In this document: positions 1 to 55,736 of the stretch, in pieces
Layout: every line of letters begins with the position of its first letter
Numbering within the stretch: position 1 is the stretch's first letter
IMG/VR virus record: IMGVR_UViG_3300045120_000268
Location: 1-55,736 of that record
Reading direction: 5' to 3' (one strand)
DNA: 55,736 bases
Source: a virus
Notes under the pieces: generated by a model
Told to the model about the DNA's origin: nothing
Seen by the model: only the letters and a program-made list of their open reading frames with translations
Database searches by the model: none
Position numbers and translations under genes: made by a program

Positions 1-127
1 CCCCACCGGCGGCGGCCTGACGTTCACCAACAGGGTTGACCAGAACGTCACCTCCCATTGCCGCGCCGACATCTGGACCGCGACCGTCGGCGGCTCCCCG
101 GTGGCGATGACGGTCTCCCTGACCGTC
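1..127. repeat. Terminal direct repeat, left copy (circular assembly overlap)
   Basis: These 127 bases are identical to the last 127 bases of the window (55610-55736). The repeat lies inside one open reading frame that continues in phase across the junction. The length equals a k-mer size commonly used by short-read assemblers, so I read it as the overlap of a circular contig rather than a biological terminal repeat. Confidence 0.95.
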
Positions 128-1618
128 GCCGCCAGCCAGCAGAACCATGCGTTTGTGGTGGAGCGGTGGTCGGGGGCGAAGCTCGCCGGGTCCCCGGCGG
201 TGATCAACGCGACCGGTTCCGGCGCCCCCTCCGCGGTGGAGACGACGGTCGCGAACAACTCAGTCATCTCGTGGGTGAACGGCGACTTCGACCAGGGCAC
301 CGGCGCCCGCACCTATAGGGGCACCCCGACAGAGGAGCAGTACTGGCCAGCGGGTGACTGCACCGGCTACTTCGCCTGGCAGACACAAGCGACCGCCGGG
401 GCGGTGACAGTCGGGCTGACCGCCCCAAGCCAGACGTGGACGATGGCCGCGATCGAAATCCAGGCGTTCAACACCGGCGCCCTCACTGATGGTGGCGCGT
501 CCACGTTCGACGGGACGGCGTTCATCGCCGACGGCGGGAAAAGTGTCCCGGTGAACACGGCCACGGGCGGCAGCGGCGGCCTGGCCAGCGCGTCGGTGGT
601 TCCGGCGGGTGGGACTACATTCAACGGGGGCAACGGGTTCACCGCGTCCACCACCGGCGGCGGCGCGGGCTCCTCAGCCGGTGACGCCCTGGCGGGTGTG
701 AACGCCGCCGGGCAGGCCGGTGCGACCGCCCCCACCGGGGGTATCAGCGGCGGTGCTGGTGGCGCGGCCGGCGGCAACAACGCGGGTGTCGTGCCCGGTG
801 GTGGGTCGTTCTCCATCGGCGGCTCCGTCTCCGGCGCCGCCGGCGCGGCCGGGAAGGTCACGATCACCTACACGCCGCCGCTCGCCGCATTCAAAACCTT
901 GGTGGCTCACTCGCCGAGCTACATGGCGCCGCCGACGCTGAACCCGCTGATCCCCACCGGCTCCGGCCTCGACCCACCCGACGGCCGCGAATACACGATC
1001 GCCTCCCCCGTCCCCGGCCTGCCCGCCAGGTACTACGGGACGTACACGATCATCGTTTTCTTCTCCACCATCAACACCCCCTCCGCGTCGCGGACCGTAA
1101 CGGTCACGTTCAAGCAATACGACTACACCGGCGGCCCATCCACCAGCCGGTCGGTCGCCCGCACCCTCACCCCGTCAACGGAGTCGCCGCCGATCGCCAA
1201 CGGATTCGTCGTCCTCGGGGAGATCACGCTCCCCTGCCGCGACCATGCCCAGGACAACACCGCCGCGTTCTACACCGCCGCCGTCAACTCGACCAACGCG
1301 AGCGACAGGGCGCTCGACATCGTGGCGATCGACGTCCGCGGGCAGACCGCGGCGATCAACATCTCCGGCACCGGGCACGTCAACTATTACCTGGACGAGC
1401 CGTCGACCGACCGGGACTGGGGACGGGTCCTCGCCTCCGACTATGACCGGGCGCAGGCGACGTCGGTGCTCGACGCGAACGACATGATCCTGTCCGGTGG
1501 GCCGCTGGTGATCGACCCGGCTGGTGCGGGCTGGTTGCTTGCCTACTCGCCGGACGCAGGGGCACCGGGACTCACCGCCACGTTCTATCCGAGATGGAGA
1601 GATTCGCGCCTGTCCTGA
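1..1618 (+). CDS. Tail-tip / minor tail protein, C-terminal part
   Basis: Frame begins at base 2 and is the continuation of the gene that starts at 54111. It completes a beta-sandwich domain (ending near WTMAAIEIQAF), then runs into a long Gly/Ala-rich stretch (GGISGGAGGAAGGNN and similar, roughly bases 480-850) and finishes with a beta-rich domain of about 240 residues. Gly-rich, loop-forming tracts in tail-tip adhesins are known from polyglycine-sandwich receptor-binding proteins; that comparison is inference here. Its last 34 bases overlap the convergent gene at 1585-1917. A receptor-binding or tail-tip role is likely, but no specific receptor can be named. Confidence 0.75.
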   Translation, partial: PTGGGLTFTNRVDQNVTSHCRADIWTATVGGSPVAMTVSLTVAASQQNHAFVVERWSGAKLAGSPAVINATGSGAPSAVETTVANNSVISWVNGDFDQGTGARTYRGTPTEEQYWPAGDCTGYFAWQTQATAGAVTVGLTAPSQTWTMAAIEIQAFNTGALTDGGASTFDGTAFIADGGKSVPVNTATGGSGGLASASVVPAGGTTFNGGNGFTASTTGGGAGSSAGDALAGVNAAGQAGATAPTGGISGGAGGAAGGNNAGVVPGGGSFSIGGSVSGAAGAAGKVTITYTPPLAAFKTLVAHSPSYMAPPTLNPLIPTGSGLDPPDGREYTIASPVPGLPARYYGTYTIIVFFSTINTPSASRTVTVTFKQYDYTGGPSTSRSVARTLTPSTESPPIANGFVVLGEITLPCRDHAQDNTAAFYTAAVNSTNASDRALDIVAIDVRGQTAAINISGTGHVNYYLDEPSTDRDWGRVLASDYDRAQATSVLDANDMILSGGPLVIDPAGAGWLLAYSPDAGAPGLTATFYPRWRDSRLS

Positions 1619-1917
1619 TCGTAGTCCGGGTGGTCCCGGTAGACGGCGGCGAGGCTGTAGAGGGCAAACGTCAGCACCGGCGAGTCAGAAGGGCTGGCTT
1701 CCCATTGCGCGAGGATGGCCCGCTTGGCTTCCACCTCGCGCAGCACCCGCACCGGGTTAACTGCCGCCTCGCGCCACGCGTACTCAGCGCCATCACGAAT
1801 GCCCCGGTCGATCTGCCGGTGCGCGTCATCAAGTTTGTCCCGCAGGGCCTGGGCCCGCAGCGCCGCAGCTTCGTCCTCGTCCAGCCGTGCCCGCAGGAAC
1901 GCCACCAGAGGGTGCAT
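1585..1917 (-). CDS. DUF6221 family protein
   Basis: 110 residues. N-terminus MHPLVAFLRARLDEDEAAA and C-terminal YRDHPDYDQ match the actinobacterial/actinophage family DUF6221, whose hallmarks are an N-terminal (V/I)xFLxARLDEDE helix, a VLREVEAKR segment (present) and a terminal (Y)xDHPDY motif. Function unknown. It lies alone on the minus strand inside the late region, converging on the tail-tip gene and overlapping its end by 34 bases. A second, shorter family member is at 23199-23438, so the genome carries two. The family call is from memory of its signature. Confidence 0.8.
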   Translation of the reverse strand: MHPLVAFLRARLDEDEAAALRAQALRDKLDDAHRQIDRGIRDGAEYAWREAAVNPVRVLREVEAKRAILAQWEASPSDSPVLTFALYSLAAVYRDHPDYDQDRRESLHLG

Positions 1918-2036
1918 GAACCCACGCTAACCGACTAGTTGCGGCGCGGGGGCGCCGGCATCGCCGGTCGGGGCATCTGGAGTGCCCGCATTCTTCCCGC
2001 CAGGGCACGCGCCCCACGCCGCCCGCCCAGTGTAGG

Positions 2037-2096
2037 AAACCCCCGCCATAAGTGCTAAAAACCCCCGAATAACTGCTAAAAAGTTGCGAATTAGCA
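2037..2096. promoter_or_regulatory. Two AT-rich direct repeats plus inverted element upstream of 2111
   Basis: Two copies of AAACCCCCG-n-ATAAnTGCTAAAA start at 2037 and 2059 (22-base period). They are followed by TTAGCA at 2091, the reverse complement of the TGCTAA core, and then AGGAGG (2101-2106) and GTG 2111. This is the only AT-rich spot in an otherwise GC-rich 170-base gap. It probably holds a promoter or operator for the 2111-4697 genes; no protein partner is known. Confidence 0.5.
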
Positions 2097-2110
2097 GGTC
2101 AGGAGGGCCA

Positions 2111-2596
2111 GTGTTTTACCTGACCAGGCGGCAGGCGCGGGCCGCGATGTCCGCCGCCGCAGGCGCAGCCGTCTACCTCGCCGCGTCGGAGCTCGGCAAG
2201 GACCGGCTGAAACTGACCGGCCTGTTCGTCCTCGCCTCCGCGTCGATGGCCGGGATGGTCACCGCCAAAGCCAGCCCCAAGGCGGCCAACGTCGAGTCCC
2301 GGCTCAACACGCACGTCGCCGCGACCGCCCCCGCAGTCAACCTGCAAGCCAACGGCGGCACCATCGGCGGCACGCTGAACACCACCGGCAAGGTCAACCC
2401 GTCCGGCCAGGGCCGCGCCGACCTCAACTGGACACCCAACACCCACCAGGGCGGCGCACCCGCGTCCTACTCCCAGTCGTCGTTCGACGCCTGCATCAGC
2501 CGCGTCAGCGACCTGATCGACCAGGTGAGTCTTGTGTCCGACCGCGCCGACTGGCTCCGGCAGCAGCTGTCCAACGGCAACGTCGTCATCAACTGA
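2111..2596 (+). CDS. Conserved phage membrane-associated protein of unknown function
   Basis: GTG 2111 is chosen because AGGAGG sits 4 bases upstream; an in-frame ATG at 2084 has no such site. 161 residues. Two hydrophobic Ala-rich segments occur within the first 60 residues (around AAAGAAVYLAASEL and LTGLFVLASASMAGMV). They are followed by a polar middle and a C-terminal helix with DLIDQVSLVSDRADWLRQQL, possibly coiled-coil. It follows the tail-tip gene and the inserted DUF6221 gene and begins the second tail sub-operon. No function recognised. Confidence 0.7.
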   Translation: MFYLTRRQARAAMSAAAGAAVYLAASELGKDRLKLTGLFVLASASMAGMVTAKASPKAANVESRLNTHVAATAPAVNLQANGGTIGGTLNTTGKVNPSGQGRADLNWTPNTHQGGAPASYSQSSFDACISRVSDLIDQVSLVSDRADWLRQQLSNGNVVIN

Positions 2597-2611
2597 CAGA
2601 GAGGCAGCGCC

Positions 2612-2899
2612 ATGGCGGTCGGTTTCCAGTTCGACCAGGACCGGGCGAACCAGCAACTCGGGGCGCTCGCTGTCCAGTTGCGGGACCTGATGGTGGCGAT
2701 CAGCTCCTACCACCAGAAGGTGACGGGCCTTGGCCACGCCGGGCAGATGGCCCTCGGGTTCAGCGACGCTGACGCGACCGATCTGCAGTTGCGCGCGGAC
2801 TACATCAACACGGTCGCGGCGCTGTATTACGGGACGGCGGCGCAGCCGTCGCCGTTCAACTTCGATGATGCGTTGTCTGGTGTCCGGGCTGGCCGCTGA
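2612..2899 (+). CDS. Small tail-region protein, hypothetical
   Basis: 95 residues, 15 bases after the previous gene, start ATG 2612 preceded by GAGAGG. Mostly helical, with no Cys and no signal peptide. The C-terminal half (ADYINTVAALYYGTA) resembles small helical virion-associated proteins found near tail genes in actinophages. No named domain recognised. Confidence 0.65.
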   Translation: MAVGFQFDQDRANQQLGALAVQLRDLMVAISSYHQKVTGLGHAGQMALGFSDADATDLQLRADYINTVAALYYGTAAQPSPFNFDDALSGVRAGR

Positions 2900-2901
2900 C
2901 C

Positions 2902-4026
2902 GTGTACGCCTATGACGTCACGCAGGTCGCCACCCGCGCACCCGACGGGTCGAACTTCACCCCCCTCGGCACCTTGGGTCACGTCACCCCCGCCGTCTAC
3001 TCCGACACGCTCCCCGGCGGCAACGACTCCCTCACCTGCACCCTCCAAATCCCCCCCTCCTACCGGCATCCCGCGTTCGACCCCGGCCGCATCCTCGAGG
3101 CATACAGGGGCGGCAGCAAAATCTGGGAGGGGATCCTGGGGGAGCCGCAGCCGGGTGACGGCGGATGGTCGCTGACCGCGCAGGGGGCGGGGAACTACGG
3201 CGACCGGTACCTGTCCATCTGGACCGTGTGGAACCAGAACAACCCGATCGACGCCGCGATCGTCCGCGGGCTGCGCTGGAACAAGCCGTCGTTCGCGTCC
3301 ACGGGGCTGTATCTGGCTGAGCAGCAGGACAGCGGGTCACAGACGATCAGCGACTTCTTGACGTTGGTCACAAGGCCTGGGGCGTACACGTGGCATGTGG
3401 GGCGCAGGAACACCTTGAGCGTGTTCCCGATCCCCACCACGCCGACCAGGATCCTGATGGCTGGCAGCCCCGCCGCGAGGAGCCTGGCCGGCTACATCAA
3501 CGCCTTGACCGGCCGCTACCAGTCCGCCGACGACAACGCCACCACCGGCGCCGCCGCGACCTTCGCCCTCACCACCGCCACCAACGCCGCCAGCATCGCC
3601 AAGCACCTGCGGACCGAGGCGTTCTGGGACATCACCCAGGCCGGCACCATCTCCGGCGGCGCCGCTGGCGGGTTCGTCGCCCAGGCCCTCACCCTCTACC
3701 AGGCCGCCTCATGGGCGGGGCCGCTCACCGTCCGGTACGGCTCCTACACCACCATGACCGGCGTCCCCGTCGACCTGGGCTGTGAGGTCGCGGGGGAGGT
3801 CGTCCAGTTGCAGCTGGCCGACGGCCCGTACGGCGGGGAAGTGTCACCGTCGCCTCCGGTGACGTTCCCCGTCGGGCGGGTCGAGTATGACGACGGGGCG
3901 CAGGTGCTGTCGGTGACGCCGTTCCAGTCGGTGCCGAACGACCTGCCGTCGCTGCTGTCGGCGCTCGCCACCACACTGCCCACCCCCGCGCCACCACCCA
4001 CCACACAGCCGATGATCTCCGCATAA
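2902..4026 (+). CDS. Minor tail protein
   Basis: 374 residues from GTG 2902. The N-terminal half has the look of phage tail hub/minor tail proteins: short beta strands with a Leu-Pro-Gly-Gly-Asn-Asp turn, an ILEAYRGG(S)KIWEG motif and Trp-rich blocks (SIWTVWNQNNPIDAAI). The C-terminal half has a VxLGCEVAGEVVQL strand pair and ends in a Pro-rich tail. Similar proteins follow the tail-tip gene in many Streptomyces and Mycobacterium phages. Probable role: baseplate or tail-tip component; no enzymatic motif seen. Confidence 0.75.
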   Translation: MYAYDVTQVATRAPDGSNFTPLGTLGHVTPAVYSDTLPGGNDSLTCTLQIPPSYRHPAFDPGRILEAYRGGSKIWEGILGEPQPGDGGWSLTAQGAGNYGDRYLSIWTVWNQNNPIDAAIVRGLRWNKPSFASTGLYLAEQQDSGSQTISDFLTLVTRPGAYTWHVGRRNTLSVFPIPTTPTRILMAGSPAARSLAGYINALTGRYQSADDNATTGAAATFALTTATNAASIAKHLRTEAFWDITQAGTISGGAAGGFVAQALTLYQAASWAGPLTVRYGSYTTMTGVPVDLGCEVAGEVVQLQLADGPYGGEVSPSPPVTFPVGRVEYDDGAQVLSVTPFQSVPNDLPSLLSALATTLPTPAPPPTTQPMISA

Positions 4027-4043
4027 CCGGAAACCGGGGGACG

Positions 4044-4697
4044 ATGGCCGCCGACGACCCCCGCGACGGGCACCAGCCCGACTGGCGCCCCGTCCCGGAT
4101 CCAACGACCCTGACGACCGAGCAGCTGCGCCGCGAACTGTCCGCGCTCCGCGAGATCCTCACCGCCCGCCTCGACGGCATGGACCGCGCCACCGACCTCC
4201 TGTCAGAGACGGTCAACCGCACCCCCACTGTCATCCAGACCGAGATCGCGCACCTCCGCGAACTGATGAACGAGAAGCTCGGCAGCCTCGGCGGGCAGGC
4301 CGAAGAGAAGTTCCATTCGATCGAGTTGCAGTTCGTGGAACGGGACGTCCGCACCAACCAGGCCGCCACCGCCAGCGCCCAGGCCCTCGCCGCCGCGCTT
4401 CAGGCCGCGAAAGAAGCCGTGTTCGAGCAGGCGCAGGCCGCCGCCAAAGCCGCCGAGAAAACCGAACTGTCGTTCACCAAGCAGATCGACCAGATCCAGT
4501 TGCAGATCAAGACGATCGGCGACGGGTTCGGCGACCGGCTCGCCGAACTGAAAGAACGCATCGACCGGGGTGAAGGCAGCACCACCGGCGCGGCGGGACT
4601 GCGCACCGAACGGCGCCTCGATTATGGGCAGGTCCTCGCTGGCCTCGCCGTCGTTGTCGCCGTCGTTGTCGCCGTCATCTCCATCCTTCACCAGTAG
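4044..4697 (+). CDS. Coiled-coil protein with C-terminal membrane anchor
   Basis: 217 residues. Residues 20-180 are a nearly continuous amphipathic helix with repeated AAKAAEKTE, LQIKTIGDGFGDRLAELKERI and similar segments. One hydrophobic helix follows close to the C-terminus (LAGLAVVVAVVVAVISIL) with a short positively framed end. This architecture (long coiled coil plus tail anchor) recurs next to lysis genes of actinophages, where the function is not established. Candidate roles are spanin-like, holin-associated or tail-fibre-anchored; I cannot choose among them. Confidence 0.75.
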   Translation: MAADDPRDGHQPDWRPVPDPTTLTTEQLRRELSALREILTARLDGMDRATDLLSETVNRTPTVIQTEIAHLRELMNEKLGSLGGQAEEKFHSIELQFVERDVRTNQAATASAQALAAALQAAKEAVFEQAQAAAKAAEKTELSFTKQIDQIQLQIKTIGDGFGDRLAELKERIDRGEGSTTGAAGLRTERRLDYGQVLAGLAVVVAVVVAVISILHQ

Positions 4698-4815
4698 CCG
4701 CCGACGGCCGCGCCACCCGGGCGGGGACAGGCGCTGCACCCGCAGCCACTGACGCTGCCGGATCTTCGGCCGCCACATGCCACGGTCAAACCAGCCCATC
4801 CACCCATCATGCGGG

Positions 4816-4837
4816 TTCTACTTTCTAGAAAGTAGAA
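4816..4837. promoter_or_regulatory. Perfect 22-bp AT-rich palindrome
   Basis: The 22 bases are their own reverse complement (TTCTACTTTCT joined to AGAAAGTAGAA). It lies in the 158-base gap between the convergent genes ending at 4697 and 4856. With no loop and an AT-rich stem it is unlike the GC-rich terminators elsewhere here, so a protein-binding site is as likely as a bidirectional terminator. Confidence 0.6.
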
Positions 4838-4855
4838 ACAGGCGTTCGTCCTGCA

Positions 4856-5194
4856 CTAATCCAGGTCATCGTCCGCCACTGCCGCAGCGTCCGCTCGGGC
4901 GAGTACCTCGGCGAGCGCGTCTGCACTCCATGAGTCGAACTTCCGGCTGTTGATCTTGTCCACGGCCTCATACCTGTCATGGACGTGGGCGGCAAGGTGA
5001 GCATTCTTCAGCACGGCCAGCGCCCAGGCGTGAGCGGACAGGATCGAATGGAACCGGGTGTGGGCTGGCTTGTCCTCGGTGTAGATGAGTGACCCGCAGT
5101 CCAGGCACCGTTCCAGGCCGTAGATAGCAACCATCTTCGGGTCGGGGAATGTGTATCTCGGCCCGGCCGGGTTCTCTGCTGGCGCTTCACTCAT
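4856..5194 (-). CDS. Small protein with C2H2-type zinc-finger-like motif
   Basis: 112 residues. Near residue 30 it has C-L-D-C followed 13-14 residues later by H-T-R-F-H, a Cys2His2 spacing suggesting a zinc-stabilised fold. The rest is helical and acidic, ending DDDLD. It is on the minus strand, head to head with the small membrane gene at 5215, so 5195-5214 must hold both translation start regions. Function unknown; DNA binding is possible but not demonstrated by the motif alone. Confidence 0.7.
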   Translation of the reverse strand: MSEAPAENPAGPRYTFPDPKMVAIYGLERCLDCGSLIYTEDKPAHTRFHSILSAHAWALAVLKNAHLAAHVHDRYEAVDKINSRKFDSWSADALAEVLARADAAAVADDDLD

Positions 5195-5214
5195 AGCCGC
5201 ATCATAGAAGGAGC

Positions 5215-5397
5215 GTGGTTCAAATCTTCGGTATAGCTAGCATCGTCGCGTTCGCCATCGCCTTGCTGATGCACCTGTTCGGCTGGGGCTCCGGCAAGGT
5301 CGACGAGACCCTGTTCACCCTCATCGGGCTGCTGTGCCTGGCGGTCCATGTGGTGACCGGCTGGTGGGGACCAGTCCGCCGCCACCCGGCAGCCTGA
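5215..5397 (+). CDS. Small two-helix membrane protein (lysis-region, holin candidate)
   Basis: 60 residues from GTG 5215 with AAGGAG directly upstream. Two hydrophobic segments (FGIASIVAFAIALLMHLF and FTLIGLLCLAVHVVTGWW) are separated by a short GSGKVDE turn, with a basic C-terminus (RRHP). It is the first gene of a run of small membrane proteins, as is typical of actinophage holin loci. No sequence-specific holin signature exists, so the role is inferred from size and neighbours. Confidence 0.65.
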   Translation: MVQIFGIASIVAFAIALLMHLFGWGSGKVDETLFTLIGLLCLAVHVVTGWWGPVRRHPAA

Positions 5398-5398
5398 C

Positions 5399-5668
5399 AT
5401 GGCCGCACCAGTAGAGGCCAAGGTGACCGCTGGGTCGCTGTCCGCCGCCGCTGCAGGGGTCGCGCTGTGGGCGCTCCAGACCTACGTGTTCAAGAACGGG
5501 ATGCCCGCCGGGGCCGAGTCGCTGGTGTACCTGCTCGTGCCCGCCATCATCGCGTTCGCGGGTTCGTATGTCGCGCCGCACACACACCGGCCGGACCTCC
5601 TGCCCCCGCTCGTGTCCCCGCCGTCCCCGGCGGCCCCGCCGCTGCCGCCAGCCGGGCCAGTCGCATGA
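5399..5668 (+). CDS. Holin-like membrane protein
   Basis: 89 residues, one base after the previous stop. VTAGSLSAAAAGVALWALQTYVF (first helix) and a second hydrophobic segment (LVYLLVPAIIAFAGSYVA) are followed by a Pro-rich cytoplasmic-type tail. The pattern of a helix with VALWAL, then a short loop, a helix and a polar tail closely resembles proteins annotated as holins in Streptomyces phages. Together with its neighbours it probably forms the lysis-pore set. The lysin-like genes lie elsewhere (24853, 26443). Confidence 0.65.
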   Translation: MAAPVEAKVTAGSLSAAAAGVALWALQTYVFKNGMPAGAESLVYLLVPAIIAFAGSYVAPHTHRPDLLPPLVSPPSPAAPPLPPAGPVA

Positions 5669-5823
5669 TCATCCTCGGCATCATCCTGGTCATCGCCGGG
5701 CTCGTCCTCCCGCAGCTGGCGATCCTGATCACCATCGGGATCATCCTCATCGTCATCGGCGTGGTTCTGCTGATCCTCGGCCACGCCGGGCACGCGGTAG
5801 GCGGCAGGCGGCACTGGTTCTGA
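5665..5823 (+). CDS. DUF6131-like small integral membrane protein
   Basis: 52 residues from ATG 5665, overlapping the preceding stop (ATGA). Almost entirely hydrophobic Ile/Leu/Val/Gly sequence in two helices (IILGIILVIAGLVL, ILITIGIILIVIGVVLLILG), ending HAVGGRRHWF. The GR(A/H)xGGRRHYY/WF ending and size match DUF6131, a family of tiny actinobacterial membrane proteins of unknown function also carried by actinophages. Possibly part of the lysis set. Confidence 0.75.
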   Translation: MIILGIILVIAGLVLPQLAILITIGIILIVIGVVLLILGHAGHAVGGRRHWF

Positions 5824-6074
5824 TGACCACACCCCAGGGCAGCGAATGCTCCTGCGTCCTCTGCGGCCACACGTTCACCGGCCTCACCCTCTTCGACGCC
5901 CACCAAGACGTCGACTACGGCCGGGAGCCGGTCATCGTCTGCCGCGACCCCACCGGGCTAGGACTGGCGCAGGACGCCCGGGGTACCTGGGGTACCCCCG
6001 AAGGGATCGCAAGCCGGGATTTCCACGCCACGAGGCTCGCACGGGCCAACGCTGAACGCCGGGCCCAGGCGTGA
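5823..6074 (+). CDS. Small zinc-finger-like protein (phage FDxHR type)
   Basis: 83 residues from ATG 5823 (TGATG junction). N-terminal C-S-C-V-L-C-G-H-T-F-T-G-L-T-L-F-D-A-H has the CxxC and FDxH elements of the small phage zinc-binding family named after its FDxHR motif (here FDAHQ). The following VIVCRDP supplies another Cys. The remaining sequence is charged and helical. Likely a zinc-stabilised adaptor; the target is unknown. Confidence 0.7.
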   Translation: MTTPQGSECSCVLCGHTFTGLTLFDAHQDVDYGREPVIVCRDPTGLGLAQDARGTWGTPEGIASRDFHATRLARANAERRAQA

Positions 6075-6370
6075 GACTGCGCGCGGGCCGGAAGCTGAGC
6101 CGCACGATCTACCTTCAGCTAGGCGATGAACCCAGCGACGACGACGAACTGCTCGGGCTGTTCCTTGACCCGGCGCGGGCGGACCTGGTGGTGAAGACCG
6201 TTAACGGACCGTCGCCGCCCAGCCGGTCACCCGACCCGGCCGACCTCGCACTCGCCAAAATCGCCGTCCCATGGATGGGACTCCACCAGAACACCCCACC
6301 CCACCCCGCAGGCAACGCCAAACTCGCCCAGGCCCTCGCCGCGTGGCTCACCGCCCGCGGCATCTACTGA
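6071..6370 (+). CDS. Conserved actinophage protein, hypothetical
   Basis: 99 residues from GTG 6071 (GTGA overlap). The N-terminus RLRAGRKLSRTIYLQLGDEP followed by an acidic SDDDELLG and a DLVVKTVNG segment is a pattern I recall from many short actinophage proteins without assigned function. It is the last gene of the rightward late region and is followed by a strong terminator at 6415-6459. Confidence 0.7.
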   Translation: MRLRAGRKLSRTIYLQLGDEPSDDDELLGLFLDPARADLVVKTVNGPSPPSRSPDPADLALAKIAVPWMGLHQNTPPHPAGNAKLAQALAAWLTARGIY

Positions 6371-6414
6371 CCCGCTACACTCAGATCGCCGCGAGGGAGC
6401 GCACTCCCCCGTTG

Positions 6415-6459
6415 ACCGCGCCGCCCCCGGCTGCAGCACAGTCCAGGGGGCGGCGCGGT
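6415..6459. terminator. Bidirectional intrinsic terminator
   Basis: 14-base perfect stem (ACCGCGCCGCCCCC at 6415-6428 with its reverse complement at 6446-6459), 17-base loop, followed by TCTCTATTT. It sits between the convergent genes ending at 6370 (+) and 6463 (-), so it can stop both transcripts. Confidence 0.85.
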
Positions 6460-6462
6460 TCT

Positions 6463-6567
6463 CTATTTCCCTCGCCGCCACCGCTGCCACGCCAGCACAA
6501 GAAACGGGGCCACAGCGAACCCCACAAGGAACGCGGCGATGGCGACCAGGACAGCCTGATCGCTCAT
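6463..6567 (-). CDS. Tiny single-pass membrane protein
   Basis: 34 residues. The start at 6567 (ATG) is chosen because GGGGGTGA lies just upstream; a longer frame extends to 6651 without better support. One hydrophobic helix (AVLVAIAAFLVGFAVAPFLVLAW) is followed by a basic end (QRWRRGK). It terminates just after the shared terminator. Function unknown. Confidence 0.6.
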   Translation of the reverse strand: MSDQAVLVAIAAFLVGFAVAPFLVLAWQRWRRGK

Positions 6568-6641
6568 CCCGTCACCCCCTGCCACTAGGCTTGTCCTGCT
6601 GCGATCGCCGCACCCCTCCGCACTGCCAGACGGGTACACCC

Positions 6642-6824
6642 ATGCCACCATCCGACGAGTTCGACACCATCATCCAGGCCGTCAACGCCGGCTACCCAGC
6701 GCCGGGAGCTGGTCCCGTGAAACCGTCGTCTCATCCGGTGCTGTGGTTCGCTGCGGGGACCGGGCTGTGGGTGGTGGACGGGATACTGCTGTACCTGTTC
6801 CTGTGGCTCCTGCTGCACGGGTAG
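6642..6824 (+). CDS. Small membrane protein, hypothetical
   Basis: 60 residues from ATG 6642. Polar N-terminus (PPSDEFDTIIQAVNAGYP), then one strong hydrophobic helix (WVVDGILLYLFLWLLL). Third codon positions are almost all G or C, supporting coding. It overlaps the 3' end of the convergent minus-strand gene 6682-7059 by 143 bases; codon bias in the overlap favours this plus-strand reading. Confidence 0.5.
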   Translation: MPPSDEFDTIIQAVNAGYPAPGAGPVKPSSHPVLWFAAGTGLWVVDGILLYLFLWLLLHG

Positions 6825-7059
6825 CCCGCGCCGCAACGAGCTCGGCGCGTCGGCGCCTCGACACCGACACCTGCGCCGCGCCAGCCATCACCACCAGCCA
6901 CGCCACCACACCCAGCGCCCACGCATAACCCGACGCGACCACCCACCACAGGCCAGCCGCCGCCGCCGCCAGCCCAACGACCCGGGCGATCGTCCGCCGC
7001 GCGTGCCACAACTGATGCGGGCACGAACAATACGGCCTCAGATTCTCAGGCGTACACAT
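6682..7059 (-). CDS. Two-helix membrane protein with Cys-rich N-terminus
   Basis: 125 residues from ATG 7059 (GAGGGAGAA upstream; an adjacent GTG at 7062 is an alternative). N-terminal CTPENLRPYCSCPHQLWHARR suggests a small metal site. Two helices follow (IARVVGLAAAAAGLWWVV, WALGVVAWLVVMAGAA), then a basic SRRRRAE segment. The last 45 codons use A-ending codons unlike the rest and run antisense to the gene at 6642, so the C-terminus may be fortuitous read-through. Confidence 0.6.
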   Translation of the reverse strand: MCTPENLRPYCSCPHQLWHARRTIARVVGLAAAAAGLWWVVASGYAWALGVVAWLVVMAGAAQVSVSRRRRAELVAARATRAAGATGTGTAVSRPPPTARSPQRTTAPDETTVSRDQLPALGSRR

Positions 7060-7089
7060 CACTTCTCCCTCACGGTTGACTAGGCCGGA

Positions 7090-7122
7090 GGGGATGCGGC
7101 AGCTACGTCCTGTCGCATCCCC
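7090..7122. terminator. Hairpin between minus-strand genes
   Basis: GGGGATGCGGCAG at 7090-7102 pairs with CTGTCGCATCCCC at 7110-7122 (one G-U pair). It follows the stop of the minus-strand gene ending at 7136 and precedes the next gene's start. No T tract, so it may be a weak terminator or an RNA 3' end structure. Confidence 0.5.
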
Positions 7123-7135
7123 TCACCCGGCGTCC

Positions 7136-7285
7136 TTACTTGCCCTTGCCGCCGTTCGGCTTGTTGTTCGGGTTGTTCTTGCTGTCGCGGCCGTAGTCCT
7201 TGTCGTTCTTCGCCACCTTCGCGGACCACTTGGCCACGTCGCCGCTCTTGCTGTCGTCCTTGCTGCTGCTGCTGAACAGACCCAT
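7136..7285 (-). CDS. Small hydrophilic Ser/Lys/Asn-rich protein
   Basis: 49 residues from ATG 7285, with GAAGGGAGG upstream on the minus strand. Sequence is highly polar (GLFSSSSKDDSKSGDVAKW, then Asn/Lys/Gly repeats to the end) and probably disordered. No homologous family recognised. Confidence 0.6.
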   Translation of the reverse strand: MGLFSSSSKDDSKSGDVAKWSAKVAKNDKDYGRDSKNNPNNKPNGGKGK

Positions 7286-7384
7286 CGTGGGCCTCCCTTC
7301 ACCCGCGCCGGGACCATCCCGGCCGGGAGTCACTTATCCTTGAGGCGGAGGACGCGGCGCCCCCAGCGGGGCACCCGCCCCTTG

Positions 7385-7573
7385 TCACAGCGGCGGCAGC
7401 ATCGTCCGCGCCCGGCATTCACCCGCCGCATACGACCACACCCACCCGGGGTGCTTCCCCCCGCCGCCGCACCGGTGACACGCCCGCGTCGGATTCCGTG
7501 ACAGCGAGTAACGGTAGCTCCCGGCAGCCAGGACCAAAATTGCTACCGTGAGTAGCCATCCTTGGGTGGTCAC
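7385..7573 (-). CDS. Membrane-anchored protein with CxxC motif
   Basis: 62 residues from GTG 7573, with AGGAGG seven bases upstream. One N-terminal helix (GWLLTVAILVLAAGSYRYSL), then C-H-R-C-G-G-G-G-K-H-P-G and a later GEC, similar to small DnaJ-type zinc ribbons (CxxCxGxG). Function unknown. Confidence 0.6.
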   Translation of the reverse strand: MTTQGWLLTVAILVLAAGSYRYSLSRNPTRACHRCGGGGKHPGWVWSYAAGECRARTMLPPL

Positions 7574-7650
7574 CGACCCGCCTCCTGTCACACAGCGTCA
7601 CAGTCACTCCGGGTAGCATGTCCCTTTTGTCCTAGTTCTGTCCCAGTCGA

Positions 7651-7697
7651 GGGAGACACGAGCGACGAAGTCGCTCGCAAGAGCGTGCGAGTCTCCC
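7651..7697. other. Nested inverted repeats, possible structured RNA or operator
   Basis: GGGAGAC (7651-7657) pairs with GTCTCCC (7691-7697). Inside lies CGAGCGAC-GAA-GTCGCTCG (7659-7677), a perfect 8-base stem with a 3-base loop, followed by a partly pairing arm. It lies in the 166-base gap between the HNH gene (ends 7740) and the gene starting at 7573, both leftward. It may be the terminator of the translocase operon. Confidence 0.45.
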
Positions 7698-7739
7698 CGC
7701 ACGCCAGGTTCATGATCATCTGGAAGGTGCCGGGAACCA

Positions 7740-8411
7740 TCACGCTGCGTCACCTCGCCGGAATCGGGCACGCAGAGTGGCGACCACGCTGCGTGACGGC
7801 GGCGCGGGCGGTGGTGGTCGCTGACCGTAACCGGCGTACCGGACCATCAGCGTGTGCAGATGCACCGCCGGGTAGTCCAGCCGTTCCGCCGCCGTCTCCA
7901 GCGTCACCCCCGACCACACCATCTCAGCGCCGTCCTCCGCGAGCTTCACCACACACTCATGGCATCGGCGGCCGCCCTTGCCCACGAAGCCGCCGCAGCG
8001 GGCATGGTTGAGGCACGGCTGCGGCGGCTTCGGTTCCCGGGGCGGACGGTTCCGGGCACGGTCCTCCACCCGGTTCTGCAGCGGCGTCCCATACACCAGG
8101 TTCCCGGCGCCCGAACGGCAGCCGTCCTCACCGCCCGGGGCCCACCGGTTGTCCAGCGGGTCGTCGTTCCAGTGCCGGGCTTCCATCCCCTCCGGGCACG
8201 GCCCCTCGAAGGTGAGCAGGACGACGCTGTGGACGGTGCGCGTCTCCCGCTTCCCCTCATCGGAGACCATCTTCACCAGCGGGTAGCCGGTGCCGCTGTG
8301 GCTGCGGGTCGTGGCCATGATCTCGCCACCGGGGCGGCGCCGGATCCGGCCGGCGTCGCTGGCCAGGTACCGGCCGAACCCCGGGATAGGCTTCCACGTC
8401 TCATCCATCAT
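7740..8411 (-). CDS. HNH endonuclease with NUMOD4-type N-terminus
   Basis: 223 residues; ATG 8411 overlaps the translocase stop and has GGGAGGAA upstream (ATG 8408 also possible). Residues 5-25 (WKPIPGFGRYLASDAGRIRR) are a NUMOD4 motif of homing-type nucleases. Next comes an HNH core: VHSVVLLTFEGP, RHWNDDPLDNRW, NLVYGTPLQNRVED, with H and N residues in the usual places. A Cys/His cluster (CLNHARCGGFVGKGGRRCHEC) and a C-terminal helix-turn-helix-like segment (LETAAERLDYPAVHLHTLMV) complete it. It may be a free-standing homing nuclease riding in the module, or a nicking enzyme serving it. Confidence 0.85.
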   Translation of the reverse strand: MMDETWKPIPGFGRYLASDAGRIRRRPGGEIMATTRSHSGTGYPLVKMVSDEGKRETRTVHSVVLLTFEGPCPEGMEARHWNDDPLDNRWAPGGEDGCRSGAGNLVYGTPLQNRVEDRARNRPPREPKPPQPCLNHARCGGFVGKGGRRCHECVVKLAEDGAEMVWSGVTLETAAERLDYPAVHLHTLMVRYAGYGQRPPPPAPPSRSVVATLRARFRRGDAA

Positions 8412-10144
8412 CGGTTCCTCCCTGCCACATAGGCGTACAAGTCCGCCGGATCCCAGATGCGGGCGTTGCCCCGGTACCCCAGTTCCTTCGGGAACCCGTC
8501 GCGCTGGGATGCCTTCTGGGCTGCGCCGAGCGCACGGTGATAATCCCGGCCCGTGAATATGCCCTCCCGCACCGCCTCGCTGAGCGTTATCCCCTGGGGC
8601 AGTTCAGGGACATGTCCCTGAGACATCCGCAGGTCAGGAGCCCCCATAGGCAAGGCCACACGATCTGGGACAGCGATCCCCGGCATCCCCGCCGGGCACG
8701 GCGTCACCACACCCGCGACGGCGAGCTCCCGCGCCTGCTCGAGGTCCATCAGCGGTGTCTGCGCCTCGCTGATCGTCGCACCGGCGACGCACTGGACGCG
8801 GCCGATGACGTCCGGCGACGGAGGCATCGGCACGTCGCGGCCGACGAGCATGTTCCACGAGCCCTGCTGGTAGCGGGCCAGGCAGCGGACACCGATGTTC
8901 TCCCGCACGGAGCCACCGCCGAGGATTTCCGCGGTGAGCTGCTGGGCGATGATGATCTCATGCATGTCTACCGCCCGGCCCGCGAACGAGACCCGCGCCA
9001 TCCCCGTCAGCGCGGGGGATTTCTTCGGCGGCTCTTTCCCGCCGTGGGTGTCTGACCAGTCCTGTTTCACCACCGGGTCGCCCCAGTGCTCTTTCAGCAG
9101 CGGTGCCGCGAGGTTCAGCTCTTCCACGACGACCCACAGCCGGGGGCCGACGCTGCCGAGCAGGGTGCCTTTGGCGTTGATGATGCGTTCGGCGACCTGG
9201 TTGCGGCGCTCGAGTTCGTCGCTGAGCCACACCATCGCGTCATGCAGGTCAGAGGTGCGGCGGGCGTAGCCGACGTTGGGGATCTGGCCGTATTCGGCGT
9301 CCATGTCCTTGAACACCCACGGGTGGGAGAACAGCTTCGCGTCGAGGATGAGCGCGACCGCGCCGCGCTGCAGGTCCTGCACCAGCCAGAACGTCGTCAA
9401 GTTCGACTTGCCGGCCCCGCTGCCCATCGCGACGCCAAAATGGGGGGAATCGAGGTTGAGGGAAATTTTGACGGTCTTGCCCTGTTTCCCGATCCCCACC
9501 ATGAGCTCGTCGCGGCCCAGGGCCGCGACCCGCTGCTCAACGTCGTTTCCCCAGGTCACGAGGCTGGGTGGGGGTTCGCTGTGGGTGTAGACGACGTACC
9601 TGGCGCGGCCTTGCAACTGCCGGTCCACTGAGGGTGCCTCAATGCCGAGGGTGACACTGACGGTGTTGTCCAGCGCTGCCCACTCCCGGTCGGTGCCCAT
9701 CCACTCCGCCGGCAGCCACACCTTCGCCCGGGTCCGGTCGGGTTCGATCTGCAGCCGTGGCGGTACGCCCTCGAGCATCGGCGCGAGGCGGCGCTGCAGC
9801 GGCCGGACGTAGCGCCAGTGATGCGGCAGGTGCCGAAGCCGCCGGAACCACAGCCACCAGCCACCCACGCCGAGCGCGGCCAGGACCACGGCGGCGACAG
9901 CGCCGAGGGTGACGGTGCGGGCCGCCAGCAGGCCGTACAGCAAGCCGAACAGGGCGACGGTGCCGCCGGTGCGGACCGCGGCGTGGCGGCGGCGGCGCCA
10001 GCGGCGCGGGCGCGGCTGGCCGTCGAGGTCCAGGCCGGTGAACCAGCGCCACATGACCTGGACAAGCCAGGACTGGCTGGCCTTGCGCCACAGCCACGCG
10101 GCGGTAAGGCCAGCCAGCACCGTCAGGACGACCGCTGCTGCCAC
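8408..10144 (-). CDS. FtsK/SpoIIIE-type (TraB-like) DNA translocase
   Basis: 578 residues from GTG 10144 (TAGTG overlap with the upstream gene). Three hydrophobic helices lie within residues 2-100, then a cytoplasmic ATPase: Walker A GSGAGKS at about 241-247, a Walker B-like VALILDAK and a second acidic strand LWVVVEELNLA. The C-terminal 60 residues (TLSEAVREGIFTGRDYHRAL onward) look like a winged-helix DNA-reading domain. This layout is that of TraB/TraSA proteins, which move double-stranded plasmid DNA between Streptomyces mycelia, and of FtsK-like proteins annotated in some actinophages. Coupled with a DUF2637 gene and facing a GntR regulator, as in plasmid tra loci. Actual transfer activity is inference. 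Confidence 0.85.
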   Translation of the reverse strand: MAAAVVLTVLAGLTAAWLWRKASQSWLVQVMWRWFTGLDLDGQPRPRRWRRRRHAAVRTGGTVALFGLLYGLLAARTVTLGAVAAVVLAALGVGGWWLWFRRLRHLPHHWRYVRPLQRRLAPMLEGVPPRLQIEPDRTRAKVWLPAEWMGTDREWAALDNTVSVTLGIEAPSVDRQLQGRARYVVYTHSEPPPSLVTWGNDVEQRVAALGRDELMVGIGKQGKTVKISLNLDSPHFGVAMGSGAGKSNLTTFWLVQDLQRGAVALILDAKLFSHPWVFKDMDAEYGQIPNVGYARRTSDLHDAMVWLSDELERRNQVAERIINAKGTLLGSVGPRLWVVVEELNLAAPLLKEHWGDPVVKQDWSDTHGGKEPPKKSPALTGMARVSFAGRAVDMHEIIIAQQLTAEILGGGSVRENIGVRCLARYQQGSWNMLVGRDVPMPPSPDVIGRVQCVAGATISEAQTPLMDLEQARELAVAGVVTPCPAGMPGIAVPDRVALPMGAPDLRMSQGHVPELPQGITLSEAVREGIFTGRDYHRALGAAQKASQRDGFPKELGYRGNARIWDPADLYAYVAGRNR

Positions 10145-10704
10145 TAGGCGCCCCCGTGCCCGTTGAAGGCTGCCTTGACGGCTGCGCGCTCCCGCTTCTG
10201 GACGAGCCTGGCCGTCTTCGGCGAGACCCCCTCATCGGTCATGATCTTCCGTTGCGGTTCGGGCTGCCAGGCAGTTACACGCGGAGTTACAGCTGGCGGG
10301 GTCGTGCGGGCGGTGCGGCGCACCATCAGGATCGACATCTCCGCGCACCCGATGAACGCATACGCCGGCCACCCCGAAATCAGCGCCCCGGTGACACCGG
10401 ACGCGGCGCCGTAGGCGACGTTCGCGGCCAGTGTGGCGAGCACCGACGACAGGAGCATCACCTGCGCCAGCCACGGCGCGGCGAGACGCAGCCGGGCGGC
10501 GCGCAACAGGACGAGGCTGGAGGCGACGACGGTCCCGTCGATGGAGAACGGCAGCAGCACCGCCGCCAGCTGGGTCTGCCCGTGGGTGGCCGCGAGATCC
10601 CGGATGTGAATGAAGCTCACGGTTGCCGCGATGGCGGCGACGAACAGCACCGCGGCGGCGGTGCCGCGCCGGATCCACCGGTCGGGTTCTGTACGGTTCT
10701 GCAT
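10144..10704 (-). CDS. DUF2637 multi-pass membrane protein (Spd-like)
   Basis: 186 residues from ATG 10704 (GTGAGGTCCTG upstream). Four hydrophobic helices occur within residues 14-130 (AAAVLFVAAIAATVSFIHI, LLPFSIDGTVVASSLVLL, MLLSSVLATLAANVAYGA, ISGWPAYAFIGCAEMSILMV); the LxPxSxDGxVVxxS motif is typical of DUF2637. The C-terminal tail is basic (KTARLVQKRERAAVKAAF). DUF2637 proteins accompany transfer and spread genes on Streptomyces plasmids. The gene ends by overlapping the translocase start, so the two are probably co-translated. Confidence 0.8.
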   Translation of the reverse strand: MQNRTEPDRWIRRGTAAAVLFVAAIAATVSFIHIRDLAATHGQTQLAAVLLPFSIDGTVVASSLVLLRAARLRLAAPWLAQVMLLSSVLATLAANVAYGAASGVTGALISGWPAYAFIGCAEMSILMVRRTARTTPPAVTPRVTAWQPEPQRKIMTDEGVSPKTARLVQKRERAAVKAAFNGHGGA

Positions 10705-10728
10705 CAGGACCTCACTCGGTTTGGGGTC

Positions 10729-10805
10729 TTAGGCCAGCGGGAGGCGTTTGCGCGCTAACCGCTGGCCGCCATAACTCATAGGTGGTGGTGGTGGGCACTG
10801 GGCAT
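10729..10805 (-). other. Two coupled leader-like mini-ORFs upstream of DUF2637 gene
   Basis: On the minus strand, GTAGGAGGTG precedes ATG 10805, which encodes MPSAHHHHL and stops at 10776. ATG 10779 overlaps that stop (ATGA) and encodes a 16-residue basic peptide (MSYGGQRLARKRLPLA) ending at 10729, 25 bases before the DUF2637 start. The Shine-Dalgarno site is unusually close to the first ATG. Their expression is unproven; a translated leader controlling the membrane/translocase genes is one possibility. Confidence 0.35.
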
Positions 10806-10833
10806 CACCTCCTACTCGGTTCAGGCTTGGGGT

Positions 10834-11178
10834 CTAGGTGCCTTCGATTGGCGATACGGGAGGCATGCTGATCTCAAGATCAACGCGCCACTTAACGAAC
10901 GATCCGGCATTGAGGTCCCAGATCCGCACAAGCTCGCTGACGTGAAAGCCCGACCCTTCCAGCAGCCAGACAGCACGCAGGCCGGAATGATCTCCACCGC
11001 CGAAGTAGATCACCGGATGTGGGTAGGCATGGCCCGGGCCACCCTGACAGGACGAGCCTGTCAGGACGCCATGATCGCGGAGAAGGATCACCGCATCGCG
11101 GATACCCGGATCGAGATCCGCGCGGATATCTTCCTCTGCCGGTTCCCATTTCTCGAAAGTGGCTGGGGTATCAGTCAT
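10834..11178 (-). CDS. Conserved phage protein, hypothetical
   Basis: 114 residues from ATG 11178 with GAGGGAGG upstream. The central SSCQGGPGHAYPHPVIYFGG motif is one I recall in many unassigned phage and prophage proteins (C-x-G-G-x-G-H-A-x-P). The invariant Cys and His residues hint at a metal or catalytic site, but no activity is known. First larger gene of the leftward operon. Confidence 0.7.
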   Translation of the reverse strand: MTDTPATFEKWEPAEEDIRADLDPGIRDAVILLRDHGVLTGSSCQGGPGHAYPHPVIYFGGGDHSGLRAVWLLEGSGFHVSELVRIWDLNAGSFVKWRVDLEISMPPVSPIEGT

Positions 11179-11194
11179 CCCTGCATCCTCCCTC

Positions 11195-11308
11195 TCAGTC
11201 GCCGCCGCGGTAAGCGGCCACGACCCACAGCGCCGTCCCCGCCGCGGCCACCAGCAGCACGACCGCCCACAGCGCCCACCACCGCCAGCGCACCCACCAC
11301 CGCCTCAC
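11195..11308 (-). CDS. Tiny Trp-rich membrane protein
   Basis: 37 residues from GTG 11308, overlapping the stop of the upstream gene (GTGA). RRWWVRWRWWALWAVVLLVA is followed by a second hydrophobic stretch (GTALWVVAAYRGGD). Arg/Trp-rich start, then a single membrane helix. Too short for most gene finders; the coupling overlap is the main support. Confidence 0.55.
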   Translation of the reverse strand: MRRWWVRWRWWALWAVVLLVAAAGTALWVVAAYRGGD

Positions 11309-11490
11309 CTCTCCCGCCGGGCGATCCACGCACGGACCTGGTCCCGCAGGTCCGTCCAGTCCTCACCCGTCAGCCAGGGCGACGGCGACGTCCTCAGCCG
11401 CCGCGCGTGCGGCAGCCGGTCCACCCCCACCGAGAACCGCCAGCCGGGAAACTCGCGTTCAAGATCCATCTGTCTCAGCTCGTCATCCAT
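11305..11490 (-). CDS. Small basic protein, hypothetical
   Basis: 61 residues from ATG 11490, with GGAGGGGG upstream; ATG 11508 gives 6 more residues but lacks a good site. LEREFPGWRFSVGVDRLPHA resembles a short actinobacterial motif (FPGWxI...) of unknown function. First gene of the leftward module, divergent from the GntR regulator. Confidence 0.6.
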   Translation of the reverse strand: MDDELRQMDLEREFPGWRFSVGVDRLPHARRLRTSPSPWLTGEDWTDLRDQVRAWIARRER

Positions 11491-11512
11491 CTTCCGATCC
11501 CCCTCCAAGGTG

Positions 11513-11531
11513 TTCTACTATACTAACCACA
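11513..11531. promoter_or_regulatory. Divergent promoter/operator region of the GntR and leftward module
   Basis: GTTCTACTATACTAAC is an AT-rich island with TACTAT (plus strand) and TATAGT/TAGTAT (minus strand) -10-like hexamers, flanked by GTT and AAC arms. It lies between the genes starting at 11490 (-) and 11590 (+). GntR proteins commonly repress their own divergent promoter, so this is the natural operator candidate. Confidence 0.5.
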
Positions 11532-11589
11532 TGGTGCCTATACCAGAGACTGGGCTCTATCGGCACGCAGGGGGTCCGATCACTACGTT

Positions 11590-11835
11590 GTGCAGGTGCA
11601 AATTGATCATGAGTCGGACGTGTTCCCGTACCGGCAGGTAGCGGACCAGCTCCGCGCGGCGATCGACGCCGGCGAATACGGGCCTGGCCGCAAGATCCCG
11701 TCGCTGCAGGCGCTGGTCCGTGAGACCGGGCTCGCGGTCGAGACGATCCGCCGCGCCATCCGCGTCCTCGTCGACGAGGGCGTCGTCTACACGGTGCAGG
11801 GCCGGGGCACATTCGTCAGCAAGGAGCGGAAATGA
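11590..11835 (+). CDS. Short GntR-family transcription regulator
   Basis: 81 residues from GTG 11590 (no strong ribosome site; 6 bases further, GTG 11596 is an alternative). It contains only the GntR winged-helix domain: PYRQVADQLRAAIDAGEYGP, then KIPSLQALVRETGLAVETIR (recognition helix) and VYTVQGRGTFVS wing. No effector domain, like KorSA/TraR-type regulators of actinomycete plasmid transfer genes. It is divergent from the translocase operon, which it may repress, and is coupled by ATGA to the next gene. Confidence 0.85.
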   Translation: MQVQIDHESDVFPYRQVADQLRAAIDAGEYGPGRKIPSLQALVRETGLAVETIRRAIRVLVDEGVVYTVQGRGTFVSKERK

Positions 11836-12053
11836 GCGATGGTGTCGTCCGCATGGTGGTCCTGGTCGAGCGCGACAGCCCCCAGAGCGTAGTGGCCGTG
11901 TCCCGTGGCTGGGTGATCCCGAAAGAGGTCTTCGCCGACATGGAAGCAACCTTCCGGCGCTACTACGGCCCCCCGGCGCAGGAGGGGATGCGCGACTTGG
12001 CGACCCGTGACGATGTGGTTATGGATAGAGAGAGAAGGGATACCGATGGCTGA
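11832..12053 (+). CDS. Hypothetical protein coupled to GntR
   Basis: 73 residues from ATG 11832 (ATGA overlap). Begins SDGVVRMVVLVERDSPQSVV, beta-rich, followed by a helical segment (FADMEATFRRYYG). No family recognised. The overlap suggests a role with the regulator, perhaps as a modulator. Confidence 0.55.
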   Translation: MSDGVVRMVVLVERDSPQSVVAVSRGWVIPKEVFADMEATFRRYYGPPAQEGMRDLATRDDVVMDRERRDTDG

Positions 12054-12324
12054 GACCGTCCGTGTATCTCGCGCCCTGTACCGGCAGGCACTAGACGACG
12101 CCATCGAGTACACCATCGGGCAAGGGGACGTTCGTGAAGGAGCCAGGGCAATGACATGGGATAGCAAGACAGAGGATCTTGCGTGGCTGATGAAGGGCGG
12201 CGCTACAGGCATCTTGTTCGCCCACGAGAAGTACTACGTCATCGTTGCCGGGCGTCTGGTCGGGATCTGGACGAAACGCCGCTGGGCGAAGCGAGACCTG
12301 CGTTACCGGCTGCGGCACCCATGA
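12046..12324 (+). CDS. Hypothetical protein
   Basis: 92 residues from ATG 12046 (GAGAAGG upstream), overlapping the previous gene by 8 bases. The N-terminus ETVRVSRALYRQALDDAIEY is helical; the C-terminal part is basic (TKRRWAKRDLRYRLRHP). Codon bias is weaker than in the early operon. No domain recognised. Confidence 0.55.
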   Translation: MAETVRVSRALYRQALDDAIEYTIGQGDVREGARAMTWDSKTEDLAWLMKGGATGILFAHEKYYVIVAGRLVGIWTKRRWAKRDLRYRLRHP

Positions 12325-12549
12325 CGGTGCAGGCCAGGGCAATGAAAGGCAACCGCCGCCGGGGCGGCCTGGGGGCCCGTTGTCACTGACTGTCACCGCG
12401 TACCGGGCGCGGGGCTCTGCGGCTATACGCCAGTAGCCTCCTGTGACTGGTGAGGCGTTTCTGTGGCTCCCCGGAGCGCTTTCCCGGGTATGCGTAGTGG
12501 CGTGACTTACGAGCCATCGTATGTACAGGTTTACTGCTATCATCAGAGG
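12325..12549. other. Intergenic region upstream of integrase block
   Basis: 225 bases with no supported gene. It holds short repeats of GTCAC/GTGAC, a GC-rich stem around 12347-12375, and near its right end a -10-like TATCAT (12538-12543) placed 7 bases before GTG 12550. The attachment site of the serine integrase is expected near its gene and could lie here, but I cannot identify a core without a host sequence. Confidence 0.4.
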
Positions 12550-12726
12550 GTGACGGAAACCGGGGCGATGGCCCAGCGCATCACGATCTGCCAACTCTGC
12601 CGGAAGCGCGTCTACCGGGTGCGCAACGGCGAGTGGTACCACGACCGCAACGCCAGCGCGTTCTGCCACCCAGGCGACGGCACGCGCCGCAAGGCCCTGC
12701 CGCTGGAGATCGAGGTGGCGCGGTGA
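12550..12726 (+). CDS. Small zinc-finger-like protein
   Basis: 58 residues from GTG 12550, or 52 from ATG 12568. TATCAT at 12538 placed just ahead of GTG 12550 suggests a leaderless mRNA. Motif C-Q-L-C with later H-D-R and C-H (ICQLCRKRVYRV, AFCHPGDG) suggests one zinc site. First gene of the integrase transcription unit. Confidence 0.6.
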   Translation: MTETGAMAQRITICQLCRKRVYRVRNGEWYHDRNASAFCHPGDGTRRKALPLEIEVAR

Positions 12727-12929
12727 CGTTCTACGTGATGGGGGACTCACGCCATCCTCAGGCGATCAGGCTGGTGGAGACCGAGACTGCGGGTCTTGAG
12801 CAGTGCGACGTGGACTGGGGCAACGCGACCACCTCTCAGCGTTGTGTGCGGGTTGGCGGCCACGGCGGCGTCCACGTTGACAGCGAAGGCCGTGAGTGGG
12901 GCTGGGTGCTCGCAGCGGAGATGTGGTAA
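12723..12929 (+). CDS. Hypothetical protein
   Basis: 68 residues from GTG 12723 (GTGA overlap). Contains EQCDVDWGNA, SQRCVRVGGHGGVHVDSEG and a Trp-rich end: two Cys and two His in a spacing that could bind a metal. Function unknown. Confidence 0.55.
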   Translation: MTFYVMGDSRHPQAIRLVETETAGLEQCDVDWGNATTSQRCVRVGGHGGVHVDSEGREWGWVLAAEMW

Positions 12930-12935
12930 CCGGCG

Positions 12936-13073
12936 ATGACGGCTCGCATGGCGGTGGTCACCAGCCGGGGGCAACTGGTCGGATGCTGTCTCGCTCACCA
13001 TCGTGTGGTCTATCTGAGTATCTGGCAGGAGTGGACTCACACTGATGGCCGGGTCTGTGACAAGCAGAACTGA
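12936..13073 (+). CDS. Small hypothetical protein before integrase
   Basis: 45 residues from ATG 12936, ending 29 bases inside the integrase reading frame. VTSRGQLVGCCLAHHRVVYL is plausible protein sequence, but the ribosome site is weak and there is no recognised family. May instead be untranslated leader. Confidence 0.35.
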   Translation: MTARMAVVTSRGQLVGCCLAHHRVVYLSIWQEWTHTDGRVCDKQN

Positions 13074-14484
13074 GCCGCTGGAGGCCGGGATCTACTGCCG
13101 CCTCAGCCTCGCCCGCGACGGCGACACCACCAAAGTCGACGAGCAGGAACGCATCTGCCGCGAACTGCTCCGCCAGCGCGGATGGGAACCAGTCACCGGC
13201 TGCGGCTACCCCGACCCCAACGGCGTCTACACCGACAACAGCAAATCCGCGTGGAAGAAAAACACCAAACGCCCCGCGTGGGACCAGATGCTCACCGACG
13301 TCGACGCGGGCAAGCTCGCCGCGATCGTCGTCTACCACGGCGACCGCCTCGTCCGGCAGCCGTTCGACCTCAACCACCTCATCAAGCTCGCCGACGGCCG
13401 TGGTCTCAGGATCGCCAGCCCCACCGGCGACCGCGACCTCGACAACCACGACGACCGGTTCGTCCTCCGCATCCTCACCGACGTCGCCTGCAAAGAATCC
13501 GACGACACCTCCCGGCGGATGAAGACCGGCCACGCCCGCCGGCGCCGCGCTGGCATCGTCACCACCGGCGGCCGCGGCGGCAGGCTGTTCGGATTCGCCA
13601 AGGACGGCGTCACCCACGTCCCCAAGGAGGCGGCGATCGTCCGCGAGGTGACCGCCGCGATCCTCGCCGGCGGTTCCGTCCGCCACATCGCCGCGGACCT
13701 CCGGGAGCGGGGCGTCACCACCACGGCCGGGAAGCCCATGCACCCGCTCGCCATCCGCCGCATGATCGGCTCGCCGCGCTATGCCGGGCTGATGCCCGGC
13801 GGCGTCTCAGCTGCAGCATGGGCTCCCATCGTGGAACGCGAAGACTGGGAGATGGCGACCGCGTTGCTGGACAGCCGCGGCGGGATGCTGCCGGCGGGGC
13901 ACAATGCAGGCAAGTACCTGCTGTCCGGCCTGGCGGTGTGCGGGGTGTGCGGGCGCGGCCTTCAGGTGCTGCCCGCGCACACGGCGCGCTGGACGGGGAA
14001 GCCGGTTCACGTGGCGGCGCGGTACGGATGCCTGCGGGACGGCTGCCGCAAAGTGTTCCGCGACCTGGCTCTGCTCGACGGGTACGTATCGGCCCGCGTT
14101 GTGGAACGTCTGAACAACCCCGCCAGCCCGCCCGGGCGCCTGCCGTCCACGCCGGGACTGGCTGTCGAGCTCCGCGCACTGGCCGAGGAGCGCGAGCAGG
14201 TCGAGGCCGCGATTGCCGACCACACCAAGGGCCGACTCGCCGTTCTCCTCTTGCGCCTCGACTCCCTCGACACGCGGCTCGCCGATATCCGGGAGCTGGC
14301 CGGGGCCGGCGCACAGGCCCGCGTCCTCGGCCGCCATGCGGGCCTCAGCCTGGACGAGTTCGCAGGCCTCGAGCTTGGCGTTCGCCGGGCACTCGTCTCT
14401 GGGTGCTACAAAGTGGTAGTCCTGCCAGCGTCGGCCCGGGGGCCGGGGTTCCGCACGGACGACGTGACCCTGGAACCCCGGTGA
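13045..14484 (+). CDS. int: Large serine recombinase (integrase)
   Basis: 479 residues from ATG 13045 (GTG 13057 is also possible). N-terminal resolvase fold begins GIYCRLSLARDGD, with Ser21 the expected catalytic serine; downstream Arg residues (GDRLVR, SRRMKTGHARRRR) fit the active site. The recombinase domain carries RHIAADLRERGVTTTAGKP and PLAIRRMIGSPRYAGL. A zinc ribbon follows (C-G-V-C-G-R-G-L and later YGCLRDGC), then a C-terminal coiled coil with EELAEEREQVEAAI-like helices. Length and order match phage serine integrases such as those of phiC31 and Bxb1 type. It would integrate the phage into the host chromosome; attP is not identified. Confidence 0.95.
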   Translation: MAGSVTSRTEPLEAGIYCRLSLARDGDTTKVDEQERICRELLRQRGWEPVTGCGYPDPNGVYTDNSKSAWKKNTKRPAWDQMLTDVDAGKLAAIVVYHGDRLVRQPFDLNHLIKLADGRGLRIASPTGDRDLDNHDDRFVLRILTDVACKESDDTSRRMKTGHARRRRAGIVTTGGRGGRLFGFAKDGVTHVPKEAAIVREVTAAILAGGSVRHIAADLRERGVTTTAGKPMHPLAIRRMIGSPRYAGLMPGGVSAAAWAPIVEREDWEMATALLDSRGGMLPAGHNAGKYLLSGLAVCGVCGRGLQVLPAHTARWTGKPVHVAARYGCLRDGCRKVFRDLALLDGYVSARVVERLNNPASPPGRLPSTPGLAVELRALAEEREQVEAAIADHTKGRLAVLLLRLDSLDTRLADIRELAGAGAQARVLGRHAGLSLDEFAGLELGVRRALVSGCYKVVVLPASARGPGFRTDDVTLEPR

Positions 14485-14769
14485 CCGGTACTGCCGGTCG
14501 ACGGAGAACACCGGGACGGGCCCGGCCATGAGGACCGCCACACCGAGGCAGGCGATGATCAAGGCGCGGACGACATACAGGTGGGTGCGGTCCCTGTTCG
14601 GGTCGCGCGGCGGCCGTTTGCGTTTCGGCGCGGCGTGGGCGCCGGTGGCGTCGGTGCGGCCCGCGGTGTAGAACAGGCCGGCGACTTTCGCGAGCGCGTC
14701 CACAGCGGCCTGAAGCCGCGCGATCTCGGCGCGTAGCCGTCTCACCTCATGCGTGTCGACCTCAGCCAT
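13807..14769 (-). CDS. Coiled-coil membrane protein; C-terminal antisense extension doubtful
   Basis: ATG 14769 opens a 320-residue frame. Residues 1-95 look genuine: HEVRRLRAEIARLQAAVDAL coiled coil, a basic linker (KRKRPPRDPNRDRTH) and one membrane helix (VVRALIIACLGVAVLMAGPV). From about 14484 leftward the frame runs antisense to the integrase with no stop until 13807, and there its composition looks like a shadow. The real gene may end by an unseen frameshift, or the protein may truly carry a tail. Adjacent to the repressor gene, probably lysogenically expressed. Confidence 0.45.
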   Translation of the reverse strand: MAEVDTHEVRRLRAEIARLQAAVDALAKVAGLFYTAGRTDATGAHAAPKRKRPPRDPNRDRTHLYVVRALIIACLGVAVLMAGPVPVFSVDRQYRSPGFQGHVVRAEPRPPGRRWQDYHFVAPRDECPANAKLEACELVQAEARMAAEDAGLCAGPGQLPDIGEPRVEGVEAQEENGESALGVVGNRGLDLLALLGQCAELDSQSRRGRQAPGRAGGVVQTFHNAGRYVPVEQSQVAEHFAAAVPQASVPRRHVNRLPRPARRVRGQHLKAAPAHPAHRQAGQQVLACIVPRRQHPAAAVQQRGRHLPVFAFHDGSPCCS

Positions 14770-14821
14770 GATGTGGTTTCCCCTCCCGGCCGTCCCGCAG
14801 CGGGTGGGGCGGCGCCTTTGC

Positions 14822-15163
14822 CTATTGGGCCGGTGGTAATGCCGTCCGGCGTGCGTGCTCCCGTTTCGCACGACGGAGGTCGAAGATCAGGCCGCGCCGT
14901 TCCTCGTCGCTGCCGAGGGTGAGGTCGTCCCACACGGCCCGTTCGACCGGGTCGGTGTAGACCTCCGGGCCCGTGCCGTTGAGCAGGCTGATGCCCAGGA
15001 CATCCTCGATCGCGCCTTCGGTGCGGTCCGGGCGCTGCTTGTTCCGTTCCCACGCGGAGACGGTCGCCCGGTTGACGTCGAGACGGTCGGCGAGTTCCTG
15101 CTGGGTCCACTTGAGCGCCTGGCGGCGCAGGCGGATGCGCTCGCCAAGGGACCTGTCAGCCAT
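14822..15163 (-). CDS. XRE/Cro-C1-type repressor
   Basis: 113 residues from ATG 15163. The N-terminal helix-turn-helix is clear: LGERIRLRRQALKWTQQELA, DRLDVNRATVSAWERNKQRP. The C-terminal half is charged with no peptidase motif, so it is not a LexA-like cleavable repressor. Divergent from a second Cro-like gene at 15331, with its own promoter close to the ATG. This pairing is the expected immunity switch of a temperate phage; this gene, pointing away from the early operon, is the likely lysogeny repressor. Confidence 0.85.
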   Translation of the reverse strand: MADRSLGERIRLRRQALKWTQQELADRLDVNRATVSAWERNKQRPDRTEGAIEDVLGISLLNGTGPEVYTDPVERAVWDDLTLGSDEERRGLIFDLRRAKREHARRTALPPAQ

Positions 15164-15168
15164 GGCCG

Positions 15169-15199
15169 ATATCAAAACCCACAACGCATCAAACGTCAA
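15169..15199 (-). promoter_or_regulatory. Repressor promoter (leftward), probably leaderless
   Basis: Reading leftward: -35 TTGACG (15194-15199), 18-base spacer, -10 TTGATA (15170-15175; TGATAT one base over). ATG 15163 begins 6 bases downstream, so transcription probably starts at the initiation codon. Confidence 0.65.
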
Positions 15200-15225
15200 C
15201 CGGATGCAACGAACCACCGCAAAGG

Positions 15226-15287
15226 TTCACAAAGTGTCACCACCTCGCAACCCCTCAATGTTCAGGCAGGTAGCAGCGTTTTGTGAA
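15226..15287. promoter_or_regulatory. Inverted half-sites, candidate operators of the immunity region
   Basis: TTCACAAA at 15226-15233 and its reverse complement TTTGTGAA at 15280-15287 lie between the two divergent repressor genes. Such paired half-sites are candidate binding sites for one or both HTH proteins. Confidence 0.5.
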
Positions 15288-15294
15288 ATGCGAC

Positions 15295-15323
15295 TTGCGG
15301 TGTTGCGTTGGGTTCGGTAGCGT
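15295..15323 (+). promoter_or_regulatory. Early rightward promoter, probably leaderless
   Basis: -35 TTGCGG (15295-15300), 17-base spacer, -10 TAGCGT (15318-15323). ATG 15331 follows after 7 bases, consistent with a leaderless start. It would drive the long early operon and overlaps the operator candidates. Confidence 0.65.
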
Positions 15324-15330
15324 GCTCGGC

Positions 15331-15573
15331 ATGGCACTTCGTAAGGCGAACGGCGTTGCGATTCGCGAGTTCCGCAAGGCCCTGGGGATCTCCCCCGCTG
15401 AACTCGCGGCATCGGCCGGTGTGGACAGGTCCACGCTGTGGCGGATCGAGGTCGGGACACACCAGCCCCGGCCGCCGACGTTGTGGAAGATCGCCGAACG
15501 TCTCCAGGTGCCGCTCGGCGCGATCAGCAGCACGATCCCCGAACCCGAACCCGAGGATCGGGTGGCGTCGTGA
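15331..15573 (+). CDS. Cro-like XRE-family regulator
   Basis: 80 residues from ATG 15331. HTH: EFRKALGISPAELAASAGVD, then RSTLWRIEVGTHQPRPPTLW and AERLQVPLGAI. Only a DNA-binding domain and a short acidic tail are present. First gene of the early rightward operon and divergent from the repressor at 14822, so likely the Cro or early antirepressor of the switch. The next gene overlaps its stop (GTGA). Confidence 0.85.
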   Translation: MALRKANGVAIREFRKALGISPAELAASAGVDRSTLWRIEVGTHQPRPPTLWKIAERLQVPLGAISSTIPEPEPEDRVAS

Positions 15574-15713
15574 TTTGCCGCAGCCTCGACGAGGTTTACG
15601 CCGCCGCCAAAGCCGACGCCGCCGATGAGCCACCGCTCGACCAGGACACCGCCGACCTCATCGCCGCGATCCTCGCACCCACCCGCACCAAGGACGGGGA
15701 CGCAGCCGCATGA
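15570..15713 (+). CDS. Small acidic hypothetical protein
   Basis: 47 residues from GTG 15570 (GTGA overlap). CRSLDEVYAAAKADAADEPP followed by DTADLIAAILAP: helical, acidic. Function unknown. It is followed by a 15-codon ORF at 15710-15757 (ATGA overlap) and a 115-base non-coding stretch holding two copies of GAGAACCCGAGCG, the second just before ATG 15873. Confidence 0.6.
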   Translation: MICRSLDEVYAAAKADAADEPPLDQDTADLIAAILAPTRTKDGDAAA

Positions 15714-15872
15714 ACCACTTACCCGGCCCCCGGGGGGGAGCGGCCACACCAGCCTGACAACAGAACGGGCCGCCGTCCACCAACGGCAGCCCGTCCCCGG
15801 TCCCGCCCGGTGAGAACCCGAGCGGGAAGCCCGGGACAGGACCAGCACCAATCATAGGAGAACCCGAGCGAA

Positions 15873-16091
15873 ATGAGCAGCAACAGCATCACCGTCAACA
15901 TCTACATGCGTGACGGCGCACCCGGGCCGCAGGTCCGCGACGCCACCGGAGGCGGCGCCCCGCTCGTCGTTGTCGAGTTCGGCGATTTCCCCTCCACCGC
16001 GTCCATCAGCGTCTCCTCCGTGGAGCAGGTGGACAGGCTGACGGCCGCGCTCGCTGTGGCGAGGGAACTGCTGACCGGCGGCGCGTCATGA
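15873..16091 (+). CDS. Hypothetical early protein
   Basis: 72 residues from ATG 15873 (TAGGAGA upstream). Beta-rich first half (SITVNIYMRDGAPGPQVRDA), a GGGAPLVVVEFGDF strand and a C-terminal helix (VDRLTAALAVARELLTG). No family recognised. Confidence 0.65.
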   Translation: MSSNSITVNIYMRDGAPGPQVRDATGGGAPLVVVEFGDFPSTASISVSSVEQVDRLTAALAVARELLTGGAS

Positions 16092-16288
16092 CCGCCCGCC
16101 TCGGCTACGTGGTCGCGGAAGTCAACCAGGCCAGTCACCAGGCTGAGCGGCTGACAACTGACGACCTCCACTGGGACCAGGAATGGGCCGAAGAAGTGGC
16201 CCGGATGTACCGCGACGACGCCCGCGAACGGGGCCGCCGTGAGCGGTACATCGTGTGCGAGGTCGTCCCGGTAGAGGACGCGTCATGA
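16088..16288 (+). CDS. Hypothetical early protein
   Basis: 66 residues from ATG 16088 (ATGA overlap). Charged and helical in the middle (WDQEWAEEVARMYRDDARER), ending in a strand (RYIVCEVVPVED). No family recognised. Confidence 0.65.
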   Translation: MTARLGYVVAEVNQASHQAERLTTDDLHWDQEWAEEVARMYRDDARERGRRERYIVCEVVPVEDAS

Positions 16289-16557
16289 TCCCCGTCCCAG
16301 GGCATCCCATCCATGCGATCGCCCTCCTGCCCGGCGACGACATCCACCTCGCACCCCACGACATCGAAGGCATCGACTGGGAGGGCCACCACTGGCGGGA
16401 GCACGTCGAATGCGCTGAGGCCGACGTCCAGGTCGACCGGGTCCGCCGCGAAGGCCCGGACAAGGCGTCGGTGTACTGGCACCAGGGGCCGTCGGTGACT
16501 GGGGTGACGGTGTATGGGCCGACGAGCCTCATCCCCCTCCTGCGGCGGGTGGCGTGA
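16285..16557 (+). CDS. Hypothetical early protein
   Basis: 90 residues from ATG 16285 (ATGA overlap). His/Asp-rich first half (DDIHLAPHDIEGIDWEGHHW), then HQGPSVTGVTVYGPT. The density of His and acidic residues could indicate metal binding. Unknown function. Confidence 0.65.
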   Translation: MIPVPGHPIHAIALLPGDDIHLAPHDIEGIDWEGHHWREHVECAEADVQVDRVRREGPDKASVYWHQGPSVTGVTVYGPTSLIPLLRRVA

Positions 16558-16781
16558 TGACCCTCAACGCCGCTGGCGACCTGCGCCGCGAGGTCGGGAA
16601 GGGGCAGGCGACAGCGACCTGCTTGCACCGCAAGTACGGCGGCCAGTGCGACTTCATCGTCCGAAACGTCTGGCCCGCACAGGCGGGACGGCGAGCGCGA
16701 GCACACACCCGCGAGACCGGCCACATAACCCAGGTCAGGTACGAGCACATCACTGAGTACCTTCCCGGGACGACAGCATGA
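16557..16781 (+). CDS. Small C2H2-like zinc protein
   Basis: 74 residues from ATG 16557 (TGATG junction; GTG 16554 adjacent). C-L-H-R-K-Y-G-G-Q-C followed by ARAHTRETGH gives a Cys2His2 arrangement with the phage-typical H-T-x-x-T-G-H ending, then ITQVRYEHI. Likely a zinc-stabilised small protein. Confidence 0.7.
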   Translation: MTLNAAGDLRREVGKGQATATCLHRKYGGQCDFIVRNVWPAQAGRRARAHTRETGHITQVRYEHITEYLPGTTA

Positions 16782-16960
16782 GCGGCGTCTACACGGTGGA
16801 GGCTTTCCGCCGCGCCGCCCCCCCAGAGACCCCCACCCGGCCCGCGCCCACCACATGGAACGGCCGCACCCTCGACCCCCACGAGCAGGCCATCGTCGCT
16901 GAGGGGCTGGCGCAGGAACTGGAACACGGCCACCAGCTCATCGCCGGGTGCCAGTCATGA
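16778..16960 (+). CDS. Hypothetical early protein
   Basis: 60 residues from ATG 16778 (ATGA overlap). Pro-rich N-terminus, then a helix PHEQAIVAEGLAQELEHGHQ. No domain recognised. Confidence 0.6.
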   Translation: MSGVYTVEAFRRAAPPETPTRPAPTTWNGRTLDPHEQAIVAEGLAQELEHGHQLIAGCQS

Positions 16961-17169
16961 GGCGCACGAACGTACGCGGCCATGCCCTCCGCAGCGAGGG
17001 CAAGTCCTATGGCCCGAGCCGTGACGACCCGTCGCAGTTTGAGCGCTGGCGCGGCCACATCGGCTACGGCCTGTGCGAGTGCGGCGCCCACTCCGACTGC
17101 GAGTGGAGCAACGCCGCCCGCCAGCGCTGGCACGCCACCCACAAGGCAGAAGTGAAGGCCACGTCGTGA
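16957..17169 (+). CDS. Small Cys/His protein
   Basis: 70 residues from ATG 16957 (ATGA overlap); an upstream GTG at 16948 is less likely. GYGLCECGAHSDCEWSNAAR followed by RQRWHATHKAE: a CxC-x5-C...H-x3-H arrangement typical of a small zinc site. Unknown partner. Confidence 0.65.
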   Translation: MRRTNVRGHALRSEGKSYGPSRDDPSQFERWRGHIGYGLCECGAHSDCEWSNAARQRWHATHKAEVKATS

Positions 17170-17387
17170 GGCCCGCGACGGTGGTCATGCGTGACCCGCT
17201 GCTCCCGCACCAGATCTACGTTGGCAAACGGTGGCACCCCATCCGTGGCACCTACTGGCTGTACGTCAGCTGCAACTGCTTGCACGTCGCCGGGGACGTG
17301 TACGACCCGCTGGACACCCGCGAACTGTACGAACCCGGCGAGGCCCGCGCGATCTGGCGCGCTCACATGGCGGAGGTAGCGGCGTGA
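17166..17387 (+). CDS. Hypothetical early protein
   Basis: 73 residues from GTG 17166 (GTGA overlap). Aromatic-rich (WHPIRGTYWLYVSCNCLHVA) with CNC, then helical (GEARAIWRAHMAEVAA). No family recognised. Confidence 0.65.
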   Translation: MRPATVVMRDPLLPHQIYVGKRWHPIRGTYWLYVSCNCLHVAGDVYDPLDTRELYEPGEARAIWRAHMAEVAA

Positions 17388-17593
17388 ACTCCCGGCGGAT
17401 GCGGTTCACACCCGAACCGCTCTACACCCCAGCCGAAGTCGCCGCCCTGTTCGGCGTGCAACCGCAGACGGTCAACCGGTGGGTGCGCAGCCGCCGCATC
17501 CCCCCCGCCGCTGTTGTCCGCACCCCCGCCGGCACCCGCCGCTACCGCGCCAGCGCCATCGACCAGCTCCGGAACGGGGGCAGCGATGGGTGA
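17384..17593 (+). CDS. Excisionase/MerR-like helix-turn-helix protein
   Basis: 69 residues from GTG 17384 (GTGA overlap). YTPAEVAALFGVQPQTVNRW VRSRRIPP region followed by a TPAGTRRYRASAIDQL wing: the MerR/BldC/Xis-type winged helix. In a phage with a serine integrase this could be the recombination directionality factor, although those factors are diverse and often unlike Xis, or an early transcription factor. Confidence 0.75.
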   Translation: MNSRRMRFTPEPLYTPAEVAALFGVQPQTVNRWVRSRRIPPAAVVRTPAGTRRYRASAIDQLRNGGSDG

Positions 17594-17762
17594 CGGGATC
17601 GGCGTCAAGTGGGTCGCTGGCCGCCGCATCCACATCAAGGCCACACGCGGCGCCGTGACCACCGAGGCGACGCTCACCGAAGCCGAAGCCGGCCAGCTCC
17701 TCCGCAAGCTGGACAAGGTGCTCCGGGGGACGCGGGGACCTGACGCTGGGCCCGCGCCGTGA
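17586..17762 (+). CDS. Hypothetical early protein
   Basis: 58 residues from ATG 17586, overlapping the HTH gene by 8 bases. Strand-rich first half (VKWVAGRRIHIKATRGAVTT), then a helix (EAEAGQLLRKLDKVLRG). Unknown function. Confidence 0.6.
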   Translation: MGDGIGVKWVAGRRIHIKATRGAVTTEATLTEAEAGQLLRKLDKVLRGTRGPDAGPAP

Positions 17763-18013
17763 ACGCCGCCCTGACGTGGCTCGCCACGAAACCTGCGTGG
17801 GCGCTCCAGGTGGCGTGGTGGGCGCTCCTGGCCGGTGCCACCGCGTTCGTGTTCATCCGCATCGGCGAGATCCTCCGCGACGAAGACATGCCCCTCACAC
17901 CCGTGCCTGTCCGTGGCCCCACACGGGTGACGGCGCCGGAACGGGCCGTCCCGATGACCCTCGACCTCGGCCTTTACGGCCCCAACCTCGACGCCCTGGA
18001 GGCGAGTTCATGA
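17759..18013 (+). CDS. Single-pass membrane protein
   Basis: 84 residues from GTG 17759 (GTGA overlap). One hydrophobic helix (LQVAWWALLAGATAFVFIRI) near the N-terminus and a soluble tail (MTLDLGLYGPNLDALEASS). Unknown function. Confidence 0.65.
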   Translation: MNAALTWLATKPAWALQVAWWALLAGATAFVFIRIGEILRDEDMPLTPVPVRGPTRVTAPERAVPMTLDLGLYGPNLDALEASS

Positions 18014-18231
18014 GCACCGACGACAAGCCCGCCCAGTTCCACGCGGGGGACCGCATTGAACACAAACTCATGCCCGGTTTCACGATGACCGTCCAGCAGT
18101 TGCGGCCATGTGAGACGGATGGCGCCCGGCCTGAGCCGCATTGGGCGTACAGGATCACCGACCCGGAAGGCAACGACGACTGGCTGTGCGCCTACGACGT
18201 GCGGGCCGCGGAAGAAGGACTCACCTCATGA
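18010..18231 (+). CDS. Hypothetical early protein
   Basis: 73 residues from ATG 18010 (ATGA overlap). Beta-type sequence with DRIEHKLMPGFTMTVQQL and WAYRITDPEGNDDWLCAYDV, resembling small barrel-like proteins that start with a 'GDRV' strand. Unknown function. Confidence 0.65.
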   Translation: MSTDDKPAQFHAGDRIEHKLMPGFTMTVQQLRPCETDGARPEPHWAYRITDPEGNDDWLCAYDVRAAEEGLTS

Positions 18232-18914
18232 GCACCGACGAAACGGTCACCGAGAACCTGGCCGCCGTCCGCGACGGCCACACCGGCGAACTCGCCGTCA
18301 TCCCCCCCGAAGCCGATGACGCGTGGCTCGCCATGCTCCGCGACGACGGGCAGCCCCTCCCCGACATCGGCCTCGGCCTCGCGTCTTACCCCGACCAGGT
18401 CGTCGCCGCCCTCCACGGCGACCCGCGTGTGTTCGACCTCGACCCCCTCAACCAGGCGTGCATCGCCTCCGCGTCCCGCGCATTCGGGCTGTTCGCCCGC
18501 GCGATTGTCAACAACCACGATCCGGCGGCCACAGCCAAACGGGCCGCGGTGCTCCTCATGGCCGGCGCCGAGGAGGTCGGCACCCCGATGCGCTGCCCCT
18601 GCACCGGCTGCACCCGCGAAACCACCATCACCGACAGCGAGCCCCCCGGGTGGAAACTGTCCCGCGCCCACAGCGGGCCATGCGACCAGATCCACATGCC
18701 GCTCCAGATCGGCGGCCCCATCCAGTGGGACGTCGCCGGGCGGCAAGACATCATGTGCCCGCCGTGCTGGAAGGCGCAGCCGAAACATGTGGTCAAGCCG
18801 ACGGCGCCGGTGAAGGCGAAGGCGGCGGCGAACGGGACACGGCGGCGGCGGCCCAGCACGGCACGCAGCAAGGCCGTCAACGGCACATCCCCGGCACCCC
18901 CGGACGCCGCGTGA
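18228..18914 (+). CDS. Zinc-cluster protein of the early operon
   Basis: 228 residues from ATG 18228 (ATGA overlap). Helical first half (LNQACIASASRAFGLFARAI), then a Cys cluster C-P-C-T-G-C-T-R-E, HSGPCDQIH and CPPCW, suggesting one or two zinc sites. The C-terminus is a Lys/Arg/Ala-rich tail (NGTRRRRPSTARSKAVNG) that could bind nucleic acid. No family recognised; a DNA-associated role is only a guess from the tail. Confidence 0.65.
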   Translation: MSTDETVTENLAAVRDGHTGELAVIPPEADDAWLAMLRDDGQPLPDIGLGLASYPDQVVAALHGDPRVFDLDPLNQACIASASRAFGLFARAIVNNHDPAATAKRAAVLLMAGAEEVGTPMRCPCTGCTRETTITDSEPPGWKLSRAHSGPCDQIHMPLQIGGPIQWDVAGRQDIMCPPCWKAQPKHVVKPTAPVKAKAAANGTRRRRPSTARSKAVNGTSPAPPDAA

Positions 18915-19063
18915 TGGCCACCCGGATGCTCTGCTCAGGGACCGGCGGCCCACCCAGCCCATACCGGTTGCCGGTGACGTGCCCCGTGTGCCTGCGCCGG
19001 TGGGACGACCTGCCGCTGTCAACGGCGATCGTGCCGCGGCACTTCATCCAGGCCAAGCCATGA
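18914..19063 (+). CDS. Small CxxC protein
   Basis: 49 residues from ATG 18914 (TGATG junction). C-P-V-C followed by RRWDDLPLS and PRH near the end, suggesting a small zinc knuckle. Unknown function. Confidence 0.55.
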   Translation: MATRMLCSGTGGPPSPYRLPVTCPVCLRRWDDLPLSTAIVPRHFIQAKP

Positions 19064-19257
19064 CCCGCGACGAGGCCGCCGCCTACGGGCGGAGCGTCTG
19101 GTCGGAGATCCGCGCCAGCCGTATCGAGGACTACCTGTGGATCGGCGGCGACCGGATGAGCGCCAGCCAGGCGGCGCGGCGCATCGGTGTGTCGCAGCGG
19201 ACGGTCGTCCGGTACCGGGCGACGCTCCGCGCCCAGCGGGAGCAGGTGGCCGCGTGA
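19060..19257 (+). CDS. Helix-turn-helix protein
   Basis: 65 residues from ATG 19060 (ATGA overlap). C-terminal MSASQAARRIGVSQRTVVRY followed by RATLRAQREQ is a classic HTH of the resolvase/transposase-like or sigma-like kind. The N-terminal half is helical (RDEAAAYGRSVWSEIRAS). Probably a small DNA-binding regulator. Confidence 0.7.
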   Translation: MTRDEAAAYGRSVWSEIRASRIEDYLWIGGDRMSASQAARRIGVSQRTVVRYRATLRAQREQVAA

Positions 19258-19472
19258 ACGTCCCGGCGGCGGTGAGTAGACAGCAGGCCAACACTCCCCC
19301 TGGATGGCCTGTCCCGCCGCCGGGACCCAAAGGCTGGCTCCGGCGCGCCATCTTCGGCCGCCAGGACCACATGTGCCAATGCGGCCACCCGCGCCTCGTC
19401 CACGTCCACCTCCGCTACGCCGAATGCCTGCGCTGCGGCTGCACCGCATTCATCCGAGGAAGGCAGCCATGA
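19254..19472 (+). CDS. Zinc-ribbon-like protein
   Basis: 72 residues from GTG 19254 (GTGA overlap). MCQCGHPRLVHVHLRYAECL followed by RCGCTAF: CxC-H-x4-H ... CxxCxC. The pattern CxCGHxxxxH...CxxC is frequent in small actinobacterial proteins. Function unknown. Confidence 0.7.
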   Translation: MNVPAAVSRQQANTPPGWPVPPPGPKGWLRRAIFGRQDHMCQCGHPRLVHVHLRYAECLRCGCTAFIRGRQP

Positions 19473-19648
19473 CCTACCACTGGCGGCTAGCGACAGCCAG
19501 CCCCGACGACACACCCGAGTACGCGTGCATCTGCGGCCCGATGCAGAGCGACCCGGAGGCGATCGACGAGCGGCCTGACTGCCCAGCCCACGGCGTGAAC
19601 AGGCCCTACGACCCCACGGTGTCAGACATCGGGGAGGTGCCGTTCTGA
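19469..19648 (+). CDS. Small Cys-containing protein
   Basis: 59 residues from ATG 19469 (ATGA overlap). CICGPMQSDPEAIDERPDCP and AHG: three Cys and a His that may form a zinc site. Immediately upstream of the RecE-like gene. Confidence 0.6.
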   Translation: MTYHWRLATASPDDTPEYACICGPMQSDPEAIDERPDCPAHGVNRPYDPTVSDIGEVPF

Positions 19649-20505
19649 TGGTGACCACCGTCGCGTTCGAGGCCGGCGTCTACGACATGCCTGAAGACGT
19701 CTACCACGCCGACCCGGTACCCGGCGGGTCGCTGTCATCCAGCGGGGCGCGCAAACTCCTGCCGCCGTCCTGCCCGGCACGGTTCCGGTACGAGCAGGAC
19801 CACCCCGTGCATAAAGACGTGTTCGACTTCGGCACCGCCGCGCACAAGCTCGTCCTCGGCACGGGGAAGCCGCTCGCCGTCCTCGACGCCGAGGACTGGC
19901 GCAGCAAGGCCGCGCGGGAATGGCGCGAAGGTGTGCGCGCCGAGGGAAGCGTTCCGCTGCTGACCGCCGAGCACCAGCAGGTGCAGGACATGGCCGCTGC
20001 GATCCGGGCGCACCCCCTCGCGTCGGCGCTGCTGTGCCGCGGCGACGTGGCGACCGAGCAGTCGTACTTCTGGCCCGACCCGGAGTACGGCATCTGGCGG
20101 CGTGCCCGGCTCGACTCGTTCCGTCAGGGCGGCGGTAGCGGCCGCCTCATCATCACCGACTACAAGACCACCGCCAGCGCTGACCCCGCCAGCTTCGCCA
20201 AGTCGGTCGCGAACTTCGGCTACCACCAGCAGGCGATGTGGTACCTCGAAGCCGTTAAGGCGTGCCTTGACGCCTTCAACCCAGCCTTCCTGTTCGTCGC
20301 GCAGGAGAAGGCCGCGCCCTACCTGGTGACCGTCTGCGAGCTCGACTCGGCCGCGCTGAGGGCTGGCGCCGAGCTCAACCGGCGGGCGATGGAGGTCTAC
20401 CGGGACTGCACCGAGGCCGACGCGTGGCCCGGCTACCAGCCAGACAACGACATCGCGCTCATCACACTGCCCGCCTGGGCGCGGCCACGAGAGGAATACG
20501 CATGA
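19648..20505 (+). CDS. RecE-like PD-(D/E)XK exonuclease
   Basis: 285 residues from ATG 19648 (TGATG junction). The N-terminus YHADPVPGGSLSSSGARKLL and FGTAAHKLVLGTG are the phage exonuclease VIII/DUF3799 pattern. The catalytic core shows ARLDSF, then IITDYKTT (D-x-K), followed by a helix FGYHQQAMWYLEAV. Expected to degrade one strand of double-stranded DNA ends for recombination, together with the annealing protein encoded just downstream (ATGA overlap). Length matches the family. Confidence 0.85.
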   Translation: MVTTVAFEAGVYDMPEDVYHADPVPGGSLSSSGARKLLPPSCPARFRYEQDHPVHKDVFDFGTAAHKLVLGTGKPLAVLDAEDWRSKAAREWREGVRAEGSVPLLTAEHQQVQDMAAAIRAHPLASALLCRGDVATEQSYFWPDPEYGIWRRARLDSFRQGGGSGRLIITDYKTTASADPASFAKSVANFGYHQQAMWYLEAVKACLDAFNPAFLFVAQEKAAPYLVTVCELDSAALRAGAELNRRAMEVYRDCTEADAWPGYQPDNDIALITLPAWARPREEYA

Positions 20506-21608
20506 CCGCAGTAGATTCCATCCGCCCCACCCATCCCGCACCGTCCCGGCTCGGGCAGGCCACCGCCGTCGAACAGTCCCGCGCCGTCGCCGAAGTCGAA
20601 GCCGCGATCGTCGTCGCCATGCGCCACCCGCGCAACGTCCCCGCCGCCATCGAGGCCATGCGGGAGACGTGCCGACGCAAGGAACTCGCCGACCGGGCGT
20701 TCTTCCGCTACAGCCGCGGCGGCTCGCCCGTCACCGGCGCCACCGTCCACCTCGCCCGCGAGCTCGCCCGCGTCTGGGGCAACATCCAGTACGGGCTGTC
20801 CGAGCTGCGCCGCGACGACGACTACGGCCAGTCCGAGATGCTCGCCTACGCGTGGGACGTCCAGACCAACGCCCGCTGCTCGTCGGTGATCATCAACCCG
20901 CACAAGGGCTACACCGGCGGTCGGGAGCTGACCGAGCTGCGGGACATCTACGAGAACAACGCCAACGTCGGCGCACGCCGCGTCCGCGAGGCGATCTTCG
21001 CCGTGCTGCCCGCCTGGTTCACCGAGGAAGCCAAGGACATCTGCGCGAAGACGATCGCCGACGGGGGCGGCGTGCCGCTGCCGCAGCGCATCGCCAACGC
21101 GATTGGCGTGTTCGGGAACCTCGGCATCACCGTCCCGCAGCTTGAGGCCAAGGTCGGTACCCCGTCGGCGAAGTGGACCGACCAGGACGTGGCGCACCTG
21201 CGGGTCATCCGGCAGTCGCTGCTGCGGGGTGAGATCAGCAAGGACGACGAGTTCCCCGCAGCGGCTGACCGCGTGACCGCGGACGAGATCACCGGCAACG
21301 GCCAGCAGCCAGCGCCGGAGTCCCGCCAGCGCCCGCAGCGTGCCGGGAAAGCCGCCGTCGGGAAGCTCACTGGCCTCCTGCAGGCGCTCGAGCTCGGCAC
21401 CGACGAGGACATCGCCGCGCTCCTCGAATGGCAGTGCGGCGAGCCGTATGCGGGCACCCGCTCACAGGTGCAGCTCGTCACCTCCTACCTCGAGGACCAC
21501 CTGGCCGCCTGCCAGGGCGACACCGCGGAGGCCGCATCGGCGATCTGGGCGCAGTACCGGGCCGTCACCGAGCAGGACGCAGCCGAGACGGGGGACGGCG
21601 ATGGCTGA
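20502..21608 (+). CDS. RecT-like single-strand annealing / DNA-binding protein
   Basis: 368 residues from ATG 20502 (ATGA overlap with the RecE-like gene). AVAEVEAAIVVAMRHPRNVP, FRYSRGGSPVTGATVHLARE and WGNIQYGLSELRRDDDYGQS followed by AYAWDVQTNARCSSVIINPH are segments I recall in actinophage proteins annotated as RecT-like or ssDNA-binding partners of phage exonucleases. The C-terminal third (after residue 270) is a linker plus a helical domain. Role inferred chiefly from the pairing with the exonuclease; I cannot confirm the fold. Confidence 0.65.
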   Translation: MTAVDSIRPTHPAPSRLGQATAVEQSRAVAEVEAAIVVAMRHPRNVPAAIEAMRETCRRKELADRAFFRYSRGGSPVTGATVHLARELARVWGNIQYGLSELRRDDDYGQSEMLAYAWDVQTNARCSSVIINPHKGYTGGRELTELRDIYENNANVGARRVREAIFAVLPAWFTEEAKDICAKTIADGGGVPLPQRIANAIGVFGNLGITVPQLEAKVGTPSAKWTDQDVAHLRVIRQSLLRGEISKDDEFPAAADRVTADEITGNGQQPAPESRQRPQRAGKAAVGKLTGLLQALELGTDEDIAALLEWQCGEPYAGTRSQVQLVTSYLEDHLAACQGDTAEAASAIWAQYRAVTEQDAAETGDGDG

Positions 21609-21732
21609 GCCTGCCCAGGTGCTGTCGTCAGCCTGCCGGGACCGCATGTGCGACGCCTGCACTGGCTACTCCGACGGCCACGCCACCTACCGCTGCACAC
21701 ACCGCTGCCACCCGGAGGACGGCGATGGCTGA
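21601..21732 (+). CDS. Small Cys-rich protein
   Basis: 43 residues from ATG 21601, overlapping the annealing-protein gene by 8 bases. CRDRMCDACTGYSDGHATYR then CTHRCH: five Cys and three His in 25 residues, so very probably zinc-binding. Last gene before the double hairpin at 21742-21833. Confidence 0.6.
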   Translation: MAEPAQVLSSACRDRMCDACTGYSDGHATYRCTHRCHPEDGDG

Positions 21733-21741
21733 CCCCTAGAC

Positions 21742-21833
21742 GCTGGCCCGGGCGTCTCTGACGCATCCTGCTCGGCGTCCCGGGCCAGCCACCACATGAC
21801 CCGGTCCCGCCTGGGAAGTCAGGGACCGGGTCA
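21742..21833. terminator. Two consecutive hairpins
   Basis: First: GCTGGCCCGGG (21742-21752) pairs with CCCGGGCCAGC (21779-21789). Second: TGACCCGGTCCC (21797-21808) pairs with GGGACCGGGTCA (21822-21833). Both stems are perfect, with no T tract. They separate the recombination genes from the replication initiator and may terminate or attenuate the operon, or protect an RNA end. Confidence 0.65.
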
Positions 21834-21875
21834 CCACCCCACCTATCCGCCAGCCGAGGAGACGGGACAACGTGA

Positions 21876-22577
21876 GTGCCTTGGGTCCGGTTCGATGACC
21901 AGTACCCGCTCCACTACAAGGTGGCCGGGCTGAGCGACAAGACGTACCGCCTCGCCACCGAGGCGATCTTCTGGTGCGCCCGCAATCTCACTGATGGACA
22001 CATTTCTGCGCAAAACCTGCACCAGATCCGTCCCGCACTACGCTCCCCAGCAAGTCACGCGGCGGTACTGGTTTCGCAGCGCCTCTGGCACCCAGCGGGC
22101 GAAGGCTGCGACGCGGAGAAGTGCCCCGCGCCGGTCGCCGGTGACGGCTGGGTCATCCATGACTACTGGCAATACCAGCCAACCAAGACCCAGGTCGTCA
22201 AGGAACGCGAGGCCGCAGCGAGACGGCAGGCGAAGTTCAGAGCCGCCCATAACGCTGTTAGTAACGCCGTTACTACACCCGTGACTGATGGCGTTACACC
22301 CCCCGTGACTAACGCTTCCCCGACCCGTCCTTATATAGGTACAGGTCCGTTCCAAGGTGACCCCCCCGCGCGCGCGCGCGCGAGACCCACCCCAAATCCC
22401 AGCGGGCAAGTCAACCCCGGCGAGGGTGCCGCAGCACGCCACCCATCCGCCAGACCACTCGCTGCCGCACTTGAAGACGCAGGCGTCAACGGCAAGCCAG
22501 CGAGCGACGAGACCGTCAACGCAATCGTCGCCAGCATCCGCCACGCCATCACCCCGCCGCCCAAGGACCCGCCATGA
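21876..22577 (+). CDS. Replication initiator-like protein with internal iterons
   Basis: 233 residues from GTG 21876. GAGGAGA lies 13 bases upstream and is better spaced for GTG 21872, which opens only an 8-codon frame. The N-terminus PWVRFDDQYPLHYKVAGLSD followed by LATEAIFWCARNLTDG is the winged-helix start of phage/plasmid replication proteins (replisome-organiser type). WVIHDYWQYQPTKTQVVKER leads into a basic linker. The linker contains five tandem 4-residue repeats (V-S/T-x-x, residues about 128-148) encoded by the 12-bp iteron array, then ARARAR and a short C-terminal helical domain. As in lambda O, the origin may lie inside this gene. Confidence 0.75.
   Translation: MPWVRFDDQYPLHYKVAGLSDKTYRLATEAIFWCARNLTDGHISAQNLHQIRPALRSPASHAAVLVSQRLWHPAGEGCDAEKCPAPVAGDGWVIHDYWQYQPTKTQVVKEREAAARRQAKFRAAHNAVSNAVTTPVTDGVTPPVTNASPTRPYIGTGPFQGDPPARARARPTPNPSGQVNPGEGAAARHPSARPLAAALEDAGVNGKPASDETVNAIVASIRHAITPPPKDPP
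22257..22316. repeat. Five 12-bp iterons, candidate replication origin
   Basis: Units begin at exact 12-base intervals: GTTAGTAACGCC (22257), GTTACTACACCC (22269), GTGACTGATGGC (22281), GTTACACCCCCC (22293), GTGACTAACGCT (22305); a weaker sixth may start at 22245. The core is GT(T/G)A. Odd palindrome AGTAACG-C-CGTTACT at 22260-22274. AT-rich TTATATAG follows at 22331, then eight CG dinucleotides at 22367-22382. Confidence 0.65.
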
Positions 22578-22699
22578 CTGACGACGCGCGGTGCCCAATC
22601 TGCGTCTACCAGGCCAGCCCCAGCGGCTGGCGGCTCCGCCTCATCCACCCCCGATGCCCCCAACACGGCGGCCACCCCCACTGGAAAGTGACCACATGA
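22574..22699 (+). CDS. Small Cys/His protein (paralogue of 24438 gene)
   Basis: 41 residues from ATG 22574 (ATGA overlap). C-P-I-C-V-Y, then [17 protein letters not shown]. The CxxC...RCPQH...HWKVTT pattern is shared with the gene at 24438-24557, including nearly identical DNA at the 3' end. Likely a tiny zinc-binding protein. Not found by length-filtered gene calling. Confidence 0.6.
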
Positions 22700-23202
22700 C
22701 CCTCCGCACCGGCATCCCCTGCGCCGCCGCCTACCTGGCGACCATCGTCGGCGCGAACTGGGCCGTCCACCGCTTCGGCGTCGTCCCTGTCGGCTTCGGC
22801 TACCTCGCCCCCGCCGGCGTGTACTTCGTCTCTGCCGCGCTGGTGCTCCGGGACGCCGTCCAGTACACCCTCGGCAAGATCATCACCCTCGCTGTCATGG
22901 CCGCTGGCGTCGCGCTCTCAGCGCTCGTCGCCGGACCGCAGCTCGCCCTAGCATCCGGCGCAGCGTTCGCCGTCTCCGAAACCCTCGACTTCGCCCTGTT
23001 CACCTGGATAGCGCCCCGCTGGGCCCTCGCCGTCGCCGTGGGCGGCTTCGTGGGCCTCGTCGCCGACTCGATCGTGTTCCTGACGCTGGCGTTCGGGTCC
23101 CTGGAGTTCCTGCCTGGGCAGATCCTCGGCAAGTCCTACGGCGTGATCGTGGCGTCGCTGGTGATCGCATGGCGCAGACGCAGGAGGGTGGCGACCGCGT
23201 GA
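22696..23202 (+). CDS. VUT/YhhQ-family transporter (queuosine precursor type)
   Basis: 168 residues from ATG 22696 (ATGA overlap). Five to six hydrophobic helices: [39 protein letters not shown] with the polar D in mid-membrane, then [13 protein letters not shown] and [18 protein letters not shown]. The motifs [18 protein letters not shown] and VADSIVF are characteristic of the VUT family (YhhQ), whose studied members import 7-cyano- or 7-aminomethyl-7-deazaguanine. Two genes downstream lies a DpdA-like DNA transglycosylase, so the likely job is to supply preQ0/preQ1 for phage DNA modification. Substrate is inferred. Confidence 0.8.
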
Positions 23203-23438
23203 CTGACTTGATCACATTCCTGCTCGCCCGGCTAGACGAGGACGAGGACGCGGCACATATGGCAGAAGCCGTACGCGCCATCCTGACTGAATACGCGCCA
23301 GTCGCCCGCAACGATGACGGCTCCCATGAGCCTGAGTACGCCTATGGATGGGCCGATGCCCTGGGGATGGCTGTGCGCGCCCTCGCCGCCTCCTACCGGG
23401 ACCACCCGGACTACGACCCGGCGTGGGACCCAGCGTGA
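23199..23438 (+). CDS. DUF6221 family protein, short form
   Basis: 79 residues from GTG 23199 (GTGA overlap). [20 protein letters not shown] and the terminal [13 protein letters not shown] are DUF6221 hallmarks. Shorter than the copy at 1585-1917 because the middle VLREVEAKR segment is missing. It lies between the transporter and dpdA-like genes. Function unknown. Confidence 0.75.
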
Positions 23439-24226
23439 TGAAGTTCTACCTCGGCACCCACGAAACCAGCTGGCTCGCCCGGGTGGACTTCCCGCTGTTC
23501 GTCTCCCACATGCGCCTCCGCCAGCGCAAGACGCTGCCCCGCGCCCGCCACCCGTGGGCGCTCGACTCCGGCGGGTTCACCCAGCTCGCCCAGCACGGCA
23601 GCTGGACATTCACCCCCCGCCAGTACGTGACCGCGGTCCGCCGCTACGCAGACGAGATCGGCAGCCTGGAGTTCGCCGCACCGATGGACTGGATGTGTGA
23701 GCCGTTCATGACCGCCCGCACCGGCCTACCCGTCCACGAACATCAGCGCCGCACCACCGCGAACTACCTGGAACTGCGCCACATCGCCGGCGACCTGCCG
23801 TGGATCCCCGTCCTCCAAGGCTGGGAACCCGGCGACTACCTCCGCCACGCCCACGGCTACCTCCGCCACGGCATCGACCTCGCTGGCCTCCCACGTGTCG
23901 GCATCGGCTCCGTGTGCCGACGGCAGGACACCGCGCTAGGAGACTGGATCATCCGCTCCCTGGCACCCATCCGGCTCCACGGCTTCGGCATCAAAACCGG
24001 TGGCCTGCTCCGCTCCGGCCACCGGCTCACCTCCGCCGACTCGATGGCCTGGTCCTACAACGCCCGAAGGCACCCACCGCTAGACGGCTGCACCCACGGC
24101 AGCTGCGCCAACTGCCCACTGTGGGCAGCCCGCTGGCGCAGGAAAGTCCTGGCCAAATTCGCCGCCACCGAGGCAGCGGGACGGCAAGGCGACCTGTTCG
24201 ACCCCGACGAGGCGTGGGCGTCATGA
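23438..24226 (+). CDS. dpdA: DpdA-like DNA-guanine transglycosylase (7-deazaguanine insertion)
   Basis: 262 residues from ATG 23438 (TGATG junction). Matches the short phage DpdA type: ALDSGGFTQL (residues 41-50, the TGT-family DSGGF motif), AAPMDWMCEP with Asp84, PVLQGWEPGDYLRHAHGYLR, VGIGSVCRRQDT, HGFGIKTGGL, SADSMAWSYNARR and a CTHGSCANC cluster near 222-231 that may bind zinc. DpdA exchanges guanine in DNA for preQ0/preQ1, protecting phage DNA from restriction. No preQ0 synthesis genes (folE, queC, queD, queE) are visible, so the precursor must come from the host or the adjacent transporter. Confidence 0.85.
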   Translation: MKFYLGTHETSWLARVDFPLFVSHMRLRQRKTLPRARHPWALDSGGFTQLAQHGSWTFTPRQYVTAVRRYADEIGSLEFAAPMDWMCEPFMTARTGLPVHEHQRRTTANYLELRHIAGDLPWIPVLQGWEPGDYLRHAHGYLRHGIDLAGLPRVGIGSVCRRQDTALGDWIIRSLAPIRLHGFGIKTGGLLRSGHRLTSADSMAWSYNARRHPPLDGCTHGSCANCPLWAARWRRKVLAKFAATEAAGRQGDLFDPDEAWAS

Positions 24227-24441
24227 TCAAGTCGCATCACGTCATCCACTGCGACTACCACGCCGGCTGCCCCGAAACCGTCAGCGGCGACGGGGGGTCT
24301 CTGGACACCATCGCCCGCGCACGCACAGCCGGGTGGGTGTGTTTCATGGGCGAGCATTACTGCCCACATCACAACGCAGGTCCACTCTGCGATCAGTGCG
24401 GCCTGCTCACGTGCGTCTGCATCCCGGAGCCCCAGCCGTGA
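24223..24441 (+). CDS. Small zinc-ribbon-like protein
   Basis: 72 residues from ATG 24223 (ATGA overlap). HCDYHAGCPETVSGDGG, then GWVCFMGEHYCPHH and CDQCGLLTCVC: two probable zinc sites. 'xxCDxxGCxxxxxx...GWxxxxxxxCPxH' is a frequent small actinophage layout. Unknown function. Confidence 0.7.
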   Translation: MIKSHHVIHCDYHAGCPETVSGDGGSLDTIARARTAGWVCFMGEHYCPHHNAGPLCDQCGLLTCVCIPEPQP

Positions 24442-24557
24442 GGTGGCGGTGTATCTGCATCACCCCGGTCGACCCGGCCCACCCGGTCAAACGCATCACC
24501 CACTGGCGCTGCCCCCAGCACACCAACGACACCGGCCACTGGAAGGTGACCACATGA
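24438..24557 (+). CDS. Small Cys/His protein (paralogue of 22574 gene)
   Basis: 39 residues from GTG 24438 (GTGA overlap). RWRCICITPVDPAHPVKRIT then HWRCPQHTNDTGHWKVTT. Shares the RCPQH...HWKVTT end with the gene at 22574. The shared 3' DNA continues into the next start codon, suggesting modular duplication. Confidence 0.6.
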   Translation: MRWRCICITPVDPAHPVKRITHWRCPQHTNDTGHWKVTT

Positions 24558-24856
24558 CCATCCCCGACGAGATCATCCTCGCTGGCCTCACCGCAGGCAC
24601 CAGCTACCTGGCGGAGGCCGGTGAGGCGTGGGACGCGGGGGAACTTACCCGGGTCACCCTCGAGGCCGCCGCGCCGCACATCGCCGCCGCCGAACGCGAG
24701 CGCATCCGCCACGCCATCTCGGCCCTCGCCGACGAGATCGACCGCACGATCGTCGGCGGACTCACCGCCGACGATCGCCTCGTCGCCACCGAAACCCTGC
24801 GCGAACTCGCCAGCGAGGGCCGCCTGCAACAACTCACCGAAGGGACCACCACATGA
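24554..24856 (+). CDS. Helical hypothetical protein upstream of lysin-like gene
   Basis: 100 residues from ATG 24554 (ATGA overlap). Almost wholly helical (AAERERIRHAISALADEIDR). The AAAERERIR element and the ending EGTTT recur in the gene at 25964-26446, which likewise precedes a lysin-like paralogue. Unknown function. Confidence 0.65.
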   Translation: MTIPDEIILAGLTAGTSYLAEAGEAWDAGELTRVTLEAAAPHIAAAERERIRHAISALADEIDRTIVGGLTADDRLVATETLRELASEGRLQQLTEGTTT

Positions 24857-24896
24857 CCCTCCGCATGCTCGACTCGATCACCCCCGCCAACCTCCC
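24838..24896 (+). repeat. 59-bp direct repeat, copy 1
   Basis: Identical to 26428-26486. It covers the end of one gene, the ATGA junction and the first codons of the lysin-like gene. Marks the boundary of a duplicated two-gene unit about 1.6 kb apart. Confidence 0.9.
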
Positions 24897-25557
24897 GGTC
24901 GGCGCCGACGCATACCTCACCTACGTCGACGGCAAATGGCCCACCCACAGCGCCGTCAAAACCCGCTTCCCCCACGCCCACATCCTCTCCCTCGCCGTCT
25001 TCACCGCCGACAACGCCGACGGCTGCGACGTCGAACCCGGCGACTTCCTGCCATGGCAGGTCGGCCCGTGGGTGAAACGGCAACTCGCCCGCGGCGCCTG
25101 GCGCCCAGTGGTGTACGCGTCCGCATCGCTGATGCCCGTCGTACTCGCGGACCTGCTCGTCGCCGGCCTGCACCGCCCGCAGGTGCGGCTCCTGTCCGCC
25201 CACTACGGCGCGGGCAAGCACATCTGCGGCCCCGCGACCTGCGCGTACCGCGGGGTCCCACCGTGCGACGGCACCCAGTGGACCGACGCGGCACTTGGCA
25301 CCGGCGATAACAAGATCGACGAGTCTGTCCTGCTGCCCGGGTTCTTCACCCCACCACCGCCGCCACCACCGCCCGTGGGCCCATACCGGCATCTGACGAA
25401 AGCGGGGGACACCCTCGACCACATCGCGCCGCAGCGGGCCACCACGGCCCGGCATCTGCTCACGGTGTCGGCTGGCGCGTACACGGACGCGGACCTGATC
25501 ATGCTCGCCGGGGCGAAACTCCCCGCTGGCCTGCCGTACTACACGACGAACCCATGA
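24853..25557 (+). CDS. Lysin-like glycoside-hydrolase-fold protein, copy 1
   Basis: 234 residues from ATG 24853 (ATGA overlap). The N-terminal domain (about 160 residues) begins MLDSITPANLPVGADAYLTY with YVDG, AHILSLAVF and GTQWTD, compatible with a GH25/Rv2525c-like TIM-barrel seen in actinobacterial and phage cell-wall proteins. A Pro linker (residues about 165-175) leads to a 50-residue C-terminal LysM-like domain (HLTKAGDTLDHIAPQRATTA). Could be an endolysin, though the catalytic residues cannot be confirmed. Its paralogue is at 26443; the first 44 coding bases are identical. Confidence 0.6.
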   Translation: MTLRMLDSITPANLPVGADAYLTYVDGKWPTHSAVKTRFPHAHILSLAVFTADNADGCDVEPGDFLPWQVGPWVKRQLARGAWRPVVYASASLMPVVLADLLVAGLHRPQVRLLSAHYGAGKHICGPATCAYRGVPPCDGTQWTDAALGTGDNKIDESVLLPGFFTPPPPPPPPVGPYRHLTKAGDTLDHIAPQRATTARHLLTVSAGAYTDADLIMLAGAKLPAGLPYYTTNP

Positions 25558-25967
25558 CCGGCATCCCCAAAGCCGCCATCGACGCGACAGTCCTGACCGC
25601 TACAGATCGGGAAACGGTAGCGCTGCTTGGGCACGCACTAGCGACCGTCAGCGATGTTGCCCAGGCACTCGGCATTCGGCCTACGGCTGCCTACCAGCGA
25701 CTGGAACGGCTGCGCTCCCAGGGAATCGTTATCCGCCACGACCGGCCCGGAACAAGGGCCAACCTGTACGAGCTGCATGATCCCACCGGGCGTGCGGTGA
25801 GACTCACCGAGGCGATAACACCGGAGCTGCCCCCACTGGAAGCAAGGCAATTCGCGGCTACCGTGCTAGGTGCGCACCGCTGCGTCGCGTGCGGCAACCA
25901 GCACGCCGCCTGCTGCGGCCAATGCCCACACTGGCGACCATTGCCAGGCGAAGGGCGACGTGCATGA
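25554..25967 (+). CDS. Winged-HTH protein with C-terminal Cys cluster
   Basis: 137 residues from ATG 25554 (ATGA overlap). HALATVSDVAQALGIRPTAA then YQRLERLRSQGIVIRHDR is a MarR/Lrp-like winged helix. The C-terminus has CVACGNQHAACCGQCPHW with CxxC and CxxCxxC spacing, likely zinc. Candidate regulator or DNA-binding adaptor inside the early operon. Confidence 0.7.
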   Translation: MTGIPKAAIDATVLTATDRETVALLGHALATVSDVAQALGIRPTAAYQRLERLRSQGIVIRHDRPGTRANLYELHDPTGRAVRLTEAITPELPPLEARQFAATVLGAHRCVACGNQHAACCGQCPHWRPLPGEGRRA

Positions 25968-26446
25968 CCGAGATCCCGCGAGCCCAAGCCGAGCGCATCG
26001 TCTCGGCGATCTTCGCCTGCCGCGCTGAGGACTGCCCGCAGCCGTTCGCGCTCTACCGCCACCAGGACGTCACCGGCGTCTCCGGTACCGGCACCGTCGC
26101 CCACGGCGTCCAGTTCGCTGACGGCCAGGTCGTCATCCGCTGGCTCGGCACCTCGCCGTCAACGGTCGTCTGGAACTCGCTGGGCGACGCGATGAGGGTC
26201 CACGGCCACGACGGCAAGACGCATGTGGTGTGGCTGGCGGCCGAGTTCAGCGAGATGGCGAAGGCCGAGGAGGGAGCGGCCGCCGCCGAACGCGAACGCA
26301 TCCGCCAGCTCGCCACGTCGGTCGCTGCCGAGTACGCGGACATCGACCCGTGCAAGTGCGGCCGGATCCACTGCCGGGGAGTCATCAAAGACGCTCATGC
26401 CCCGTTCGCCGACCTGCTCACCGACCCCGAAGGGACCACCACATGA
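25964..26446 (+). CDS. Hypothetical protein upstream of second lysin-like gene
   Basis: 160 residues from ATG 25964 (ATGA overlap). Beta-rich first half (GTVAHGVQFADGQVVIRWLG), then AAAAERERIRQLATSVAAEY shared in style with the gene at 24554. A CKCGRIHCRG site lies near the end. Looks like a fusion of a new N-terminus to the duplicated ERERIR...EGTTT module. Confidence 0.65.
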   Translation: MTEIPRAQAERIVSAIFACRAEDCPQPFALYRHQDVTGVSGTGTVAHGVQFADGQVVIRWLGTSPSTVVWNSLGDAMRVHGHDGKTHVVWLAAEFSEMAKAEEGAAAAERERIRQLATSVAAEYADIDPCKCGRIHCRGVIKDAHAPFADLLTDPEGTTT

Positions 26447-26486
26447 CCCTCCGCATGCTCGACTCGATCACCCCCGCCAACCTCCC
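26428..26486 (+). repeat. 59-bp direct repeat, copy 2
   Basis: Exact copy of 24838-24896 spanning the stop-start junction before the second lysin-like gene. Confidence 0.9.
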
Positions 26487-27141
26487 CACCGGCGCAGACG
26501 CCTACCTCGGCTACGTCGATGGCCGCTATGCCAACTACGCCGAAGTCAAAGCCCAGCACCCCAAAGCCCACATCCTGTCAATCGCCGTCTTCCCCCAGCA
26601 CGACGCCGACGCGTGCGACTGCGAGACCGGCGACCTCAACCCAGACCAGGTCCCCGCGTGGGTGCGGCGGCAGCTCACCCGCGGCGGCTGGCGCCCGGTG
26701 GTGTATGCGTCGGCGTCGGTGATGCCCGGTGTCCTCGCCCACTTGCACGCCGCCGGTATCGCCCGCGGCCAGGTCCGCACCTGGTCCGCGCACTACGGCG
26801 CCGGGAAGCACATCTGCGGCCCGAAGTCCTGCGGCTACCCGGGCGTCCCTGACTGCGACGGCACCCAATGGACCGACAACGCCAAAGGCACCGGCACCAG
26901 CAAGATCGACGAGTCCATCCTGCTGCCGGGGTTCTTCACCCCACCGAAACCACCGTCCGCCGGCCCCTACCGGCACCTGACTAAGGGCGGCGAGACGTGG
27001 GATGGCATCGCCGCCGCCAGGAACAGCACGTTCGAGCACATCGCCAAGGTGTCCGCTGGGGCGTACACCCCGGCTGATCTGGCGCTGCTGGGGCAAGCGC
27101 GGCTCGACGCCGACGTCCCCTACTACACGACGAACCCATGA
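26443..27141 (+). CDS. Lysin-like glycoside-hydrolase-fold protein, copy 2
   Basis: 232 residues from ATG 26443 (ATGA overlap). Clear paralogue of 24853: same MLDSITPANLP start, YVDGRYANYAEV, AHILSIAVF, SAHYGAGKHICGP, DGTQWTD, KIDES(I/V)LLPGFFTPP and LysM-like C-terminus (HLTKGGETWDGIAAARNSTF, ending PYYTTNP). The two differ throughout except at the start, so the duplication is not recent, or the shared 5' end is kept by gene conversion. They may have different wall specificities. Confidence 0.6.
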   Translation: MTLRMLDSITPANLPTGADAYLGYVDGRYANYAEVKAQHPKAHILSIAVFPQHDADACDCETGDLNPDQVPAWVRRQLTRGGWRPVVYASASVMPGVLAHLHAAGIARGQVRTWSAHYGAGKHICGPKSCGYPGVPDCDGTQWTDNAKGTGTSKIDESILLPGFFTPPKPPSAGPYRHLTKGGETWDGIAAARNSTFEHIAKVSAGAYTPADLALLGQARLDADVPYYTTNP

Positions 27142-27365
27142 CCGCTGCACTGGACCCGTTCAGGCGCCGCCAAGTCCCCGACGTCGCAGGACGATTCCGG
27201 CGGGAACGCCAGCAGTACCAGCGCCAAGCCGACCGGATGTGGCTCGGTACCCTCGTCACCTTCAGCGACCACGAGCTACGGCTCCTAGACGACCTGGGCG
27301 TCCTGTCCCAGCACGACCGGGATCTGCTCCGCCAGGCTGGCCGCACCCCCCTGGAGGTCCTGTGA
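27138..27365 (+). CDS. Hypothetical protein
   Basis: 75 residues from ATG 27138 (ATGA overlap). Basic helical N-terminus (FRRRQVPDVAGRFRRERQQY), then an HTH-like LVTFSDHELRLLDDLGVLSQ. No family recognised; small DNA-binding protein possible. Confidence 0.6.
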   Translation: MTAALDPFRRRQVPDVAGRFRRERQQYQRQADRMWLGTLVTFSDHELRLLDDLGVLSQHDRDLLRQAGRTPLEVL

Positions 27366-27958
27366 GCCTTGTGGCTGACGCGTGCCACGAGCTCGCCCAG
27401 CTCACCCCCCACCTCATCCCCGCGCTCACCCGCGACAACACCGGCGCCACCCTCGTCACCCGGTGGGAATCATCGCTGTCCCTCGTCAACACCGACGTCC
27501 TCTCCGCCATGATCACCCTGCGGTACCAGATCCCCGCCGTCACCATGCGCTCCGCCCAGCTCATCCACGAACCGTGGCAGCCACGCACCCACACCGCCTG
27601 CCTCATCGCCCTCCCCAGGCTCGACGAACGGATCCGCAACCTCGGCCTCGCCGTCGACCACCGGCACCTGGAGACGATCACCGCCGGGTGGGTGCGGCTC
27701 ACCAAACGCGCGTTGGGCCTGCGTAAACCAGACATCCCCCTCGGCGAACAGTGCCCCCGCTGCGACGGCACGTTCGCCGGCGACCTGTTCGTCGCCGGGG
27801 CTGAGGGCTACCTGCGGGAGGGCCGCGACGGGATCACCATCGACTGGCACCACGACCCCAGGGTCTATTGCCCGGTGTGTGGTGAGTGGTGGCCGCAGCG
27901 GGAATGGGAGTTCCTCCTGTCCCTCATCAACCAGCGGCATGGCCAGGTGACCGCATGA
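27362..27958 (+). CDS. Zinc-ribbon protein, hypothetical
   Basis: 198 residues from GTG 27362 (GTGA overlap). Long helical N-terminal domain (ALTRDNTGATLVTRWESSLS, LPRLDERIRNLGLAVDHRHL), then a split zinc ribbon C-P-R-C-D-G and, about 40 residues later, C-P-V-C-G-E-W-W. A C-terminal helix WEFLLSLINQR ends it. Similar helical-plus-zinc-ribbon proteins occur in actinophage early operons without assigned function. Confidence 0.65.
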   Translation: MSLVADACHELAQLTPHLIPALTRDNTGATLVTRWESSLSLVNTDVLSAMITLRYQIPAVTMRSAQLIHEPWQPRTHTACLIALPRLDERIRNLGLAVDHRHLETITAGWVRLTKRALGLRKPDIPLGEQCPRCDGTFAGDLFVAGAEGYLREGRDGITIDWHHDPRVYCPVCGEWWPQREWEFLLSLINQRHGQVTA

Positions 27959-28551
27959 ATGTCCTGGTCAGCGATAGGATGGACTACGTAAAGCCCCCGC
28001 ACCTGCTCACACAGGCCGGGGGTGTGGCCACACCGGTTGGACGGTGCGACATGAGCGATTCTAAGCCTGACAAGGTTCCCGCTGAGCGCCGCGTCATGAG
28101 CGATGCGGAACGCCTCGCCCGGCGCCGTGAGTCCAGACGCCGCTGGCGGGAGAACAATCCGGAGAAGAATCGCGCATCGAAAGTTCGGTCCAGGCAGTCA
28201 TATGGGCGTGCCAGGGCCATCAAAGACACACAGCGCTGGCGTGCGGCCAAGGTCTATCCCGACTTCAACACGATGTGGGAGGCGCAAGACGGCCGCTGCT
28301 ACCTGTGCCGCAAGCCGCTGAAACCAGGCCGCGGAACGCAGATGGACCATGATCATTCTTGCTGCCCGTCGGGGATCTCATGCCGCATCTGCCGCCGTGG
28401 TCTCGCGTGCGGGGGCTGCAACACAATCCTTAGCCGGGTGAATGACGACCCGGACCTGCTGCACCTGATCGCCGACAACTTCGCGCCCGTGCTGCTCGCC
28501 ACGCGCGCCCGTATCGCTGCCGAACGACGCGTTCAAGATGGGCTCTTCTGA
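27955..28551 (+). CDS. Recombination endonuclease VII
   Basis: 198 residues if started at ATG 27955 (ATGA overlap), or 166 from ATG 28051. Basic helical region (ERLARRRESRRRWRENNPEK), then a His-Me (HNH) endonuclease VII core: AQDGRCYLCRKPLKPGRGTQ, MDHDHSCCPSGISCRICRRG, LACGGCNTILSRVNDDPDLL. The DHDH pair, the CxxC...CxxC zinc site and the terminal N of LACGGCN match T4 endonuclease VII-type resolvases. Probably resolves branched DNA before packaging. Confidence 0.85.
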   Translation: MNVLVSDRMDYVKPPHLLTQAGGVATPVGRCDMSDSKPDKVPAERRVMSDAERLARRRESRRRWRENNPEKNRASKVRSRQSYGRARAIKDTQRWRAAKVYPDFNTMWEAQDGRCYLCRKPLKPGRGTQMDHDHSCCPSGISCRICRRGLACGGCNTILSRVNDDPDLLHLIADNFAPVLLATRARIAAERRVQDGLF

Positions 28552-28637
28552 CATCGTTTGCCTGTCCGTCAAGCCGCATCAGCCCCGCTGGGTGCGGTTC
28601 GCAGGAGAGACAAACCCCAACGGAAGGATCACCCTCC

Positions 28638-29486
28638 ATGCACCGCATTCGCACCTGGGTCGCCCTCGCGGCGTCCCTCGCCACGGCGGCCCTCACGGCG
28701 CTCGCACTCGCCGCACCCGCAGGCGCGACCATCTCCCCGACGATCACCCCGACGTCGTGCAACACGGCGTTCCCCACCACCCCACCGTCCGACTGCCTCG
28801 CCGGCGTCTACCTCGCACCGAACGCGAACCGCACCGCCAACGGCGACCACATGACCGGCGTCAAAGACCAGTTCGTCCTCACCTCGGCGCTGCAGGCCCG
28901 TTCCGGTGGGGTAGCGGTCAACGCACCCGGTGTCGCCCTCTGCCAGTTCAGGTCCCTCGGGGTGCCCGGGTTCAAGGCCGTGCTCTACGCCCAGTGGAAC
29001 CAGGGCGAAGGCGCGTACGACATCTTCGAGGGACACGCCGCGTCAGCGCAGTGCCTGAAGGGGTTCACCGACGTCCCCGTCACCAAGATCGACCAGGTCG
29101 CGCCCGGGCATGTGCTGTTCCTGGCGATCACCCAGAACCACTCCACCCACCACATCCTGTTCACCGACTCCGATGAGACGACCCTCACTGGGGCGGCGAC
29201 GTCGTTCTTCGGGTTCCACGCGTGGTTCAACCGCGCCGGTATCGGCGATGAGGGCACCGTGAACCTGCTGACCACACCGGCGAACAACCTGCTGTTCACC
29301 CCCACCCACGCCCGCGTCCGTGACCTGGTCGGGTGGACGAACATCAACCGTCCCACCCTCACCCGCCTGATCCTGAACCGGGTCATCGGCACCACCGACG
29401 GCACCCTCTCGGGTGGGGTGCTGCTGACACCGGGGAGCATCGGCTCGAGCAGTTTCCCGGTGCTTGAGGGGCAGCTGGGGATCTGA
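28638..29486 (+). CDS. Secreted protein of unknown function (candidate lysogenic-conversion gene)
   Basis: 282 residues from ATG 28638 (GGAAGG upstream). Clear signal peptide: HRIRTWVALAASLATAALTA then LALAAPAGA with an AxA cleavage site near residue 30. The mature part is beta-rich, with CNTAFPTTPPSDC, a KDQFVLTSAL strand and several FTDSDETTL-like segments; no enzyme motif recognised. It has its own leader region and is closed by a strong terminator at 29497-29546, like a moron inserted in the early operon. Acts outside the cell. Confidence 0.75.
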   Translation: MHRIRTWVALAASLATAALTALALAAPAGATISPTITPTSCNTAFPTTPPSDCLAGVYLAPNANRTANGDHMTGVKDQFVLTSALQARSGGVAVNAPGVALCQFRSLGVPGFKAVLYAQWNQGEGAYDIFEGHAASAQCLKGFTDVPVTKIDQVAPGHVLFLAITQNHSTHHILFTDSDETTLTGAATSFFGFHAWFNRAGIGDEGTVNLLTTPANNLLFTPTHARVRDLVGWTNINRPTLTRLILNRVIGTTDGTLSGGVLLTPGSIGSSSFPVLEGQLGI

Positions 29487-29496
29487 CCCTGTGAAC

Positions 29497-29546
29497 GTGC
29501 CCGGGGCCGGCACCGTGTCCCCCGACTCCCACCCGGCCCCGGGCAC
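29497..29546. terminator. Strong hairpin terminator after secreted-protein gene
   Basis: 14-base perfect stem: GTGCCCGGGGCCGG (29497-29510) with CCGGCCCCGGGCAC (29533-29546), 22-base loop. Located 11 bases after the stop at 29486. No T tract, but very stable. Confidence 0.75.
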
Positions 29547-29569
29547 ACCCACCGAAGGACACGCCCACC

Positions 29570-29794
29570 ATGCACGTCATCTCGCGCAGCACACCCCGCC
29601 TGTGCCATGATGCACACACGCACCTTTTGCGTGCCCACACTCAGGCAGCAAGGTGCCGTTTCATGCCGGAAGGCACCCCCGTGACCTGGCGATGCTGGCG
29701 ACACCGAAACCACCTGGTGCAGATCCCAGGTGGCTGGCGGTGCAACCACCTGCGCTGCCTAATCATGCTGTGGAGCTGGAAGGCAGCCCCGTGA
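29570..29794 (+). CDS. Small Trp/Cys/His protein
   Basis: 74 residues from ATG 29570 (GAAGGA upstream); ATG 29663 would give a 43-residue form starting MPEGTPVTWRCW. The C-terminal half holds the conserved-looking TWRCWRHRNHLVQIPGGWRC then NHLRCLIMLWSW. The N-terminal half has poorer codon bias, so the shorter form may be the real one. Unknown function. Confidence 0.5.
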   Translation: MHVISRSTPRLCHDAHTHLLRAHTQAARCRFMPEGTPVTWRCWRHRNHLVQIPGGWRCNHLRCLIMLWSWKAAP

Positions 29795-30084
29795 CCTGGT
29801 TCCAGATGCCCGCCATGCTGGCCGACATCCAGCGCACCACCCACCGACTTGAAGCGAAGGTGACCGCCTTGTCTGAGCAGAGCGCCGAAATCCAGCAGGA
29901 CGTCACCGACATCGAGGCCGCCGTAGCCAAGATCAACGATGGCGTGGCACGTGCCACCGCCCTCATCCAGCAACTAGAAGCCGGCCAGGGCCAGCCCATC
30001 GACCCGGCCGTCCTCGCCTCGCTGAAGCAGGCCGTCGCTGATGTCAGCAGCGCCGCCGCACCCGTCGCCGGTCTCGCGCCCTGA
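29791..30084 (+). CDS. Coiled-coil protein
   Basis: 97 residues from GTG 29791 (GTGA overlap). Continuous heptad pattern: TTHRLEAKVTALSEQSAEIQ, then DVTDIEAAVAKINDGVARAT and ALIQQLEAG. No membrane segment. Resembles short phage coiled-coil proteins of unknown function. Confidence 0.65.
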   Translation: MTWFQMPAMLADIQRTTHRLEAKVTALSEQSAEIQQDVTDIEAAVAKINDGVARATALIQQLEAGQGQPIDPAVLASLKQAVADVSSAAAPVAGLAP

Positions 30085-30088
30085 CCCC

Positions 30089-30250
30089 ATGCCAGCCGCC
30101 CGCTGCGGCAAACCGATGGCCGCGTTCATGTACCAAACCGGCCGCACCTGCGGCCGCCCCAACGGACACCCAGGCCCATGCCGCAGCACCCGCTCCCTCC
30201 AGCAACGCCAAGACACCCACCGCATCCGCCGCCGCCAGGCCAACCCATGA
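30089..30250 (+). CDS. Small basic Cys-containing protein
   Basis: 53 residues from ATG 30089. RCGKPMAAFMYQTGRTCGRP then HPGPCRSTRS: Cys, Cys and Cys/His spaced as in the common actinophage motif C-x-R-...-CG-x-P-x-GHPG-x-C. Unknown function. Confidence 0.6.
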   Translation: MPAARCGKPMAAFMYQTGRTCGRPNGHPGPCRSTRSLQQRQDTHRIRRRQANP

Positions 30251-30432
30251 GGTCCTGCGGGTGTGACATCGACATCGGCGTCTTCGGTCACATCATCTGC
30301 TGGTCCCAGCCGTTCCCCTACGGCAAGCACTTCACCTGCCGCTGCACCACCTGTCCCTGCACCATCTGCCACAAGCCGGGTCAGGTGTGGACAGCGACCC
30401 CTACCGCGGCGACAGTGACAGTGAGCGTGTGA
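30247..30432 (+). CDS. Small Cys-rich protein
   Basis: 61 residues from ATG 30247 (ATGA overlap). CGCDIDIGVFGHIICW then FTCRCTTCPCTICHKPG: eight Cys and two His, probably binding one or two zinc ions. Unknown function. Confidence 0.65.
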   Translation: MRSCGCDIDIGVFGHIICWSQPFPYGKHFTCRCTTCPCTICHKPGQVWTATPTAATVTVSV

Positions 30433-30587
30433 CCATGGGACTGCGCATCAAAGTCTGGGACGATCCCAGCCAGCCAGATGACACCTACATCCTGGACCAG
30501 CTCATGGTCCTGACCAGCATGTCCCTCGACCAGCTCCGCACGGTGATCCAGCAAGTCAACGCCATGTGCCACCAGCGGGACCGGTGA
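30429..30587 (+). CDS. Hypothetical protein
   Basis: 52 residues from GTG 30429 (GTGA overlap) or 50 from ATG 30435. GLRIKVWDDPSQPDDTYILD then helical MSLDQLRTVIQQVNAM. No family recognised. Confidence 0.55.
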   Translation: MTMGLRIKVWDDPSQPDDTYILDQLMVLTSMSLDQLRTVIQQVNAMCHQRDR

Positions 30588-30847
30588 CCATGGCCCTCAC
30601 CCCCGACGACGTGCCCGCGTGGCTCCGCGATATCAAACCCGGCGACCCCATTGAACTCACCATCCGCGGCGTCCTCACCGAGAAGATCCTCAGCGCCGAC
30701 GGGGAACACGTCCTCATGTCCATCCGCTACGGAAACCCGCAGGAACGCGCCTCGCAGTTCGATGGCCCTGACCCCGTCCTAGCCGCGTGGCCCCCACCCG
30801 ATGGCCTCACCCTCCGCGGATTCATTCTGACCCCAACGGACGGCTGA
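30584..30847 (+). CDS. Hypothetical protein
   Basis: 87 residues from GTG 30584 (GTGA overlap) or 85 from ATG 30590. LTPDDVPAWLRDIKPGDPIE then beta-type ELTIRGVLTEKILSADG. Small barrel-like protein possible. Unknown function. Confidence 0.6.
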   Translation: MTMALTPDDVPAWLRDIKPGDPIELTIRGVLTEKILSADGEHVLMSIRYGNPQERASQFDGPDPVLAAWPPPDGLTLRGFILTPTDG

Positions 30848-31161
30848 CCATGGCACGGTGGAAGGGCACCACCACCCAGCGCGGCATGGGCAGCGGACAC
30901 CAGCGCCTGCGTCAGCAACGGCTAGCCGTGTACCGGCCGGGTGACATATGCACCCACGGCGGCGAACCCATGTTCTACCCGCCGCCCGTCCGGGTTAACG
31001 GGCGGCTTGTCTCCCCGTTCCTCGACCTGCCGCACACGGCGGACCGCAGCGGCTACCTGCCCGGCCTCTCATGCGCACACCACAACCGCAGCGAAGGCGT
31101 GACCAGGCGCAACCGCATGCGTGGCGTGGCCAGCACATGGCGCACAGCACGTAGATGGTGA
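30844..31161 (+). CDS. HNH endonuclease-like protein next to terminase
   Basis: 105 residues from GTG 30844 (GTGA overlap) or 103 from ATG 30850. GMGSGHQRLRQQRLAVYRPG, a CTHGGEPM site, then LDLPHTADRSGYLPGLSCAH and HNRSEGVTRRNRMR. The layout matches small HNH proteins encoded just before terminase genes in HK97-like phages, which aid DNA cleavage by the packaging motor. The usual second CxxC is reduced (one Cys plus His), so the zinc site is atypical. Confidence 0.7.
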   Translation: MTMARWKGTTTQRGMGSGHQRLRQQRLAVYRPGDICTHGGEPMFYPPPVRVNGRLVSPFLDLPHTADRSGYLPGLSCAHHNRSEGVTRRNRMRGVASTWRTARRW

Positions 31162-31445
31162 CCACCCAGTACGGAGGGTGGACATGGATGGTGGACAGGA
31201 TGGGTGCATGGTTGATGGTGACCATGCACACGGAGGGTGACCATCATAGGGACTGCCTACCACCCCACCACCACCCCACCATCCGGCCCTCCTACCACCC
31301 CACCACCCACTGATCGACCATCCAGGGTCCTGACCTGCGACGATGACCACCCTTCGAATCGGCGATGAACTTCGGACCATCTCGTATGACCCCACAGCCA
31401 ACGTTCATACACGCAGAGTTACCGCTCACGTGATCAGGAGGGTTC
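31162..31445. other. Repeat-rich intergenic region upstream of terminase (candidate packaging site)
   Basis: Contains three copies of CG(G/A)AGGGTG-n-n-CAT: two direct (about 31174 and 31231) and one inverted (about 31340). Also present are hairpin TGCATGGT/ACCATGCA (31205-31228) and a 16-bp direct repeat CCTACCACCCCACCAC at 31256-31271 and 31291-31306. No gene is supported on either strand. Position directly before the terminase genes makes it the best candidate for pac/cos or terminase binding. Confidence 0.5.
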
Positions 31446-31766
31446 GTGGCTGACAGTGACGCCCTGCGGCAGCGGCGCCGGAAGGCGCACATGCAGGGTG
31501 ATCATGCGCTGTGCCGCCGCTGTTCTGCGGTGAAGGGGGCGCCCATGTCCCCGGTTCCCGATCTTCCGGTGGGTGCGGGTGAGGTGACGGATGCGCCGTC
31601 GGAGCTGCGGCAGCTGGCGTGGCGGATGGCTGAGGCGCACCGGGCTGACCCGGCGAACGCGATCCTGGCGCGGGAGTTGCGGCTGACGCTGCAGGCGCTG
31701 ATCCCTGCGGGCAAGGTGGAGCTGGATGCCGATCTCACGGGACTCTTCGGCTCCTTGCAAGCCTAG
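31446..31766 (+). CDS. terS: Terminase small subunit
   Basis: 106 residues from GTG 31446 with AGGAGG (31437-31442) upstream. N-terminal Cys/His segment (RKAHMQGDHALCRRCSAV), then helical ELRQLAWRMAEAHRADPANA and ILARELRLTLQALIP, typical of short small-terminase subunits that precede HK97-like large terminases. Overlaps the ATPase gene by 41 bases. Codons in this and the next genes end mostly in G or T rather than C, unlike the early operon. Confidence 0.75.
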   Translation: MADSDALRQRRRKAHMQGDHALCRRCSAVKGAPMSPVPDLPVGAGEVTDAPSELRQLAWRMAEAHRADPANAILARELRLTLQALIPAGKVELDADLTGLFGSLQA

Positions 31767-32643
31767 GTTCGCGACGCCTGCGACGGGCAGGCCGCATCTC
31801 GCGGAGGGCATCGGGCAGACGGCGGCGCTGCTGGGGTTTGACCTGATGCCGTGGCAGCACGGCACGAACTCGGTCGCGACGGAACTGGGCCCGGATGGCC
31901 GGTTTGTGTACCGGCAGGTGGTGCTGGAGGTGATGCGGCAGCAGGGGAAGACGGTGGACCTGCTGGCGATGATGCTGGCGCGGGGGCTGCGCCGGCCGGG
32001 GACGCAGATCGCTTATACGGCGCAGACGCGGCTGGATGCGCGGCACCGGCTGCTGGATGTGTGGTGGCCGCTCATTGAGCGGAGCAAGCTGCGGCGGTTC
32101 ATTGAGCCGCGTAAGGGGTCGGGGTCTGAGGCGTACCTGTTCTCGAACGGGTCGATGCTGAGCCTGGTGTCGGGGACGCAGACGTCTGGCCACGGTGACA
32201 GCCTCGATCTGGGTGTGATCGACGAGGCGTGGGCGCAGCGTGATGACCACATTGAGCAGGCGATGCGCCCGGCGATGATGACCCGTGACGCGCAGTTGTG
32301 GATTGTGTCGGCGGCGGGTGATGAGACGTCGGAGTATTTCCGGGGGAAGGTGGAGGACGGCCGGGCGCGTGCTGAGATGGGCGTGACGGAGAACGGCTGT
32401 TACATCGGCTATTCGGCGGCTGATGATGCGGATCCTGCGGATCCGGCGGTGTGGCGGGGGTGTATGCCTGCGCTGGGTGCCACGGTGAGTGAGGAGACCG
32501 TGATGGCCGACTTCGAGCTGATGGACCTGGCGGAGTTCCGCCGCGCCTACCTGTGCCAGTGGCCGGAGGTCGCGAAGCCGGGCTGGGACGTGATCGGGCA
32601 GGATGAGTGGGCTTCGGCTGCTAATCCCCAGGCGCGGCTGTGA
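31726..32643 (+). CDS. terL: Terminase large subunit, ATPase half
   Basis: 305 residues. Motor motifs: adenine-binding MPWQ, Walker A-like MRQQGKT with Lys75, Walker B LDLGVIDEAW with Asp166-Glu167, coupling motif IVSAAGDETSEYF. The C-terminal FRRAYLCQWPEV is the linker normally leading to the nuclease domain. The frame stops at 32641-32643 exactly at the domain boundary; the nuclease continues in the -1 frame from an overlapping GTG. Full-length homologues have both domains in one chain of about 480 residues. Confidence 0.9.
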   Translation: MPISRDSSAPCKPRFATPATGRPHLAEGIGQTAALLGFDLMPWQHGTNSVATELGPDGRFVYRQVVLEVMRQQGKTVDLLAMMLARGLRRPGTQIAYTAQTRLDARHRLLDVWWPLIERSKLRRFIEPRKGSGSEAYLFSNGSMLSLVSGTQTSGHGDSLDLGVIDEAWAQRDDHIEQAMRPAMMTRDAQLWIVSAAGDETSEYFRGKVEDGRARAEMGVTENGCYIGYSAADDADPADPAVWRGCMPALGATVSEETVMADFELMDLAEFRRAYLCQWPEVAKPGWDVIGQDEWASAANPQARL

Positions 32644-33167
32644 ACGGCGAGGTTGCGTTCAGTGTGGAGATCAGCGATGACTGCACCTGCCATCCGGGGA
32701 AGGCGCGGCGGCATTGCGCGATCGTTGCTGCTGGGCGGGGTGCTTCGGGCCGGATCGTGGCGGACCTGGTGTGGTATGAGCATCCGCGCGGGGCGGTTGC
32801 CCGGATGACTGAGTTGAGCGAGAAGCATGATCCGCTGGCTGTGGTGATTACTGAGAAGTCGCAGTCGGCGACGTTGCTGAAGCCTCTCGCTGACGCGGGG
32901 GTGTGGGTGACGCCGGTGATGCAGCCGGATACCGCTGTTGCCCACGGCGAGTTCCTGGACCTGGTGGCCGAGGGCGGGCTGGAGCATCTTGACCAGCCGC
33001 CGCTTACGGCTGCGGTGCGGGCGGCGCAGCAGAAGCCGCTGTCTGGTGCGCAGACGTGGGAACGGAAAGTCGCTGTTGATCAGGCGCCGTTGCGGGCGGC
33101 GACGCTGGCGGTGTGGGCGTTCCGTGGCTGGGAGCTGAACTCGCAGCCGGGTACCTGGGCGGTCTGA
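32640..33167 (+). CDS. terL: Terminase large subunit, nuclease half
   Basis: 175 residues from GTG 32640 (GTGA overlap). EVAFSVEISDDC is the first RNase H-like strand, then ELSEKHDPLAVVITEKSQSA, VVTPVMQPDT-like and HGEFLDLVAEGGLEHLDQPP, ending with a helix of the terminase nuclease. No residues seem missing relative to an intact terminase, so either the enzyme works as two chains or a one-base deletion in the assembly splits it. The acidic residue of the first strand is Glu rather than the usual Asp. Confidence 0.8.
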   Translation: MNGEVAFSVEISDDCTCHPGKARRHCAIVAAGRGASGRIVADLVWYEHPRGAVARMTELSEKHDPLAVVITEKSQSATLLKPLADAGVWVTPVMQPDTAVAHGEFLDLVAEGGLEHLDQPPLTAAVRAAQQKPLSGAQTWERKVAVDQAPLRAATLAVWAFRGWELNSQPGTWAV

Positions 33168-33168
33168 G

Positions 33169-33261
33169 GTGGATCAGTCGCCGTTGATGGCGGCGACGTG
33201 GGCGTGCTGGGGGTTCCGCCGGTGGGAGGAACTCGCCCAGCCCGGCGCCTGGGTCATGTAG
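33169..33261 (+). pseudogene. Duplicated 3' end of terminase nuclease
   Basis: GTG 33169 opens 30 codons (VDQSPLMAATWACWGFRRWE and so on) that match the last 30 residues of the preceding gene (33075-33167, VDQAPLRAATLAVWAFRGWE) at 18 of 30 positions. Both blocks are exactly 93 bases and lie 94 apart. This is a diverged tandem duplication of the terminase end; whether it is translated is unknown. Confidence 0.7.
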
Positions 33262-33381
33262 GTGCCGGGACCTTCGGAGTGTAGGCGTTCCGTCCGCTGG
33301 CATCGGCTCGGCATTACCCGGTCAGCCCCCAACCCACGGTCTTCGCGCCGGAGTCTTCCCCGCGCCGAGTCCCGGCACCTA
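33259..33381. repeat. 13-bp inverted repeats bounding a non-coding spacer
   Basis: TAGGTGCCGGGAC (33259-33271) and its reverse complement GTCCCGGCACCTA (33369-33381) enclose 97 bases without a gene. Could fold as a long stem in the late mRNA or mark the edges of an inserted segment. The next gene's ribosome site (AGGAGG) follows at once. Confidence 0.6.
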
Positions 33382-33402
33382 TCCCAATCTTAGGAGGTCA
33401 CC

Positions 33403-33621
33403 GTGCGGTTGTCGGTCGTGCTGCTGCTGGTGTCGCTGGCTGGTGTGCTGGGCGGCGCGGCGCTGATCGGCCTCCCCGCGCTCGGTGCCGCGGTCATCTT
33501 CGACAGCCTGTGCGTCGGCGTGTGGGCGCTGGCGCGTGATGACGGCCTGCCGTCGGTGCGGGCGGTGCGTGGGACGCCGACGGTGGCGCAGGCGCTGGAA
33601 CGGTTCCGGGACGCCGCGTGA
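33403..33621 (+). CDS. Small membrane protein between terminase and portal
   Basis: 72 residues from GTG 33403, with AGGAGGTCACC upstream. Two hydrophobic helices (VVLLLVSLAGVLGGAALIGL, LGAAVIFDSLCVGVWALA) and a soluble C-terminus (TPTVAQALERFRDAA). Similar small membrane proteins sit at this position in many actinophages. Function unknown. Confidence 0.7.
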   Translation: MRLSVVLLLVSLAGVLGGAALIGLPALGAAVIFDSLCVGVWALARDDGLPSVRAVRGTPTVAQALERFRDAA

Positions 33622-35084
33622 GGCTCTGGGACCGGCTGATCTCACGCCAGGGCGGCTACTGGGAAGGGATGGCCTCCGGTGCGGCTGTCCTCACCACGTC
33701 CTACGCCGGCCCGGACCGGGAACCGCTGCAGCCGCAACTCGCCGCGTTCGCGCAGAAAGCCAACGCTTCGAGTTCGCCGGTGTTCTCGGCGCATCTGGTG
33801 CGGCTGGCCCTGTTCTCCGAGGTCACGTTCGCCTGGCAGGCGAAAGATGACAAGCATCTGTGGGGTAACACGGACCTGGCGAAGCTGGAGGAACCGTTCG
33901 GCCCGGACACGACGACGGGGCAGCTGCTGGCGCGGATGGAGCAGGACGCGTTCCTCACCGGCCAGGCGTACATCTGGGACCCGCCGGGTGAGGACCGGCT
34001 CGTCAGGCTGCGGCCGGACTGGGTGACGATCGTCTCCGAGGTCGTCCGCCTGGATGGCGGCGGCTGGTACCGGCGGCCGCGGGCGTACTGGTTCGAGCCA
34101 CCGAAGGGCCTCCTCGAGGACCGCGACGGGTTCATGGTCCCCGCCGCCGAGTGTGTCCATTTCGCGCCGATCCCGGACCCGGTGGCCGATTTCCGGGGCA
34201 TGACGCCGCTGACCGCCATCATCCGCGACGTCCAGGGCGACGACGGCATGGGCCGGTACAAGATCCGTTACCTGAATAACGACGCGACGCCGAACATCGT
34301 CATCAAGTATGCGCAGAAGCTGGCGCCGGGGACGGTCGACCGGATCCGGGAACGGGTCACCGCGAGATATGCCGGGCCGGACAACGCGGGGAAGACGCTG
34401 ATCCTGGACCAGGGCGCGGACCTGACGCTGGCGGGGAATTCGCTGCAGCAGATGGATTTCTCGAACGTGTCGGCGGTCGGGACGGAGCGGATCCTGGCGG
34501 CGTGCGCGGTCCCGGGTGTCCTCGTCGGCCTCGAACCGCTGCGCGGCGCTGGCCGGGGTTATCAGGAGTCGATGCAGAAGCTGGCGAATGTGTGGGCGCG
34601 TCCGCAGTGGCGTGCGGTGTGCGGGGCGCTGTCGAAGATCGTGAACGTGCCGCCGGGCAACCGGTTGTGGTTCGACCCGTCGGACATCGCGGCGTTGCAG
34701 GACGGGGAGATGGAACGCGGCCAGGCCGCCCTCGTCCGCGCCCAGGCGCTGCTGGCACTCGTCCAGGCCGGATACACGCACGAAAGCGCGGTCGCGTACC
34801 TGGACTCGGCGGACCCGTCGCAGCTGAAGGCCGGGGGGATCGGCACACCATCCACGGGGCCACAGGTGCAGCATCTGCTGCCGCAATCCCAGCCGGGTGC
34901 GGTCGCGTCGCCGCTGCCGCCGACTTTGGGGCGCCTGCCGGTGGGGCCGGCGTCGGTGGGTTCCGGTGGTGACGGGTCACGGCCGATACCGCGGCCAGCG
35001 TCGGCGAGGCGGGCACTGACCAACGGTCACGACGACTGGGAGCGGCTCATGAAGACGCCGCCTCAGCCCTCCGAACGTAGTTAG
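33618..35084 (+). CDS. Portal protein (HK97-like)
   Basis: 488 residues from GTG 33618 (GTGA overlap). Typical HK97/actinophage portal features: VFSAHLVRLALFSEVTFAWQ, LLARMEQDAFLTGQAYIWDP, PDPVADFRGMTPLTAIIRDV, FLNNDATPNIV-type segment (here YLNNDATPNIVIKY) and VLVGLEPLRGAGRGYQESMQ, then a long disordered Pro/Gly-rich C-terminus. Forms the dodecameric ring through which DNA enters the head. Length is normal. Confidence 0.9.
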   Translation: MRLWDRLISRQGGYWEGMASGAAVLTTSYAGPDREPLQPQLAAFAQKANASSSPVFSAHLVRLALFSEVTFAWQAKDDKHLWGNTDLAKLEEPFGPDTTTGQLLARMEQDAFLTGQAYIWDPPGEDRLVRLRPDWVTIVSEVVRLDGGGWYRRPRAYWFEPPKGLLEDRDGFMVPAAECVHFAPIPDPVADFRGMTPLTAIIRDVQGDDGMGRYKIRYLNNDATPNIVIKYAQKLAPGTVDRIRERVTARYAGPDNAGKTLILDQGADLTLAGNSLQQMDFSNVSAVGTERILAACAVPGVLVGLEPLRGAGRGYQESMQKLANVWARPQWRAVCGALSKIVNVPPGNRLWFDPSDIAALQDGEMERGQAALVRAQALLALVQAGYTHESAVAYLDSADPSQLKAGGIGTPSTGPQVQHLLPQSQPGAVASPLPPTLGRLPVGPASVGSGGDGSRPIPRPASARRALTNGHDDWERLMKTPPQPSERS

Positions 35085-35097
35085 GGGGTGATGCCGT

Positions 35098-35217
35098 ATG
35101 ACCAGCGTGAACGACGCTGCCCGTGCCGCCGGGATGATCACTAACCCCGGGGGGACCGAGCGCCTGCACCAGTACTGGGTGCATGGCGAGGGTGCCGCGA
35201 AGATCCGCTGGGGTTGA
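35098..35217 (+). CDS. Prohead protease locus, N-terminal fragment
   Basis: 39 residues from ATG 35098, ending with HQYWVHGEGAAKIRWG and a stop. The next frame resumes with GAPGDFDRCVMHLGKYIKDP. In actinophage homologues these two parts form one continuous motif (HYWxxGxGAAKIRWGxPGDFxRCV). The stop therefore splits one domain; the downstream frame starts at an overlapping TTG (TTGA). Confidence 0.65.
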   Translation: MTSVNDAARAAGMITNPGGTERLHQYWVHGEGAAKIRWG

Positions 35218-36473
35218 ACGGCGCCCCCGGGGACTTCGACCGGTGCGTCATGCACCTCGGCAAGTACATCAAGGACCCGAAGGGCTACTGCGCAAACGCC
35301 CACCACGCCGCGCTCGGCATCTGGCCGGCGACCCACGCGGCGATGGAACACGCAGGAAGGGCATCCGTGACGACACCAGCAGGCGACCACGACGCCGACG
35401 GCCTGGACTCGTCCTGGGACGGCGACTGCTCCGACCTCCCCGACCTGACCGGGCTGCACGTCCACCACTTCGAGGCCGCCGAGCAGGCGATGGGCACACC
35501 GGCGCCAGATGCACCCGCGCAGCGGGCCATGCCGAAACTCGGCACCGGTGCCCGCTTCAAGAAGCTTTCCGCCTCGCTGGCGGCCAAGGGCGCGCACAAC
35601 CCGGACGCGCTCGCCGCCTATATCGGCCGGCGCAAGTTCGGCAAAGCTAAGTTCTCCAAGATCGCCGCGAAGGCACGCGGGAAGGGCGGTTCGACCCGGA
35701 TGGATACCCCCCGCGCTGAGTACATGCGCCTGTACCCGCTTGAGGACATCCACATCCTCCGCTCCGCCGACGGTGGTGACGGCCGCACCGTCGAGGCGTT
35801 CGCCGCCGTCTTCGACGACCCTGCTGAGATCCAGGACCACGAAGGCCACTACGTGGAGACGATCGACCGGTCGGCGTTCAACAAGGTCATCGCCGACGCG
35901 TCCCGCGCCCGTGGCGGGTTCCCCGGGTCGGTGAAGGTGCTTTACAACCACGGCATGACCATCCAGGGCACCCCGTCGGAGCGGTTCTCCATGCCGATCG
36001 GTGTGCCGGTGGACATCCGCGCCGAGCAGCGCGGTCTCCTCACCCGCACCCGTTACAGCGACACGCCGCTGGCCGAGGAGATCCTGGAGAACATCCGCGC
36101 CGGGTCCATCACGTCCCAGTCGTTCACGGGGCGGATCGTCCGGTCGGACCCGTCGCTGCGCCGCGGCGACCGTTACCGCCCCGACAGTGCCGGGAACCTG
36201 CGCACTGTCCGCCGCACCGAACTGGGCCTGCGTGAGTACGGCCCGGTGCTGTGGCCCGCATACTCGGGCGCCGAGATCCTCGGTGTCCGCATGTCCACTC
36301 CCGGCACGTGGGAGCCGGACGAAGAGATCGACCCTGGCACTTCCCCCGATGGCGAAGCCGCCGCCGGTGAGCCGCTGACCTCCGATGGTGAGCACTCGGC
36401 CCGGTATCACCAGCACGCCCTCTACCGCCTGCGCTCCGAGAAGCTGCGCGAAGAGGCCGGGCTGGACTGGTAA
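35214..36473 (+). CDS. Prohead protease (HK97 S78-like), main part
   Basis: 419 residues from TTG 35214, overlapping the previous stop. Residues 1-60 continue the HKIRWG-type N-terminal domain (RCVMHLGKYIKDPKGYCANA). After a linker with KFGKAKFSKIAAKARGKG comes the serine protease: TVEAFAAVFDDPAEIQDHEG, VKVLYNHGM with His246, and RAGSITSQSFTGR with the probable catalytic Ser near residue 300. Cleaves scaffold and capsid N-termini in head maturation. Restoring one base in the TGGGGTT run at 35209-35215 would fuse both parts. Confidence 0.85.
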   Translation: MNGAPGDFDRCVMHLGKYIKDPKGYCANAHHAALGIWPATHAAMEHAGRASVTTPAGDHDADGLDSSWDGDCSDLPDLTGLHVHHFEAAEQAMGTPAPDAPAQRAMPKLGTGARFKKLSASLAAKGAHNPDALAAYIGRRKFGKAKFSKIAAKARGKGGSTRMDTPRAEYMRLYPLEDIHILRSADGGDGRTVEAFAAVFDDPAEIQDHEGHYVETIDRSAFNKVIADASRARGGFPGSVKVLYNHGMTIQGTPSERFSMPIGVPVDIRAEQRGLLTRTRYSDTPLAEEILENIRAGSITSQSFTGRIVRSDPSLRRGDRYRPDSAGNLRTVRRTELGLREYGPVLWPAYSGAEILGVRMSTPGTWEPDEEIDPGTSPDGEAAAGEPLTSDGEHSARYHQHALYRLRSEKLREEAGLDW

Positions 36474-36496
36474 CCAGCCGAAAGGACGGCGGTCCC

Positions 36497-37909
36497 ATGG
36501 CCGCACTGAAGGACCTGCTCGCCGAGCAGGCCAGGATCAAGGAAGAACTCCAGCGGATGGAGTCCGACGACGAGACCACCGAGGAAGGCGACGGGAACTA
36601 CCGCGACACCCTCATCGCCCGGTGGCGTGAGCTCGACGAGCAGGCCAAGCCGGTCATCGCCCGGATGGAAGAGATCAAGGCGATCACCAAGGCCGCGCAG
36701 GACCCGGCGAACCTCGAACGGCCCGACGCCGCCGACGGCACCTCCGCGTCCCGGTTCGGCAACCCCGACCTGGTCATCTCGAACCGCCGCGACCCGTACG
36801 ACGGGAACAACCTGATCCGGCACGAGAAGCAGATCCTCATGCCCCGCTCCGAGATCAGGTCCCGCGCCCTCGACGCCGTCGAACTCGAAGCGAAGCGGGG
36901 GAACCTGCCCCACGACTTCGCCGAAGAGGCGACCAGCAAGGCGCAGGGCAACGCCGGTATCGCCCGGCACATGCTGCTGTACGGGTCGCAGGAGTACCAG
37001 GACGCGTTCCGCGCCTACACCGAAGACCCGGAACACGTGGATGAGGTCTCCCGTGCTGTGCTGACCCTCGCCGGCGGTTCGGTGATGCTGCCGTTCGTGC
37101 TTGACCCGACGATCGTGCTGACGAACGGTGCGAGCGCGAACCCGTGGCGCCGGATCTCCAACGTGAAGCAGACCACGTCCAACACGTGGAACGGTGTCGC
37201 GTCGTCCGGCGTCAACGCGGCGTGGATCACTGAGACAACGATCGCCACCGACGTCACCCCGACCGTCACCGCGATCACCGTCACCCCCGTCAAGGCCGCC
37301 GCGTGGATCACCGGCACCTACGAGCTGCTGGAGGACAGCAACTTCGGGGAGCAGCTCCCGGTGCTCCTCGCGGACGCGAAGGACAGGCTGGAAGAGGCCG
37401 CGTTCGCCACCGGTACCGGCGCGGGTGTGCCACCTGGTGTGGTGCCCGGCGCGACCACGGTCGTGACCACGGCGACCACCACGGTGATCGCGCTCGGCGA
37501 CATCTACGCGGTACAGGCGGCGCTGCCGCCCCGGTTCCGTAACGCGCCCGGCGCGGCGTGGGTGGCCAACGTGGCGATCATCAACAAGATCCGGCAGCTC
37601 GACACCGCGGGTGGGTCCTCGTTCTGGACGAACCTCGGCAAGGGGCAGCCGGAGACCCTGCTCGGCGCACCGATCTACGAATCGACCACCATGACCGGGT
37701 CGGTCGCCACCACATCCCTGGAAGCGATCTTCGGGGACTTCGGGCAGTTCCTGATAGTCGATCGCGTGGGGGTCAGCATCATCTACGACCCCCTGGTCCA
37801 GGGTGCGGGTGGCGTCATCCCGGTCGGCGAGGCAGGGTGGTACATGTTCTGGCGAACAGGTTCCGCACTCACGTCCGTGAACGCATTCAGGGTCATGAAG
37901 GGCCTCTGA
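36497..37909 (+). CDS. Major capsid protein (HK97 fold)
   Basis: 470 residues from ATG 36497. Residues 1-75 form a charged coiled-coil delta/scaffold domain (LLAEQARIKEELQRMESDDE, ARMEEIKAITKAAQ). Then HK97 core elements: [96 protein letters not shown] and SIIYDPLVQGAGG. Builds the icosahedral shell after protease cleavage. Followed by a strong hairpin. Confidence 0.95.
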   Translation: MAALKDLLAEQARIKEELQRMESDDETTEEGDGNYRDTLIARWRELDEQAKPVIARMEEIKAITKAAQDPANLERPDAADGTSASRFGNPDLVISNRRDPYDGNNLIRHEKQILMPRSEIRSRALDAVELEAKRGNLPHDFAEEATSKAQGNAGIARHMLLYGSQEYQDAFRAYTEDPEHVDEVSRAVLTLAGGSVMLPFVLDPTIVLTNGASANPWRRISNVKQTTSNTWNGVASSGVNAAWITETTIATDVTPTVTAITVTPVKAAAWITGTYELLEDSNFGEQLPVLLADAKDRLEEAAFATGTGAGVPPGVVPGATTVVTTATTTVIALGDIYAVQAALPPRFRNAPGAAWVANVAIINKIRQLDTAGGSSFWTNLGKGQPETLLGAPIYESTTMTGSVATTSLEAIFGDFGQFLIVDRVGVSIIYDPLVQGAGGVIPVGEAGWYMFWRTGSALTSVNAFRVMKGL

Positions 37910-37918
37910 CCTGCGGGT

Positions 37919-37956
37919 ATGTTCTGGCGGGCCGTTCTTGCGGCCCGCCAGAACAT
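37919..37956. terminator. Hairpin after major capsid gene
   Basis: 16-base perfect stem (ATGTTCTGGCGGGCCG at 37919-37934 with its reverse complement at 37941-37956) and a 6-base loop TTCTTG, 10 bases after the capsid stop. No T tract. Probably trims capsid mRNA from downstream genes or stabilises its 3' end. ATGTTCTGGCG also occurs inside the capsid gene near 37844. Confidence 0.75.
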
Positions 37957-37978
37957 GAACCACCAAAAGGAGTAAACG

Positions 37979-38194
37979 ATGGTCGCTAACTACGCGACGC
38001 AGCCGATGACGGGCCGCACAGCCGCCGGCGCGGACTTTTTCGTGGACGCCGGGGCGCAGCGGGACAGCGTGACGGATGCGGCGATCATCGCGTTCTGGGC
38101 GTCGAACTTCACGGTGACGGCACCGGTGGCCGGGGTGGGGAACGTGACGGGGGTGCTGGCGCAGTACCTGGCCGCGTACCCGAAGGGCCCGTGA
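37979..38194 (+). CDS. Small capsid-region protein, paralogue of next gene
   Basis: 71 residues from ATG 37979 (AAAGGAG upstream). ADFFVDAGAQRDSVTDAAII and the end VLAQYLAAYPKGP. The following gene ends in a similar F(L)xxNPKGP. Possibly a head decoration or completion protein. Confidence 0.6.
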   Translation: MVANYATQPMTGRTAAGADFFVDAGAQRDSVTDAAIIAFWASNFTVTAPVAGVGNVTGVLAQYLAAYPKGP

Positions 38195-38406
38195 TGGCTG
38201 CCCGGTATGCGCTGACCACGTTCAACATCCAGCTGCCCACGGGCTCCCACACGGTGATCGAGGGTTCGCTGCGCGACTCCACCCACGGCGCGGTGACGGG
38301 CGCACCGGCGCTGTTCGGCACCGTCGCGCCGGTGCTGAACCAGGGGCACTGCAACGACAAGCTGTTCAACTTCCTGACCGCGAACCCGAAGGGACCAGGC
38401 GAATGA
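38194..38406 (+). CDS. Small capsid-region protein
   Basis: 70 residues from ATG 38194 (TGATG; adjacent GTG 38191). ALTTFNIQLPTGSHTVIEGS and KLFNFLTANPKGPGE. Beta-rich; ends like its upstream neighbour, suggesting duplication. Possible decoration protein. Confidence 0.6.
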   Translation: MAARYALTTFNIQLPTGSHTVIEGSLRDSTHGAVTGAPALFGTVAPVLNQGHCNDKLFNFLTANPKGPGE

Positions 38407-38645
38407 CGTGGGTCGCGCAAGACAACTTTGTGGGTGAGTCGGCGGAGGGTGCGTGGCTGACGGTTCAGAAGGGGCAGGCGTTCCCGGACAACCACCCGCT
38501 GGTGCGCCTGGACCGGGACGCGGCTGAGGCGGCGGCGAAGGACGGCCGGACGCGGACGGCACTGTTCGCGCCGATGGACCTCGGTGAGGACGAGGAGCCC
38601 GCGCCGAAGGCGGCGAAGGCCCCGGCGTCGCGTAAGGGTGCCTGA
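38403..38645 (+). CDS. Small capsid-region protein
   Basis: 80 residues from ATG 38403 (ATGA overlap). WVAQDNFVGESAEGAWLTVQ followed by KGQAFPDNHPLVRLDRDAAE, then a disordered acidic/Ala-Lys tail. The 'VxKGxxFxxxHPLVxxxP' style is typical of small head proteins in actinophages. Confidence 0.65.
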   Translation: MTWVAQDNFVGESAEGAWLTVQKGQAFPDNHPLVRLDRDAAEAAAKDGRTRTALFAPMDLGEDEEPAPKAAKAPASRKGA

Positions 38646-38965
38646 TGCCGCTCCACAACGGTGACGTGATCTGGGAGACGCTGACACCGACGCTGCTGGT
38701 GAACTCGCCGGTGCTGGGGCCGTGGGTGGAGACGTCGGGCTGCACGCAGGCGCTCGGCTGGCTCGCGGTCGCCGGCGGCACGACGGTCGTCACTGTCGAG
38801 TACGGCACCGACGGCAGCACGGCCGACGCGGACTTCACGCCGGTGACGATCGCCGCCGGTGCGAACGTGCCGTTCAACCTGTACGGCCGGTTCGCGCGGG
38901 TGCGGATCGTGCAGACGATCGCGGACGCGACGAAACTAAAGCTCTACCTCCAGGCGAAGGCGTGA
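38645..38965 (+). CDS. Small beta-rich virion-region protein
   Basis: 106 residues from ATG 38645 (TGATG). GPWVETSGCTQALGWLAVAG, TTVVTVEYGTDGSTADADFT, and a strand-rich end (RFARVRIVQTIADATKLKLY). Looks like a jelly-roll or Ig-like decoration/fibre domain. No enzyme motif. Confidence 0.65.
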   Translation: MPLHNGDVIWETLTPTLLVNSPVLGPWVETSGCTQALGWLAVAGGTTVVTVEYGTDGSTADADFTPVTIAAGANVPFNLYGRFARVRIVQTIADATKLKLYLQAKA

Positions 38966-38969
38966 TCTT

Positions 38970-39476
38970 ATGCCGTACTGGCCTCCTGACACCCCGCCGC
39001 CGGCGGATGGTGTGCCGCAGATGCCCGCCGCGCCGAACTCGGGCCCGGCTCCGGTGCCGTACAGCGGCCCGGACTGGCCGCTGGCCCCAGACTCGGGTGC
39101 GCCGCTGCCCGATGTTTCCCCGGGGTCCACGCCGGGCCCGGAGGTGATGGACTCGGTGCCGGGCGGGTCGCCGCTGGCTGCGCCGAACGTGAACCCGTAT
39201 GAGGCGGGCAGTGTGTCGCCGGTCGTGTGGCCTGGTGACAGCGACCCGGGTGGCCGTGACATCGTGTCCGGCGCCGTCGCGGGCGCGGTCGCTGCGGCGG
39301 AGGCGCGGTTCGGTGAGCTGCGGGGCGACACGTACGGGCTGGGGTCGCACATCGGTGACCTGATGAGTTTCCCGCCGTCGCCGCTTGATCCCGGTGTGGG
39401 TTCGCTTGGTGAGACGCTGCCCACCGGCCACTACTACACGCCACCCCGTGGCTATGAAGGGAACGAGCCAGCATGA
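38970..39476 (+). CDS. Pro-rich virion-region protein
   Basis: 168 residues from ATG 38970. The first 100 residues are Pro/Gly/Ser/Ala-rich (PYWPPDTPPPADGVPQMPAA), then a short helical segment (GAVAGAVAAAEARFGELRGD). Likely disordered. Unknown function. Confidence 0.6.
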   Translation: MPYWPPDTPPPADGVPQMPAAPNSGPAPVPYSGPDWPLAPDSGAPLPDVSPGSTPGPEVMDSVPGGSPLAAPNVNPYEAGSVSPVVWPGDSDPGGRDIVSGAVAGAVAAAEARFGELRGDTYGLGSHIGDLMSFPPSPLDPGVGSLGETLPTGHYYTPPRGYEGNEPA

Positions 39477-39772
39477 TCACACCATCTGATTCCCCGTCGT
39501 CGCCGCAGCATTACGCGGAGGTCGCGGTGCAGCCGGTGAACATCCAGGCGCCCCTGTCCGATGGTGAGATCACAGCGGCGTTCGATGCCGCGAACGCGAC
39601 CGGCGGGTCTGGGGTGCTGTACCCGATGGGGCAGCGGATCGCGGACACCAAGACGATGATGGAGTCGCCGCAGGGGTTCGGCTCCGGTGGTTACGACATC
39701 ATCGGCGGCTACCACCAGGGCGGCGGCGACGGGTGGCCGAACGACGTTGAGCCGGTGCATGGCGGCCCCTGA
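39473..39772 (+). CDS. Hypothetical virion-region protein
   Basis: 99 residues from ATG 39473 (ATGA overlap). SSPQHYAEVAVQPVNIQAPL, ITAAFDAANATGGSGVLYPM and a Gly-rich end. Unknown function; overlaps the glycosyltransferase start by 14 bases. Confidence 0.6.
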   Translation: MITPSDSPSSPQHYAEVAVQPVNIQAPLSDGEITAAFDAANATGGSGVLYPMGQRIADTKTMMESPQGFGSGGYDIIGGYHQGGGDGWPNDVEPVHGGP

Positions 39773-40418
39773 CCACGCGGTCATCGGCTACGTCCGTCCC
39801 GCCCTCGTTTACGGGGAGTTCTGCGAGTCGCTGGTCAGCACCGCGATGGAGTGCCGCACCCTGCTGGATGCGGTGCTGCGGTACGAGTCCGGCCCGAACA
39901 TCAGCACGCCGCGGAACCTGGTCGTGGATGAGTTCCTCCGCCGCTATGAGGCGCCGTGGCTGCTGATGGTGGACACGGACATGGTGTTCGCCGGTGACGC
40001 CCTCGACCGGCTCATCGCCGCCGCTGATCCGGTGGAACGCCCGCTTGTCGGTGCGCTGTGCTACAGCCCGGCCGCTGGTGAGGTGCGCCCGACGATGTAT
40101 GAGATCACGCAGAAGGAGTCGGGGGCGCTGGGATTCGTCCACCTTGAGACGTGGCCGGAGGACACGTGTGTGCGCGTGTCGGCGACGGGGACGGGGTTCC
40201 TGCTGATGCACCGGGACGCGCTGCAGCGGGTGCAGGCGTCCAGTGGGGATGTGGCGGCGCCGTGGTTCCGCGAATCGCCGGTCGGTGCCCCGTTGTCGCT
40301 GATGGGGGAGGACATGACGTTCTGCCTCCGCGCCGCCGCCGCCGGGATCCCGGTCCACGTCCACACCGGCGTCCAGGTCGGTCATATGAAACCAGAGATG
40401 CTCGGAAAGGTGACCTGA
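39759..40418 (+). CDS. Family-2-like glycosyltransferase
   Basis: 219 residues from ATG 39759. GT-A features: IGYVRPALVYGEFCESLVST start, PRNLVVDEFLRRYEAPWLLM, then the metal-binding DxD in VDTDMVF, LVGALCYSPAAGEVRP, VSATGTGFLLMHRDAL and a late GEDMTFCLRAAAAGIPVHVH with the acidic pair expected for inverting GT2 enzymes, ending HTGVQVGHMKP. Its place among head genes suggests it glycosylates capsid or fibre proteins, as reported for some mycobacteriophages; target and sugar are unknown. Confidence 0.85.
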   Translation: MAAPDHAVIGYVRPALVYGEFCESLVSTAMECRTLLDAVLRYESGPNISTPRNLVVDEFLRRYEAPWLLMVDTDMVFAGDALDRLIAAADPVERPLVGALCYSPAAGEVRPTMYEITQKESGALGFVHLETWPEDTCVRVSATGTGFLLMHRDALQRVQASSGDVAAPWFRESPVGAPLSLMGEDMTFCLRAAAAGIPVHVHTGVQVGHMKPEMLGKVT

Positions 40419-40615
40419 TGCATCTGCTGCGGCTGGACGCGCCGCCGGAACCGGCGTGGGAACCGGACCAGGGATGGCGGGTCCTCGACGCGGACGGCCA
40501 TGTGGTGAACGCCGGTCCGCGGACCATCCTGACCGTGACGCTGGATCTCGGGCAGCTGCTCGGGATCGACGAGGAACAGGTGCCGTTGCTCGGCACGGAA
40601 CGGGAGCGGCAGTGA
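40418..40615 (+). CDS. Small protein with 'WxVLDxDGxVV' motif, copy 1
   Basis: 65 residues from ATG 40418 (TGATG). GWRVLDADGHVVNAGPRTIL followed by TVTLDLGQLLGIDEEQ. The motif recurs in the next gene (GWMVLDPDGNVVATGG). Unknown function. Confidence 0.6.
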   Translation: MHLLRLDAPPEPAWEPDQGWRVLDADGHVVNAGPRTILTVTLDLGQLLGIDEEQVPLLGTERERQ

Positions 40616-40761
40616 CCGAACCGGACGAGCAGCCGGACGAGCCGATCGGGTGGATGGTGCTGGACCCGGACGGCAACGTCGTGGCAACAGGGGGACAGAC
40701 CGGGATTGAAGCGACCTCAGACACGGGCGAAGCGGTAGGAGACGTAAATGGCGGCGATTGA
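40612..40761 (+). CDS. Small protein with 'WxVLDxDGxVV' motif, copy 2
   Basis: 49 residues from GTG 40612 (GTGA overlap). EPIGWMVLDPDGNVVATGGQ then acidic sequence. Paralogous segment of the preceding gene; overlaps the next gene by 14 bases. Confidence 0.55.
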   Translation: MTEPDEQPDEPIGWMVLDPDGNVVATGGQTGIEATSDTGEAVGDVNGGD

Positions 40762-41200
40762 CCAGGCGCTGGTGTCGATTCTGCTGAATGGGCTGACGCC
40801 GACGGGTGCGGCGGGTATCCCAGGGACGGCGATCGGTACGCCGGTGGGGACGTCGGCGATGCGGATCCGGCTGAACTCGACCCTGTCGACTGCGGCGGCG
40901 GCGGGGACGGAGATCTCTACGCAGACGTCGGGATATACGGCGGGCACCGGGTGGAACGCGCTCGGCCAGTCGGCTGTGTCGTCGGCGGGGTCGGCGGTGG
41001 GTGTGCCGCTCACGACCCAGTCGTTCGTGTCGAACGGTTCCCCGACCAACGTTGTGAGCCTGGACCTGACGGGGTCGGCGGGGCAGCGGGGGTTCTGGGG
41101 GCCGTTCAACGGGCAGCCGGTCGCTGTGGCCAGCGGCAATACATTTCAGGTAACGGGCGGGTCCGGCGCCGCCGCTGGTATCCAGATTTCGCTGACGTGA
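40748..41200 (+). CDS. Virion beta-rich protein
   Basis: 150 residues from ATG 40748 (AGGAGACGTAA upstream). Low-charge, Ser/Thr/Gly/Ala-rich, strand-forming (STQTSGYTAGTGWNALGQSA, SLDLTGSAGQRGFWGPFNGQ). Similar proteins in actinophages lie among tail-fibre genes. Probable fibre or decoration component. Confidence 0.65.
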   Translation: MAAIDQALVSILLNGLTPTGAAGIPGTAIGTPVGTSAMRIRLNSTLSTAAAAGTEISTQTSGYTAGTGWNALGQSAVSSAGSAVGVPLTTQSFVSNGSPTNVVSLDLTGSAGQRGFWGPFNGQPVAVASGNTFQVTGGSGAAAGIQISLT

Positions 41201-41211
41201 GGCGCTGACAT

Positions 41212-41793
41212 ATGTCCTTCATCACCGGTACGCAGGCTGAGCTGCTGTACACGCTGACCACGGCGATCACGAAGAACACGTACACGACGGAGGCGGCGTT
41301 CTCCGGGGTGCTGGGCACGAACACGGTGTGCACGCTGCCCGCTGGGTGGCTCCTCAACGACTCGCCGAACCCGGTTGGCCGTTCGCTGTACATGCTGGCG
41401 ATGGGAACGACTGCCACCACGACGGCGGCGACGATCGCTGTCCGCCTGGGGATGGACCCGGCGGCGGGGACGATCAACCAGGCCGTCGGTGTCTCGGGTG
41501 CTCTCGCGCCGACCGCCGCCGTTACCTGCCCGTTCCGGCTCGAGGCGTGGTACACGTGTACGGCGTTCCTGACGAGCACGGCCACGTTCCAGGTGAACGG
41601 TTCGTGGCGGGTTGAGTCGGTCGCGTCCGGCGGTGTGCCCACGACCGCCGCCCAGTCCAGCGCGTTCACGGGTACCCACACTGGTATCGACCCGCGGGTG
41701 GCGAACTACATCGAACTGTTCGGCACGTGGTCGGCGTCGGCGGCGGGTAACACGACCACGATCCAGCAAATGTTTTTGTGGGGCCTGAACTAG
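41212..41793 (+). CDS. Virion beta-rich protein
   Basis: 193 residues from ATG 41212. Thr/Ala-rich beta-sandwich-like sequence (YTTEAAFSGVLGTNTVCTLP, FRLEAWYTCTAFLTSTATFQ, TTTIQQMFLWGLN). Likely a capsomer-attached or fibre protein. It recalls minor structural proteins of Streptomyces phages, without a named domain. Confidence 0.65.
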   Translation: MSFITGTQAELLYTLTTAITKNTYTTEAAFSGVLGTNTVCTLPAGWLLNDSPNPVGRSLYMLAMGTTATTTAATIAVRLGMDPAAGTINQAVGVSGALAPTAAVTCPFRLEAWYTCTAFLTSTATFQVNGSWRVESVASGGVPTTAAQSSAFTGTHTGIDPRVANYIELFGTWSASAAGNTTTIQQMFLWGLN

Positions 41794-41796
41794 CCG

Positions 41797-43752
41797 ATGC
41801 CGTTCATCCCGCTGGAGGTTTTCGCTAACAACCCGTCCACGACGGTCTCCTCCGGCGGCACGGGTACCCCGTCGTCCGGTACGCAGGAGACGTGGACGGT
41901 CGCGAGCTCGGCGTCGTTCCCGGCGGTGCAGATCGGCGCGCAGCAGTTCCATGTGGCGGACCCGGCGCTCCCGTCGGAGATGATGACGGTCCTGAACGTG
42001 TCCGGGACGACGTGGACGGTGCTGCGCGGCGCGGAAGCTACGGCCACGGTAGGGCATACGGCCGGGTTCACTGTGGTGCAGGTGGTGACGGCGGCGGCGC
42101 TGGCGAACCTGGCGTATCCGCCGTGGCAGTTCCCGGTGCAGGGGTACGGCGCGCAGGGTGATGGGAAGATCGGCACCGGCGGCACGGGTGCCAGCGGGCA
42201 GGCGGTGTTCACCGACGCGGGCGCTGCGTTTGTCGCGGGTGCGGCACCAGCGGGGGATGTCGGCAAGGTCGTCGTCATCAACCAGGGCACCGGCAGCGCC
42301 ACGGTGGGGACGAACCCGTTCTGCGGGACGATCATCGGGGTGAACTCGGCCACGTCGGTCACTCTGTCGGCGAACCTGGCCTCGACCTGCGCGTCAGCGC
42401 CGTACGTGTACGGCACCGACGACTCGGCTGATATCACCGCGGCGGTCACTGCGGCGGCGCAGTGGGCGGTGGCGACCGGGAACTACAAGGCGCAGATCAT
42501 GTTCGAGCCGCAGCTCTACATGTGCGGCGCGCTCACCCAGACCACCACCCAGCAGTGGTCCCCGTTCAACACCGGCGCTAACTACACGTACAACACGCAC
42601 ATCCCGATCCCGTTCACCACCCAGTTCGCGCGGAAACTGATCCTGGATTTCATCGGCGTCGGCGACGCGGCGGAACCGGATTTCTGGGGGTCGGCGGTCC
42701 CGGCGGTGGAAGGGACGTGCCTGGTGTCGGCGGTGTTTCCCCCGTCGCAGCCGGATGCGACGTTCGGGCAGATGTCGGTGATCGGCACCCCATCGGTGAC
42801 GACGAACATCGGCAACGGCGGCATCACCAACGGCAACTATGCGAACGTCCTGGTCAACATCGACGGCATCACTGTTGTGACACCGTTCAACGGGCAGCAG
42901 TTCGGGTTCGATCTCCGCTGGGCGGCGCAGGCGCATGTGGACCAGGCGGCGGCGGTGGCGTTCGCGCCAGTGAACTTCGCATCGCAGACGGTCGGCGGTC
43001 CGTGGCTGCGGTCCACGAACCTGCCGTCGAACACGGTCGCGGTGGGGCTGGCGATGCCAGCGGTGGGGAACAATGCCCTCGCCCATGTTGGCCGGTTCTC
43101 CGCTGAGGGCCTGTCCACCGGGGTGCAGATCAGCGAGCATTTCACGGCTCAGCATCTGGTCACGATGTACTGCGGCACCGGGATAGCGGTGAACATCACC
43201 CTCCCGGCGGGGTCGATCGTCCACGGCGGGTCGATCCTCATCTGGACCTGTGAGGGTTCCAACATGGGGATCGTCACCAACCAGTCGTCGACGGTCCAGT
43301 ACAACCTGTTCATCGGTGACGCCGACTTCGAGGTGATGATCACCGGGTATGTGAACGACCCGAACGGGAACCTGAACGGGACCATGTACTGGCATGACCT
43401 GTCCACGTGGACGCCGGCGGGGGCGGCGACGGTCGCCTACAACTGGAAGATCGTCAACACGCGGATGACGGTCGGGCCGTGGCTGGTCAACGCGGGCCTG
43501 TCGATTCCCGCTGCGCCTACGGCTCCCACGTCGACGACGGCGCAGCAGAACACTGCGTACCGGGACGCGACCGTCTACGCCTCCGCCGCCACGTCGATCA
43601 CCAACACCGCCGTCGGGCCAGTATCCGGGTCGCTGACGGCGCTGGGGCAGACCGCCGGCGCCGGGGTGGTGGTCCCGATCCGGGTGCCGGGCGGCCACTG
43701 GTACTCGGTCACCTACACCGGGGCGCTGACCACCAAATGGGTCCTGGAGTGA
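41797..43752 (+). CDS. Tailspike-like protein with pectate-lyase-type beta-helix
   Basis: 651 residues from ATG 41797, 3 bases after the previous stop. N-terminal 110 residues: a virion-binding domain with the ETWTVASSASFPAVQIGAQQ and TWTVLRGAEATATVGHTAG strands common to phage fibres. Then FPVQGYGAQGDGKIGTGGTG and TDDSADITAAVTAAAQ, the typical opening of pectin-lyase-fold tailspikes (VxxYGAxGDGxTDDTxAIxxAI). The long middle is right-handed beta-helix-like; the C-terminal 100 residues form a separate sandwich ending YSVTYTGALTTKWVLE. Likely receptor binding or polysaccharide cleavage. Confidence 0.8.
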   Translation: MPFIPLEVFANNPSTTVSSGGTGTPSSGTQETWTVASSASFPAVQIGAQQFHVADPALPSEMMTVLNVSGTTWTVLRGAEATATVGHTAGFTVVQVVTAAALANLAYPPWQFPVQGYGAQGDGKIGTGGTGASGQAVFTDAGAAFVAGAAPAGDVGKVVVINQGTGSATVGTNPFCGTIIGVNSATSVTLSANLASTCASAPYVYGTDDSADITAAVTAAAQWAVATGNYKAQIMFEPQLYMCGALTQTTTQQWSPFNTGANYTYNTHIPIPFTTQFARKLILDFIGVGDAAEPDFWGSAVPAVEGTCLVSAVFPPSQPDATFGQMSVIGTPSVTTNIGNGGITNGNYANVLVNIDGITVVTPFNGQQFGFDLRWAAQAHVDQAAAVAFAPVNFASQTVGGPWLRSTNLPSNTVAVGLAMPAVGNNALAHVGRFSAEGLSTGVQISEHFTAQHLVTMYCGTGIAVNITLPAGSIVHGGSILIWTCEGSNMGIVTNQSSTVQYNLFIGDADFEVMITGYVNDPNGNLNGTMYWHDLSTWTPAGAATVAYNWKIVNTRMTVGPWLVNAGLSIPAAPTAPTSTTAQQNTAYRDATVYASAATSITNTAVGPVSGSLTALGQTAGAGVVVPIRVPGGHWYSVTYTGALTTKWVLE

Positions 43753-43784
43753 CCGCGCCACCATCCCGGTAGGGGGGGTAAACC

Positions 43785-45731
43785 TTGCCCGCCCCCACCC
43801 TGATTCAGTACGGCCAGACCGCCTGGACGGGCACCGGGGCGAAGAACGTCACCGGCCTGGCCTGGAACGCTGGGGACCTGATCGTCGTCATCGGCGGCGA
43901 CGAGACCGGCACCACCGTCGTCGCCGCCCCGACCAACGCGAACCTGGGCTTCGCCGCTGGCACGGCGGTCGGGGCCGACGGCACCCACTGTTACGGCAAC
44001 ACGTGGACCGCGACCGCCGCATCCACCCAGTCGGCGCAGACGATCGCGGGGACCGGCGCGGGCGCCCTGGTGTGGGGAATGGCCGTCTGGGTATTCCGCG
44101 GCCACGGCGGCATCGGCACCCGCGCGACCGATGTCACGACCGCGCTCACGGTCAGCCTCGCCCGCGCCGGCGCGAACTCGCTGGTCGTGTTCGGCGGGTT
44201 CGACTTCGGCGCCAGCGCGACCGCCGGTTACAGTTTCACGCCCACCGTCGCCAACGACCGTGAGCACACCCAGCACAGCCCCAACTACACCACGTTCGTA
44301 GCTGACTTCGGCGACCAGGGCACCGCCGGGACCACCTCCTACGGCGTGGCGGGTGTCACCCTCGGCGCGACCACAAAGATCGCGCTGGAGGTCAAGGGGC
44401 TGCCCGGCGGCGCTGTTGTAGCACGGGCCGCACCGGGTCAGACGTGGCTGCGCCGGTTCCACCACCGGCAGACCCCAGCGCAGCCCGTATTCGCGGCGCA
44501 GACGATCATCGCCACCGCGAACCTCGCCGGCGCCGGCACGGTGACCGCTGGGACCCTCGCGTTCCCGGCGATCCCGGGGAAGGCGCGGCCCGGCCAGTTC
44601 ACCCCGGGGAACCCGGGCAGCAGCGCCATGGTGCTCCCACCGGCGCCCCCGGTGCCCACCCCGGCGATGGTGGCGCGGCCGGGGCAGACGTGGCTGCGCC
44701 GGTTCCACCACCGGCAGCAGGCCGCCCCCCCTGCGGCTGCGGGCGCGGTCACTATCATCGCCACCGCGTCCCTCGCCGGCGCCGGTGCCGTCGCCACGGT
44801 TGTCACGCAGGACGCGGGCACCGCCACATCACTGGCCGGTGCCGGTGCTGTCGCAGCGGCCGTCACTGAGATTGCCCCGGCCGCTGCTGCTGGTGCGGGC
44901 GCTGTCACGGCGCAGGTCACCCAGCTCGCCCCAGCCACCCTGGCCGCTGCCGGGACGGTCGCGCCGCCCCCGGTCACGCAGGCTGTCATCGCCACCGCCG
45001 CCGGTGGCGGGGCGGTCACCGATGTTGTCACGCAGACGGCCACCGCATCGCTGGCCGGTGCGGGTGCAGCCGCTGCGGTTGTCACTGAGATCGCCCCAGC
45101 CACCCTCGCCGGTGCTGGCGCTGTCGCCCCAGTCCCGGTCACCGAGGCTGTCACCGCGTCCCCCGCGGCCGCTGCCGCCGTCACCGACGTCGTCACCCAG
45201 ATCGTCATCGCGTCCCCTGCGGGCGCGGGTGCGGTCAACGCGAACGCCGCAGGCAGCGGAAGCACCGCCGCACTAGCGGGCGCCGGGTCGGTCACAGCGG
45301 CAGCGACGCAAGCTGTCACCGCTGCTCCCGCCGGTGCCGGGAGCCTGTCCGCCGCAGCCACCGAGGCGGCGAAAGCCACCCTCGCGGGCGCCGCTACGGT
45401 CAGCGCCTCCGGGCAGATCACCGGCACCGCGAACCTGGCCGCCGCGGGCAGCCTCGCCGCGCTGGCGACGCAGCAGGCGGGGTCCACTCTCGCGGCGGCT
45501 GGGGCCGCATCCGCCAGCGCGGGGCTGCGGTCCACCGCGGCCCTGGCCGCCGCGGGCACCGTCACCGCCGTCAGCGGCACCCAGACGGCGTTCACCGTCG
45601 GCGCCCTCAGCGCCTCTGACAAGCCCACAGCCGTCCTGGTGGCCTCCGGTGCCACCAGCGCCCTCACAGCCGCCACAGCGCCGTCTGGGGCGCTCACAGC
45701 CACCGACAAGCGGACAGGAGGCCCACAGTGA
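43785..45731 (+). CDS. Fibre-like protein with about 16 Ala/Gly/Val/Thr repeats
   Basis: 648 residues from TTG 43785 (GGGGGGG upstream). Residues 1-205 form a beta-sandwich of the same style as the one in the tail-tip protein (QTAWTGTGAKNVTGLAWNAG, VWVFRGHGGIGT). Then PGQTWLRRFHHRQ appears twice (about 213 and 296), and from about residue 240 a tandem repeat of 17-20 residues with consensus ATxLAGAGxVxxxVTQxx runs about 16 units almost to the C-terminus. There are no Cys and few charges or aromatics in the repeats. Probably an extended stalk. Coding confirmed by the GTGA overlap at its end. Confidence 0.75.
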   Translation: MPAPTLIQYGQTAWTGTGAKNVTGLAWNAGDLIVVIGGDETGTTVVAAPTNANLGFAAGTAVGADGTHCYGNTWTATAASTQSAQTIAGTGAGALVWGMAVWVFRGHGGIGTRATDVTTALTVSLARAGANSLVVFGGFDFGASATAGYSFTPTVANDREHTQHSPNYTTFVADFGDQGTAGTTSYGVAGVTLGATTKIALEVKGLPGGAVVARAAPGQTWLRRFHHRQTPAQPVFAAQTIIATANLAGAGTVTAGTLAFPAIPGKARPGQFTPGNPGSSAMVLPPAPPVPTPAMVARPGQTWLRRFHHRQQAAPPAAAGAVTIIATASLAGAGAVATVVTQDAGTATSLAGAGAVAAAVTEIAPAAAAGAGAVTAQVTQLAPATLAAAGTVAPPPVTQAVIATAAGGGAVTDVVTQTATASLAGAGAAAAVVTEIAPATLAGAGAVAPVPVTEAVTASPAAAAAVTDVVTQIVIASPAGAGAVNANAAGSGSTAALAGAGSVTAAATQAVTAAPAGAGSLSAAATEAAKATLAGAATVSASGQITGTANLAAAGSLAALATQQAGSTLAAAGAASASAGLRSTAALAAAGTVTAVSGTQTAFTVGALSASDKPTAVLVASGATSALTAATAPSGALTATDKRTGGPQ

Positions 45732-46099
45732 ACTGGATACGCCGCGCCGCCGCCATAACACTCCCCGCCGCCGCGATCGTGGTGGCCGCCGCCGCGCCCG
45801 CACTCGCCGCAGTACCTTCCGTCTCCTACAGCGAAACCGGCACCTGCGGCAACGGCGCCTGCACCACCCACATCACCATCGACTCCAACCCGAACAACAA
45901 CGGGGTCCGGGCGTGGGAACACTGCAGCAACGGCCAGATCCACCTCGGCAGTTTCCACTTCAACGTCGGCGAGACGAGTAACACCGCCTCGTGCGGCACC
46001 GGGAACCCCGTCACCAGCGCCGGGTTCGACTACCGCACGTCCAACCCGGTCCGGGTGACCTGTTACAGCTTCGGCGGCTCGCGTTCGGGGTTCTGCTGA
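45728..46099 (+). CDS. Secreted six-cysteine protein
   Basis: 123 residues from GTG 45728 (GTGA overlap). Signal peptide [20 protein letters not shown] then AAPALAA with AxA cleavage near residue 28. The mature part of about 95 residues has six Cys ([33 protein letters not shown]), enough for three disulfides, and ends at the last Cys. Embedded in the fibre block, it may be exported to the cell surface or virion. Overlaps the convergent homing endonuclease by 37 bases. Confidence 0.7.
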
Positions 46100-46740
46100 G
46101 CGAGTCTCTCGCGCCGGTCCTTGCTGTAACAGGCGGCGCAGAGACCGTGGGCGGTCATCAGCTTGCCCGGGTGACATGTCGCTGGTTTCCGGGTCCGCTG
46201 ATTGCGCCGGTTGTTCGCCTGCTCTGCCGGTGTGGCCCAGCGGCAGTTCTCCGGCGAGTACGGGCCGCTGTTGTCGATGCGGTCCAGGGTCATGCCAGGT
46301 GGTCGCGGTCCCATGTCGGCGAGGAAGACCGCGAAGTCGTCCCACTGCGGGCAGATCGTGATGCCCCGGCCGCCGTAGCGTTCATGGCCGGGGCGGTTGG
46401 TGTCACGGACACGCTGCCGCATCGCTGACCAGGAGATGTACTCCGGGTGGCGGCCCGGGCTACTGCGTGACATGCCGTGAGTGCGGGCCGTCTCGCTCAT
46501 CCGCTTAGCCGCTACTTCCCGGTTCCGGCATCCGCAACTGGTCGTAAGGCCTTTCCGCAGATTGCCTGTCACGACTTCGCGCTCTGTGCCGCACTCGCAG
46601 TGGCACAGCCAGTAACTGTCGCGGACGACGCCTTTGGGGCTGCGCCGGGCAGGCGCCTCAGCCACGACGGTCCACCTGCCGAAGATCTGGCCAGCCAGAT
46701 TGAGGCGGTTGGGAGAGCGGTCGCCCTGCTTAAAGGTCAT
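46063..46740 (-). CDS. Free-standing HNH homing endonuclease
   Basis: 225 residues from ATG 46740. [18 protein letters not shown] start, C-H-C-E-C-G-T ... TSCGCRNRE zinc-type region, then HNH core: [53 protein letters not shown] and [14 protein letters not shown]-terminal [17 protein letters not shown] adds another Cys cluster. This is the widespread phage homing-nuclease architecture. It lies antisense between fibre and connector genes, indicating insertion. Confidence 0.9.
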
Positions 46741-46773
46741 GTCTAAAAGGATACCGAGTAATGGGAGGCTGGC

Positions 46774-47661
46774 GTGCGCTATCCTGCCGGCCAGCCAATT
46801 CGTCTCAGTACGACGGTCCGTGACGTCACGGGGACCCTGGTCGACGCTGGGGCTTTGACGCTGCTGGTGAAGCTCGCGGCGGTGGATGGCACGTGGACGA
46901 CGACCGGCACCTATGCGTCGCCGGCGCATGACGGGGTGGGGCTGTACCACCAGGACATCCCCGTCACCGACCTCGCCGCGCTCGGCCACTACCAGTACAC
47001 GTGGACCGCGACCGGCACCGGCGCCGGGGTGTCGTTCGGCGACTTCGACGTGTTCGACCCGTTCGAGAACGCCGTCCTCCCGCTGCAGGACGCGAAAGAC
47101 ATGCTCAACATCCCGCAGACGACCACCACCTCCGACGCGGAAATCCAGTCGTTCATCTCAACCATTGAGAGCAGCCTCCGGGGCATGACCGGCGGCCCGC
47201 TCATCAACCGCACCATCACCGAACGCGCCGAGATGACCGGCTACCAGACCGTCATCTCCGTCCGGCAGCGGCCCCTCGTCTCTGTCACATCGATCGCGTC
47301 CGCGTCCGGTGGGGCAATCGACATTTCCGCCGGCCTGGACCTGGACGCGAACGCGGGGACGATCCGCCGCAAACTCGGCCTGCCGTTCTACGGCCCGTTC
47401 TTCCAGTGGCTGCCGCAGGTCAACGTCACCTACGTCGCCGGGTGGGGCACGAGCGTCCCAGCGGCGTTCAACATGGCCGCGCGGATCATCCTCGCCCATC
47501 TGTGGGAGACGCAGCACGGTCCCCCTGCCCGGCCGTCGATGGGTGGGATGGACATGGTGCAGCCGCAGGGGTTCGGGTTCGCGATCCCCAACCGGGCCGC
47601 TGAGCTGCTCGAGGGCGGCAGCCAGGATGGTATGCCGTTCATGTCCGAGGCGTACGTGTGA
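46774..47661 (+). CDS. Head-tail connector (gp6-like adaptor) with N-terminal beta domain
   Basis: 295 residues from GTG 46774. Residues 1-100: Ig-like beta domain ([35 protein letters not shown]). Residues 105-295: gp6/adaptor-type helical bundle ([40 protein letters not shown]) with a beta insertion and [20 protein letters not shown]. Bridges portal and tail. First gene after the inserted block, well separated from the capsid gene. Confidence 0.8.
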
Positions 47662-48140
47662 CCACCAGCCGCATCGGGCCGCTGATCGACTACTTGGTCG
47701 CCACGTTCACCGCCGCGACCACCCTCGGTGCCGCCACACCGCCGGTGCTCGTCTTCGACGGCCCGGTGGTCACCGCAGCCCCCGCCCAGCTCGCCCTGTA
47801 TGTCGGCGTGGACGACGTGTTCACCGACCAGGCGCCGATCTCGGCCACGTCGGAGCAGGTGCGGCAGGGCCTGGCGCAGAAGAAGCAGGAGACGGTCACG
47901 ATCCACTGCGCCGCCGTCGCGTGGGCCGGTACTGATGACTCCCGCACCGTCCGCCAGCAGGCGTTCGCCATCTTGGCCGCCGTTGAGGACCTGATCCGCG
48001 GCAACACGGATGGTTTCGGCGGCAACGCTGGCGCGGCGCTGCCGGGGGTGTCGGGGATCGGGCTGCAGCAGTCCACCGCGGACGGCTCAACCGCGCAGGT
48101 CGCGTTCACGATCACGTTCCTGAGCTTCATCGGCACCTAG
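47658..48140 (+). CDS. Head-tail joining / tail completion protein
   Basis: 160 residues from GTG 47658 (GTGA overlap). RIGPLIDYLVATFTAATTLG, LALYVGVDDVFTDQAP, EQVRQGLAQKKQETVTIHCA and RQQAFAILAAVEDLIRGNTD resemble tail-terminator/connector proteins. Position between connector and major tail protein supports it. Confidence 0.7.
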   Translation: MTTSRIGPLIDYLVATFTAATTLGAATPPVLVFDGPVVTAAPAQLALYVGVDDVFTDQAPISATSEQVRQGLAQKKQETVTIHCAAVAWAGTDDSRTVRQQAFAILAAVEDLIRGNTDGFGGNAGAALPGVSGIGLQQSTADGSTAQVAFTITFLSFIGT

Positions 48141-48343
48141 CGGCTGATGACGTCCTCCGGCCATCTGGCCAGGATCGCCTGAGCTACGTCATCGGCGACG
48201 TACTGCTGATCGACCATCCAGCGGTACTGCCCATCGATCCACTCACCCGCACCTACAGCGGCGTAGCCGATGCCCCCCAGTTCGATCTGCTCGACCTCTT
48301 TGAGCAGGCGGCCGCTGCAGAACGTCTCGTATCGAACTCGCAT
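48137..48343 (-). CDS. Small minus-strand protein inside tail region
   Basis: 68 residues from ATG 48343. CSGRLLKEVEQIELGGIGYA and GQYRWMVDQQYVADDVAQAI read as natural protein. No strong ribosome site, but TACCTT lies 6 bases before the ATG, so the start may be leaderless. It ends overlapping the stop of the connector gene by 4 bases. Its codon use is less GC-biased than its neighbours, suggesting a late addition. Function unknown. Confidence 0.55.
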   Translation of the reverse strand: MRVRYETFCSGRLLKEVEQIELGGIGYAAVGAGEWIDGQYRWMVDQQYVADDVAQAILARWPEDVISR

Positions 48344-48366
48344 CTCATCAAGGTACAGGGAGAGAC

Positions 48367-48702
48367 ATGGCCACCTACGCAGTTCAGGCCCCGATACACC
48401 GTCCCGCGGGGGCGATCACCCTCCAGGCGCCCGCCGTGTCCGGCGACCTGGCCCCCACCGGCGCCGGGCTCGCGCTGTACGTCGGCAACGGCGCCACACC
48501 GACCACCGTCTCCTTCGCCGTGCCCACGTACGACGGGATGACGGTCACCTTCCCGGCGATCACCATCGCCGCCTCCTCGGTCTACCTGATCCCCCTCCCC
48601 TCGAGCGTGTATGGGGCCGGGACGGTCGCGGTCACCTACGGCAACGTAACCACGCTGACCGGCACCGGCCTGTCCGGTGTCGCGGTGGTGACGATCCCGT
48701 GA
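48367..48702 (+). CDS. Virion-region beta-rich protein
   Basis: 111 residues from ATG 48367 (AGGGAGAG upstream). ATYAVQAPIHRPAGAITLQA and TTVSFAVPTYDGMTVTFPAI: beta-rich, low charge. Small head-tail or decoration protein. Confidence 0.65.
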   Translation: MATYAVQAPIHRPAGAITLQAPAVSGDLAPTGAGLALYVGNGATPTTVSFAVPTYDGMTVTFPAITIAASSVYLIPLPSSVYGAGTVAVTYGNVTTLTGTGLSGVAVVTIP

Positions 48703-48881
48703 GCGACGTCATCATCTACCACCCGGAGACGCAGGCGCGGGTGGCTGTGCCGGAGGAAGCCGTGCCGCATCACCGCCGGTCCGGGTGGGTGCTGCTGTCC
48801 GAGCACGAGGAGAACGAGGCCGCCCGCGCCGAGCGTGAGGCCGCAACCAGCAAGGCCAGCGTCAAGAAGGGTGACCTGTAA
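48699..48881 (+). CDS. Small tail-region protein
   Basis: 60 residues from GTG 48699 (GTGA overlap). DVIIYHPETQARVAVPEEAV then RRSGWVLLSEHEENEAARAE. The 'xxxxHPxTxxxxxVPxxAVxxxxxxGW' pattern is shared by short phage head-tail proteins. Charged helical tail. Confidence 0.65.
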   Translation: MSDVIIYHPETQARVAVPEEAVPHHRRSGWVLLSEHEENEAARAEREAATSKASVKKGDL

Positions 48882-49360
48882 TGGTGGCACCGCCTATCTC
48901 TGCATCTGACCGGTTCATACCCGAGGGCGCGACCCAGTTCTACTTCGTCGTTACGATGGCTTCCTACCTGTCGCCGACCCGGGGCGAGCTCAACGCCGGG
49001 ACGAACCTGACACCGGAAGTCGCGTCGTCGGGGAACTGGGGGATCGTGTCGAACGCGATCGACACCCCGGACCTGGCGACCACGTTCACCGGCCAGATCC
49101 CCGGCAAGATCACCATCGACGGGTCGACGCTGGCCATGTACTCCGACGACAACCAAGCGGATGCCAGAACGTTGATGCCGCGTAACACGGTGGGGTTCAT
49201 CGTGAAGTTCCCCGGCGGCGACATCACCGGCCGCAAGATGACCGTGTTCCCCGTCAAGGTCGGCAGCGTTGCGGAGCCGACGGCGTTCGGCGCGCCGACG
49301 GAGCTGAACTTCTCGTTCTACGTGACGAAGATCCCGGCGGAGAACATCACGGTGCCTTAA
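48881..49360 (+). CDS. Major tail protein (tube)
   Basis: 159 residues from ATG 48881 (TGATG). FIPEGATQFYFVVTMASYLS, TRGELNAGTNLTPEVASSGN, DLATTFTGQIPGKITIDGST and DIPARTLMPRNTVGFIVKFP-like strands match short actinophage tube proteins. Polymerises to form the tail tube. Confidence 0.8.
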   Translation: MVAPPISASDRFIPEGATQFYFVVTMASYLSPTRGELNAGTNLTPEVASSGNWGIVSNAIDTPDLATTFTGQIPGKITIDGSTLAMYSDDNQADARTLMPRNTVGFIVKFPGGDITGRKMTVFPVKVGSVAEPTAFGAPTELNFSFYVTKIPAENITVP

Positions 49361-49875
49361 TGGCTCAGGCGCGGCTGGAGGTCGATGCGCGCAGCCAGGG
49401 CGCGAACCTGCGGACGATCGCCCGCGAGCTGGCGCGCATGGACGACCGGACAGTCAAAGATCTGTTCACCAAGCGGCTGACCGATGCGGCGCGGCCGTTC
49501 GTCCCGGCGGTCCGTGCGTCCGCTCTGGCGATCCCCACGACGGGCCTGCGGCACACGGGGCTGCGTGCCCGGATCGCAGCGTGCGCCGAGGTCGCGTCGT
49601 GGGAGTCCGGTGCCCGGCAGGTGAACGTCGCGGTGCAGATCCAGCCGAAGCACATGCCCGAGCACGAGAAGGGCTTGCCGCTTTACATGGAGGGCGTGCC
49701 GGACAAGGGGCGCCATGAGCGGTGGCGTCACCCGGTGTTTGGCCGACGGAAGGATCCGTGGGTGCCGCAGGACGCGCATCCGTATTTCTTCCGGGGTGCG
49801 GCCGGGTTCGGGCGGGCGTCAGAGGCCGCGATGCGGCGGGCGCTGGATGACATCACCGGCAAGCTCAACGGCTAG
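49360..49875 (+). CDS. Head-tail connector / minor tail protein (gp10-like)
   Basis: 171 residues from ATG 49360 (TAATG). LRTIARELARMDDRTVKDLF, RPFVPAVRASALAIPTTGLR and RHPVFGRRKDPWVPQDAHPY followed by FFRGAAGF are features of HK97 gp10-type proteins. Overlaps the convergent membrane gene by 11 bases. Confidence 0.7.
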   Translation: MAQARLEVDARSQGANLRTIARELARMDDRTVKDLFTKRLTDAARPFVPAVRASALAIPTTGLRHTGLRARIAACAEVASWESGARQVNVAVQIQPKHMPEHEKGLPLYMEGVPDKGRHERWRHPVFGRRKDPWVPQDAHPYFFRGAAGFGRASEAAMRRALDDITGKLNG

Positions 49876-50191
49876 GCGGGCGGTCCATCAGTTCCGCGTG
49901 CTGTAGCCGGCCGATCTCGCGCTTCCGCTCGGCACGTCCCGCCGCCCGGACCACCACTAGCACGATCAGCGGGAGCACCCCGCAGAGGGCCAGCAGCGCA
50001 TAAAACGCGGCGACGCCGATGACTGCGGCGGCGAGCAGCGACCAGAGTGTGGCTTCACGCCCGGCGCGGGTCCAGCCGTGGACGTCGAGGGTGCGTGGGG
50101 CGAAGTGGCGCCAGATGCGCGTGCTGGCCCCCGTCCAGGACAGGGGCGAAGCGAGTATCACTTGCTCGCTCGGCAGTAGTCCGGTGTTCAT
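49865..50191 (-). CDS. Two-helix membrane protein of an antisense cassette
   Basis: 108 residues from ATG 50191, overlapping the RHH stop by 4 bases (ATGA). Soluble N-terminus (LLPSEQVILASPLSWTGAST), then two helices (ATLWSLLAAAVIGVAAFYAL, ALCGVLPLIVLVVVRAAGRA) and a basic tail (ERKREIGRL). Co-transcribed with the RHH regulator against the direction of the tail operon; likely expressed in the lysogen. Could be an exclusion protein or a membrane toxin; neither is proven. Confidence 0.7.
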   Translation of the reverse strand: MNTGLLPSEQVILASPLSWTGASTRIWRHFAPRTLDVHGWTRAGREATLWSLLAAAVIGVAAFYALLALCGVLPLIVLVVVRAAGRAERKREIGRLQHAELMDRPPSR

Positions 50192-50337
50192 GACTGATCC
50201 TTGCTGGGTTCGAGGACTGCCAGGGCCTCATCCAGCAGGATGAGGATTTCGCTGTTCAGGGACCGCTTGTCCTGCCTGGCGACCCTCACCAGCCGGGCGT
50301 GCAGTTCGTCGTCCAGTCGCACATTCAGGTTCTTCAT
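50188..50337 (-). CDS. Ribbon-helix-helix (Arc/CopG-like) regulator
   Basis: 49 residues from ATG 50337. KNLNVRLDDELHARLVRVAR gives the N-terminal strand and first helix; QDKRSLNSEILILLDEALAV gives the second helix with the typical SLNSEI turn. Pure RHH fold, as in Arc repressor and many antitoxins. TATGGT sits 6 bases before the ATG on the minus strand, suggesting a leaderless promoter. Coupled with the membrane protein gene downstream. Confidence 0.85.
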   Translation of the reverse strand: MKNLNVRLDDELHARLVRVARQDKRSLNSEILILLDEALAVLEPSKDQS

Positions 50338-50376
50338 ACACCCACCATAGCACCATCCCGGCTATTAGGAGATCCC

Positions 50377-50811
50377 ATGCCCCTGCTGTCCAAGGGCGAC
50401 ATCCTCGAGGCCAAAGATCTTCGCACCGAAGAGGTTGAGGTCCCCGAATGGGGCGGCTCGGTCCTCGTGCGCGGCATGACCGGGCGGGAGCGGGACGAGT
50501 TCGAGGCGTCGGCGATGGATCAGCGCAGCGGCCGGATGAACCTGGCGAACACCCGCGCGAAGATCGTCCTCCGCTGCGTCGTGGACGACGACGGCAAGCG
50601 CCTGTTCGACAACGCCGACATCGACGTGCTCGGCGCGAAGTCCGCCGCGGCGCTCGACCGCGTGTTCGCTGTGGCGTCCCGCCTGTCGGGGCTGGGTGAG
50701 CGCGATGTGGAGGAGCTGGCCGCAAATTTCGGCGGGACGAATGGCGGCGGTTCGTCTTCCGCCTCGCCCGCGACCTCCACAAAACCGTCGCGCAGCTCCT
50801 CAGTGAAGTGA
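50377..50811 (+). CDS. Tail assembly chaperone (G-like)
   Basis: 144 residues from ATG 50377 (TTAGGAGAT upstream). LLSKGDILEAKDLRTEEVEV, VLVRGMTGRERDEFEASAMD and LANTRAKIVLRCVVDDDGKR match the phage tail chaperone/tail-assembly protein G of actinophages. After residue 118 the zero frame continues into a Ser-rich tail. Ribosomes slipping at AAATTTC (50724-50730) make the longer G-T product. Confidence 0.85.
   Translation: MPLLSKGDILEAKDLRTEEVEVPEWGGSVLVRGMTGRERDEFEASAMDQRSGRMNLANTRAKIVLRCVVDDDGKRLFDNADIDVLGAKSAAALDRVFAVASRLSGLGERDVEELAANFGGTNGGGSSSASPATSTKPSRSSSVK
50724..50730 (+). promoter_or_regulatory. -1 ribosomal frameshift slippery site
   Basis: A AAT TTC in the zero frame (GCA AAT TTC) fits X-XXY-YYZ exactly; slipping gives AAA TTT and continues CGG CGG GAC GAA TGG. 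It lies where tail chaperone frameshifts are expected, and the -1 frame is open to 50903. Confidence 0.8.
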
Positions 50812-50903
50812 GCAGCGCCGAACTCACCGAGTGGGCCGGCTACCACCTGTTCGAAGCCGAGCAGCGCAAACAGCAGCAGGACGCCGGGATGGAGGGCGTG
50901 TGA
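50730..50903 (+). CDS. Frameshift extension (T-like) of tail assembly chaperone
   Basis: Read only after the -1 slip; joined product is 118 + 57 = 175 residues. The extension RRDEWRRFVFRLARDLHKTV, then SSAELTEWAGYHLFEAEQRK, is typical of tail chaperone T domains (helical, ELTEW). It has no good start of its own and ends just before the tape measure, which it helps to assemble. Confidence 0.8.
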   Translation, partial: RRDEWRRFVFRLARDLHKTVAQLLSEVSSAELTEWAGYHLFEAEQRKQQQDAGMEGV

Positions 50904-50904
50904 C

Positions 50905-53900
50905 GTGGCGACCCTCACCTATACCGTCCAGGCGATCGACTCCGCGTCGGGCACGTTCGCGAAGATCGCCCTGTCAGCTAAGGACCTGGAAGACAAGGTC
51001 GACAAGCTGGCGAAAACGCGCGCGGACATCCCCGTCAATCTTGAGGACAAGCAGGCCCAGGCGTCGCTGAAAGACCTGGACCTGAAGCTGACGAAGCTGA
51101 AGACGAAGGTCACCGATCCCAGCATCAGCCTCAAGGGCCTGGAGGCGGCGTACTCCGGGATCGCCCGCCTGGATGTGGCGCTGGCCAGGCTCAGCGCCAA
51201 AACCGCTACCCCCGGGGTTGACGTCAAGGGGGTGGATCGTTCGCTCACCGGGATCAGGCTCCTGGACGCGGCGCTGGACAAGATCGGCCTCAAGACCGTG
51301 ACGGCGCGCGTGAAGGTGTCTGTGGACCGCAGCGAGCTGGCCGGCTTCGCCCGCTACCTCACTGGCGCCGGCGGTGGCGGCGGCGGTGGTGCGGGCGGCG
51401 CTGCCTCCAGTGGCGGTGGCCTGCTGAGTTCCCCCCTCGGGATCGGTGCCATCGTCGGCGGCGCCGCCCTCGCCGCGGGCCTGGTGCCCAGCGTCGTGGG
51501 GCTCGGCATCGGCGGCATCGCGGGCGCGGGTGCGGTCGCCGGTGGCCTGTTCGGCGCCTCCGAAGGGAAGAAGCAACTCAACGCCGACCTGGCCAGCATC
51601 AAGACGATCACCACCGCGCTGAAGGGCGCCATCGGGAAGCAGAAGACCGACCTGTCCGCCGCGCTGAAAGACGCGAACAAGCAGTACTCGAAGGACGCGG
51701 CGTTCTTCCAGCCGTTCACCAACCTCCAGTCGTCGCTGCAGCAGCTGCTGCATACGGTACTGGTGCCGCTGCGGACGGTCATGAACCCGCTGGCGGCGAT
51801 CTTCACCCAGTTCGGGAAGGGCCTCACCGGGCTCGGCCCGCAGTTCGCCGCCCTGTTCAAGGCGTCGCTGCCGTTCATCAAGCAGTTCCTCGACTTCATG
51901 CTGCAGGCCGGGAAGATCCTCCTCCCGGCGTTCACGCAGGCGATGAACACGATGGTGAAGTCCGGGGCGCTGCAGCAGATGATGCAGGGCCTCGTCGTAC
52001 TGGTGCAGGGGCTCGCTGATTTCACTATCGCGCTCGGCCCGGGGATGGCGGCCAGCGCCCAGATTTTCGCGCGGCTGATGACGTTCCTCGCCCGCGGAAT
52101 GGGCCCGCTCGGGACCGCGTTCTCAGTGATCGCGAAGATCCTGACGTTCGATGTCCCGAAGGCCGCCAGCCAGGGCACCGATGCCGTAATCCGCAGCTTC
52201 GACGCCCTCCGCGGCAACGCCGCAGCCACCTGGAACGCGATCGGGAATGTCGTCGGCCAGGTCATCGGGAACGTCGAACATGCGGTCGGCAACTTCGGCC
52301 ACGCGCTCCTCACGGCGTTCGACTCGACGACACACTTGGTCTCGGCGGTGTGGCGGCAGTTCTGGGAGGCGACCGTCGGCAACGCGGTCAAACACGCGTT
52401 CGATAACGTCACCAACATCCTGGACCAGCTGCGGCATGCCGTCGCCGTGGTTTTCGGCGCCATCGCGCACAGCACCGCCGCCGTCTGGAATGCGCTGTGG
52501 GCAGCTGTTAAAGGCACGCTGACCAGCGGCGTCAATTTCGTGACGTCCCATATCGGCCAGTTCCACATCAGCCTGACCGGCACGTTCAACTCGATCAAGA
52601 CGACGCTGTCGAACATCTGGCACACCATCTGGTCCACGCTGGAATCGGCCACCAGGACGGGGATCAGCCGCATCGGCTCCGTCCTGAACGGGATTAAGAA
52701 CGCGTTCATGACCCCTATCCGCTGGGTCGTCAGCAACGTCCTCACCCCGCTGGTCAACGTGTGGGACAAGATCGCCGGTGCGGTCGGGCAGAAGAACCTG
52801 GTGTTTCATCTGCCGGCGTTCGCTGAAGGTGGGAAGGTCACCGCCGGGACCGGCCCCACCGCCGATGATGTGCTGGTCCGTGTCTCCAAGGGGGAGACGA
52901 TCGTCTCCGCCGCGCATTCGGCCGCGCTCGCGCCGTTCTTCAGGGCGGCTGGGGTTCCCGGCTACGCCGGCGGTGGGAAGGTCGGCCAGAATCCACCGCC
53001 GGGGGTGACTGCGCGAGTGGGGCCGGCGGCCAGCGTCGGCGGCCCGGATCTCAACATAGGCAACCTGATCGGCAAGGGCCTGTCGTGGGTGACGGGTCAT
53101 CTCCTCGCCCCCATCACGGGCCTGCTCGGCCACATCCCCGGCACCGCGTCAGGCGTCGGCCAGCTGATCGGGGGCATGGGGAAAACCCTCGCCGGTGCTG
53201 TCGCCAAGGGCATCGCCGGGATGATCTCGGGCCTCGGTGCGTCCGGGTCGGCGATCGTCCGGGACGCGATGTCCTGGCTCGGGAAGATCCCGTATGTGTG
53301 GGGCGGTACTGCCGTCCCGGGTGGCGCGGACTGCAGTGGGTTCGTCCAGACGATCTACGGCCGGCACGGCATCTCGGCGCCGCGGACGTCGGAGGCGCAG
53401 GGCGCGTGGGTACATAGGAGCGGCCCCACACCCGGAGGGCTCGCGTTTTACAACAGTCCGGCTGGTGGGCCTCCACCCGGGCATGTGGCGATCATCGGTG
53501 AAGGCGGGAAGGTCATCAGCCAGGGCGGCGGGATGGGGCCGCAGCTGGTGGGCCTGCACGCGTTCCCGCTGATGTGGACAGGTGTCCCGCCGGGCGGTCT
53601 CTCCAAACCCGGCGGTCTCGGCCGGGCCGGGGCCTATTCGGTAGCGGGCATGGCCCGGCTGTGGCAGCAAGTCGGCGGCGCGGCTGGTGTGGCTCACCTG
53701 ATGGGCGCGATCGGGATGGCCGAGTCCGGTGGCGACCCGCGGGCACACAACCCCTCCGGCGCCTCCGGGCTGTGGCAGATCCTTGGGCTGCCGTTCCCCG
53801 GTAATCCGTTCATCCCCGCCACCAACGCCCGGATGGCCCTGTCCAAATACCGCAGCCAGGGCCTCGGTGCGTGGTCGGCGTACACCAACGGCTCCTACCG

Positions 53901-54114
53901 GCAGTTCTTCGACCGCGGCGGCCTGCTGATGCCCGGGGTGACGCTGGCCGTGAACAACACCGGCGCCCCTGAGCATGTCGTCCCCAACTCTGGGCAGGGG
54001 TCGATGGCTGAAGTCGTCGCGTTGCTGCGGCAGATCCTGCGCGCCACCCAGCTCGCCCCCGCCGCCACCTCGGTGGGCATGACCCGGGCGCTCAACGGCA
54101 TGGTGCCCCGGTGA
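50905..54114 (+). CDS. Tape measure protein with NlpC/P60 and lysozyme-like domains
   Basis: 1069 residues from GTG 50905. The N-terminus is coiled coil (DLEDKVDKLAKTRADIPVNL, LKDLDLKLTKLKTKV), followed by a Gly-rich hydrophobic stretch (IVGGAALAAGLVPSVVGLGI) and long helical repeats rich in Phe/Trp-spaced segments. Residues about 790-900: NlpC/P60 peptidase with DCSGF (Cys810) and GHVAII (His860). Residues about 925-1010: transglycosylase-like domain with MAESGGDPRAHNPSGASGLW (Glu940). Sets tail length and probably opens peptidoglycan during DNA entry. Confidence 0.95.
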   Translation: MATLTYTVQAIDSASGTFAKIALSAKDLEDKVDKLAKTRADIPVNLEDKQAQASLKDLDLKLTKLKTKVTDPSISLKGLEAAYSGIARLDVALARLSAKTATPGVDVKGVDRSLTGIRLLDAALDKIGLKTVTARVKVSVDRSELAGFARYLTGAGGGGGGGAGGAASSGGGLLSSPLGIGAIVGGAALAAGLVPSVVGLGIGGIAGAGAVAGGLFGASEGKKQLNADLASIKTITTALKGAIGKQKTDLSAALKDANKQYSKDAAFFQPFTNLQSSLQQLLHTVLVPLRTVMNPLAAIFTQFGKGLTGLGPQFAALFKASLPFIKQFLDFMLQAGKILLPAFTQAMNTMVKSGALQQMMQGLVVLVQGLADFTIALGPGMAASAQIFARLMTFLARGMGPLGTAFSVIAKILTFDVPKAASQGTDAVIRSFDALRGNAAATWNAIGNVVGQVIGNVEHAVGNFGHALLTAFDSTTHLVSAVWRQFWEATVGNAVKHAFDNVTNILDQLRHAVAVVFGAIAHSTAAVWNALWAAVKGTLTSGVNFVTSHIGQFHISLTGTFNSIKTTLSNIWHTIWSTLESATRTGISRIGSVLNGIKNAFMTPIRWVVSNVLTPLVNVWDKIAGAVGQKNLVFHLPAFAEGGKVTAGTGPTADDVLVRVSKGETIVSAAHSAALAPFFRAAGVPGYAGGGKVGQNPPPGVTARVGPAASVGGPDLNIGNLIGKGLSWVTGHLLAPITGLLGHIPGTASGVGQLIGGMGKTLAGAVAKGIAGMISGLGASGSAIVRDAMSWLGKIPYVWGGTAVPGGADCSGFVQTIYGRHGISAPRTSEAQGAWVHRSGPTPGGLAFYNSPAGGPPPGHVAIIGEGGKVISQGGGMGPQLVGLHAFPLMWTGVPPGGLSKPGGLGRAGAYSVAGMARLWQQVGGAAGVAHLMGAIGMAESGGDPRAHNPSGASGLWQILGLPFPGNPFIPATNARMALSKYRSQGLGAWSAYTNGSYRQFFDRGGLLMPGVTLAVNNTGAPEHVVPNSGQGSMAEVVALLRQILRATQLAPAATSVGMTRALNGMVPR

Positions 54115-55736
54115 GCAGCGCCGACTCCCTCATCTTGGCGGACGTGGTTGAGCTCCTCGGCGGTGGTGTCATCTCGCAGCACCCCCTGTGTCCCGGTGCG
54201 CAGATCACCCTCGTCGGCGTGGATTTCGGGGCGCCGCAGCCGCAGACCGAGGTCGTCGCGTCGCTCCTGCTGGACGGCGAACGGCCGTCGGGCCGGCGGG
54301 CGAGCAACAGGACGATCTCGCTCCCCATCCAGATAAGGGGCCCGTCGCGGCCCATCATGGACGGCGCCCGCGAACTGCTGCAGCAGCTGGTGGACGCCGA
54401 CACGTGGCGCCTCACGTGGACGCCGGACCCGGGGACGGGCACGGCGCTGCCGATGATCTTCGACTGTTTCCGGGCGACCGCTGTCGTCAACCGTGACCTG
54501 CTCCTTGAGGACTCGCTGGTTTCGCAGCTGACGATCACGTTCCCGGCGTTGCCGTTCGGCCGGTCGGACACGCAGACCACTTTGGTGTTCCCGACGCCGT
54601 CGTCGTTCCCCACGCCGGCGAACCCGGTCCGCATCGACGACTACTCGACGGTGTCGACGACGACGCAGACGACCGCCGGGTGGTGGACCCAGTCCAGCCA
54701 GCACGTCGCCGACTCGTTCTCCGCATTCTGGAATCAGCCCGTTACCGACCGGGACAGCGGCCCGTTCTATACGCATACGCTCGCCGCGCCGCTGGACATC
54801 ACCGGCCTGCCGAACCTGACATTCCAGTTCGGCCTCGGCACCAGCAACTACAAGTCGTGGCACGCCGGGAACGTCACCTTCGCCATCACCCTGACCGACA
54901 ACGCGGCGCACACCCTGGCAGCCGGCGGCGTCGCGTACTGCGTCGCGTCGAACAACACGCTGTTCCCGTCGTGGACGCAGGTCACGTTCCCCATCCCCAC
55001 CTCGGTGGTGTTCGACTACACCCACCTCAACTCGTACAGCATCCACGCGTGGCGGTTCGTGGACCGCGACGGCGCATTGGAGCTGGACTCCGCGGCGTAC
55101 CTGAACGGGTTGACGGCGATCGCGTCGGCGCAGAACCCGATCGCCGCGATCAGGGGCACCCTCTATCAGATCCCGCCCCGGGGGACGGCGCGGGCGCCGA
55201 TGTCGACCCAGTTCCAGTCGCCGCCGATCACGACGCCGGCGACGGTGACGTTCAACACGGCGGGGCCGTTCACGTGGCCGGTGCCGGCGGGCGTCACGGT
55301 GGGCGCGGTGAGTGTTAAGGGCGCCACCGGGAAAGGCGGCGACCGTACCACGGCCGGTGCCGGTGGCGGCGCTGGTGGCGGTGCTGGCGCCACCCACGCC
55401 ACGTATCCGCTGGTGCCCGGCACGGTTCTGTCGGGCTACATCGGCGCCGCCGGCGGTTCCGGCGGGTTCCCCACCCTGGTCGCGTCGTATTTCGATCATG
55501 AGGATGCGTGGAACTACAACACGCTGGTCACGCCGTCGTTCACCCCCACGGCGGGTGAGCTGATCGTTGTCAAGGCGCTCAACTCGGAACGGTCGCAGAC
55601 GTTCGGCACCCCCACCGGCGGCGGCCTGACGTTCACCAACAGGGTTGACCAGAACGTCACCTCCCATTGCCGCGCCGACATCTGGACCGCGACCGTCGGC
55701 GGCTCCCCGGTGGCGATGACGGTCTCCCTGACCGTC
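54111..55736 (+). CDS. Tail-tip / minor tail protein, N-terminal part (continues at base 1)
   Basis: Starts at GTG 54111, overlapping the tape-measure stop by 4 bases (GTGA), and stays open to the end of the window; through the circular junction it ends at 1618, giving about 1038 residues. The first 150 or so residues look like the distal-tail-type domain of siphovirus minor tail proteins (for example TWRLTWTPDPGTG followed by VNRDLLLEDSLVSQLTITFP). Next come beta-rich sequence, a Gly-rich tract (GAGGGAGGGAGATHATYPLV) and the start of a beta-sandwich domain. Position directly after the tape measure fits a distal-tail or tail-tip role. The full length is hidden by the linear cut. Confidence 0.8.
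   Translation, partial: MSSADSLILADVVELLGGGVISQHPLCPGAQITLVGVDFGAPQPQTEVVASLLLDGERPSGRRASNRTISLPIQIRGPSRPIMDGARELLQQLVDADTWRLTWTPDPGTGTALPMIFDCFRATAVVNRDLLLEDSLVSQLTITFPALPFGRSDTQTTLVFPTPSSFPTPANPVRIDDYSTVSTTTQTTAGWWTQSSQHVADSFSAFWNQPVTDRDSGPFYTHTLAAPLDITGLPNLTFQFGLGTSNYKSWHAGNVTFAITLTDNAAHTLAAGGVAYCVASNNTLFPSWTQVTFPIPTSVVFDYTHLNSYSIHAWRFVDRDGALELDSAAYLNGLTAIASAQNPIAAIRGTLYQIPPRGTARAPMSTQFQSPPITTPATVTFNTAGPFTWPVPAGVTVGAVSVKGATGKGGDRTTAGAGGGAGGGAGATHATYPLVPGTVLSGYIGAAGGSGGFPTLVASYFDHEDAWNYNTLVTPSFTPTAGELIVVKALNSERSQTFGTPTGGGLTFTNRVDQNVTSHCRADIWTATVGGSPVAMTVSLTV
55610..55736. repeat. Terminal direct repeat, right copy (circular assembly overlap)
   Basis: Exact copy of bases 1-127. Joining 55609 to 1 restores a single uninterrupted tail-tip gene, so the molecule is closed or circularly permuted with a unique length of 55,609 bases. 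Confidence 0.95.

Follow-up and report, generated by a model that had tools for sequence, protein, structure and literature searches.

A candidate iteron origin of replication inside a phage initiator gene, compared with related loci of actinobacterial phages

Does a run of similar tetrapeptides in the middle of a phage replication protein serve the protein, or is it DNA with a role of its own that happens to be translated? This question is raised by the 55,736-nucleotide virus record IMGVR_UViG_3300045120_000268, which was analyzed in full and is called the window here. A sequence-only reading of this DNA had proposed that 12-bp repeats within one gene are the iterons of a replication origin, in a layout like that of lambda O. 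Comparison with related sequences strongly supports this proposal, and we consider it highly probable that the ~140 bp at 22245-22382 are a phage theta-type replication origin inside its own initiator gene.

The initiator gene and its product

The gene (21876..22577, plus strand) has a GTG start and encodes 233 aa. Its product matched the PHROG 2447 profile, “replication initiation protein” (E 1.1e-21, residues 1-174), and retrieved annotated phage initiators by tblastn with E values down to 3e-7, described either as replication initiation protein or as RepA-like replication initiator. The distant homologs were from Microbacterium, Gordonia, Mycobacterium, Propionibacterium, Arthrobacter, and Rhodococcus phages, with ~25-36% identity in the N-terminal domain. 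No close DNA relatives were found among cultured phages, and no plasmid homologs of the protein at an E value of 0.01. Since the protein matched no Pfam family at E 0.1, RepA_N (PF06970) included, it was not assigned to the lambda O family; its PHROG matches were to other families.

AlphaFold2 predicted a confident winged-helix domain at residues 1-100 (22175 being its last base, 21876..22175, plus strand; pLDDT mostly >90), which carries residues invariant among homologs, then a long basic helix at residues 104-131 (22185..22268, plus strand), and finally a poorly ordered tail. The 3′ end of the helix coding region overlaps the first repeat copies. A PDB sequence search returned nothing, and a PDB fold search with the predicted model gave weak matches only, to MarR, RepA_N-type initiators, and the DnaD N-terminal domain. 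They include 4pql and 4pt7, which we take, in part from PMC7145576, to be RepA-type initiators, and DnaD 2v79 (E 0.37-0.68); these matches were too weak for a family assignment. Among viral models, the fold matches were phage replisome organizers and DUF1376 proteins. The upstream neighbors of the gene are an exonuclease VIII-like gene and a phrog_3657 gene, and its surroundings yielded no gene for a helicase or a loader.

The repeat is a palindrome beyond what the peptide requires

The core GT(T/G)A occurs, as had been reported, at 22257, 22269, 22281, 22293, and 22305, and the reading frame of the array gives five V-(S/T)-x-x tetrapeptides, VSNA-VTTP-VTDG-VTPP-VTNA. Taken as a plain 12-bp direct repeat, this array proves nothing, because its lag-12 identity (32) equals that of synonymous recodings of the same peptide (31.5 ± 2.4), and we rejected the direct repeat as evidence. 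Tandem Repeats Finder reported 1.9 copies with a score of 39. A repeat that is only a flexible V-T-x-x peptide linker, with no role of the DNA, would show just such an identity, no higher than the peptide forces, and the linker is indeed predicted by AlphaFold2 to be disordered.

The array can be described instead as six phased 12-bp units (22250..22321), starting at 22250, 22262, 22274, 22286, 22298, and 22310, each consisting of the 11-bp palindrome TAACGSCGTTA and 1 base; this unit is preferred because the six copies resemble the palindrome more than synonymous recodings do. They match it at 10, 11, 7, 9, 6, and 6 of 11 positions, respectively, so that three of them fit the family motif poorly. 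Their joint score, 49/66, was reached by none of 100,000 synonymous recodings (39.9 ± 1.7); the consensus was set with the window in view, and the relatives alone yield the identical motif. The dyad symmetry of the array also exceeds that of synonymous recodings (P = 0.006), and 13 of its 24 codons end in A or T, versus 13% in the genes of the window (P = 2e-6). When up to one mismatch is allowed, TAACGSCGTTA occurs just twice in the entire window, both times within the array. The odd palindrome noticed earlier, AGTAACGCCGTTACT at 22260-22274, is present and is the best copy of the family unit. The 12-base repeat is thus real but had been read in the wrong phase, its unit being the palindrome; likewise, the weaker sixth unit placed at 22245 does hold a good copy, which properly starts at 22250.

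Elements beside the array

The array is followed by a C-rich tract, CCCCGACCCGTCC (22318..22330, plus strand), which had escaped the first description and is a short form of an element of the family: 36 of 45 loci, non-coding cases included, have such a tract after the array, versus 0.11 expected per 300 nt. Next comes TTATATAG (22331-22338), within a 20-bp stretch (22327..22346) whose 40% GC is among the lowest 0.5% of the window and which is a candidate melting site. A neighboring AT-rich stretch had been claimed, and this is its counterpart, but the run of A and T spans only ~8 bp. A (CG)8 run at 22367..22382 occurs nowhere else in the window, and the number expected from shuffles is 0. It had been called distinctive, but CG runs after the C-rich tract are mildly enriched in the relatives, and the present one is the extreme form of this weakly recurring feature. 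The 12-bp unit, thought to be distinctive for an actinophage, is rather typical of this initiator family.

Two further elements are found in the relatives. A hairpin after the C-rich tract (z < −2) was detected in 14 of 35 relatives versus 2 of 60 controls, and DnaA boxes in the 3′ part of the relatives' genes numbered 12 versus 1.2 expected; in the window, neither the hairpin after the tract nor a DnaA box was found. Cumulative GC skew of the window showed no turn near 22.3 kb, where one had been anticipated.

These elements bear on whether the array could be an operator, that is, a set of sites through which the initiator or a phage repressor regulates the gene and its operon while replication starts elsewhere. 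Iterons often serve in both replication and transcription control, and this common double role speaks for an operator. Yet the main array lies ~370 bp inside the gene rather than at a promoter, and it is followed by the C-rich tract and, in the relatives, by DnaA boxes and hairpins, none of which an operator needs. In Mycobacterium phage Huphlepuff, related sites precede the start codon of the initiator by 84 and 60 nt (L012, 1417-1451), outside annotated genes and in the usual position of an operator; they are possibly operator or extra origin sites. On balance, we find it unlikely that the array is an operator alone, and an origin is the reading that we retain.

DNA letters, not the peptide, are conserved among relatives

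About 60 loci were compared in total, including 7 close IMG/VR homologs, 18 loci from an alignment search (partly overlapping the 7), 14 in actinobacterial genomes, and 13 cultured phages. The 14 genome loci were found with an alignment query, while an initial genome scan with the single protein gave nothing. In the homologous initiators (winged-helix proteins of PHROG 2447), arrays occupy the matching position and fall into at least six sequence classes. Class A, which has the motif of the window, was found in Mycobacterium and Rhodococcus phages, IMG/VR contigs, and Amycolatopsis and Streptomyces genomes. In class B, the unit is AGACGCGTCT, repeated every 12 bp and read as D-A-S-x. Other classes, assigned by eye and afterwards verified through motif counts, have the units GTCACRCGTGAC and GCGAATCG or are of the GATCGG and AAGCAA types.

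Synonymous bases are fixed in the two large classes, A and B. In 13 other class A loci, GTT encodes 26 of the 29 valines in the motif versus 13 of 206 elsewhere (P = 1e-21), and in class B, TCT is used in 18 of 19 cases versus 10 of 146. The sequence-only reading had named, as evidence against itself, homologs that keep the tetrapeptide and randomize the synonymous bases; the opposite was observed, since the bases are fixed and the tetrapeptide is dispensable. Its dispensability follows from the classes whose arrays encode different peptides and from the arrays that are not coding at all. In class G, several short initiators stop ahead of the array, which leaves the repeats outside the coding sequence, at ~11-12-bp steps (L016, L018, L020, and L030). 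In one locus (L061), class A repeats start right after the stop codon, which may reflect a recent frameshift, since the N-x-V-S frame remains open in another frame; in another (L041), one repeat copy lies in a different codon frame. The fixed rare synonymous codons in both classes, the non-coding arrays, and the L041 copy all argue against a mere peptide linker, which we regard as an extremely improbable explanation. Extra class A repeats were also seen upstream of the main array, in an insertion of the winged helix, in five loci (L031, L047, L050, L052, and L053).

A motif scan without protein reference leads back to initiator genes

We scanned 2.9 million viral contigs for two tandem class A or class B sites, using no protein reference. 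This yielded 20 loci (11 of class A and 9 of class B), 18 of which lie in or just after a gene matching the winged-helix profile; the scan was blind but not wholly independent, because some of the contigs were already known from the protein search. Fifteen records were searched whole, and they contained one to three exact copies per record. One exception, on a 32.6-kb viral fragment (L054, 7972-8008), has three perfect class A repeats, apparently non-coding, with no initiator homolog detected on the fragment; this is possibly a second or trans-acting origin, or else an incomplete record. The other (L056, 7746-7768) has two tandem class A repeats where the contig ends, within the last part of an ORF that looks unrelated and resembles a membrane protein.

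These orphan copies are what would be expected if another host or phage protein, implicated in partition, packaging, or nucleoid structure, bound the sites and their location in the initiator gene were incidental. Both records are fragments, however, and the 18 of 20 loci at initiator genes, as well as the correspondence of the repeat class with the adjacent helix rather than with the rest of the domain (see below), run against this explanation, which we judge very improbable.

Repeat class varies with the adjoining protein helix

Judged from the sequences of related loci, the repeats and the neighboring stretch of protein change together, in lock-and-key fashion. With domain identity controlled, the 24-30 residues that follow the winged helix track the repeat class (partial r of 0.54-0.56), a value not reached by any permutation in a scheme that ignores phylogeny; with helix identity controlled, domain identity does not track the class. 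Nearest-neighbor prediction of the class was correct in 87% of cases by helix versus 54% by domain; three loci lacking a clear class motif (L040, L016, and L011) were left out of the class statistics. Five pairs of loci with domains that are 81-86% identical differ in both helix and repeats (L049/L051, L043/L051, L022/L023, L023/L039, and L024/L026). One helix position separates classes A and B perfectly, with K in 15/15 class B loci and N, T, A, or S in class A; the helix of L048 was read by eye (RKSNAARQ, with N at the key position). Linkage, instead of recognition, is a possible cause of the association, because helix and array are adjacent and the permutations ignore phylogeny.

These observations could be joined in a broader reading that we hold to be slightly more doubtful than probable, in which these actinophage initiators have an exchangeable specificity cassette, a residue code, and the C-rich tract as an origin element. 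The cassette would consist of the basic helix and the iterons directly 3′ of it, swapped as one piece of DNA between near-identical initiators. According to the putative code, a K at the third residue ahead of the invariant R in RQ, together with R-W after it, would go with AGACGCGTCT, and N, T, A, or S at the position of K would go with TAACGSCGTTA. An additional origin element of GC-rich phages, acting at the DNA level, would be the C-rich tract, which in the relatives is often followed by a hairpin.

A model of initiation and its known counterparts

The sequence gives the order winged-helix domain, basic helix, palindromic 12-bp array, C-rich tract, and short AT-richer stretch, and it is the DNA letters of the array, not its peptide, that are conserved. 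The best reading of this arrangement is an intragenic iteron origin bound by the product of its own gene, where we infer both binding and initiation. Speaking against it are the absence from the window of a DnaA box, of a hairpin after the tract, and of a GC-skew turn at 22.3 kb, the shortness of the AT-rich stretch, the three units that fit the motif poorly, the failure to find a helicase or loader gene close by, and the 2 of 20 motif loci that lie away from an initiator gene. The initiator, probably as a dimer, would sit on each palindrome, with the basic helix beside the array reading the iterons; it would then pack along the array, open the adjoining AT-richer stretch, and recruit a replicative helicase, which would be DnaB of the host or one encoded by the phage. 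As for the disordered linker that the repeats encode, it would exist largely because the gene accommodates the origin. With site and reader lying within ~150 bp, one exchange could carry both, and this would account for initiators that are nearly identical elsewhere but differ in repeat class.

Intragenic iteron origins are a known kind, exemplified by lambda O, SPP1 oriL, and pSK41, which supports the present reading, here in a different protein family. The origin of lambda lies in gene O, as in Stx lambdoid phages, with iterons in mid-gene, each an inverted repeat, beside an AT-rich tract (PMC7466680). The window shares this layout of palindromic iterons inside an initiator gene, but the lambda iterons are ~19 bp versus 12 bp, and lambda has a clear AT-rich region versus ~8 bp in the window, where there is a C-rich tract. 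The layout of SPP1 oriL in gene 38 matches as well (PMC6316719), and phage replisome organizers are among the viral fold matches of the window protein; SPP1 has a second origin, oriR, whereas no second array was seen in the window. The rep gene of pSK41 has four Rep boxes centrally, bound by the N-terminal winged helix, and the linker encoded by the origin is dispensable (PMC5703833). The window has a similar layout, and its protein gave weak fold matches to RepA_N-type initiators, but this protein has neither their Pfam match nor a plasmid homolog at the thresholds given above; the two systems also differ in the letters of the repeat, in GC content, and in the C-terminal part. For the RepA-like proteins of extrachromosomal mycobacterial prophages, also actinophage initiators, an origin was suspected upstream of or within repA and no repeats were found (PMC7157519); that family has relatives on actinobacterial plasmids, unlike the window protein.

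In the open-licence literature, we found no published description of such an origin in this protein family, and nothing on KQNEA-type repeats in replication proteins of other phages as a like phenomenon; an earlier description elsewhere is possible, since only open-licence papers were covered. To our knowledge, few origins of actinobacterial phages have been mapped. If the reading is true, the origins of many sequenced phages and prophages could be read from the initiator gene, by its domain, helix, palindromic array, and C-rich tract. It might also give recognition rules between helix residues and repeat letters, as well as compact self-contained replicons for actinobacteria. A further implication would be a caution, namely that low-complexity linkers with repeats, when found in replication proteins of phages, may be translated origin DNA.

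Other features of the window

Cumulative GC skew has its minimum at ~31 kb, just before the terminase gene at 31726. Two longer tandem repeats, each of 1.9 copies, were found: one with a 94-bp period at 33078-33253, overlapping the end of the ORF at 32640-33167, and one with a 165-bp period at 44926-45232, within the ORF at 43785-45731. Adjoining the initiator gene is a Vut_1 transporter-like gene (22591-23202), and nearby is a DpdA gene (23348-24226; Pfam E 7e-87); this points to a phage that makes a 7-deazaguanine-type base or inserts it in its own DNA.
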